Assembly (NCBI GenBank): GCA_036339585.1
Contig: JAYZAS010000024.1
Coordinates: 1 to 34,246, forward strand
DNA from: Pseudomonadota bacterium
GTDB lineage: Bacteria; Pseudomonadota; Alphaproteobacteria; UBA8366
Reading direction: 5' to 3'
Length of the DNA: 34,246 nucleotides
Positions 1-34,246 of the stretch are shown one piece after another; positions within the stretch are counted from its first letter, which is position 1; every line of letters begins with the position of its first letter. The notes under the pieces were generated by a model. The model worked only from the letters and a program-made list of their open reading frames with translations, did no database searches and had not been told where the DNA came from. A program made the translations under genes and the position numbers.

Positions 1-1
1 C

Positions 2-121
2 GTGTATGCCGGTTACCGTCACGTCTCGCTTGATCGTGATATGGCTGGCGGTACTGCCGGAGCAGAGATCGACTTCGAAGATCAGGACATCTGGGTCTTG
101 GGCTTCCGGGCGCGCTTCTAA
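2..121 (+). CDS. C-terminal end of an outer-membrane beta-barrel protein (partial)
   Basis: The open frame enters from the left edge and ends at TAA 119-121, giving 39 residues. The last strand reads DIWVLGFRARF. Alternating hydrophobic and polar residues ending in a terminal Phe are the usual BAM-recognition signature of outer-membrane beta-barrels, and the preceding GYRHVSLDRD looks like another beta strand. A strong intrinsic terminator follows 37 nt later, so this is the last gene of its transcript. The family (porin or OmpW/Omp25-like) cannot be told from this fragment. Confidence 0.6.
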   Translation: MYAGYRHVSLDRDMAGGTAGAEIDFEDQDIWVLGFRARF

Positions 122-158
122 TCGCACCTGTTAAAAGAATAATATAAGACTCACTTAA

Positions 159-190
159 AAGCCCCGGGGCCTCCCCGGGGCTTCTTCTTT
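159..190 (+). terminator. Strong rho-independent terminator
   Basis: Perfect 11-bp GC-rich inverted repeat: left arm 159-169, loop CCT at 170-172, right arm 173-183, then the T-rich tract CTTCTTT. It lies directly downstream of the outer-membrane protein stop. Confidence 0.9.
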
Positions 191-365
191 GGTACCGTAA
201 TACCCTTTGTAAATTTAGTTGGTTTCTTTCAGCAACATTTTATGGCTATTCAACTTACTGATACAAACTCCAGTCTTGCTAAGCATCAGATAATCTGAGG
301 GATAGGCTAGATACTAACTAGCCGCGCTTAATTTATTCGTTGATCCATGCAAAACGAACGTTTGT

Positions 366-1874
366 TTATGTTCCGCAAAACGTTTTATAAGGTGTTGATG
401 ACGCCGGCGCGGGCATCGCAAATTTTTCATGTCCTTCTGTCTCATCAAAAGGAGTAGATAAAAGAGTCAACATGTCTTCAAACAATCCGAAATCACTATT
501 GTTTATAGCTGCCGATAACACTTCTTCAACCTTGTGATTTCGCGGGATGTAAGCAGGATTTATCTGATCCATTTGATTGGCGCATATACCCATTGAAATC
601 GGACCTTTTTCCACTTGTTTAATCCAATGTTTTTCCCAGCGATCAAATGCAGTAGGGTCCCGGAATTGTTTTCTAGCAGATCCCTTACCATTGCGTAATG
701 TGTCTGAAAGATGCCTAAAGGTATTAGTGAAGTCCGCTTTTCCTTCCTGCATTAGTTCCAATAAATTCCGTACTATGTTGGTGTTTTCCTTATGATCAGA
801 ATTTAAACCTATCTTTGCGCACATTCGTCTGTCCCATTCGCGCTTGCATTGCGATGAAGCTTCTTCTATTGCGGAGGTCAGTAACTTTATTGCTTGATCT
901 TCATCGGTGGCGGTAAGGGGAATTAGGGTTTCTGCAAAACGTGCGAGGTTCCAAGACAAAATCGAAGGCTGTTTTGCGTAGGCATACCGCCCATGGAGAT
1001 CAATTGAACTAAAAACTGTCGTTGGGTCATATCTATCCATGAAGGCACAGGGGCCATAGTCAATTGTTTCACCTGATATTGAGGTGTTATCTGTATTCAT
1101 TACTCCATGGATAAATCCAATGCTCATCCAATGGGCAACAAGCATCGCTTGAGCTTTCGCAACTGCTTTGAAAAAGCCCAAGTAGACGTTTGAGCTTTCT
1201 TGAACATCAGGGTAATGGCGTGATATCGCATAATCTGCTAACTTTTTGACCATATCTCTGTTTTGACGAGCAGCAAAAAATTGGAATGTACCGATGCGCA
1301 GGTGACTGGATGCAGTACGTGTAAGAACAGCGCCAGGGATGGGCACCTCTCGATAAACTGGCTCGCCAGTTGTTACAGCGGCAAGTGCACGCGTGGTTGG
1401 TACTCCCAAGGCATTCATGGCCTCACTAACCAAATATTCTCGTAATACAGGTCCAAGCGCTGCTTTTCCATCTCCACCACGAGAGAAGGGAGTGCGGCCT
1501 GACCCTTTCAACTGAACATCGTACCTATGTCCGTGGACATTAACAATTTCACCCAATAATAACGCCCGACCATCTCCAAGTTGGGGTGAAAAATTCCCAA
1601 ACTGATGTCCCGCGTAGGCTTGAGCCAATGGTGCAGCGCCGATTGGCACTTTATTGCCTGCAAAAATTTCAGTCCCTTGGGCAGATTCGAGCGCGTCTAC
1701 GCTCAATCCAAGTTCTTTTGCCAGTTTACGATTAACCTTGATCAGGCTAGGCTCTGGTACGCTCTCAGCGTTACAAGGTACGGCAAACTCAGTGAGTTGG
1801 CTTGCAAATGTGTTATCGAAACCAAAATCAATGTCTACTTCCTCTGTTTTATTCTGAGGTAAATGATTTGCCAT
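366..1874 (-). CDS. selO: Protein adenylyltransferase SelO (YdiU/UPF0061 family)
   Basis: SelO is a pseudokinase-fold enzyme that transfers AMP from ATP to Ser/Thr/Tyr of target proteins and is linked to redox stress. Family landmarks are clear: AYAGHQFGNFSPQLGDGRA, the basic QLKGSGRTPFSRGGDG segment, and the metal/nucleotide site MNTDNTSISGETIDYGPCAF. The protein ends in TFCGT. A Cys third from the end sits where vertebrate SELO carries selenocysteine, and bacterial SelO has a conserved regulatory Cys near the C-terminus. I chose ATG at 1872-1874 (502 aa, close to the usual 480-500). A TTG nine codons upstream is the alternative; neither has a strong ribosome site. The gene stands alone, separated from the upstream lipoprotein gene by a terminator. 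Confidence 0.95.
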   Translation of the reverse strand: MANHLPQNKTEEVDIDFGFDNTFASQLTEFAVPCNAESVPEPSLIKVNRKLAKELGLSVDALESAQGTEIFAGNKVPIGAAPLAQAYAGHQFGNFSPQLGDGRALLLGEIVNVHGHRYDVQLKGSGRTPFSRGGDGKAALGPVLREYLVSEAMNALGVPTTRALAAVTTGEPVYREVPIPGAVLTRTASSHLRIGTFQFFAARQNRDMVKKLADYAISRHYPDVQESSNVYLGFFKAVAKAQAMLVAHWMSIGFIHGVMNTDNTSISGETIDYGPCAFMDRYDPTTVFSSIDLHGRYAYAKQPSILSWNLARFAETLIPLTATDEDQAIKLLTSAIEEASSQCKREWDRRMCAKIGLNSDHKENTNIVRNLLELMQEGKADFTNTFRHLSDTLRNGKGSARKQFRDPTAFDRWEKHWIKQVEKGPISMGICANQMDQINPAYIPRNHKVEEVLSAAINNSDFGLFEDMLTLLSTPFDETEGHEKFAMPAPASSTPYKTFCGT

Positions 1875-1908
1875 CGTTTCTGCCCGCAATGTTTTTATCA
1901 AACACTCG

Positions 1909-1940
1909 TAAAACGAAAAGGGCGGCCCTTAAGGCCGCCC
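1909..1940 (-). terminator. Rho-independent terminator of the lipoprotein gene
   Basis: Perfect 8-bp GC stem: GGGCGGCC at 1920-1927 and GGCCGCCC at 1933-1940, with a 5-nt loop. On the minus strand it is followed by TTTTCGTTTT. It sits between the lipoprotein gene (stop at 2045) and selO, so it ends leftward transcripts before selO. Confidence 0.75.
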
Positions 1941-2044
1941 GAATTCGTTCTATCAAACAACAACATATCAAATAGCTTAGCTACCCACTTCAATACTTCT
2001 GAGAAGCATTTACTAGTTGATACATTGCTGAGGTCCGCTCTGAC

Positions 2045-2677
2045 CTATTTTGCAACCCGCGTGTGATACTCTTTACCTTTAAAAGTAAAAGATACTGCTC
2101 CGGCTTTTCTTGCTGCTGCAAATGCATCACCGAAGCTTGAAGACGAGACTGCACTCTTAGGAGCAGGCTTAGTTCCTAGGCTGGCCCAATATTTTTTAGC
2201 GGCCGATCGCAAAGCTTTATTCATTGATTTTTTACAAGCTTTAATGTCTTTGCCCTGACCAATCTTTTCTTCTAACTCTTGCAACAAGCAATCCCAGCCT
2301 GCTTGAGCTTTAGCCATTTCTGCCGGGGCGAACTTCATGCCGCCGCGATCCTTCATGGCCGCAATACGACGGAGTGCTCCCTTCGTTTTTTTCCAGTCTT
2401 TTTTACCTATAGTACGCTGCTTCCGAGTATCCGGCTTAGGCGCCGTGCCGCTTGCAGCTTTACTGGCTTTGTTAGCAAAATAAATGGCGTCTGGGTGATC
2501 GCCTTCTTTGTTTTCTGCGATAGCCAGTTTAATATACTCTTTATGCAAAGTCCGTTCAAACTGACCGCCCTTTACACTCAGAGCTGCTGCCGCGTCTATT
2601 TCGGATTGCGACGTAATTGCGCACGCATTGAGGCCCGCCGCCAGAGCACCTGCCGCTAAAATTTTAAAGATTCGCAT
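2045..2677 (-). CDS. Lipoprotein with OmpA-family N-terminal-like domain and a short C-terminal basic motif
   Basis: I do not know a named gene for this. The N-terminus MRIFKILAAGALAAGLNAC is a lipoprotein signal ending in a lipobox-like LNAC, so the mature protein probably starts at Cys-19 and is membrane anchored. The middle region (EYIKLAIAENKEGDHPDA, then GWDCLLQELEE with a second Cys about 15 residues later) resembles the periplasmic segment that precedes the OmpA/MotB domain in many alphaproteobacterial OmpA lipoproteins. No OmpA peptidoglycan-binding domain follows. After a Ser-rich linker the protein ends with FGDAFAAARKAGAVSFTFKG and then KEYHTRVAK, a short FxxAFxxARxxGxxxFxxxGKxYxT module that I recall from the ends of unrelated proteins. 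ATG 2675-2677 is chosen because GGGGGAAG lies 5 nt upstream. Confidence 0.65.
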   Translation of the reverse strand: MRIFKILAAGALAAGLNACAITSQSEIDAAAALSVKGGQFERTLHKEYIKLAIAENKEGDHPDAIYFANKASKAASGTAPKPDTRKQRTIGKKDWKKTKGALRRIAAMKDRGGMKFAPAEMAKAQAGWDCLLQELEEKIGQGKDIKACKKSMNKALRSAAKKYWASLGTKPAPKSAVSSSSFGDAFAAARKAGAVSFTFKGKEYHTRVAK

Positions 2678-2961
2678 GAATACTTCCCCCATTAAACTAA
2701 AGGTGTGTACCTGGACGATACACGGATAAAAAAACTGCCATTCACTCCCAGAATGAATATCTCACGCCCGTCATGCAAAATCTAGAAAGAATCTTAGGTT
2801 CTAACCCACTTCGCCATTCGGAACACTTTACTATATTTGTTTGGTTTTATCGTAATCCTCGTGGTTTTGCAATGAAATAGATAATTTTTGAATTTTGATT
2901 TTGGAGTTTTAAAATTTTGTTAAAAAAACCGTGTTAGTCTTCTTCTAAGTAACTGTTATAG

Positions 2962-4209
2962 CTATGTATTTTGTTCAGTTGCAAATAGCATGGCCATACA
3001 AACAGCGAACAAAATTAGCCACCAGGAGGACCAAAAAGAAAAATTGTACAGGTTAGCGCTCCAAAACGCTGCAAAATAGCCGGTCAAAGCGACAGAGCCC
3101 GGATTACCCGCTCGTAGTCGTTTATAAATTGACCAAAGCATTGTTCCGACGCCTGCTGATACCGAAATGAGACCAAAAATACCGCTTTCTAGCCAAACCT
3201 CGAGAAGAAAATTGTGCGGATGAGATGGTATATATTCCTGATTAAATTGCGGGATGATCACATTGGCGTGTGGTAGAAAATTTGATGTATTGAGCCCGAT
3301 GCCAAACCAGAAATTTTCAGCGATATGATGTAGAGTGAATGCCCAGATCACCTGCCTATGATGATCAATCATAGACTTCGGAAAATAAAAATCTGTGTAA
3401 AATTTCTGTGGGAAACTCGGCAGATTTGAGAAAACAAAGCATATCAAAATTACAGCCATTAAGCCGCACGAACACATGATAATTGTGGCTGATTTACCGC
3501 TTAATTTTTTTAAAACGAAAGCAAATAGCATTCCGGCCAAGCCGCAAAATAATGTTACTATTGCTGCTTGTTTATTAGCACCAACTCCGATGATGTAAAC
3601 AAATGCAGGATACGCCAAAGAAAAAGCGCGCCATGTTCCTCCGCGTATCCATGCCAGCCAACAAATAATAGGAACAAGGCAACTCATGACAACGATATGT
3701 GACTTTAACGCCAGTCGCGCTGTGGTTAGTGGAATGTCGACTCCTTGCAGGGTAAGAAACCCTATGAGGCCGGGCCACGCATACAAAGATATCAATGCAA
3801 TGGTACTTGCAAACAACGTCGTTATTAGAAGGAAATAGAATGCCAGTTGTAATTCAAATTTTTTGCTGGAAAAATATCCCCATATGATAACAGCTATAGC
3901 AATATAAAAAATCGTTCTAAACCATACGCTTATGGATCGGAGCGGTGCGTCAGATACAAAAACTCCAACCAGTGCGAACGCAAAGAATAGCGCTATTGCG
4001 ACTGCTGTCGGATTAATGAGCGTGCGGGTGCTCTCTGATAGAATTGCAGTTATATCTTGCCTCAAAAAAACCGACGCAAGTAGGAAAGTGCACGTTACGA
4101 TTACAAAGAAAGCTATTGCATAGCTTGGCCCAGCGACAGTCATTGGCGCCATCGCCCCGCAAAAAAATGGAACTGCAACATTCCACCAACGCTCAAAGAT
4201 CATTTTCAT
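2962..4209 (-). CDS. O-antigen ligase / Wzy-type polytopic membrane protein
   Basis: A protein of 415 residues with about ten hydrophobic segments and short charged loops, typical of the Wzy_C (O-antigen ligase/polymerase, WaaL-like) superfamily. The diagnostic periplasmic loop is near the C-terminus: a GIGLNTSNF segment followed by YIPSHPHNFLLEVWLESG. The SHPHN-x(5)-LESG pattern is the conserved core carrying the catalytic His region. Such proteins move undecaprenyl-linked glycan onto lipid A core or polymerise O units in the inner membrane. No glycosyltransferase or wzx gene is adjacent, so the acceptor is unknown. The start ATG 4207-4209 has only a weak ribosome site; an ATG two codons later is possible. 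Ligase versus polymerase cannot be decided from sequence. Confidence 0.85.
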   Translation of the reverse strand: MKMIFERWWNVAVPFFCGAMAPMTVAGPSYAIAFFVIVTCTFLLASVFLRQDITAILSESTRTLINPTAVAIALFFAFALVGVFVSDAPLRSISVWFRTIFYIAIAVIIWGYFSSKKFELQLAFYFLLITTLFASTIALISLYAWPGLIGFLTLQGVDIPLTTARLALKSHIVVMSCLVPIICWLAWIRGGTWRAFSLAYPAFVYIIGVGANKQAAIVTLFCGLAGMLFAFVLKKLSGKSATIIMCSCGLMAVILICFVFSNLPSFPQKFYTDFYFPKSMIDHHRQVIWAFTLHHIAENFWFGIGLNTSNFLPHANVIIPQFNQEYIPSHPHNFLLEVWLESGIFGLISVSAGVGTMLWSIYKRLRAGNPGSVALTGYFAAFWSANLYNFSFWSSWWLILFAVCMAMLFATEQNT

Positions 4210-4277
4210 ATGATATGCCGGTTTTTGTGGGCGGATCGTATCGCTGTTCTAACACAAAAAGTCGCTATTAGGATTCA

Positions 4278-4313
4278 AACAAAAAGCACTTAACGCAACG
4301 TACGTTAAGCACT
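4278..4313 (-). terminator. Terminator downstream of tRNA-Lys
   Basis: Inverted repeat 4285-4295 / 4303-4313. Read on the minus strand it forms an 11-bp stem with two G-U pairs and a 7-nt loop, then TTTTTGTTTG. It begins 8 nt past the tRNA CCA end. The plus-strand reading has two A-C mismatches, so the leftward orientation is preferred. Confidence 0.65.
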
Positions 4314-4320
4314 TGTTTTT

Positions 4321-4396
4321 TGGTGAGTCGGCAGGGATTCGAACCCTGGACCTATTGATTAAAAGTCAATTGCTCTACCAGCTGAGCTACCGACTC
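4321..4396 (-). tRNA. tRNA-Lys (anticodon TTT)
   Basis: A 76-nt cloverleaf on the minus strand. The 7-bp acceptor stem (GAGTCGG with CCGACTC) is perfect, with discriminator A and an encoded CCA at 4321-4323. The D-arm is GTAGCTCAGCTGGTAGAGCA, the anticodon loop ACTTTTAAT reads TTT, and the T-arm contains GGTTCGAATCC. The lysine identity follows from the anticodon. A good sigma70-type promoter lies just upstream and a terminator just downstream, so it appears to be a single-gene transcript. Confidence 0.97.
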
Positions 4397-4416
4397 ATAC
4401 GAAGCTCATCAGTCAG

Positions 4417-4445
4417 AATTTAGGGAAGCAAGTCGACGGGGTCAA
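4417..4445 (-). promoter_or_regulatory. Sigma70-type promoter for tRNA-Lys
   Basis: On the minus strand, TTGACC (4440-4445) is followed after exactly 17 bp by TAAATT (4417-4422). The predicted start is near 4410, leaving about 14 nt before the tRNA 5' end. This is a near-consensus -35 and -10 pair at ideal spacing. Confidence 0.6.
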
Positions 4446-4780
4446 TCGAAGAAAATGAAAACTTTTCAATTTCGGAGATTAAATTACACTTATAGTTCTT
4501 ACTGAAGGCTAAATTATGGCTGAAACTCCCATTCAAAGGTGGGAAAATACCGGCATTTTCATGCCTATGGTGTTGTATATGGCCCAAAATAGTATGAGGC
4601 GGCGTGGCGAATACCATTGCTTTCACTGCAGGCAAATCAGGCACATATCGAAATTTTTCGTCTTCACAGATTAAGAATTCACCGCAACTATGAGATCATT
4701 ATGATGACATGGCTTTAAATGTTTTTTGCGTTGATCTTAATTTCAATCGTACAAACCGTCGGTAAGGACATCTCTGACCA
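4446..4780. other. Intergenic stretch without a supported gene
   Basis: Between the tRNA promoter and the end of the Crp/Fnr gene there is one 74-codon leftward open frame (4420-4644). It has no family resemblance, no convincing ribosome site, and overlaps the tRNA promoter. I see no RNA gene or repeat here. Confidence 0.5.
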
Positions 4781-5530
4781 TCAAATACCACGGAAGTCCT
4801 CCACCATCTCTTGTAGATGCACGATATTATGAATTAGCAACGTATCTCCGTTGCGCTGAATGAGTTTGCGCTTAGAAAGGTCGCTAAAGACACGTGCCAC
4901 TGTTTCACGAGTTGTGGAAACACGGCTTGCGATATCGTTGTGCACTGGGACAGGTTTTATTATTGCACTGTTTTCATTTGAGGCGCAGGAATGGGCTAAG
5001 CGCAGGAGTTCTGCAAGAACCCTATTGTTGGCGCCGAGAGTGCTTAAATCCATGATCCGATCGGTTGATATACGGATGATTTGTGCCATTTCTGTCAACA
5101 GCTTTAAAGATACCTCCGGATAGTTCAACAACAACTCTTTGAATGGGGTTCTTGCTAAAGACGCCAAGAGTGTATCCTCAACTGCTATTACGTTTGCAGA
5201 GCGAGGCTGATTATCGAGAGCCGCCAGTTGTCCAAAATATTGCCCGCGCCCCATATCGTCAAAAGTTATTTCTCGGCCAGACATCGAGTAGTTCACTACT
5301 CGAACCCGTCCAGATACTATAAAATATATTTCTGAACTTTCCGATTGCCTATCAAGGATGACTTCATTGTGTTTTACGTTTCTCCATGTGCAGCGTTGCT
5401 CAAGTTTAATTCTGTCCCTTTTTTGCATTGGTTTAAGTAGATCTATGACAGTGAGTGATTGCTTTTCCATGGCGAGAGTGCTTTCCATTGTGAAGGGATC
5501 AGGTGGCCCAAGCGTTACGGTGATCTCCAT
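4781..5530 (-). CDS. Crp/Fnr family transcriptional regulator
   Basis: A 249-residue protein with an N-terminal cyclic-nucleotide-binding beta-barrel (about residues 35-150, including YFGQLAALDNQPRSANVIA) and a C-terminal winged helix (about 180-240) with recognition helix SRVSTTRETVARVFSDLSKR. No N-terminal Cys cluster is present, so it is not an oxygen-sensing FNR. The phosphate-binding Arg-Ser of Crp (PRSA) is present, but the ribose-contacting Glu of the FGEL motif is Gln, so cAMP binding is possible but not assured. The ATG at 5528-5530 lacks a clear ribosome site; in-frame Met codons about 15 and 21 residues in are alternatives. It stands alone, divergent from the DUF502 gene. A cyclase is encoded 20 kb away, but no link can be shown. 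Confidence 0.85.
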   Translation of the reverse strand: MEITVTLGPPDPFTMESTLAMEKQSLTVIDLLKPMQKRDRIKLEQRCTWRNVKHNEVILDRQSESSEIYFIVSGRVRVVNYSMSGREITFDDMGRGQYFGQLAALDNQPRSANVIAVEDTLLASLARTPFKELLLNYPEVSLKLLTEMAQIIRISTDRIMDLSTLGANNRVLAELLRLAHSCASNENSAIIKPVPVHNDIASRVSTTRETVARVFSDLSKRKLIQRNGDTLLIHNIVHLQEMVEDFRGI

Positions 5531-5646
5531 ACGAAAATTATCAGCGTGATCGCACGTTCAAACTAAAATGATTGGCTATTCCTTACAGTAGCATATATCA
5601 CTTCGTTGCTCATGATCGGGCATAGGTAAATAAAATTGCGGTAGCT

Positions 5647-6450
5647 ATGAGCAAAAACAAACGTAATTCAAAAGCAATATCAACTGAGAAATCAAACGGC
5701 AAACGCAGAGCGCGATTATTCAGGCGCGTTCGGGGTTATTTTTTCGCAGGTATTTTGGTTACGATGCCGCTTGCTATTACTTTTGCTGTAGCGCGTTGGT
5801 TTATACTCTTTGTTGACAGCCAGATTGTGCCAATAATTCCTTCTGCATGGAACCCTGATACTTATTTGAAAGAGGTTGTTGGATTTGAAATCGGCTTGCC
5901 GGGGTTAGGTGTAGTCATACTACTCATAACCATTACTTTAATAGGCACGTTAGCAGCCGGTTTTGTTGGACGCTATATTGTTAATTTGGGCGAGAATATT
6001 CTTGCGCGCATGCCGGTGATCCGAAGCGTTTACAGTTCGATTAAGCAAATACTTGAAACCGTTCTGCAACAAAAATCTCAGGCTTTTCGTCAGGCGGTGC
6101 TTGTTGAGTATCCTCGTCGGGGAATATGGGCGGTCGGGTTTATAACGGGCGAGACAGAAGGTGAGGTGCAAAATCTCACGAATGAGGAAGTGATAAACAT
6201 ATTTCTACCCACCACTCCAAATCCTACTTCAGGCTTTTTATTGTTTGTTCCTCGCGAAGATTTGGTAATTTTAAATATGAGTGTAGAGGAAGCGGTAAAA
6301 ATGGTGATTTCTGGCGGGATTGTGACCCCTCCAGACAGGAGGCCAATAGATGACCAGAAAGCTCCTGTCGTCTCATCGCGTACATATGAAGTCCTTGATT
6401 TAGACCGGGAAAAAAATGGTGGGACGCGGCTTTTAAAAGATGAAAAGTAA
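5647..6450 (+). CDS. DUF502 family inner-membrane protein
   Basis: A protein of 267 residues. After a basic, Ser/Lys-rich N-terminus come two membrane segments (about 30-52, starting RGYFFAGILVTMPLAIT, and about 78-102, GVVILLITITLIGTLAAGFV). These are followed by the conserved cytosolic part with MPVIRSVYSSIKQI and the FLPTTPNPTSGFLLFVP motif, which are hallmarks of DUF502. The biochemical role is unknown. In alphaproteobacteria the gene commonly lies next to recG and sdhE, as here; recG is convergent with only 18 nt between the stops. Start ATG 5647 has a weak GCGGTAG upstream. The tail after about residue 225 is polar and variable. Confidence 0.88.
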   Translation: MSKNKRNSKAISTEKSNGKRRARLFRRVRGYFFAGILVTMPLAITFAVARWFILFVDSQIVPIIPSAWNPDTYLKEVVGFEIGLPGLGVVILLITITLIGTLAAGFVGRYIVNLGENILARMPVIRSVYSSIKQILETVLQQKSQAFRQAVLVEYPRRGIWAVGFITGETEGEVQNLTNEEVINIFLPTTPNPTSGFLLFVPREDLVILNMSVEEAVKMVISGGIVTPPDRRPIDDQKAPVVSSRTYEVLDLDREKNGGTRLLKDEK

Positions 6451-6468
6451 CACCCGAACGTAATCCGG

Positions 6469-8547
6469 TCAGCCAGACCGCAGCAGGGTCACTGCTTCAT
6501 CCCTTTCAAAAAGATATAGAAGATTTCTAAGGGCTTTTCCACGATCACTTTCTAATTCGGGATCTTTTTGCAAGATAAGCTTCGCATCATCCTGTGCAAC
6601 AGCAAGCAAGTCGGAATGTATCTGCATATCTGCAAGCCGGAAGGCGGGAATACCACTTTGGCGAGTACCTAAAATCTCACCCCCCCCCCGAAGTTCTAAA
6701 TCTTTTTCTGATATTAGAAAGCCATCGTCGGTGTCTCTCATTATCGATAGCCTCGCGCGTGCAGTGACACCCAAAGGAGGTGCGTAGACTAGCAAACAAG
6801 TGGATTTTTGCATCCCTCTACCGACGCGTCCCCTGAGTTGATGAAGTTGAGCGAGCCCAAATCTTTCAGCATGTTCAATCACCATAATAGTAGCTTCTGG
6901 AACATCAACGCCCACTTCAATGACTGTCGTTGCCACTAATATCGATGCTGACCCAGAAACAAACCGAGACATTGCCGCATCCTTTTCAAAAGCTTTCATT
7001 CTACCGTGAATAAGCTCTACCTTCTCATTAAATTGATTTTTGAGGGAAGAATAGCGCGCTTCGGCATTTGCAAGATCAATTGTTTCTGATTCTTCAATCA
7101 GAGGGCAAATCCAATATACTTTCGCATTTTTTTGAATGGCCCGCCCGACACTCGAAATTACATCGGGTAATCGGTTGTTCGGTATAATACGTGTGTCAAC
7201 GGCCTCTCGGCCTGGGGGTTTTCCTATTAAACGGGAGCAGTCGAGATCACCATATGCAGTAAGTAATAGTGACCTTGGAATAGGAGTTGCAGTCATCACG
7301 AGTGTATCGATGCCGTACCCCTTGCTTGCAAGGCTGAGCCGTTGATGCACGCCAAACCTATGTTGTTCGTCTATTACGGCCAGCAGGAGATTTTTGTAAG
7401 TCACATCTTTTTGAAAGAGAGCATGAGTGCCTACAACTAGCGAAAGTGAACCATCTTCAAGTCCTCTTAATATTTCATTTCGTGTTGGGCCACGATCGCG
7501 ACCAGTTAGGACATTTATTGTGATTTTAGTAACCGAGAGAAGGTTTTTGAAAGTATCAAAATGTTGGCGAGCAAGAATTTCCGTTGGCGCCATCAATGCT
7601 ACTTGTCCGCCGTCTTCTATAGCAGTTAAAGCTGCAAGCAGTGCGACTACAGTTTTCCCACTTCCAACATCTCCTTGCAATAAACGAAGCATTCGGCCTG
7701 GTTGCAACATATCGTTGTTAATTTCGGCCAATGCATTTTTTTGTGCATCTGTTAATTCGAAAGGCAGTGACGCAAGAACGTGTCTTCGTAGTTCGTTATT
7801 ACCGCGCATCGACCGGCCAGGAAGTTTACGAGATGCTCGCCGTATCAAAGCTAAGGCCAATTGATTTGCGAGTAATTCATCATAAGCGAGACGGCTACGA
7901 TATACGTTTTCCGGGTCAAGATCTCGATGACTCTGCGGCGAGTGAATTTTTTGCACGGCATCATTCCAAGATGGCCATCCACGCTGTTTCTGCAAAGCAG
8001 GATCCAACCATTCATTTAGATTGGGTAATTTCTCGATAGCCCCCCGTATCGCCTTTCCAAGGGTTTTAACTGTCAAGCCCGCAGTAAGTGGATAGACTGG
8101 CTCAACGGAAGGTAGCGTCTCAGCTTCCTCAACTTTTAAAATATAATCCGGATGTGTTATCTGTTTGCCATCGTTGAATTGCTCTACAAAGCCGCTCACT
8201 AATCGTCGCTCCCCTACAGGCAAAACGCGCAACAAATAGTCTTCCTTGGGGTGAAAAAAAACTAATGTAATCGTACCGGTTTTATCACTACAGCGAACTT
8301 TATATGGGCTACGTTTAAATCCTCTTTCATGCTTTAGGATTGTAATAGTGAGTGTGCATACGGAACCTATAGGTGCATCCGATATAGTAGGCTTCAGTCG
8401 GCGATCAATTATTTCACGCGGCATGTGCCAAATTAGATCAACCAAATTTGGTCCGGCTAAAGCCTCAATTGATTTTGCCAAGCGTGGACCAACACCTTTT
8501 AAGGTGGTGGCGGGAGTGAAAAGAGAGAATAGTATTTCTGGGCGCAA
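6469..8547 (-). CDS. recG: ATP-dependent DNA helicase RecG
   Basis: RecG drives regression of stalled replication forks and branch migration of Holliday junctions. The 692-residue protein has the wedge/OB-fold N-terminal domain (LKGVGPRLAKSIE near the start), helicase motif I GDVGSGKT (about residues 293-299), motif II DEQH, motif III TATPIPRS, and motif VI QLRGRVGRG, followed by the RecG C-terminal FLISEKDLELRGGGEILGTRQSG. Length matches the family. The start is TTG at 8545-8547; the N-terminus MRPEILFSLFTP agrees with alphaproteobacterial RecG. A run of ten G (coding strand; 6680-6689) encodes the Arg-Gly-Gly-Gly of LRGGGE and is a possible slippage site. The gene is divergent from sdhE. 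Confidence 0.97.
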   Translation of the reverse strand: MRPEILFSLFTPATTLKGVGPRLAKSIEALAGPNLVDLIWHMPREIIDRRLKPTISDAPIGSVCTLTITILKHERGFKRSPYKVRCSDKTGTITLVFFHPKEDYLLRVLPVGERRLVSGFVEQFNDGKQITHPDYILKVEEAETLPSVEPVYPLTAGLTVKTLGKAIRGAIEKLPNLNEWLDPALQKQRGWPSWNDAVQKIHSPQSHRDLDPENVYRSRLAYDELLANQLALALIRRASRKLPGRSMRGNNELRRHVLASLPFELTDAQKNALAEINNDMLQPGRMLRLLQGDVGSGKTVVALLAALTAIEDGGQVALMAPTEILARQHFDTFKNLLSVTKITINVLTGRDRGPTRNEILRGLEDGSLSLVVGTHALFQKDVTYKNLLLAVIDEQHRFGVHQRLSLASKGYGIDTLVMTATPIPRSLLLTAYGDLDCSRLIGKPPGREAVDTRIIPNNRLPDVISSVGRAIQKNAKVYWICPLIEESETIDLANAEARYSSLKNQFNEKVELIHGRMKAFEKDAAMSRFVSGSASILVATTVIEVGVDVPEATIMVIEHAERFGLAQLHQLRGRVGRGMQKSTCLLVYAPPLGVTARARLSIMRDTDDGFLISEKDLELRGGGEILGTRQSGIPAFRLADMQIHSDLLAVAQDDAKLILQKDPELESDRGKALRNLLYLFERDEAVTLLRSG

Positions 8548-8671
8548 GATTTTTAAACTTTATGTTTGGCTGCAAATAATACGAAATGTATATGTCATTA
8601 GGTATTGTACAAAATAGGTGGTTCACAACCAACAATTTACCAACGGAGCAAAGCGCCCTATATGTGGATAC

Positions 8672-8950
8672 ATGAAAAACATAAATGACATTGATGTGAG
8701 GCGCAGGCGTTTGCGTTTCCGGTGCTGGCATCGCGGAACAAAGGAAGCTGATATGCTGCTCGGACGTTTCGCGGATGCACATATTGAAAAAATGGAACCG
8801 GCAGAGCTAGATCAGCTTGAAGTCATTCTTGGGCACAATGACCTAGATCTTTACAATTGGATTTCTGGTAATACCCCATGGCCTGCGAATGTGGTCTGTG
8901 ATTTGACTGAACGTTTAAGCAGATTTTGTGCTGAGGGCGGGCATCGCTAA
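8672..8950 (+). CDS. sdhE: FAD assembly factor SdhE (succinate dehydrogenase assembly factor 2)
   Basis: SdhE helps attach FAD covalently to the succinate dehydrogenase flavoprotein. This 92-residue protein contains the diagnostic RGxxE motif (HRGTKEADMLLG), preceded by a basic RRRRLRFRCWHR stretch and followed by LDQLEVILGHNDLDLYNWISG, which matches the SdhE five-helix fold. ATG 8672 is chosen because homologues start shortly before the basic segment; an in-frame TTG or GTG further upstream would add non-conserved residues. It lies between recG (divergent) and mfd, and its 3' end overlaps the mfd GTG start by 23 nt, which suggests translational coupling. Confidence 0.9.
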   Translation: MKNINDIDVRRRRLRFRCWHRGTKEADMLLGRFADAHIEKMEPAELDQLEVILGHNDLDLYNWISGNTPWPANVVCDLTERLSRFCAEGGHR

Positions 8951-11900
8951 AGCTGTGGCTGCGAAAAAAGAAAGACGGATAGGCGGTGTACCGGAAGGCT
9001 ATGATGCCTTTTTATTATCGCAGTCTGCCTATAAAGCAGCAGCGCCTATCGTGCACGTATGCCGCGATGATGCCCGTCTCGATTTATTGCTGAAAGCTCT
9101 CGCTTTTTTCTCGCCGAATCTTAAGGTAGCAGATTTCCCCGCTTGGGATTGTTTGCCATACGATCGGGTGTCTCCAATCACCGACATCACAGCGCGACGC
9201 CTCACTACTCTGAAAAGTCTCATAAATGAAGCAAATACCCCAAAGATTGTACTTACGACAGTAAGCGCCATCACACAGCGAATACCGCCAAGGTCATTTA
9301 TACAAAATAGCACTATGAGCATTGCGGTTGGGGAGACTGTTGATCGTGACGCATTAGTTCAATTTCTTGTTCGGAATGGTTATCTGCATGCTGAAACGGT
9401 CCGTGAAACAGGCGAGTATGCAATTCGGGGTGGCATAATTGACATTTTTTGCCCAGGTGAACCCGACCCACTTCGGCTTGATTTCTTTGGGGAGCAAGTT
9501 GAATCAATCCGGTGCTTTGATGCTGTTACCCAGCGATCAAAAATGAAACGCGAAAATCTAAACTTGCAGCCAATTAGTGAAGCATCGCTCGATAAGGACA
9601 GTATTGCGCTTTTTCGAGCCCGTTATAGGAATGCTTTCGGTGTTCCTTGCGAAAACGACGTTGTGTATGAGGCGGTGAGCGCAGGCCGGCGTCCACCTGG
9701 GTACGAACATTGGCTTCCATTTTTTCATGAGAAATTAGAAACTCTTTTCGATTACTTACCTAATTCCGCACTATCGTTTGACCATCAATGGGAACATGCT
9801 TTTCAGGAGCGCCAGCAAACAATTAACGACCATTACAATGCCCGTATCGATTTTCTGCCATCTAACCTGAGAGAGGCTACGAATCAACATGACCCTGTCT
9901 ATCGTCCTGTTGAACAAGAGGAAATGTTTCTTAGGCTAGCAGAGTGGGAAGACGCGATAGGGCATAACGAGTGTTATTTTTATTCCCCGTATGAGGAGGG
10001 CGGAGAAACCGCAAAGGCACGGGCGTCGACCGATTTCATTGAAGCAAGGCAGCGTGAAGACATTAACCTTTTTAAAGAGGTTGATAATGTCATCAGGGAT
10101 GTGGGACGCAAAAAGCCAGTCATAATTGCAGCAGCGAGTGTTGGTTCTCGCGATCGATTAGGTAAGCTTATTACAAGTGGTGGCTCAACGGCACTCGTAA
10201 ATGTAGACAGCTGGCCTGATGTTAAGGGAATGCTTAAGCCTAATGAGGCATATATCACAGTTTGGGAAACAACCCACGGATTTAACGCGTCTGAACTTCT
10301 TGTTTTAAGTGAGGAAGATATCCTTGGCGATCGATTAGCCCGTTCTGCTAAGCGTCGTCGGCATGCCAAAGAATATATTTCTGAAGTAGGTTCGATGGAG
10401 TTGGGTGATCTCGTTGTTCACATTGATAACGGTGTCGGGCGGTATGATGGACTAGAAAGTCTTACCGTCGATGGTGCCCCTCATGATTGTGTGCGGTTAA
10501 TTTATGCTGGCGAGGATCGACTTTTCATTCCAGTTGAAAATATCGATACGCTGTCGCGTTACGGTGCAGAAAAATCAAATGCCTTTCTCGACAGGCTCGG
10601 GGCAGTTTCGTGGCAGGCGCGGAGAGCAGCTGTCAAAGAGCGGATCAACGACATGGCAGATAAATTGATGAAGCTAGCGGCTGAACGTACGCTTATCCTA
10701 GCGCCGGCAATGTCGCCGCCGCCCGGCGCCTATGAAGAGTTCTCTGCTCGTTTTGCATGGGATGAGACTGAAGATCAACGAAATGCGATTGAGGATGTGA
10801 TTTCTGATCTAGGGCAAACGCATGCCATGGATCGATTGATATGTGGTGATGTTGGTTTCGGAAAAACAGAAGTTGCTATGCGTGCCGCTTTCGTAGCTGC
10901 ATCAAATGGTTATCAAGTGGCAGTTGTCGTGCCTACCACGCTACTGGCGTTTCAACATCATGAAACCTTTAAACAACGCTTTGCTGGTCTCCCGATAAAT
11001 GTATCACAGCTTTCACGCTTGGTTGGCGCTAAAGAAGCGAAAACCACTAAGGAACAATTAAAAAATGGTGAGATTGATATTGTTGTCGGCACGCATACAC
11101 TTCTGGCGAAGGATGTTGAATTTAATAACATTGGATTACTTGTAGTTGATGAGGAACAACATTTTGGTGTTTCCCAAAAAGAGCGTCTCAAAGATTTGCG
11201 GAGGGGCCTCCATGTTTTAACGCTCACAGCAACGCCTATTCCCCGAACTCTTCAATTAGCCCTTGCTGGGGCACGAGACATGAGCATGATAGCCAGCCCG
11301 CCTGTGGATCGCCTATCTATCCGCTCATTTGTGTTGCCATTTGATCCCGTAGTTATTCGGGAAGCTATCAATAGAGAGCGACATCGTGGGGGGCAGATAT
11401 TCTATGTATGCCCAAGAATTGCAGACATAGAGCGCCTAGAAAAGCGTCTTTCCGAACTCGCGCCAGATGCGAGGGTTGCTATCGCACATGGTCAAATGGC
11501 TCCTCGGGTTTTGGAAGCGGTTATCAATGATTTTAATCAACGCAAGGCCGATATTCTATTATCAACCAATATAATAGAGGCTGGCATCGATATTCCTAAT
11601 GCCAACACAATGTTAGTGCATCGCGCTGATCGATTTGGTCTTTCCCAACTTTATCAATTGAGGGGGCGGATTGGTCGTGGCAAAGCGCGGGCTTACGCAT
11701 ACTTCACGCTGCCCTCAGGACAAATTTTGTCCGGCTCTGCCCAAAAACGCCTTTCTGTGATGCAAACATTGGACACCCTCGGCGCTGGATTTACATTGGC
11801 AAGCCATGACCTAGATATCCGTGGAGCAGGAAATCTCCTTGGCGGTGAACAATCTGGGCATATTAAAGAGGTAGGAGTTGAACTTTATCAACATATGCTG

Positions 11901-12437
11901 GAAGAAGCCGTTGCTGAATTGCAGGAAGAAAAGACGGGTGTGTCTGTACGTAAGGAAGATTGGTCCCCACAAATTTCGTTGGGTGTGGCTGTATTGATCC
12001 CTGATGAATACGTTGCAGATCTAGGCCTGCGATTAGGTTTATACAGAAGACTCTCGAAGATTGGATCCTCGACTGAGATTGAAGCATTTGCATCAGAGTT
12101 GATAGACCGCTTCGGTCCGATACCCAAACCAGTTGAAAATTTGTTGAAGGTCATGGAAATCAAAAACCTTTGTCGCAATGCTGGAGTAGAAAAGGTTGAT
12201 GCCGGCACCGGGGGTGCTTCAGTTGTATTGCGAGAATCCCGATTTGCCAATCCGTTAGCACTGGTCGAATATATTCAGCGGCATCCTACAAATGTAAAGC
12301 TACGGCCCGATCAAAGTCTTGTGTTCCGCTCTGACTGGCCCATGCCTGACCAAAGATTAGATGGTGTAACAAAAATAGCGCGCGAATTGGCCGATCTCGC
12401 TACTAGGGAAGCTGCTGAAAAAACAAATCAGTGTTAG
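8928..12437 (+). CDS. mfd: Transcription-repair coupling factor Mfd
   Basis: Mfd removes RNA polymerase stalled at lesions and recruits UvrA. The 1169-residue protein shows the UvrB-like N-terminal module (about 20-260, with VRETGEYAIRGGIIDIF), the CarD-like polymerase-interacting domain (about 490-560, GDLVVHIDNGVGRYDGLE), a RecG-like translocase with Walker A GDVGFGKT (about 642-649) and DEEQ (about 740), LRGRIGRG (about 912), and the C-terminal TRCF domain (about 1010-1120). The length is normal. The most plausible start is GTG 8928, inside sdhE; a GTG at 8955, after the sdhE stop, is the alternative. Its TAG stop overlaps the stop of the convergent Lin0512 gene by 4 nt. Confidence 0.97.
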   Translation: MLRAGIAKAVAAKKERRIGGVPEGYDAFLLSQSAYKAAAPIVHVCRDDARLDLLLKALAFFSPNLKVADFPAWDCLPYDRVSPITDITARRLTTLKSLINEANTPKIVLTTVSAITQRIPPRSFIQNSTMSIAVGETVDRDALVQFLVRNGYLHAETVRETGEYAIRGGIIDIFCPGEPDPLRLDFFGEQVESIRCFDAVTQRSKMKRENLNLQPISEASLDKDSIALFRARYRNAFGVPCENDVVYEAVSAGRRPPGYEHWLPFFHEKLETLFDYLPNSALSFDHQWEHAFQERQQTINDHYNARIDFLPSNLREATNQHDPVYRPVEQEEMFLRLAEWEDAIGHNECYFYSPYEEGGETAKARASTDFIEARQREDINLFKEVDNVIRDVGRKKPVIIAAASVGSRDRLGKLITSGGSTALVNVDSWPDVKGMLKPNEAYITVWETTHGFNASELLVLSEEDILGDRLARSAKRRRHAKEYISEVGSMELGDLVVHIDNGVGRYDGLESLTVDGAPHDCVRLIYAGEDRLFIPVENIDTLSRYGAEKSNAFLDRLGAVSWQARRAAVKERINDMADKLMKLAAERTLILAPAMSPPPGAYEEFSARFAWDETEDQRNAIEDVISDLGQTHAMDRLICGDVGFGKTEVAMRAAFVAASNGYQVAVVVPTTLLAFQHHETFKQRFAGLPINVSQLSRLVGAKEAKTTKEQLKNGEIDIVVGTHTLLAKDVEFNNIGLLVVDEEQHFGVSQKERLKDLRRGLHVLTLTATPIPRTLQLALAGARDMSMIASPPVDRLSIRSFVLPFDPVVIREAINRERHRGGQIFYVCPRIADIERLEKRLSELAPDARVAIAHGQMAPRVLEAVINDFNQRKADILLSTNIIEAGIDIPNANTMLVHRADRFGLSQLYQLRGRIGRGKARAYAYFTLPSGQILSGSAQKRLSVMQTLDTLGAGFTLASHDLDIRGAGNLLGGEQSGHIKEVGVELYQHMLEEAVAELQEEKTGVSVRKEDWSPQISLGVAVLIPDEYVADLGLRLGLYRRLSKIGSSTEIEAFASELIDRFGPIPKPVENLLKVMEIKNLCRNAGVEKVDAGTGGASVVLRESRFANPLALVEYIQRHPTNVKLRPDQSLVFRSDWPMPDQRLDGVTKIARELADLATREAAEKTNQC

Positions 12438-12775
12438 GGAAGATCCAAACGGACATCAATTGCAGCACTTGCAATTACTGCAGGGTCATCTCGCTCATCA
12501 TCGGGAACATCCAAGCCGCCGAGAACTGCTGAGACTGTCACACTACCAACTGGTAGTATTTTCTTAACAGCGTTTGTGTCAACTTGATCTGGCTTCTGAA
12601 CGCCAATTGTAACGTCTACTTTCACATCATTTTTGTTGATGTTAAGCGTTCGTATCATTGTTAGAGAGCTATGATGAAGGGCATCCTCAACTGCGCGTAT
12701 GGCGGCCTTGGTATAATCGCAGCCATGTAAGTCATTGCCAGAACCCATTTCTAATATTACTCGTTTCAAGGGCAT
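12434..12775 (-). CDS. Lin0512 family protein, copy 2
   Basis: A protein of 113 residues resembling the Lin0512 family of unknown function: an N-terminal KRVILEMGSGNDLHG strand-loop, then DYTKAAIRAVEDALHHSSL and a DVTIGVQKPDQVD segment. It aligns almost without gaps to the gene just upstream (12787-13128), so the pair is a tandem duplication. GAGGAC stands 6 nt before the ATG, and only 11 nt separate the two genes, so they form an operon reading leftward. The TAA stop overlaps the mfd TAG stop tail to tail. The fold suggests a small alpha/beta protein that probably pairs with its paralogue, but no activity is known to me. Confidence 0.8.
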   Translation of the reverse strand: MPLKRVILEMGSGNDLHGCDYTKAAIRAVEDALHHSSLTMIRTLNINKNDVKVDVTIGVQKPDQVDTNAVKKILPVGSVTVSAVLGGLDVPDDERDDPAVIASAAIDVRLDLP

Positions 12776-12786
12776 GTATCCGTCCT

Positions 12787-13128
12787 CTAAGCTAGGTCTA
12801 AGTGCACAACTGCGGCTGCATGTGCGATAAGCGTGTTATCGTCACTGTCATCCTTGGGAATCTTTAACCCTCCTTCAACCACATTTATCGATCCAGTACC
12901 GTGAGGGAGAACAGCTAATACTTCGTCTTTGTCAACGCTGTCAGGGTCTGGCACTCCGATAGTAACTTCGGTGATCATTGAGTCAGTATCCATATTAAGC
13001 GCTTTCGCAATGCTAAGTGAGTTATGCCAAAGAGCATCGCGTAATGCGCGCACTGCTGCTTTTGTTGGGTCACTGCCTCTAATATCAGTGCCCATTCCAA
13101 TCTCTAGCACAACACGTTTCATTGTCAT
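12787..13128 (-). CDS. Lin0512 family protein, copy 1
   Basis: First gene of the two-gene Lin0512 operon, 113 residues. It shares the pattern of the second copy: KRVVLEIGMGTDIRG, then DPTKAAVRALRDALWHNSL, a VTIGVPDPDSVD segment, an internal LPHGTGSINVVEGGLKIP, and a C-terminal HAAAVVHLDLA. The GxGxDxxGxDxTKAAxRA core is retained in both copies, so both are probably functional. GGAG lies 9 nt upstream of ATG 13126-13128; a second ATG two codons later is equally placed. The function is unknown. It is divergent from the acyl-CoA synthetase operon, with a 216-nt shared upstream region. Confidence 0.8.
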   Translation of the reverse strand: MTMKRVVLEIGMGTDIRGSDPTKAAVRALRDALWHNSLSIAKALNMDTDSMITEVTIGVPDPDSVDKDEVLAVLPHGTGSINVVEGGLKIPKDDSDDNTLIAHAAAVVHLDLA

Positions 13129-13228
13129 GGAAGGTTTCTCCTAATTAATAGTGACACAATACAGATCTTATTTCTAACCCGTGCCCGCTGCGATGGATAG
13201 TTAGATGCTAAAGCGTAATAACTCTGCT

Positions 13229-13312
13229 AACCTACTTTTGGATTTACCGGAAACCTATTTTTGGTCCTGAAAATGCAGTTATGATAACTTTGGTGATGAA
13301 TAATTAAAGTTA
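13229..13312. promoter_or_regulatory. Candidate operator region: direct repeat plus inverted repeat
   Basis: Direct repeat AACCTACTTTTGG (13229-13241) and AACCTATTTTTGG (13252-13264) differ at one base and lie 23 bp apart, about two helical turns. Downstream is the inverted repeat TAACTTT (13285-13291) / AAAGTTA (13306-13312). Both are in the region shared by the divergent Lin0512 and acyl-CoA synthetase genes. Binding by a regulator is inference. Confidence 0.35.
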
Positions 13313-13344
13313 GATTCTTAGTCTGGCTACTTTGAGAAAGATAC

Positions 13345-14982
13345 ATGGTGAGTGTCATTTCTAAATATGATGAAAACCTTGGCAAATGTCCGGCGAATTA
13401 CCAATCACTCACGCCGATCAGTTTTCTGGAGAGGTGTTCTCTAGCCTGTCCTAATAAAATCGCTGTTATCGATGGCGCTACAAGTTTTGATTATAAGCAA
13501 TTTTTTGTGCGTTGTAAGCGGCTTGGTTCTGCGTTGCGAAAATACGGCGTCGGAAAAGGTGATACAGTCTCGGTAATGGCGCCTAATGTGCCAGCACTTC
13601 TTGAGGCCCATTACGGTGTCCCAATGATTGGCGCCGTAATCAATGCGATGAATACTCGATTAGATGCAGATGCCATTGCCTTTATTCTCGCTCATGCCGA
13701 GACAAAAGTCCTACTAACTGATCGCGCCTTTTCAACAGTTATGGAGGTTGCTCTCCAAAAAGTTGATCATCAAATAATGGTTGTTGATATAGATCATCCT
13801 CAAATTATAGACGGAAAGTCACTCGGTAACATTGATTATGAAGGTCTCCTCGACGAGGGAGATCCGCACTTCAAATGGCATAGGCCTGATGATGAATGGG
13901 ATGCAATCGCTCTTAATTATACATCCGGAACGACAGGAGACCCGAAGGGTGTGGTATACCACCACCGAGGTGCCTACTTAAATGCGATGGGTTCGTCTTC
14001 TGCATTTGGTTTTACTTCGGACACCACATACCTCTGGACCCTTCCTATGTTCCATTGCAATGGTTGGTGCAATACATGGGGAATTAGCGTTGTGGGTGGC
14101 ACGCATGTGTGCCTACGTACAGTTGATCCTTCAGAAATTTTTAATCTTATAAGAAAGCATCGTGTTACCCATCTAGCGGGTGCGCCAGTCGTCCTCAATA
14201 TGCTGATACATGCACCAAAAGAAGTAAAAGATGAATTTATTCACGGACCGATAGAGATAGCCACTGGCGGCGCCGCCCCTCCAAGCTCTGTTCTTTCGGG
14301 TATGCAAGAGATGGGTTTCAATGTGCGTCATCTATATGGATTGACCGAGAGTTATGGACCTTCGACTGTATGCGATTGGCAGCCTGAATGGGATGCCTTA
14401 GAATTTGACGCGCAGGTTGCTAAGGTTGCGCGTCAAGGGGTCCGGACGATAAGCATGGAGGATCAAAGGGTGGTGGATCTTGATACGCAAAAAGATGTTC
14501 CCTTTGATGCTGAAACTGTTGGCGAGATAGTCCTGAGAAGTAATACCATCATGAAAGGATATTTAAAGAATGCACATGCCACAAAAACGGCACTGAAGGG
14601 GGGCTGGTTCCATACGGGTGATCTCGCAGTTGTCCACCCAGATGGCTATGTAGAGATTAAGGATAGGGCAAAGGACATAATTATTTCCGGTGGAGAAAAT
14701 ATTTCCAGTCTCGAAGTTGAAGAAGTTCTTTATCGCCATCCCTTAATAATGGAGGCCGCAGTTGTCGCAGTATCCCATGATAAATGGGGTGAAACACCCT
14801 GCGCTTTTGTAACCTTGGTAGGGGATGCAGGTTGTATTACCGAGGAGGAGATCATTTTGTATTGCCGAGAAAACATGGCTAATTTTAAAGTACCCTCTCG
14901 GATTGTGTTTGGCGAGCTTCCTAAGACATCGACCGGTAAAATTCAAAAGTTTGCGCTTCGCGAACTAGCAAAAAAGGGGTGA
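13345..14982 (+). CDS. Acyl-CoA synthetase (AMP-forming; DmdB/LvaE-like)
   Basis: A 545-residue member of the ANL superfamily. It adenylates a carboxylic acid and passes the acyl group to CoA. The signature NYTSGTTGDPKGVVYHHRGA is near residues 193-212. LYGLTESYG supplies the A5 motif, GWFHTGDLAVVHPDGYVEIKDRAKD the A7/A8 hinge, and PKTSTGKIQKFALRELA the catalytic C-terminal Lys region. Insertions such as WDALEFDAQVAKVARQG resemble the subgroup that includes DmdB (3-methylmercaptopropionyl-CoA ligase) and medium-chain ligases, so the substrate cannot be fixed from sequence. ATG 13345 follows GAGAAAG at good spacing. It is the first gene of a six-gene operon with SDR, NIPSNAP, ACAD, kinase and DUF6285, which points to activation of a keto or hydroxy acid. 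Confidence 0.9.
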   Translation: MVSVISKYDENLGKCPANYQSLTPISFLERCSLACPNKIAVIDGATSFDYKQFFVRCKRLGSALRKYGVGKGDTVSVMAPNVPALLEAHYGVPMIGAVINAMNTRLDADAIAFILAHAETKVLLTDRAFSTVMEVALQKVDHQIMVVDIDHPQIIDGKSLGNIDYEGLLDEGDPHFKWHRPDDEWDAIALNYTSGTTGDPKGVVYHHRGAYLNAMGSSSAFGFTSDTTYLWTLPMFHCNGWCNTWGISVVGGTHVCLRTVDPSEIFNLIRKHRVTHLAGAPVVLNMLIHAPKEVKDEFIHGPIEIATGGAAPPSSVLSGMQEMGFNVRHLYGLTESYGPSTVCDWQPEWDALEFDAQVAKVARQGVRTISMEDQRVVDLDTQKDVPFDAETVGEIVLRSNTIMKGYLKNAHATKTALKGGWFHTGDLAVVHPDGYVEIKDRAKDIIISGGENISSLEVEEVLYRHPLIMEAAVVAVSHDKWGETPCAFVTLVGDAGCITEEEIILYCRENMANFKVPSRIVFGELPKTSTGKIQKFALRELAKKG

Positions 14983-14985
14983 TTT

Positions 14986-15732
14986 GTGGGAATGCTTGAC
15001 GGAAAGACTGCGCTTGTCACCGGGGGTTCTGGAAGGCTGGGTGCTTATTTTGCGCGTTTGTTGGCTGGTGAGGGTGCGAAAGTAGCAGTTGGTGCAAGGC
15101 GACTAGACAGGCTTGAGAATTTGGCAACTGAAGTTCAGGGTTTAGTGCCGATTAAAATGGATGTGACTGACGTTAATAGTGTTGAGAAGGGTATCCTCGA
15201 AGCTGATAGTAAACTAGGCGGTATATCAATCTTGATCAATAATTCGGGAGTGGCAAACTCAAGCGCTGCACTTGGGGTTGATGAGGAAGAATGGGATACC
15301 GTTTTGGATACAAATTTAAAAGGTGCGTGGTTGGTAGCAAAATCGGTAGCCGAGCGAATGATACATAGCGGTAATGGTGGCTCCATCGTGAACATAGCTT
15401 CTGTGCTTGCTTTTAAAGTGCAAAAAGGCACGATGCCTTACGGTGTTTCGAAAGCGGCATTGGTTCAGCTGACGCGTTCGCTCGCTGCCGAATGGGCGCG
15501 GTATGGTATCCGTGTAAATGCCATAGCGCCCGGATACATTGAGACTGACATCAATAGAAATTATTTACAATCAAATGCAGGTCGAGCCATGTTGAAATCT
15601 ATTCCCCAAAGGCGTTTTGGTGAGCCAGAAGATCTTGGTGGCATAGTTGTGCTTTTAGCTGGTGATGCATCTGCCTACATTACGGGGGCTTTGGTTCCGG
15701 TAGACGGTGGGCACACTCTTATGCTCGCCTGA
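14986..15732 (+). CDS. Short-chain dehydrogenase/reductase (LvaD-like position)
   Basis: A classical SDR of 248 residues. The nucleotide-binding TGGSGRLGAYFA replaces the common GIG by RLG. It also has NNSG, the catalytic Ser in NIASVLA, Tyr/Lys in YGVSKAA (about 152-156), and the C-terminal YITGALVPVDGG. Enzymes of this type interconvert keto and hydroxy groups using NAD(P)H. The gene starts at GTG 14986, 3 nt after the synthetase stop, or at ATG 14992, so it is tightly coupled to the synthetase. In the context of the downstream ACAD/kinase pair it may reduce a 4-ketoacyl-CoA to the 4-hydroxy form, or act on 3-hydroxyacyl-CoA; this is inference from the lva operon. Confidence 0.88.
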   Translation: MGMLDGKTALVTGGSGRLGAYFARLLAGEGAKVAVGARRLDRLENLATEVQGLVPIKMDVTDVNSVEKGILEADSKLGGISILINNSGVANSSAALGVDEEEWDTVLDTNLKGAWLVAKSVAERMIHSGNGGSIVNIASVLAFKVQKGTMPYGVSKAALVQLTRSLAAEWARYGIRVNAIAPGYIETDINRNYLQSNAGRAMLKSIPQRRFGEPEDLGGIVVLLAGDASAYITGALVPVDGGHTLMLA

Positions 15733-15774
15733 ATAAACATCTCTCTCAATCATTGAAAAATCGGAGATAAAAAA

Positions 15775-16104
15775 ATGATCATTGAGAAGCGGACCTATAG
15801 TCTACGTTCTGGCGGTGTGGCGCAATATATGGAAATTTATAAAAAATACGGTCTACAGGTTCAAACCAGGACACTAGGCGGTCTTGTTGGGTGGTTTTAC
15901 CCTGAGGTTGGAGAGCTAAACCAAATAGTGCACATGTGGGCTTACAAAAGTCTTTCTGAAAGAACACGCAGACGTGCAAAATTACACAGAACAAAAGAAT
16001 GGCAAACCTATCTTGCTAAGCAACGAGAGGCGGAACTCATTGTTAAACAAGAAAGCCAAATTCTTACGCCCGCGCCATGGTCTCCTGTTCCTAAAATAAA
16101 ATGA
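15775..16104 (+). CDS. NIPSNAP family protein
   Basis: A 109-residue single-domain protein of the dimeric ferredoxin-like NIPSNAP family. It opens with MIIEKRTYSLRSGGVAQYME and contains GLVGWFYPEVGELNQIVHMW and an Arg-rich ERTRRRAKLHR helix, the usual order for the family. NIPSNAP proteins are widespread beside catabolic genes but have no well-defined reaction. GGAG lies 9 nt before the ATG. It sits between the SDR (42-nt gap) and the acyl-CoA dehydrogenase (14-nt gap), so it belongs to the operon. It could be an accessory isomerase-like or binding protein for the CoA intermediates, but this is a guess. Confidence 0.85.
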   Translation: MIIEKRTYSLRSGGVAQYMEIYKKYGLQVQTRTLGGLVGWFYPEVGELNQIVHMWAYKSLSERTRRRAKLHRTKEWQTYLAKQREAELIVKQESQILTPAPWSPVPKIK

Positions 16105-16118
16105 TAAGGTAATGAAAA

Positions 16119-17315
16119 ATGGATTTTAACCTTACGGAACGGTCAGAGGCATCACGAGCGCGGATACGTAAAATCGTAGATGACCATATTATTCCGCTTG
16201 AGAGTGAACGAACTAATTTCGACGAGCACGAAAATATAGCATCAGCACCCCTTGAAAAACTGAAAGAGCTAACGAAAAAAAACGGTTTATGGTCCTTGTC
16301 CCTTCCCGAAAAATGGGGAGGGCGGGGGTTTTCCATGACTGAGATAGCCTCGTGTTACGAAGAAATGAATCGTTCGATCTTTGGTCCTGTTTGTTTCAAT
16401 GCTTCTGCGCCTGATGATGGGAATATGCGAGTATTGTCTCAAGTGGCTCGCCTCGATCAGCAGGAAAAGTGGCTGCCCGCCATTGCAGAGGGGAAAGTGC
16501 GCTCTTCTTTCATAATGACAGAGCCTCATCCTGGTTCTGGGTCAGACCCGTCGATGATGAGAACTCGAGCTGAGAGAAAGGGAGACAAATGGATAGTCAA
16601 TGGTCACAAATGGTACATCACTGGTGCCGGAGTTGCTGAACATTTTATCCTTATCGCTCGGACATCACAGGATGCGCGTAAAGGGTTGTCTGCCTTCTTG
16701 TTTCACCGCGACACACCAGGATGGAGGATTGAAAGGCGCATTCCGATCATGGGGCCAGAAGAACATGGGGGACATTGCGAGATTTTTTTCGAAGATATGG
16801 AAATTCCGGACGAGGATCGACTAATGGATGTTGGGGACGGACTTAAATTAACCCAAATAAGACTGGGTCCGGCTCGATTGACCCATTGCATGCGATGGCT
16901 GGGTCTTGCAAGGCGTGCATTAGAAATTGCCACTGAGTACGTGGGCAAGCGTGAGGGGTTTGGTATCAAGCTTGCTGATAGAGAAAGTGTTCAATGGCTG
17001 CTTGGCGAAGCGGCAATGGAAATTCAGATTGGTCGGATGCTTGTTATGCATGCGGCATGGAAGTTAGATCAGGGAGACTTCGCTCGCAAGGAAATATCAA
17101 TGGCGAAAATACAAGTTGCTGATACCCTTCATAAAGCTGTGGATACGGCCATACAGCTCAATGGAGCACGAGGTTATTCGAAGGACACGGTACTTGAATG
17201 GATTTACCGCTATGCTCGCCAAGCAAGATTAGTTGATGGAGCTTCTGAAGTTCACAAAATGGTGCTTGCGAAAAATCTTTACGCCGATGGGGCGGACTTT
17301 TGGCATTGGGGTTAG
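16119..17315 (+). CDS. ACAD10/11-like acyl-CoA dehydrogenase family protein (LvaC-like)
   Basis: A 398-residue acyl-CoA dehydrogenase fold: N-terminal helical domain, FAD/substrate-binding middle with FIMTEPHPGSGSDPSMM and KWYITGAG, and C-terminal helical bundle with QLNGARGYSKDTVLEWIY. Where ordinary dehydrogenases carry the catalytic Glu of YEGT, this protein has VDGASEVHK, with Asp at about residue 373. This matches the ACAD10/11 and LvaC group, which removes phosphate from 4-phosphoacyl-CoA rather than doing simple dehydrogenation. An APH kinase gene overlaps its 3' end by 16 nt, mirroring the APH-ACAD fusion of animal ACAD10/11. AAGGT precedes the ATG. A plain dehydrogenase is the alternative. 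Confidence 0.85.
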   Translation: MDFNLTERSEASRARIRKIVDDHIIPLESERTNFDEHENIASAPLEKLKELTKKNGLWSLSLPEKWGGRGFSMTEIASCYEEMNRSIFGPVCFNASAPDDGNMRVLSQVARLDQQEKWLPAIAEGKVRSSFIMTEPHPGSGSDPSMMRTRAERKGDKWIVNGHKWYITGAGVAEHFILIARTSQDARKGLSAFLFHRDTPGWRIERRIPIMGPEEHGGHCEIFFEDMEIPDEDRLMDVGDGLKLTQIRLGPARLTHCMRWLGLARRALEIATEYVGKREGFGIKLADRESVQWLLGEAAMEIQIGRMLVMHAAWKLDQGDFARKEISMAKIQVADTLHKAVDTAIQLNGARGYSKDTVLEWIYRYARQARLVDGASEVHKMVLAKNLYADGADFWHWG

Positions 17316-18325
17316 AAAAACTATCAGGGTTTCTCTCTGAAAAGGCTGAAGCAGGTAGTTGCCGCATAACTCAATTTGAGAAGATGAGTGGCGGGGCTAT
17401 ACAGGAAAATTATGCCCTTGATGTGACATTCGACGGTGGTCTTTTAAATGGGGCGCATGAATTGGTTTTGCGAACTGATGCGCCTTCGGTTGTTGAAGTA
17501 AGCCATTCCCGTGCCCATGAATTCCAGGTCCTCAAGAAGGCCTATGAAGCGGGTGTTATGGTGCCGGAACCTTTATGGGTCTGTTCAGATTCCTCTGTCT
17601 TTGGGCGTCCTTTCTACATAATGCGCAGGGTTAAAGGCGTTGCTGAGGGGCACATACTGGTCAAGGATGAAGCGGTCAAGACAAATGCGGAGGGGCTTCT
17701 TGAGCACTTGGGAGGTCAGCTCGCTAAAATCCACTCAATCACGCCAGGCAGCCATTCTTTTGATTTCCTTAAAATTCCTGATCCGACGCCAGCAGCAGCT
17801 GGAGTTGAATTTTTTAGAGAGTGTCTAGATAGATTGCCTGAAGCCTACCCAACAATTGAATGGGGTTTGCGTTGGCTCGAATTAAATGCGCCCGAAAATA
17901 TGATTTTGGTTCTAAATCATCGTGATTATCGTGTAGGTAATCTGATGCTCGATAATGGAGTTCTTACGGGAATTCTGGATTGGGAGTTTGCTGATTGGAG
18001 TGATTTTCACGAAGATATTGGATGGTTTTGTGCGCGCTGTTGGCGCTTTGGAAACTTCGGTCTGGAGGCTGGGGGTATAGGGTCGCGCGAAGCATTTTAC
18101 CGGGGCTATACTGAGGTAAGTGGGAGGAGTATTGATCCGGCCCAGGCTTTTTATTGGGAGACGTTTGCTCACATGCGTTGGGCGGTAATTGCTATTCAAC
18201 AAGGTGAACGGCATGTGTCTGGAGGAGAGGAATCCCTTCATTTAGCGCTTACCGGTCGGGTCTGCGCCGAGTTAGAATGGGAGTTGCTTCGGATGACTGA
18301 TCCTAAAAATAAACAAAGAGGTTGA
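17300..18325 (+). CDS. APH-family phosphotransferase (LvaA / ACAD10-11 kinase-domain-like)
   Basis: An aminoglycoside-phosphotransferase-fold kinase of 341 residues. The glycine-rich loop region is MSGGAIQENYALDV, the catalytic loop LNHRDYRVGNLMLDNG fits HxDxxxxN (Asp about 209), and the metal-binding LDWEFADWSDFHEDIGWF follows at about 226. The closest functional comparison is the kinase half of ACAD10/11 and bacterial LvaA, which phosphorylate 4-hydroxyacyl-CoA. Drug resistance is unlikely in this context. The start appears to be TTG 17300, within the ACAD gene, since the fold needs about 28 residues before the Gly loop; the next Met is inside that loop. The DUF6285 gene begins 1 nt after its stop. 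Confidence 0.85.
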   Translation: MALGLEKLSGFLSEKAEAGSCRITQFEKMSGGAIQENYALDVTFDGGLLNGAHELVLRTDAPSVVEVSHSRAHEFQVLKKAYEAGVMVPEPLWVCSDSSVFGRPFYIMRRVKGVAEGHILVKDEAVKTNAEGLLEHLGGQLAKIHSITPGSHSFDFLKIPDPTPAAAGVEFFRECLDRLPEAYPTIEWGLRWLELNAPENMILVLNHRDYRVGNLMLDNGVLTGILDWEFADWSDFHEDIGWFCARCWRFGNFGLEAGGIGSREAFYRGYTEVSGRSIDPAQAFYWETFAHMRWAVIAIQQGERHVSGGEESLHLALTGRVCAELEWELLRMTDPKNKQRG

Positions 18326-18326
18326 T

Positions 18327-18698
18327 GTGGAACGTAATAGTCCAACCGCTAAGGATTTGCTGGAGACAGCAATATCTCTCTTGCGTAATCAGGTCCTCCC
18401 GAATACGCCAACTTCACAAAAATTGAATCTGCTTATGATTTCCAGCGCCATGGCCATTGCAGCTCGTGAATTAAACGGATCGATTGAGCTTGAGGTAACG
18501 ACTATATCAAATTTAAAGAGGCTTTATCCCAACGAGATGCGCGCGGATTTCGCTGAATTAAAGAGTATTCTTTCTTCTGATATTCGATCTGGTAAATTTG
18601 ATGACAGTGATGCGGTCTACTCAGTGCTTGTAGAAAATACCCGAAGGCGTCTTGAAATAAGTAATCCTCGGCATCTGAAATATTCCGAAAGCAAATAA
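18327..18698 (+). CDS. DUF6285 protein, probable kinase partner (LvaB-like)
   Basis: A small helical protein of 123 residues with the DUF6285 pattern: a leading AKDLLETAISLLRNQVLPN, central MISSAMAIAARELNGSIELE, and a C-terminal RRRLEISNPRHLKY. In the P. putida lva operon the small LvaB protein is needed with LvaA for phosphorylation of 4-hydroxyvaleryl-CoA; this gene has the matching size and lies directly after the kinase. The GTG start at 18327 has AGAGG 7 nt upstream. It is the last gene of the operon; no clear terminator hairpin follows. Confidence 0.8.
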   Translation: MERNSPTAKDLLETAISLLRNQVLPNTPTSQKLNLLMISSAMAIAARELNGSIELEVTTISNLKRLYPNEMRADFAELKSILSSDIRSGKFDDSDAVYSVLVENTRRRLEISNPRHLKYSESK

Positions 18699-18853
18699 AA
18701 AGGATACTGCTGTTTTATTGCGTATTTTTTCTTGCGTAATTAATCCGGCTACCCCTACATCTGTCACCAACAAACACCGATATCAAATAATTATTCCTTT
18801 TGTCTAAATTATTTATCAGCGATATTTTTTACAAAGGCGATGTGGGAGGACCT

Positions 18854-19798
18854 ATGGAAAAAAAAATGTCAAAGCAATTACGCGACCTTGTCGAGCAGCC
18901 AGGTATTCTGGTCAAGCCGGGTGCTTATAATGCACTGAGTGCCAAAATTATTGAGGCGGCAGGGTTTCAGTGTTGTGGCATCTCTGGGTATGCAGTTTCC
19001 GTAAGTCTACTAGGAAAACCGGATGTCGGACTTGTAACATTGAATGAGCTTGCAATGGTCACTAATTATGTGACCAGTTCAGTCAACATCCCAGTTCTCG
19101 TAGATGTGGATACAGGATTTGGTAACGCCATAAATGTTATGCGGACAACTGAAGATTTTATTAAGGCCGGTGCGGCAGCTATTCATATGGAAGATCAGGT
19201 AGCGCCAAAAAGGTGCGGTCATGTTGCTGGAAAAGAGGTGATATCCATAGAAGAGGCGGTTGGTAAGTACCGTGCTGCAGCTAAAGTTCGGGACGAAATG
19301 GATTCGGATTTTCTATTGGTAGCTCGCACCGATGCGCGCGGTGTAGCGGGAGGGACATTGGATGACGTAATCACTCGGGCCAAGGCCTATGCCGAGGCTG
19401 GAGCGGATATGATTTTTCCCGAGGGTCTGGTGTCTGAAGAGGAAATTGAACGTGTGTGCCAAGAGGTTTCAGTGCCTATTCACTATAATCGCACCGGTGT
19501 TTCCCCGATGATCTCGAAGGAGAAACTCAGATCATATGGCGTCAAAATGGTCAGCAATGCTACCGGAGCGCTTCGAACAACTGCTCGTGCTATCTGGGAT
19601 TATATGCACGATTTTTCGGAAGGCGACGTGGATTATGTGCAACAATTTCTGTCCGAAGGCAAAGACCACCCTACAGGAGACCTTCACTCATTTGTGGGCT
19701 TTCCTGACATAAAGGCATTAGAGAAGGAGTATCTCCCCTCCGAGGATGTGCTGAAAAAATACGAGGGTTCTTTGGGTTTTCAGCCTAAGCCTGATTAA
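18854..19798 (+). CDS. Isocitrate lyase / PEP mutase family protein (methylisocitrate-lyase-like)
   Basis: A 314-residue TIM-barrel protein of the ICL/PEPM superfamily. LVDVDTGFGNAINV carries metal-binding acidic residues. HMEDQVAPKRCGH contains the KxCGH loop (about residues 118-122) whose Cys is the acid catalyst in C-C lyases, so a lyase (2-methylisocitrate, 2,3-dimethylmalate or oxaloacetate decarboxylase type) is more likely than a phosphonomutase. VARTDARGVAGG and PEGLVSEEEIERV complete the barrel. Start ATG 18854 is preferred because GGGAGG lies 4 nt upstream; an upstream TTG at 18800 would add a non-conserved extension. It lies 155 nt after the DUF6285 gene and converges on the TauD gene with a 4-nt stop overlap. 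Confidence 0.88.
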   Translation: MEKKMSKQLRDLVEQPGILVKPGAYNALSAKIIEAAGFQCCGISGYAVSVSLLGKPDVGLVTLNELAMVTNYVTSSVNIPVLVDVDTGFGNAINVMRTTEDFIKAGAAAIHMEDQVAPKRCGHVAGKEVISIEEAVGKYRAAAKVRDEMDSDFLLVARTDARGVAGGTLDDVITRAKAYAEAGADMIFPEGLVSEEEIERVCQEVSVPIHYNRTGVSPMISKEKLRSYGVKMVSNATGALRTTARAIWDYMHDFSEGDVDYVQQFLSEGKDHPTGDLHSFVGFPDIKALEKEYLPSEDVLKKYEGSLGFQPKPD

Positions 19799-20685
19799 AA
19801 CGGTACGTCCCCCTTAATTAGTAACTTGTGCACGCGACGCCTATACCCGTGATAATCGTTCAACGCAAAATGAAGGCAACAGCGATTATCCCACATAGTA
19901 ATGGTGCCGACCTCCCATTTTATTCTGCACGTATGATGAAGCTGGCCATTGTGAGTTTTCAAGTAATCCAGAAGTGCCGCACTTTCATCTTTTGTCCAGC
20001 CTGCAATTCGCTCCGTATGAGAACCCACATATAAAACTTTTCGCCCCGTTTCCGGATGTGTTCGAATGATAGGATGCTCCGAAATAGTAACAGCATCACC
20101 TGGGTCGATTTGGGGTATTGTCCCCACACCAGCTTTTTGACGTTCCATCCGAGTTAGGCCGGTAGGGTGATTTTTGCTATCGCCATTATTTACGCCCTTT
20201 AAGCCGGCTAGTGTTTCTTTCATGCCATCAGATAAAGTCTCATAGCCAAGATAGGTGCTTGAGAATGAGGTATCGCCTCCATGAGGCGGCATTTCATGCG
20301 CATATAGCATTGTCATTTTGGCTGGCTCCGGCCTGTATTGCTGGTCCGTGTGCCAGCGCCCACCATTATTGAGGGTTTCATCCTCTGTTTTCAGAATCTC
20401 CGTAATTTCCGGATGACCCTCGATCGACTTGTTGAACACATGCGGCTGTAACTCACCAAAGCGGCGGCCAAATTCTTTTTGTTGCTCTGGGGTCAGTTTT
20501 TGACCTCTAATTGCTAGGACTTGGTATTGTAGCCAGGCCGCGTAAAGATCATCAAATGTTTCTTCATCAAGGTTATTAACATCTACACCAACGACTTCAG
20601 CGCCCAGCGCTCCCGCAATGGGAGTTAATTCGAACCGGTCGTAAGCCCGGTTTTCAAAGGATATTTTTCCTGCTGCTTCTGTCAT
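19795..20685 (-). CDS. TauD/TfdA family Fe(II)/2-oxoglutarate-dependent dioxygenase
   Basis: A 296-residue dioxygenase. The iron ligands are visible: His and Asp of WHTDQQYRPEPAKMT (about residues 112-116), and a distal His in WDNRCCLHFALNDYHGYRRR (about 273), with the 2-oxoglutarate-binding Arg in the following RRR. PLAGALGAEVVGVD-type residues at the N-terminus (TPIAGALGAEVVGVDV) match the family. Substrates in this family include taurine, alkyl sulfates, 2,4-D and other acids; the present one cannot be named. GGAGGAC lies 5 nt before ATG 20683-20685. It is a single gene, divergent from hemH and convergent with the lyase gene. Confidence 0.9.
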   Translation of the reverse strand: MTEAAGKISFENRAYDRFELTPIAGALGAEVVGVDVNNLDEETFDDLYAAWLQYQVLAIRGQKLTPEQQKEFGRRFGELQPHVFNKSIEGHPEITEILKTEDETLNNGGRWHTDQQYRPEPAKMTMLYAHEMPPHGGDTSFSSTYLGYETLSDGMKETLAGLKGVNNGDSKNHPTGLTRMERQKAGVGTIPQIDPGDAVTISEHPIIRTHPETGRKVLYVGSHTERIAGWTKDESAALLDYLKTHNGQLHHTCRIKWEVGTITMWDNRCCLHFALNDYHGYRRRVHKLLIKGDVPF

Positions 20686-20781
20686 CTTTGTCCTCCGCCT
20701 ATAGATAAAATTTGATAGCTAGTAACCCTACAACTCAAATCTCCATTATATTCTAGCATCAAAAGCAAATTTTTTTAATAT

Positions 20782-20811
20782 AGGAGAAGCAAGGACAATA
20801 TTCCTGCTTTC
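20782..20811 (+). promoter_or_regulatory. hemH leader: ribosome site followed by a small hairpin
   Basis: AGGAG at 20782-20786 is too far (26 nt) from the hemH ATG to act normally. Between them lies a stem: AAGC-a-AGGA (20787-20795) pairs with TCCT-GCTT (20802-20809) around a 6-nt loop. Folding would bring the ribosome site close to the start codon. This is an inference from sequence only. Confidence 0.3.
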
Positions 20812-20812
20812 T

Positions 20813-21865
20813 ATGGCAACTACGAAGGGACTGCGCTATTTAAATCTTATGGATGAAAAGCACCCCATAATACCGAGTTCTAAGGTTGGAATTTTGATCA
20901 TTAACTTGGGGACCCCTGACAGCACGGGCTATTGGGATGTTAGACGTTATTTAAGCGAATTTCTGAGTGATCGACGCGTTATTGAGATGAGCCCATTACT
21001 CTGGCAACCCATTCTTCAGGGAATAATATTGTCCATACGCCCGAGCCGAAGTGCAAAAGCTTATGAGAGAGTTTGGAACAACGCGGCCGATGAGTCACCA
21101 CTTCGCACTATCACCCGCGATCAGGCAAGACGCCTTGCGTCCCTGATGGACGATCATTTAGTCGTGGATTGGGCCATGCGTTACGGATCACCATCCATAG
21201 CTAAAAAGCTTTCAGAGTTTAGAGATATGGGATGTGACCGTATATTGCTCGCGGCATTGTATCCCCAATATAGCGCCACCACGTCGGCAACAGCTTATGA
21301 TAAAGCTTTTGATGCGCTTAAAAAAATGCGTTGGCAACCCGCTATCCGTACTTTGCCTCCTTACCACGATGATCCAGCCTACATTAGTGCATTGAAGACA
21401 TCGGTGGAAAAACACTTATCGGATTTAGAATGGGAACCCGACGTAATTTTAACGTCTTTTCATGGTCTTCCGGTGAAATATTTTCGGGCGGGAGACCCAT
21501 ATCATTGTCATGCTGCAAAAACATCAAGATTGCTCGGTGAGAGTCTTGGCCTGAGCACCGATAAAATTAAGCTGACTTTTCAGTCTCGGTTTGGTCCCGC
21601 TGCATGGTTGGAACCTTACACGGATGAGGTGCTTGCTCAGCTAGCAGAATCTGGGAAAAAAAATATCGTGGTTATAACACCAGGATTTTCAGCGGATTGC
21701 CTCGAGACATTGGATGAAATTGAAAATGAAAGCCGCGCTCATTTTATTCGTGCTGGCGGAAAGAATTTTTCGGTTATTCCTTGTTTGAATGCGAGTGACG
21801 AAAGTATCGCTATGTTAGCAAAAATTTTAAGCCGCGAATTAGAAGGTTGGTGTATTTCGAACTGA
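20813..21865 (+). CDS. hemH: Ferrochelatase
   Basis: HemH inserts Fe(II) into protoporphyrin IX, the last step of protoheme synthesis, at the inner membrane. The 350-residue protein has ILIINLGTPDS at the start, the proximal WNNAADESPLRTITRDQA, LYPQYSATTSATAYD, the catalytic His in TSFHGLPVKYF (about residue 216), FQSRFGPAAWLEPYT, and the conserved acidic PGFSADCLETLDEIE (about 290-303). No C-terminal Cys cluster is evident. The start is uncertain: ATG 20813 has no close ribosome site unless a leader hairpin folds, and ATG 20849 (MDEKHP) is possible. It is divergent from the TauD gene. Confidence 0.96.
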   Translation: MATTKGLRYLNLMDEKHPIIPSSKVGILIINLGTPDSTGYWDVRRYLSEFLSDRRVIEMSPLLWQPILQGIILSIRPSRSAKAYERVWNNAADESPLRTITRDQARRLASLMDDHLVVDWAMRYGSPSIAKKLSEFRDMGCDRILLAALYPQYSATTSATAYDKAFDALKKMRWQPAIRTLPPYHDDPAYISALKTSVEKHLSDLEWEPDVILTSFHGLPVKYFRAGDPYHCHAAKTSRLLGESLGLSTDKIKLTFQSRFGPAAWLEPYTDEVLAQLAESGKKNIVVITPGFSADCLETLDEIENESRAHFIRAGGKNFSVIPCLNASDESIAMLAKILSRELEGWCISN

Positions 21866-21959
21866 CCAGCTCTATTTCGATTGTATATTCGTTGTGGAGT
21901 GTGTGTACTGAATGAAAGAAGGTCCCCAAGAAAAATCAGTAGATTATATGCCGTCTTGT

Positions 21960-22280
21960 TTACAATTGCCTTTTCAATTTACTTTTGCATCGCAGCCAGT
22001 AGACCGTGAAAGCCAACAGTAAACCCGGTAGATTCAACAGTAGTCCAAACACCCAGTACGCCCGACGCCCTTTATCCAAGCATACCCTCTCAATACTCAC
22101 TAAAAATGTGAGAACGATTACAATTAAAACCAATGTAGTAGATAAATCATTTGTGCCTTCTGCATAGATAGCAAATGCACTGTATGTCCACACCATTCCG
22201 AGTACAAACAACACCATCCGCAGAGTAAAACCTTTCTTGTAGCGTTTCATTAGCTTATTTCGCGCATCCATTCCGAACAT
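21960..22280 (-). CDS. Small three-helix membrane protein, unknown function
   Basis: A 106-residue protein. A basic N-terminus (NKLMKRYKKGF) is followed by three hydrophobic segments: RMVLFVLGMVWTYSAFAIYA, TTLVLIVIVLTFLVSI, and WVFGLLLNLPGLLLAFTVYW. It ends in KSKLKRQL. I recognise no family. It starts 16 nt downstream of the D-2-hydroxyacid dehydrogenase stop and reads in the same direction, so the two are probably co-transcribed. The ATG at 22278-22280 has GGGATC at suitable distance; internal Met codons at residues 4 and 11 are alternatives. A transport or tether role is possible but unsupported. Confidence 0.6.
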   Translation of the reverse strand: MFGMDARNKLMKRYKKGFTLRMVLFVLGMVWTYSAFAIYAEGTNDLSTTLVLIVIVLTFLVSIERVCLDKGRRAYWVFGLLLNLPGLLLAFTVYWLRCKSKLKRQL

Positions 22281-22296
22281 ATTTTGATCCCAACCC

Positions 22297-23283
22297 CTAG
22301 TTTTGAAAGTCAGTATTAATTATGGCCAGAGGTTTCTCTCCGCGAGAAACCCTCTGAATATTTTCAAAGGCAAAAGCAATTCTTCTGTAGGAGGTGTCTA
22401 TAGTTGTTCCTGCCATATGGGGCGTCACCACTACGTTATCGCGATTGAATAATTTATTGTTGTTTGGAGTTGGCTCTTCTTCAAAGACATCCAATCCGGC
22501 ACCGGCGATCTGACCAACATCGAGCGCGTTGATGAGATCTGCCTCTACCGTTACCGGCCCCCGCGCCGTGCTGATAAATATCGCTGAATTTTTCATCTGC
22601 GAAAAAGCTTCCTTGTTCATCATGCCGCGTGTTGCATTGTTGAGAGGGGTATGAACGGTAATCACATCTGAAGTTTCAAGGAGTTTATTAAAGTTCATCT
22701 GGCTTGCCTTATATTCGTCCTTCACAGACTGCGAAATCTCAAGAGGATCAAAGAACGCCACGGTGGCCAGAAATCCATTAGCAATGCGTGCTACCTGTTG
22801 ACCGATATGACCGAAACCTACAATTCCTACTTGTTTGCCACGCAGTTCGCGCATTTCCAGTCCGTATCGGTGGCCGATCCATTCTCCGTTGTGGAGACCG
22901 TTATGATGGACCGGTAACTTTTTAAAGACTGAAAGCATGAGCATTATGGCGTGTTCGGCAACCGTCGGCGCGTTAGCGCCCCCATTATTGCAAATGGGAA
23001 TTCCCGCCTTCGTAAAAGCAGGAATATCAAAACGGTCAAAGCCTGCGCTCAATACCTGAAAAATTTTCGCCTTTGTCGCAACGTCAAAGTCGTCGAAGCC
23101 TCTGCCATAACAGATAAGATGGTCCGCATCGGCGACTAATGCCCTGCGTTCTTCATCGCTGTGTTCTTCTGGTGAAAACGTCAGTGTGTATCCGTTTGGC
23201 ACGGTGTTTAATGCGTGATCGACAATCTCTTGGGGGATGTGTCCAACACGATAGAGAAAGACGATTTTTTCTTCATTGCTCAT
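22297..23283 (-). CDS. D-isomer specific 2-hydroxyacid dehydrogenase, NAD(P)-dependent
   Basis: Family members reduce 2-oxo acids to D-2-hydroxy acids or do the reverse (glycerate, phosphoglycerate, lactate and related substrates). The 328-residue protein has the Rossmann motif VGIVGFGHIGQQVARI (about residues 148-163) and the catalytic triad: Arg in STARGPVTVEADLI, Glu in GLDVFEEEPTP, and His in VTPHMAGTT. NNGGANAPTVAEHAIMLML is the usual substrate-domain hinge. The exact substrate is not clear. ATG 23281-23283 is preferred over an upstream GTG because GGAG lies 6 nt before it. The small membrane protein gene follows in the same transcript. Confidence 0.9.
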   Translation of the reverse strand: MSNEEKIVFLYRVGHIPQEIVDHALNTVPNGYTLTFSPEEHSDEERRALVADADHLICYGRGFDDFDVATKAKIFQVLSAGFDRFDIPAFTKAGIPICNNGGANAPTVAEHAIMLMLSVFKKLPVHHNGLHNGEWIGHRYGLEMRELRGKQVGIVGFGHIGQQVARIANGFLATVAFFDPLEISQSVKDEYKASQMNFNKLLETSDVITVHTPLNNATRGMMNKEAFSQMKNSAIFISTARGPVTVEADLINALDVGQIAGAGLDVFEEEPTPNNNKLFNRDNVVVTPHMAGTTIDTSYRRIAFAFENIQRVSRGEKPLAIINTDFQN

Positions 23284-23424
23284 ATGAAACTCCACGGATA
23301 GGAAAAACTTACTGCAACTTTAAACGTTATTCGCTTTCCGAACCAGCTTGTTAAATTACTCTGCCTTTTTAAAATTAGCCAAACGCGCTAAAGGTTATGA
23401 GTGTTAATCAACAAGGATGTTACG

Positions 23425-24363
23425 ATGGGCCTTAAAATTGGTTATCTCTTGCCGACGCGTGAAAATATAATGGAAGGGCGTCCTGCTGCTGCGCCAATAC
23501 TCTCGCTTGCTGAAAAAGCAGAAAGTTTGGGGTACGATTCGATTTGGATAGGTGATTCCATACTTGCACGCCCAAGACATGATCCAATAACATTAATGGC
23601 TGCAGTTGCCGCTCGGACGTCTAAAGTAAAGATTGGTACGGCTGTTTTAATACCGATGCTTCGGAACCCAGTTGTACTGGCACATCAAATCGCAACCGTT
23701 GATCAAATATCGGAAGGAAGGATTGTCCTTGGAATGGGCATAGCCTCCGATGTGCCAAATATACGCGCAGAGTTTGAAGCATGCGGAGTTCCGTGGGAAA
23801 AAAGAGTTGGCCGTTTCTTAGAAGGTGTTAGGCTTTGCAAGGCTTTGTGGACTGGCGAAGAAGTTGATTGGAACGGAATTTGGAAGATACAGAAGGGTAT
23901 TATTGGTCCCACGCCGTATCAAAAAGGTGGTCCTCATATTTGGGGTGGAGGCGCAGTCCCGGGAGCTTTAAAGCGTGCCGCGCGTTATTTTGATGGTTGG
24001 TTTCCCACCGGACCTGACGCTGAAGGTTATGGTAAGCTGTTGAAAGAGGTGCGGCAGTTAACTGCAGCTGAGGGGCGTAATCCTGACGAGGTAACCGCCT
24101 CTATATATCTTACAATTGCCATTGATAATAACCCTCAAGTAGCAAACGAACGGATCGATGAATATTTATATAGCTATTACCATGCGCGGCCGGACATTCT
24201 CAAAAAGAGACAAGCATGTTTTGGAGGCACTATAGAGGGAGCTGTTGATTGGCTGCAGGAGTATGTTGAACAAGGCGCACAACATATTGTTCTCAGATTT
24301 GCTGGAGATCATGAAAATAACATTAGCAGATTAGCCAGGGTTAAAGAGAAGCTCAACGTGTGA
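23425..24363 (+). CDS. LLM class flavin-dependent (FMN or F420) oxidoreductase
   Basis: A 312-residue luciferase-like TIM barrel. It starts with MGLKIGYLLPTRE and has AEKAESLGYDSIWIGDSI, TLMAAVAARTSKVKIGTAV, the PVVLAHQIATVDQISEGR signature, GMGIASDVPN, and VGRFLEGVRLCKALWTGEEV. These features are shared by F420-dependent reductases and FMN monooxygenases; the cofactor cannot be assigned with confidence. ATG 23425 has AAGGA about 8 nt upstream and gives the normal N-terminus. The stop TGA overlaps by one base the first possible ATG of the coiled-coil gene, and the cyclase follows that, so the three appear to be one operon. Confidence 0.88.
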   Translation: MGLKIGYLLPTRENIMEGRPAAAPILSLAEKAESLGYDSIWIGDSILARPRHDPITLMAAVAARTSKVKIGTAVLIPMLRNPVVLAHQIATVDQISEGRIVLGMGIASDVPNIRAEFEACGVPWEKRVGRFLEGVRLCKALWTGEEVDWNGIWKIQKGIIGPTPYQKGGPHIWGGGAVPGALKRAARYFDGWFPTGPDAEGYGKLLKEVRQLTAAEGRNPDEVTASIYLTIAIDNNPQVANERIDEYLYSYYHARPDILKKRQACFGGTIEGAVDWLQEYVEQGAQHIVLRFAGDHENNISRLARVKEKLNV

Positions 24364-24389
24364 TGGTCGTTCAGCAAAAAGGTGTCAGC

Positions 24390-24914
24390 ATGGAGGAGGC
24401 TCTGCGCGAGTCGCAGCTTGATGGTGCCCGTTTGCGTGAAACAATAAAAATTCTGCGAGATGAATTGGAAAGCCTTCAGCATGATAATGAACGCAATATT
24501 CAAAATATCTATGCCAAGAATGCCGATGAGATACGACAGCTTAAAGATACCATAGTGTGTCTACGCGAGAGCCTTGAAAATATTCAATTTGAAAAGGCTT
24601 CCGAAGCTCAATCGGCCGCACAGGGTTTTTCCGATGAAATCAGACAGTTGCGAAAAACAGTTTCAACCCTGCGTGATGAATTAGAGAGCCTCAGCTACGA
24701 AAAAGACACAGCAGTTCAAAATACAATTCAAAGTTCTGCGGACGAGATCCGACAATTGAAAAAAACAGTGTCAACGCTTCGCGACACGCTTGAAAGTCAA
24801 AAATTTGAATACGAAGCAAAAATACAAAAAATATCGGTCGAAATGTCCGATGAGAAAAGTCAACTGAAGAAAACTATTTCATCACTACGAGAAAAACTCG
24901 AAAAGAAATCCTGA
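24390..24914 (+). CDS. Coiled-coil protein made of tandem 36-residue repeats
   Basis: A 174-residue, highly charged, all-helical protein with no signal peptide, membrane segment or known domain. After about ten residues it consists of one 35-residue unit, three exact 36-residue units and a 21-residue partial unit. Each unit opens with DEIRQLKKTVSTLRDELES or a close variant and has a more divergent second half. Leu and Ile spacing is that of a long coiled coil. ATG 24390 has AAGGTG upstream; ATG 24363, overlapping the LLM stop, would add nine residues. The cyclase starts 10 nt after its stop with a strong GGAGG, so the two are probably co-translated. A scaffold or partner for the cyclase is a reasonable but unproven idea. 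Confidence 0.8.
   Translation: MEEALRESQLDGARLRETIKILRDELESLQHDNERNIQNIYAKNADEIRQLKDTIVCLRESLENIQFEKASEAQSAAQGFSDEIRQLRKTVSTLRDELESLSYEKDTAVQNTIQSSADEIRQLKKTVSTLRDTLESQKFEYEAKIQKISVEMSDEKSQLKKTISSLREKLEKKS
24420..24911 (+). repeat. 108-nt tandem coding repeat, 4.6 units
   Basis: Units: 24420-24524 (105 nt), 24525-24632, 24633-24740, 24741-24848, and partial 24849-24911. Each begins with codons for Asp-(Glu)-x-Arg/Ser-Gln-Leu. The first half of each unit is well kept at protein level while synonymous sites differ, which points to old duplications under selection. Confidence 0.85.
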
Positions 24915-24924
24915 GGAGGCACCA

Positions 24925-27291
24925 TTGACTACCAAGGGTTTAAAAAACAACAAAACCGTTGCTGGTGCAGACAGCGCTGGATCAGCAGAACAACTGAGGG
25001 CTTTATTAGACCGGACCACGACTAAGCTCCACCAAACTGAATTTCTGCTTTCTGTTACGCGCAAAATTTCAGGGTTGAAAAATTTAAGTGATATTTTGTG
25101 GGCACTTATTCAATTGACAACGGAAGAACTGGGTGCAGACCGAGGCAGTCTTTTTTTGAATGATCCGATGACTGGTGAGCTCTACACAAGAATTGCTCAA
25201 GGCGATCTCACCCGGGAAATCCGAATACTCAATAACACCGGTATTGCTGGAGCTGTTTTTCAGTCTGGTGTGAGTGAGATTATCCACAATGCTTACGATG
25301 ATGACAGATTCAATGCGAAAGTCGATGAACAAACAGGATTTAAAACAAAAAATATAATTTGTGCTCCAATTAAGACGGCGAGGGGCGAGACGATTGGGGT
25401 TATACAAATTCTTAATAAAAAGAAAGGACGCTTTACCAAACATGAGCTCCGATTGGTCGAGGGCATCACCTCTCAGGCGTCCATTTCACTCCAGAATGCC
25501 CAGGGCATCGAGGAAATGGAAAGGACACGAGAAAAAGAAATGCAATTTCTTGACATTGTTTCTGATGTCACCGCTGAGATTGAGCTTGGAACATTGCTCC
25601 AACGGGTAATGGTTGAGTCTACGAAAATGCTCAATGCGGACCGAGCAACATTATTTTTAAACGATACCAAAACTAACGAACTATTTACTCGTGTTGCGAT
25701 GGGTGAGGGAATAGGGGAAATCAGAATGCCAAACGATGTTGGGATAGCTGGTGCTGTATATCAATCACAAGAGACCATCAACATTCCCCACGCTTATGCT
25801 GATCTAAGATTTAATCCCAGCTTTGATAAGAAAACTGGATACTTTACCAGCTCTATTCTTTGTGTACCGGTAATCAATAAAGATGGGGAATGTATTGGGT
25901 GCACACAGGCACTTAACAAGAAGGGAGGCAGTTTTAATAAAGAAGACGAGGCTCGTCTCCAGGCTTTTACGCAGCAGGTAGCTATTGCTTTGGAAAATGC
26001 AAAGCTGTTTGAGGACGTGGCTAAAGAGCGTGCTTATAATCATAGTATGCTTACCAGCATGTCCAACGCTGTTATCACTATCGATGATGATGGAAAAGTT
26101 ATCACCTGTAACAAAGCGGGTTTGAAACTTTTTAAGGTGCAAAATGTTGATATTATCGGGAAAGGTGCGGATCAATTTTTCAAAAATGAACGCGCGTGGA
26201 TTTTTGAGAAAATCAAAACCTGTGAAGAGACGAGAGAGAATGAATACCTTATTGATGTTGAGTTTGAGGTTGGTACTGAAATAGACGACAGTATTGAAAT
26301 GGTATCTGCAAATATAAGTTTTCTACCTTTAGATAATCAGGACCCTGAGGGAAGAATGGATCAAGTGCAGGATCATTTAGGCACGCTGATTGTTATCGAA
26401 GATATCTCTCAAGAAAAGCGCATGAAATCGACCATGTCGAGGTATATAGATCCCGGGATTGCCGACCAACTTATGGACAAAGGTGCGGACATAATGGGAG
26501 GTCGGGAAACTGAAGTTACGTTACTTTTTTCTGACGTACGTAGTTTCACGACGATAACGGAAAGCCTTGGGGCTCAAGGAACAGTTACCCTCCTCAATGA
26601 TTACTTTAACATAATGGTAGAGGCAATCAGTGAGCAAGGAGGGATGGTTGATAAATTTATCGGCGACGCCATCATGGCCGGGTTTGGAATACCCGTTTCA
26701 CATGACGATGATGAAGATCGTGCGGTACGGGCCGGCGTAAATATGATTAAAAGACTTTGGGAGTGGAATGAAATCCGCGAAAAAGAAGGTCAAATGCCGG
26801 TTGACATGGGCTTGGGGCTTAACACTGACAAGGTAGTGTCTGGAAATATAGGGTCTTCAAAGCGAATGGATTATACGATGATTGGAGACGGGGTAAATCT
26901 TGCAGCTCGTCTTGAAAGCGCTTGTAAGGCCTACTCGGCGCGCATTTTAATTAGTGATTTCACATTCAAAAAATTGAAAGGTACCTACCAAATCAGATAC
27001 ATTGATGATGTCATTGTAAAAGGGAAAACGGAGCCTGTGGGAGTGAGAGAGGTCTTAGATTATCACAATCAAAATAGCTTTCCGAACCTTATGGATACAG
27101 TCAATCATTTCAATGAAGGGCGTATTTCTTTTAAATCGGGAGATTGGGATAAGAGTATCAAGTCCTTTAAGGAGTGTTTGAAGGCCAATCCAATAGATAA
27201 ATTATCCAAGACATACATTGAACGCTGCGAAATCATGAAAAAGAAAAATCCAAAAAAGTGGGATGGCATTTGGGTGATGCAATCGAAATGA
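24925..27291 (+). CDS. Class III adenylate cyclase with GAF-GAF-PAS sensor (CyaB1/CyaB2-like)
   Basis: A 788-residue protein. In order: a helical start, GAF-A (about 45-190), GAF-B (about 205-360), a PAS domain (about 365-490), the cyclase catalytic domain (about 525-700), and a C-terminal TPR-like helical pair (about 725-788). The metal Asp residues are in LLFSDVRSFT (about 535) and KFIGDAIMAGFG (about 580). Lys of VDKFIGD and Asp of KRMDYTMIGDG specify adenine, and VNLAARLES gives the transition-state Asn and Arg, so it should be an active adenylate cyclase. GAF-B keeps an intact NKxFxxxDE motif (NKKGGSFNKEDE), which marks cyclic-nucleotide-binding GAF domains; GAF-A has a degenerate form. 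No membrane segments. TTG 24925 is the start, with GGAGG in front. Confidence 0.93.
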   Translation: MTTKGLKNNKTVAGADSAGSAEQLRALLDRTTTKLHQTEFLLSVTRKISGLKNLSDILWALIQLTTEELGADRGSLFLNDPMTGELYTRIAQGDLTREIRILNNTGIAGAVFQSGVSEIIHNAYDDDRFNAKVDEQTGFKTKNIICAPIKTARGETIGVIQILNKKKGRFTKHELRLVEGITSQASISLQNAQGIEEMERTREKEMQFLDIVSDVTAEIELGTLLQRVMVESTKMLNADRATLFLNDTKTNELFTRVAMGEGIGEIRMPNDVGIAGAVYQSQETINIPHAYADLRFNPSFDKKTGYFTSSILCVPVINKDGECIGCTQALNKKGGSFNKEDEARLQAFTQQVAIALENAKLFEDVAKERAYNHSMLTSMSNAVITIDDDGKVITCNKAGLKLFKVQNVDIIGKGADQFFKNERAWIFEKIKTCEETRENEYLIDVEFEVGTEIDDSIEMVSANISFLPLDNQDPEGRMDQVQDHLGTLIVIEDISQEKRMKSTMSRYIDPGIADQLMDKGADIMGGRETEVTLLFSDVRSFTTITESLGAQGTVTLLNDYFNIMVEAISEQGGMVDKFIGDAIMAGFGIPVSHDDDEDRAVRAGVNMIKRLWEWNEIREKEGQMPVDMGLGLNTDKVVSGNIGSSKRMDYTMIGDGVNLAARLESACKAYSARILISDFTFKKLKGTYQIRYIDDVIVKGKTEPVGVREVLDYHNQNSFPNLMDTVNHFNEGRISFKSGDWDKSIKSFKECLKANPIDKLSKTYIERCEIMKKKNPKKWDGIWVMQSK

Positions 27292-27654
27292 GGCTAGGCG
27301 AGATTATGAAACTGAAGAGGAAAAAGCGCGTTACTTGGGAAATTGCTGCTCTCATTGAGCGTCCATGCTCCAATCACAGTTGTTGAAACTTAAAAAATTC
27401 TGATTGTTAAGTGATGTTTGGGATCTGATGATCCGTGAGGCTTCCTCAAATACGCTTTGCACATGGGTTATCTGGCTTGAAAAATTTATAATTAGTAGTA
27501 ATTAAAAGTGTATTGAAGTTGAGGGTGCTAAAGATCATAGTATTATTCTTGCTTGGAAAGTTTTTGCTAGGTGGAATAAAATATTTATGGCAGCTGTGAG
27601 GTTTGAGTACCAAATTTCGACTGAGTGTCGAAACAACGTGGGAGATAGTTAAAA
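27292..27654 (+). other. Intergenic region upstream of the molybdenum hydroxylase operon
   Basis: This 363-nt gap holds no supported gene. A 26-codon frame at 27306-27386 (starting MKLKRKKRVTWEIAALIE) follows a weak ribosome site and is too short to judge. A perfect inverted repeat lies near the right end. The likely promoter of the operon is here, but I could not fix its -10 and -35. Confidence 0.5.
27615..27633. promoter_or_regulatory. Perfect 7-bp inverted repeat, candidate operator or leader hairpin
   Basis: TTTCGAC (27615-27621), spacer TGAGT, GTCGAAA (27627-27633). It ends 21 bp before the GTG start of the FAD-subunit gene, just ahead of the GGGAG ribosome site. It could bind a dimeric regulator or fold in the mRNA; which of these is not shown. 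Confidence 0.4.
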
Positions 27655-28527
27655 GTGGCAGGATTACGTTACGAAGCGCCTAATACGGTTGATGCAGCTA
27701 TAGGCTTGTTGTCAGAAGTCGACGGAGCGAAAGTACTCGCTGGTGGAACAGACTTGTTAGTTCAAATGCGTGAAGAAATGATCGATCCAGACCTAATTGT
27801 GGACATCAAACGCATCAACGAAACCAGAAGAATTGAAATTACATCCGATTATGTGAAAATCGGTGCTGCCATGACGGGAGCCGAATTGTGTGAAAATGAA
27901 GAATTAGCGGCAATGTGGCCGGGAGTGGTCGAGGCTGTCGAATTAATTGGATCGTGGCAAGTGCAGGGCCGTGCTACGATCGGCGGTAATTTGTGTAATG
28001 CCTCGCCAGCAGCAGACAGTGTTCCGGCAATAATCGCGTCCGGGGCGAAGATAGTTGTCGCAGGCCCCGAGGGTGTCAGGGAGATTCCGGCTGAGAAATT
28101 TCCACAAGCGCCTGGCCGAACTGCTCTTGGAGCTAATGAATTTGTCGTTTCATTGGTATTGCCAGTGCCGCCGAAACGCTCCGGCGATGCTTACCTTCGC
28201 TTTATTCCTCGGACAGAAATGGACATTGCAGTGGTGGGAGCCGGCGTTTCTTTGTCTTTGAATGAAGATGGCACGTGCGCGACCGCTCGAGTGGCATTAG
28301 GTGCAGTGGCCCCAACTGCATTGCTCGTACATGATGCTATGGATGTCCTTGTAGGTAGTAAGCTGGATGAAGGCACGCTTGAGAAATTGGATAAGGCCGC
28401 AAGAGAAGCGTGCAACCCGATTGATGATAAGCGTGGCACAATTGAGTATAGAACAAAAGTAGCTGGGGTATTAGTTCGGCGGACAGCTGCTATTGCATGG
28501 GAGAGGGCGCAAAAACAAAATGGCTAA
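27655..28527 (+). CDS. FAD-binding (medium) subunit of xanthine dehydrogenase/CODH-family enzyme
   Basis: CoxM-type flavoprotein, 290 residues. It carries electrons from the 2Fe-2S subunit to the final acceptor. The two FAD pyrophosphate-binding motifs are present: VLAGGTDLLVQMR (about residues 30-42) and RATIGGNLCNASPAADSVP (about 105-123). The C-terminal CO-dehydrogenase flavoprotein domain includes RTEMDIAVVGAGVSLSL. GTG 27655 has GGGAG about 10 nt upstream. The gene is first in a medium-small-large operon and overlaps the next gene by 8 nt. In this cytosolic three-subunit family the substrate is set by the large subunit. Confidence 0.92.
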   Translation: MAGLRYEAPNTVDAAIGLLSEVDGAKVLAGGTDLLVQMREEMIDPDLIVDIKRINETRRIEITSDYVKIGAAMTGAELCENEELAAMWPGVVEAVELIGSWQVQGRATIGGNLCNASPAADSVPAIIASGAKIVVAGPEGVREIPAEKFPQAPGRTALGANEFVVSLVLPVPPKRSGDAYLRFIPRTEMDIAVVGAGVSLSLNEDGTCATARVALGAVAPTALLVHDAMDVLVGSKLDEGTLEKLDKAAREACNPIDDKRGTIEYRTKVAGVLVRRTAAIAWERAQKQNG

Positions 28528-28999
28528 GCACTCCGTGACAACCACCATCAATGGTGATGAGACAGAGTTTAATTGTGATACGCACAACACCCTGATGGAT
28601 GTGCTGCGATCTGAACTCCATATGACTGGCACAAAAAATGGTTGTGGAACCGGCGATTGTGGTGCTTGTACGGTCATCATGAATGGTCGGTCCGTCAATT
28701 CATGCTTAGTTCTCGGTGTGGAGGTTGACGGCGCTGAGATTGAGACCGTTGAGGGTATGGCACAAGGCGGTACTCTGCACCCACTTCAGCAAAAATTCCT
28801 GGACCACGCTGCGCTTCAGTGCGGCATTTGTACTCCGGGTATCATAACGCAAGCCAAAGCGTTTTTAGAAAAAAACCCTGATCCTACCGAAACGGAGCTT
28901 CGATTTGGTTTGGCTGGGAATTTGTGCCGGTGTACAGGGTATGACAAAATTATTCGAGCAGTGCTTGATGCTGCAGCGGAGATGAGGGCAAATAAATGA
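28520..28999 (+). CDS. 2Fe-2S (small) subunit of xanthine dehydrogenase/CODH-family enzyme
   Basis: CoxS-type electron-transfer subunit of 159 residues with two 2Fe-2S clusters. The N-terminal ferredoxin-like domain has NGCGTGDCGACTV plus a fourth Cys in SVNSC. The C-terminal helical domain has LQCGICTPG and NLCRCTGYDKI, ligating the cluster nearest the molybdenum site. Length and spacing are normal. ATG 28520 is chosen since homologues begin shortly before the VTTTING strand; it overlaps the FAD-subunit stop by 8 nt, and its own TGA overlaps the large-subunit ATG (ATGA), so all three subunits are coupled. Confidence 0.94.
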   Translation: MAKHSVTTTINGDETEFNCDTHNTLMDVLRSELHMTGTKNGCGTGDCGACTVIMNGRSVNSCLVLGVEVDGAEIETVEGMAQGGTLHPLQQKFLDHAALQCGICTPGIITQAKAFLEKNPDPTETELRFGLAGNLCRCTGYDKIIRAVLDAAAEMRANK

Positions 29000-31293
29000 G
29001 CGATAATCAAAAAAGCGGAGTTGTTGGCGGTAACTATCGCTGGGTGGGTAACAATACTCGCCGGCCAGATGGTGTAGATAAGGTTACTGGAAGGGCCAGA
29101 TACGGCGATGACATGGTTTTGCCCGGAATGCTCCATATGAGAATGTTGCGCAGCCCGCATGCTCACGCAAAAATCCTTTCAATCGATACATCAGAAGCTG
29201 AAGCCGTAAAGGGTGTTAAAGCGGTGGTCACTCACAAAGATGTTCCTGACCATCCGCCAGCAAAACCACCCTTTGGTCCGGCAGTAAGCGATTTTCATGA
29301 TTTATCCCGTAATATCATGGCCCGGGAGAAGGTGCTGTATGATGGGCACGCTGTCGCTGCGGTAGCAGCTACAACCGAGTCCATCGCTAAGCATGCGGTA
29401 CGGAAAATAAAAGTCGAATATGAAGTTTTACCGCATGTTCTTGATCCTTATGAGGCAGCCCAGGCCGGGGCCCCTATACTGCACGAACACCAGTTCACAC
29501 TCGGTATAGAGCCAAAGCCGAAAGAGCCATCCAACCTCTTTCGCACCCTTGGGGGTGAGCAGGGTGACTTAGGGCAAGGATTTGAGAAATCAGATTTGGT
29601 TATTGAGAGGGAATTTTCATCTCAGCCTGTTCATCAGGGTTATATTGAGCCGCTAGCCTGTGTAGCATCTTCGTCGGAGGATGGTGCGGTGGAGTTATGG
29701 ACCTCAACGCAGGGTCATTTTGTTGCGCGCACTTTATTAAGCAGGCTCCTAAATTTGGATATGAGTAAATTCCGTGTAACTGCATCAGAAATTGGAGGTG
29801 GTTTCGGGGGTAAAACCACTATATATCACGAACCCGCAGCAATTCTTCTCTCTATGAAAACCGGTAGGCCAGTTCGAAGTGTTATGACACGGGGTGAGGT
29901 TTTGCGCGCTACGGGGCCTACCGTTGGCTCCGTTTGCCGTATAAAAATGGGGGCAATGAAAGATGGTACACTTGTTGCGGCCGACGCAGAGATCTGGTAT
30001 CAGGCTGGAGCTTTCAAGGGCGGCCCGGTCGCTCGTGCCACCGACAGTTTCTTCTCTCCTTACAAAATCCCCAATGCCCGAACAGCGTGCCATGATGTGT
30101 GCGTTAACCGTCCAAAAGCAGCTGCCTACAGGGCCCCTGGAGCCCCAATGGCTACTTGGGCAGCCGAGGCCGTAATCAATGAGTTGGCAAATGAACTTGG
30201 ATTAGATCCAATTGAAATGAGGCTCAAGAATGCTGTCAAAGAGGGCGATACCTCCCTGATGGGGACAAAGCATGGTCGTATCGGTTGCATTGAAGTTCTG
30301 GAGGCGGCAAAAAACCATCCCCACTACAAAGCATCATTGAAGCAGAACCAAGGTCGCGGTGTTGCGCTTGGGTATTGGTTGCATGGCGGTGGTTTAAGTA
30401 GTGCCAGTGCTAATCTGTTGGATGACGGCACACTGACACTAGCCCTAGGAACGCCCGATATTGGAGGGTCGCGATCATCTATGAGAGCAATGGCAGCCGA
30501 GGAATTGGGTATTGATATTGAGCTCGTAAAGCCAGCGGTGGTTGATACTGCTTCGCTGGGGTATAACCATTTAACAGCGGGTAGCAGGACCACGTACGCT
30601 ACTGGAATGGCAGTTGTTAACGCTACTCGGGAAATAATTGAAAAATTATGTGCTTTAGCAGCCTTAAAGTGGGAAATTCCAGTAGAGGAAGTTCGCTGGG
30701 ACTCTGGTGAAGCGCTTCCCGCTGACAAATATGCAGGCAAATTGGAACCGTTTAGCCTGAAACAGCTCGCAAAAATGGCACCCGGTACTGTTGGTCCAAT
30801 TGCTGGGCACTCCGAGATAAATGCGAAGGGTGCAGGCGCAGCGTTTTGCGCACAAATTAGCGATGTTGAAATTGATCCTGAAACCGGTGGCACCACACCA
30901 GTTCGGCACACGGTCATTTTAGATGCGGGACGGGCTATATCACCGGATTACGTTGAGGGTCAAATGCAAGGCGGGGCCGTTCAGGGTATAGGTTGGGCGT
31001 TGAATGAAGAATATATTTATGACGATAAGGGTCGGTTATTGAACACTGGTTTTCTAGACTATCGCATGCCTGTTGCTTCAGATGTCCCAATGATAGATAC
31101 GCTAATTGTTGAGGTGCCCAATCCAAAACACCCCTATGGTGTTCGTGGAGTCGGTGAGCCGCCGCTTGTTCCTGCACCAGCGGCTGTTGCTATCGCTGTC
31201 GAAAACGCCATCGGTAAGCGTATGGGCGATCTTCCCATGTCTCCTCCAAAAATCTTGGCTGCGATGGATCCTCAAAAATTAGCTGCGGAATAG
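28996..31293 (+). CDS. Molybdopterin-binding (large) subunit of xanthine dehydrogenase/CODH-family enzyme
   Basis: A 765-residue catalytic subunit with the molybdenum cytosine/pterin cofactor fold. It has RPDGVDKVTGRARYGDD at the start, the Gly-rich EIGGGFGGKTTIYHEP (about residues 264-279), AAAYRAPGAPMATWAAEA (about 375-392), GGGAVQGIG near the C-terminus, and the catalytic Glu in RGVGEPPLVPAPAA. The active-site loop is AYRAPG, not AYxCSFR of form I CO dehydrogenase or AYRGAGR of form II, so it is not a classical CO dehydrogenase. It most likely hydroxylates a carbon next to N or a carbonyl/aromatic group, or oxidises an aldehyde. The substrate is unknown. No maturation genes (coxD/E/F/G, xdhC) follow in the window. 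Confidence 0.93.
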   Translation: MSDNQKSGVVGGNYRWVGNNTRRPDGVDKVTGRARYGDDMVLPGMLHMRMLRSPHAHAKILSIDTSEAEAVKGVKAVVTHKDVPDHPPAKPPFGPAVSDFHDLSRNIMAREKVLYDGHAVAAVAATTESIAKHAVRKIKVEYEVLPHVLDPYEAAQAGAPILHEHQFTLGIEPKPKEPSNLFRTLGGEQGDLGQGFEKSDLVIEREFSSQPVHQGYIEPLACVASSSEDGAVELWTSTQGHFVARTLLSRLLNLDMSKFRVTASEIGGGFGGKTTIYHEPAAILLSMKTGRPVRSVMTRGEVLRATGPTVGSVCRIKMGAMKDGTLVAADAEIWYQAGAFKGGPVARATDSFFSPYKIPNARTACHDVCVNRPKAAAYRAPGAPMATWAAEAVINELANELGLDPIEMRLKNAVKEGDTSLMGTKHGRIGCIEVLEAAKNHPHYKASLKQNQGRGVALGYWLHGGGLSSASANLLDDGTLTLALGTPDIGGSRSSMRAMAAEELGIDIELVKPAVVDTASLGYNHLTAGSRTTYATGMAVVNATREIIEKLCALAALKWEIPVEEVRWDSGEALPADKYAGKLEPFSLKQLAKMAPGTVGPIAGHSEINAKGAGAAFCAQISDVEIDPETGGTTPVRHTVILDAGRAISPDYVEGQMQGGAVQGIGWALNEEYIYDDKGRLLNTGFLDYRMPVASDVPMIDTLIVEVPNPKHPYGVRGVGEPPLVPAPAAVAIAVENAIGKRMGDLPMSPPKILAAMDPQKLAAE

Positions 31294-31476
31294 CTTTTAC
31301 CTTGTAGTCTTAATTTGATTATCGTGGTGGGTGGTATTTATCGATACCTCGAAGCTGTCTGGTAGTAAATTTGGCCCGTAATTATAGCTGCACGCATAGA
31401 AATTTATTCCAATCTAAACCGATCCGTAACTGGGCAACACACGTATCTTTAATAGTATAAATATGGAGTTTTAAAC

Positions 31477-31767
31477 ATGAAAGTATTCGCGGTTGCACTT
31501 ACTGTTGCCCTTTTGTCTATGACATCGGCGTACGCTGGTAGCTGTGGCGGGGCTCCACATTCGCACGGGGTGTCGAAAGACGAAGCAAAAAGTTATTTCG
31601 ATAAAACTGATGTAAATAAAGACGGAAAAATATCACAATCCGAGTTTGATGCGTCACCAGCGTCCAAAAAAGTTAATTCTTTTGAAAAGTTGAATCCTGG
31701 CACTGATGGTTTCATTAGCAAGCGTGGATTTATCGAAGGTTTTGCAAAACATGCCAAAAGTAATTAA
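31477..31767 (+). CDS. Secreted EF-hand calcium-binding protein
   Basis: A 96-residue small periplasmic or secreted protein. A signal peptide (MKVFAVALTVALLSMTSAYA) is followed by cleavage before GSCGG. The first EF-hand loop DVNKDGKISQSE fits DxNxDGxIxxxE exactly. A second loop, NPGTDGFISKRGF, is degenerate and lacks the final Glu. A His-containing GGAPHSHG stretch lies near the mature N-terminus. GGAG is 8 nt before the ATG. Alphaproteobacteria have many such small EF-hand proteins of unclear role (calcium buffering or sensing). It is a single gene ended by a strong terminator. Confidence 0.88.
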   Translation: MKVFAVALTVALLSMTSAYAGSCGGAPHSHGVSKDEAKSYFDKTDVNKDGKISQSEFDASPASKKVNSFEKLNPGTDGFISKRGFIEGFAKHAKSN

Positions 31768-31847
31768 ACGGTCTTGACCATGGTCAACGGCTCAAACTAG
31801 TTTAGATAATATGGGCCGTATCCGCTTGACATGGCCCGTGTTACAGA

Positions 31848-31883
31848 AAAAGCCCCCTTTTGGTTTAGTCAAAGGGGGCTTTT
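31848..31883 (+). terminator. Strong rho-independent terminator after the EF-hand gene
   Basis: Perfect 13-bp stem: 31848-31860 with 31871-31883, GCCCCC/GGGGGC core, 10-nt loop. The A/T flanks of both arms make it a possible bidirectional terminator; U-tract TTTT closes the right arm. Confidence 0.9.
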
Positions 31884-31952
31884 GATATTAAATCTGGCAC
31901 TGAATTTATCATCGCATTGAAGGACACTACTGTCCTTAAAATCTAACGGATT

Positions 31953-32374
31953 ATTGGCATAATTATAAAGAACTTATTCTTTGCTATATGCCTATGCATG
32001 ATGTTTTTTTGTGTTGCAGTGAATGCAAAAGACCCTTCTGCCATTCAAAAGAACACAGGTACGAATGTTTATGATTGCATGTGGCATGTCACCTCACCTG
32101 CACGACACTGTGTTCTGGTGCTAACACTTTCATTGCTAAAATAAGAAATAGCCAGGTTACAGGTACTATGATGTCAAATTGTACCTCTGGAGAATTTGAA
32201 ATGACCGGAGAAGTGGATGCGTATGGTTCATATGTTGTCGACTTGGATGGTGGGGATTATCTTGGGGAGAGTGAGGGTACTTGGAGCAGAGTGGCAGGTA
32301 CCGGCGGATATACGCCACCCCATAAAACTAGCTTTGCAGGGTGTGACGGTACTTGGGTCTGGCGCAAAAAATAA
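31953..32374 (+). pseudogene. Frameshifted small secreted protein (probable pseudogene)
   Basis: Frame A, beginning in the 31953-31968 area, encodes a convincing signal peptide (KNLFFAICLCMMFFCVAVNA), then KDPSAIQKNTGTNVYDCMW, and closes soon after 32130. Frame B, one base back, opens near 32075 and gives a plausible mature domain: TTLCSGANTFIAKI, then GEFEMTGEVDAYGSYVVDLD and a final GCDGTWVWRKK, stopping at 32374. Joining them by a -1 shift around 32090-32110 restores a typical small secreted protein with paired Cys. The codon where an ATG is expected before KNLFF is ATA. A lost start plus a single-base deletion suggests decay, though a sequencing error or recoding cannot be excluded. I recognise no family. 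Confidence 0.5.
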
Positions 32375-32544
32375 CCTAACTAATTGATGCCTGGGCATAG
32401 CCTTTCAATTCTAGGAATTTACAGTTGTTAGCGCAGCCATAAATGACATCAAAATATTTTGTTTTAGACAGAAATTTTAATGCATTGACCGGTTATGCTT
32501 TCCAAATCCTTACTCCCTTTCCTATTCAAATATTAAAATTTTAT

Positions 32545-32572
32545 TTGTTCTTTAAATGTTCTCATTTATAAT
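32545..32572 (+). promoter_or_regulatory. Near-consensus sigma70 promoter touching a GTG start
   Basis: TTGTTC (32545-32550), 16-bp spacer, TATAAT (32567-32572). The predicted transcription start (about 32578-32580) coincides with GTG 32579 of the zinc-ribbon gene, so the message may be leaderless. Confidence 0.45.
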
Positions 32573-32575
32573 AGT

Positions 32576-32851
32576 GTGGTGGAAGTTAAACTAACATTAG
32601 GCGATTACCGAGAGAGGCAGCTGAACCTGCGCATTACCTGTCGTTGGTGCGGCACTATACGCCTGATGCTCATTGATCATGCTATCGAGGCTGCTCAGAC
32701 TAAACGAGGTGGAGCCTTTACTCACGTAAGTGCGTTTGCAGAGGAAGTAAAATGCAGCAAGTGCGGCTTTAAAAAAGCAAGTATAGAGCCTGAGGATGGC
32801 AAAGTATCTGGTAGGACTAAAGCGGCTCCTGTAAAACTTTTGTCGGGTTGA
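32576..32851 (+). CDS. Small zinc-ribbon protein, unknown function
   Basis: A protein of about 90 residues with two CxxC knuckles, CRWCG (about residue 22) and CSKCG (about 60), roughly 38 residues apart, consistent with one zinc ribbon. Hydrophobic residues between them (TIRLMLIDHAIEAAQ) probably form a helix, and the tail is basic and Pro/Lys-rich. There is no signal peptide. GTG 32576 or GTG 32579 could be the start; there is no Shine-Dalgarno sequence, and a promoter abuts the start. The family is not known to me; a nucleic-acid-binding role would be usual for a zinc ribbon but is not shown. Confidence 0.6.
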   Translation: MVEVKLTLGDYRERQLNLRITCRWCGTIRLMLIDHAIEAAQTKRGGAFTHVSAFAEEVKCSKCGFKKASIEPEDGKVSGRTKAAPVKLLSG

Positions 32852-32965
32852 CCGGCATAAGTCCAAACCTCTGCCGGCCTTTGTTTATGTTTGCAAACAT
32901 CCTATACTTCTGCAAATTTAAAAAGTGTTGTCTCACTTTTGGCACGAGTAAAATCGAGGTTTTCA

Positions 32966-33280
32966 ATGGCGGATCAAAATCAGATAGAGGTAAAAGTTAC
33001 CAATCCAAAAATGAATGTGTTGGCCGTTATTTCTTTTGCGATATCTCTGCTTGGCATTCTTACCAACTTTGTCATTCCTATTATTGCTCAAGTCGGTGCG
33101 ATCGTTTGCGGGCATATAGCAAGATACCAAGTTCGTCATAGCAATGGATCTGAAACCGGTTACGGTATCGCGCTTGCCGGGTTAATAATAGGTTATTTAA
33201 CCATTCTTTTCTCTATTATCGGGTATGGCATTTTAGGGCTCGGGTTACTGGCGTTATTTAATACAGGCAAATTTGGATAA
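32966..33280 (+). CDS. DUF4190 domain membrane protein
   Basis: A 104-residue protein. The sequence NVLAVISFAISLLGILTNFV is followed by AQVGAIVCGHIARYQVR and GYGIALAGLIIGYLTILFSI, the standard DUF4190 pattern: two or three membrane helices joined by a short basic GHIAxxQ loop. The N-terminal MADQNQIEVKVTNPK is cytosolic. Function is unknown; the domain is often found in small integral proteins. ATG 32966 has GAGG 7 nt upstream and is preferred over an upstream start that would add a polar extension. Confidence 0.8.
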   Translation: MADQNQIEVKVTNPKMNVLAVISFAISLLGILTNFVIPIIAQVGAIVCGHIARYQVRHSNGSETGYGIALAGLIIGYLTILFSIIGYGILGLGLLALFNTGKFG

Positions 33281-33308
33281 CCGGTCTTAGTAATTTTTCC
33301 ATAGTTTC

Positions 33309-33342
33309 TTGGCCTTCATATAGCCTTATTGAGGCCAATTAT
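33309..33342 (+). terminator. Possible weak terminator after the DUF4190 gene
   Basis: TTGGCCT (33309-33315) and AGGCCAA (33332-33338) form a 7-bp stem with a 16-nt loop, followed by only TTATTT. It lies 28 nt after the DUF4190 stop. The short U-tract makes this uncertain. Confidence 0.35.
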
Positions 33343-33371
33343 TTAACCGGCAATAAATTTGGTGGGGTGGT

Positions 33372-34246
33372 ATGTTTGCTCAAAAGAAATCATGTGTTCC
33401 GAGTGTCTACATTATCCATGAAAATGAGGAATGGACGGCACCACTGTTATCTGCGCTCAAAGATTACCAAATTCCTCATCAAGACTGGGACACATCGTCA
33501 GCCATCTTTGACTTTTCTGCCCCTGCACCTCCAGGTATTTTTTATAATCGAATGAGCGCTTCCTCTCATACACGAGGTAACCGTTTTGCTCCCGAGATGA
33601 CTATTGGAATTTTGGCATGGCTGGAGTCGCAAGGCAGCCATACGCTGAATGGTCGGAAAGCACTCAATTTAGAAATTTCAAAATTAGTTCAGTATGCCGC
33701 GTTGGAACGGGTTGGTTTGTTAACGCCAATGACTTTTGCGATTTCATCGCGCGAAGATATTGTCAAAGCATATAAGGCACTGCCTTTTGATAATGTGATT
33801 ACAAAACATAACCGCGCAGGCAAGGGACTCGGAGTTCAGTTGCTTAAGTCAGAGGAAGCTATACTTGAGTATGTCAATAGCTCATCATTTGAAGATTCTA
33901 TCGACGGACTAACCCTTGTTCAGCAATACATTGATGCGCCGGACAGTTCCATTACTAGAGTTGAGTTCATAGGCCGTGAATTCTTTTATGCAGTTAAAGT
34001 CGATGCTTCAAATGGATTTGAACTTTGCCCTGCCGATGTTTGTGCCTTAGATGGTGGTTTTTGTGCGACAGAGGCAGATGAGAGGTTCCCGTTTGACATC
34101 ATTGAGGGTTTTGAAAACAGTGATACAGGAAAGGCATTGTTGCCAAAGATGAAGTCTGTAATGGAAAATGAACAGTTAGATGTAGCTGGATTTGAGTTTG
34201 TCACTGATGAAGCAGGTAAACATTATTGTTACGACATCAATACGAA
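33372..34246 (+). CDS. ATP-grasp ligase, RimK / alpha-L-glutamate ligase-like (5' part, runs off the window)
   Basis: An open frame of 291 codons from ATG 33372 to the right edge with no stop. It starts MFAQKKSCVPSVYIIHENEE, and continues with YNRMSASSHTRGNRFAPEM and NGRKALNLEISKLVQYAAL. The ATP-grasp nucleotide loop TKHNRAGKGLGVQLL is at about residue 137-151. The metal-binding YDINTN at the very end is the site where Asp and Asn ligands occur in RimK-type enzymes. These enzymes join an amino acid (often glutamate) to a carboxylate through an acyl-phosphate. GGGGTGGT precedes the ATG. The acceptor substrate is unknown and the C-terminus is missing from the window. Confidence 0.8.
   Translation, partial: MFAQKKSCVPSVYIIHENEEWTAPLLSALKDYQIPHQDWDTSSAIFDFSAPAPPGIFYNRMSASSHTRGNRFAPEMTIGILAWLESQGSHTLNGRKALNLEISKLVQYAALERVGLLTPMTFAISSREDIVKAYKALPFDNVITKHNRAGKGLGVQLLKSEEAILEYVNSSSFEDSIDGLTLVQQYIDAPDSSITRVEFIGREFFYAVKVDASNGFELCPADVCALDGGFCATEADERFPFDIIEGFENSDTGKALLPKMKSVMENEQLDVAGFEFVTDEAGKHYCYDINT

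Follow-up and report, generated by a model that had tools for sequence, protein, structure and literature searches.

A six-gene operon of a marine alphaproteobacterium with a probable role in 4-oxo or 4-hydroxy acid catabolism by phosphorylation and a dehydrogenase clade distinct from LvaC and ACAD11

The closest described systems to the locus analysed here are the bacterial levulinate operon lvaABCDE and the acyl-CoA dehydrogenases (ACADs) ACAD10 and ACAD11 of mammals with their bacterial homologs. Binding of LvaB to LvaA has already been reported: as recounted in PMC6692424, LvaB is pulled down with LvaA and growth on levulinate needs both proteins (Rand et al., 2017), and in P. citronellolis LA18T an LvaA homolog (59%) was reported while lvaB was absent from the region analysed. 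For mouse ACAD11, mutation has shown that the phosphate-binding residues are needed (PMC12440821). Two further clusters, on pTT27 of Thermus thermophilus HB8 and on a plasmid of Azoarcus KH32C, carry adjoining genes for an SDR, an ACAD, an LvaA-type kinase and a DUF6285 protein. As lva reference we used the operon of P. aeruginosa plasmid p12939-PER (NZ_MF344569.1), which comprises genes for a regulator, a kinase, the annotated lvaB, an ACAD, an SDR, a synthetase, a DUF485 protein and an acetate symporter; LvaC in all tree and identity comparisons is the plasmid protein and not KT2440 PP_2793.

The window, i.e. the whole stretch of 34,246 nucleotides analysed, contains six co-directional genes at 13345-18698, all on the plus strand (Table 1). 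All open reading frames and families named in the sequence-only reading were recovered, with every Pfam match exceeding its curated cut-off (AMP-binding 7e-76, adh_short_C2 2e-57, NIPSNAP 1e-29, Acyl-CoA_dh_1 3e-37, APH 8e-33 and DUF6285 1e-12). The genes, in the order synthetase, SDR, NIPSNAP, ACAD, APH kinase and DUF6285, are separated by 3, 42, 14, -16 and 1 nt. The nearest relative keeps the six-gene order with 80-96% identity and other Pseudomonadota show part of it, so the arrangement is not due to chance. A Lin0512 pair and an Mfd-type helicase gene lie upstream of the operon, and PEP-mutase-family, TauD and ferrochelatase genes downstream. A scan of the DNA for promoters and terminators gave 13 versus 13.1 and 6 versus 8.2 in shuffled sequences, i.e. 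no excess.

Table 1. Features of the six-gene operon in the window.
Feature	Position	Strand	Evidence
Acyl-CoA synthetase, LvaE-type, 545 aa	13345-14982	+	53% to plasmid LvaE; PRK08162
SDR oxidoreductase, LvaD-type, 248 aa, probable 4-oxoacyl-CoA reductase	14986-15732	+	48% to LvaD
NIPSNAP protein, 109 aa	15775-16104	+	PF07978 1e-29
ACAD	16119-17315	+	phospho-ACAD superclade; R248, H256, R259, D373
ACAD phosphate-pocket stretch R248 to R259, RLGPARLTHCMR	16860-16895	+	alignment with mouse ACAD11 R626, H634, R637
ACAD catalytic aspartate D373	17235-17237	+	alignment with mouse ACAD11 D753
APH-fold kinase, LvaA-type, 341 aa, TTG start, probable 4-hydroxyacyl-CoA kinase	17300-18325	+	49% to LvaA; clade; D209, N214, D227
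DUF6285 protein, LvaB-type kinase subunit (putative), 123 aa	18327-18698	+	PF19802 1e-12

Five of the six genes had been assigned to the LvaE, LvaD, LvaC, LvaA and LvaB classes, and each has a match in the plasmid operon, with identities of 53%, 48%, 40%, 49% and 36%, respectively. The synthetase and LvaE both pass the NCBIfam model PRK08162 for acyl-CoA synthetases; it should be noted that the values for the SDR and the synthetase are pairwise identities within large families. The claimed order E-D-x-C-A-B with an inserted NIPSNAP gene was likewise found, although the contrasting order A-B-C-D-E was seen on the plasmid and not in P. putida itself. The window operon also differs in that its ACAD belongs to another clade and that its flanks lack the PrpR-type regulator, DUF485 and acetate symporter genes surrounding the plasmid operon. 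The Thermus and Azoarcus clusters share the adjoining SDR, ACAD, kinase and DUF6285 genes with the window, but their ACADs are of the LvaC clade, a histidine phosphatase gene follows DUF6285, and NIPSNAP is absent among the annotated genes.

When trees were built with 7 rows of ordinary ACADs, and later with 13 (12 of them different), the window ACAD did not group with the ordinary fatty-acid dehydrogenases, the outcome that the sequence-only reading had set against itself, but fell within a superclade of ACAD10/11 and LvaC proteins (100/99). Together with its relatives, here called window-type ACADs, it forms a branch of its own (100/100) scattered across Alpha-, Beta- and Gammaproteobacteria. 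The LvaC rows make up a separate branch (98/87, then 99/97) which does not include it, and the window ACAD rows also fall outside the ACAD11 clade (100/97). Of the proposed ACAD10/11-like or LvaC-class dehydrogenase, membership of the phospho-ACAD superclade therefore stands, while orthology to LvaC does not: judged by tree position and by identity (40% to LvaC, 37% to human ACAD11), the protein is a clade of its own beside LvaC and ACAD11. The HCMR motif, the upstream arginine and the catalytic aspartate are shared with ACAD10/ACAD11, and the pocket residues are retained in window-type rows wherever the stretch was covered and readable. In the same genome the HCMR motif is absent from the open reading frames at all 12 other ACAD matches. 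An ordinary beta-oxidation operon, with a normal fatty acyl-CoA dehydrogenase and the APH and DUF6285 genes as bystanders, is very improbable in the light of these results; ACADs, SDRs and acyl-CoA synthetases are indeed common catabolic genes, and Pfam and NCBIfam assign general families only (no NCBIfam family reaches its cut-off for the ACAD or the kinase), but the tree already contradicts this explanation, all four diagnostic residues are present, and a kinase and DUF6285 lie near the ACAD in 46 of 70 window-type neighbourhoods.

The kinase falls into the LvaA-type clade of the kinase tree (49% identity to LvaA, 317 bits by BLAST) and carries the HxDxRxGN and DWE motifs, including D209, N214 and D227. 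This position, together with the operon setting and the DUF6285 partner, makes it scarcely credible that the gene encodes an antibiotic phosphotransferase, as the APH fold assigned by Pfam might suggest; the weak NCBIfam match to APH(3') scores 23.6 bits, far under the cut-off of 205. In contrast to the kinase–ACAD fusion of ACAD10/ACAD11, the window kinase is of another type and is encoded separately from the ACAD, the two genes overlapping by 16 nt.

The DUF6285 protein had been taken as the counterpart of LvaB, and this is strengthened by the finding that the annotated LvaB of the plasmid operon is itself a DUF6285 protein (PF19802, 5e-24), with a pairwise identity between the two of only 36% (E 3e-5). 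NCBIfam gave no family for the window DUF6285 protein, nor did either reference, LvaA or LvaB, match one at E 1e-10. A DUF6285 gene accompanies 35 of 37 LvaA-type kinases versus none of 18 ACAD11-type kinase rows, its distribution takes 2 changes on the kinase tree versus 7 for ACAD type, and at eight loci the kinase and DUF6285 domains share one reading frame. One kinase alignment with near-invariant columns inside the kinase, taken as misplaced DUF6285 rows, was dropped. DUF6285 thus tracks kinase type and not ACAD type. It is not strictly bound to the LvaA type, since for two LvaA-type kinases (L059 and L074) no DUF6285 was found nearby or elsewhere in their genomes, in addition to the P. 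citronellolis case mentioned above; that these two kinases are dead is unsupported, as their catalytic residues are kept. While the LvaA–LvaB contact was known, the association of DUF6285 with one type of kinase, irrespective of the accompanying ACAD, is new, as are the shared reading frame at eight loci and the lack of any DUF6285 neighbour among the ACAD11-type kinase rows, and DUF6285 was mentioned nowhere in the papers searched. A domain of unknown function thereby becomes a testable kinase subunit, which sharpens what LvaB is for.

Among the window-type loci an SDR lies near 63 of 68 ACADs, and three window-type ACADs adjoin ACAD11-type kinases. The kinase is thus exchangeable, window-type ACADs occurring either with an LvaA-type kinase and DUF6285 or with an ACAD11-type kinase without it. 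For the remaining window-type ACADs, a kinase gene at another place in the genome probably takes over this part. The idea that they have lost the phosphate pocket was rejected, as the motif is intact in them. Of 20 genomes in which no kinase was seen beside the ACAD, 19 encode one at another place, the exception being G037 (64% complete), in whose genome no kinase match was found. This count is only suggestive of service by a remote kinase, because such kinases may be frequent for unrelated reasons: three of seven genomes whose locus has an LvaA-type kinase carry an ACAD11-type one in addition. In G358, G135 and G359 the match is weak, at 34-40% identity, and in G022, G028 and G039 it contains in-frame stops.

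The data establish gene content, homology, residue conservation, the split into two kinase types with its relation to DUF6285, and the kinases encoded elsewhere where none was seen at the locus; every activity, the substrate and any part played by NIPSNAP are inferred. A carboxylic acid with a 4-oxo and/or 4-hydroxy group most likely enters beta-oxidation through this operon, via CoA activation, phosphorylation and phosphate removal, and the pathway is very probably a diverged version of those of bacterial levulinate catabolism and human ACAD10/11. The synthetase would form the CoA ester and the SDR would interconvert the 4-oxo and 4-hydroxy forms, with reduction in the levulinate direction. 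The kinase, with DUF6285 as putative second subunit, would then phosphorylate the 4-hydroxyl. In the ACAD, R248, H256 and R259 would hold the phosphate and D373 would take the C2 proton, the phosphate being expelled with redox-active FAD and no net reduction to give a 2-enoyl-CoA. The five lva matches, the identity of LvaB as a DUF6285 protein, the pocket residues and the superclade carry the earlier claim of 4-hydroxy or 4-keto acid degradation at the level of chemistry, with levulinate, a lactone-derived acid and a lipid-peroxidation acid as candidate substrates. The same chemistry acting on a hydroxyl at another carbon, or on a branched or cyclic acid, appears unlikely. Such a substrate would fit the separate ACAD clade, distant from LvaC, and the 25-hydroxysteroid kinase, which has the same fold, works on a steroid alcohol and was the first Foldseek match of the fused kinase model, but with a TM of 0.52-0.65; by sequence this enzyme is distant, at 22 bits (HMMER) versus the 317 bits for LvaA, and the retained pocket, the LvaD- and LvaE-like partners and the ACAD11-type kinases beside three window-type ACADs all argue against a substrate of this kind. 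Catabolism of 4-hydroxy acids by phosphorylation would then extend to a further ACAD clade spread over three proteobacterial classes. The genome also has a methylmalonyl-CoA mutase gene, which would allow use of propionyl-CoA; this says little about the substrate, as 8 of 14 control genomes match too.

Apart from the NIPSNAP protein of the operon, PF07978 has no match in the genome. The AlphaFold model of this protein (pLDDT 90) matches solved NIPSNAP structures, followed by LsrG/YgiN. A true pathway enzyme, such as an isomerase or a lactone-handling enzyme with an LsrG/YgiN-like fold acting on a 4-oxo- or 4-hydroxyacyl intermediate, is a doubtful though conceivable role; if true, it would assign catalysis to a family in which the bacterial proteins with solved structures bear the labels uncharacterized, unknown function or simply NIPSNAP. 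A literature search on NIPSNAP returned nothing on point among the matches listed. A role tied to the kinase is unlikely, since a local kinase is absent at two of the ten NIPSNAP loci. The idea that NIPSNAP belongs to operons of this kind in general was rejected as well: the HMM matches 10 of 107 phospho-ACAD neighbourhoods, all of them among the 70 of window type. A previous count on 68 window-type loci, some of them on short contigs, had placed NIPSNAP in 12.

The six-gene operon is a diverged member of the kinase-plus-ACAD route for 4-hydroxy acid breakdown, and it most likely acts on 4-oxo or 4-hydroxy acids. The operon as read from the sequence alone was confirmed: the genes for acyl-CoA synthetase, SDR, NIPSNAP, ACAD, APH kinase and DUF6285 lie at the places first assigned to them, separated from first to last by 3, 42, 14, -16 and 1 nt, and all six products score above the curated Pfam cut-off for their families. 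The source genome, split over 25 contigs of which the window is number 24, totals 2.79 Mb. The closest named relative found is L032, a metagenome bin titled uncultured Rhodospirillaceae, in which the six-gene order is complete at 80-96% identity (96% for the ACAD); from titles such as this one we read the source organism as marine.

The lva operon was represented by a P. aeruginosa plasmid stretch (L203), standing in for P. putida KT2440, where the order is PrpR-like regulator, phosphotransferase, annotated lvaB (4-hydroxypentanoyl-CoA kinase subunit), ACAD, SDR, acyl-CoA synthetase, DUF485 and cation acetate symporter; this content agrees with the lva gene set described in the available part of PMC6692424. 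Identities to the L203 proteins are 53% for the synthetase, 49% for the kinase, 48% for the SDR and 40% for the ACAD, and the DUF6285 protein shows 36% identity to LvaB (E 3e-5). The annotated LvaB itself matches DUF6285 at 5e-24, so the link between DUF6285 and LvaB made in the sequence-only reading was right.

Mouse ACAD11 requires R626, H634 and R637 with the base D753, and a redox-active FAD without net reduction, according to the available part of PMC12440821; a similar cycle is argued in the part available of PMC11342911. Alignment places R248, H256, R259 and D373 of the window ACAD at these four positions. A search of the window's genome found 13 ACAD matches, and the ORFs at the 12 apart from the window ACAD lack the phosphate-pocket motif HCMR. 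A tree of 64 proteins, the check proposed with the first reading, put the window ACAD with the phospho-ACADs, which separated from seven ordinary ACADs at 100/99. The 28 window-type rows form a single branch (100/100), beside and outside both the LvaC branch of L203 (98/87) and the ACAD11 branch (100/97); six further rows (Actinomycetota and Alphaproteobacteria) are not united in a single branch. A repeat tree with 13 ordinary rows (12 of them different, nine from the window's own genome) retained the 100/99 split and left the branch order within the phospho-ACAD superclade open. Some terminal branches of the ACAD trees are long.

Of the new results, the tie of DUF6285 to the LvaA-type kinase, exceptions included, is the most useful. 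We chose 107 phospho-ACAD neighbourhoods with a locus of at least 6 kb, a score of at least 280 bits and an HCMR-like motif. Kinase plus DUF6285, kinase only and neither were found in 46, 5 and 19 of the 70 window-type neighbourhoods and in 4, 1 and 4 of the nine LvaC-type ones; the 23 ACAD11-type neighbourhoods had kinase only (12) or neither (11) and never DUF6285, and the remaining five had kinase only (1) or neither (4). A kinase tree of 55 rows, from which 16 near-duplicate loci were removed by hand and to which the window and mouse ACAD11 were added, splits at 100/100 into 37 LvaA-type and 18 ACAD11-type kinases, with DUF6285 accompanying 35/37 and 0/18 respectively. DUF6285 requires two changes on this tree and ACAD type seven; ACAD11-type kinases adjoin window-type ACADs in three loci (L102, L196 and L199). 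The two LvaA-type exceptions, L059 and L074, keep the catalytic residues, and a search of their genomes gave no DUF6285 match anywhere. A third exception is P. citronellolis LA18T, for which the available part of PMC6692424 describes an LvaA homolog, with lvaB missing from the analysed region and a histidine phosphatase adjoining in its stead. In a set of 19 genomes picked for a window-type ACAD, one being the window's own, 10 had an LvaA-type kinase (at 1e-90 or better) together with DUF6285 and nine had neither. In the Thermus thermophilus HB8 pTT27 cluster (L204, 10279-10932), the Azoarcus KH32C plasmid cluster (L202, 10355-11032) and loci L205 (10388-13728, interrupted by an insertion element) and L220 (803-1480), the gene after DUF6285 encodes a histidine phosphatase.

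With iterated HMMs, kinase and DUF6285 domains were found in a single open frame of 459-533 aa in eight loci (L037, L038, L039, L080, L042, L043, L194 and L206), the DUF6285 part scoring 33-98 bits. With Pfam alone, applied to three of these fusions, DUF6285 passed the cut-off in L042, fell short of it in L043 (24.7 bits) and was not called in L037; since the HMMs had also absorbed some of the fusion sequences, the weaker fusions are less sure. The AlphaFold model of the L042 fusion (44 aligned rows; pLDDT 90.7, pTM 0.90) shows DUF6285 as long helices, and its first 50 Foldseek matches are nearly all APH-fold antibiotic kinases, headed by 25-hydroxysteroid kinase.

The window ACAD had a match at 1e-60 in 43 of 59 relatives' genomes (its own among the 59), a count that takes in genomes whose sole matches are paralogs of other clades at 34-41%. 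Across an even phylum sample of 299 genomes it matched in 14 at 1e-90, never below 62% and with the window's own genome among them; human ACAD11 matched in 81 at 1e-120. The 68 window-type loci, of which about 15, mostly titled Roseomonas, share a near-identical map and several lie on contigs that stop early, gave HMM hits for SDR (63 loci), kinase (47), DUF6285 (44), synthetase (39) and NIPSNAP (12). In L061 (9076-16369) and similar Roseomonas loci the cluster continues with synthetase, CaiB-type CoA transferase, a second ACAD and enoyl-CoA hydratase.

Kinases elsewhere were sought in 20 genomes with no kinase seen beside the window-type ACAD, including G025 and G039, whose contigs end at or shortly past it, and leaving out L073, where the contig stops after the ACAD. 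Seventeen matched the ACAD11-type kinase of locus L111 at 34-100% identity (G003, G007, G011, G019, G022, G025, G028, G039, G043, G272, G135 and the genomes of L036, L040, L046, L052, L054 and L062), and tree placement put only those of G011, G028 and G043 in the ACAD11-type clade. An LvaA-type kinase with DUF6285 occurred elsewhere in two, the genome of L055 and G318, where the two are fused; G037, 64% complete, gave no kinase match. Pocket motifs are intact in the window-type ACADs that lack an adjoining kinase, as known for G318, G272 and G135 from the HCMR-like selection criterion. An ACAD11-type kinase was also present in 3/7 genomes with a local LvaA-type kinase, so the presence of a kinase elsewhere in 19 of the 20 genomes is only suggestive.

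NIPSNAP lies directly 5' of the ACAD in 10 of the 107 neighbourhoods, all window-type, and as two of these lack a local kinase it belongs with the synthetase-SDR-ACAD portion. An alignment of 13 NIPSNAP sequences has 25 invariant columns. The model (pLDDT 90.2) matches six crystal entries of NIPSNAPs from five proteins, whose labels are uncharacterized, unknown function or simply NIPSNAP; LsrG, YgiN and other small enzymes come next. The operon's NIPSNAP is the one PF07978 match in its genome; G002 also has one, and ten other relatives have 2-8 each.

Of the 68 window-type loci, 19 have a member of the Mfd-type helicase family nearby, which suggests that the operon's place beside it is vertically kept. 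The Lin0512 pair is also present in relatives L032, L033, L045 and L076. The PEP mutase/isocitrate lyase-family gene is also downstream in L032, L033 and L044, with an extra ORF between in the latter two; its product is nearest to prpB, under the cut-off (254 of 354 bits), and carries a KRCGH stretch.

Other genes in the window
Feature	Coordinates	Strand	Remarks
Mfd-type transcription-repair helicase	8928-12437	+	TRCF and CarD_TRCF domains; upstream of operon
Two adjacent Lin0512-family genes	12434-13128	-	PF09585, 113 aa each; divergent, upstream of operon
PEP mutase/isocitrate lyase-family gene	18800-19798	+	downstream of operon
GAF-GAF-PAS protein	24925-27291	+	adenylate/guanylate cyclase catalytic domain
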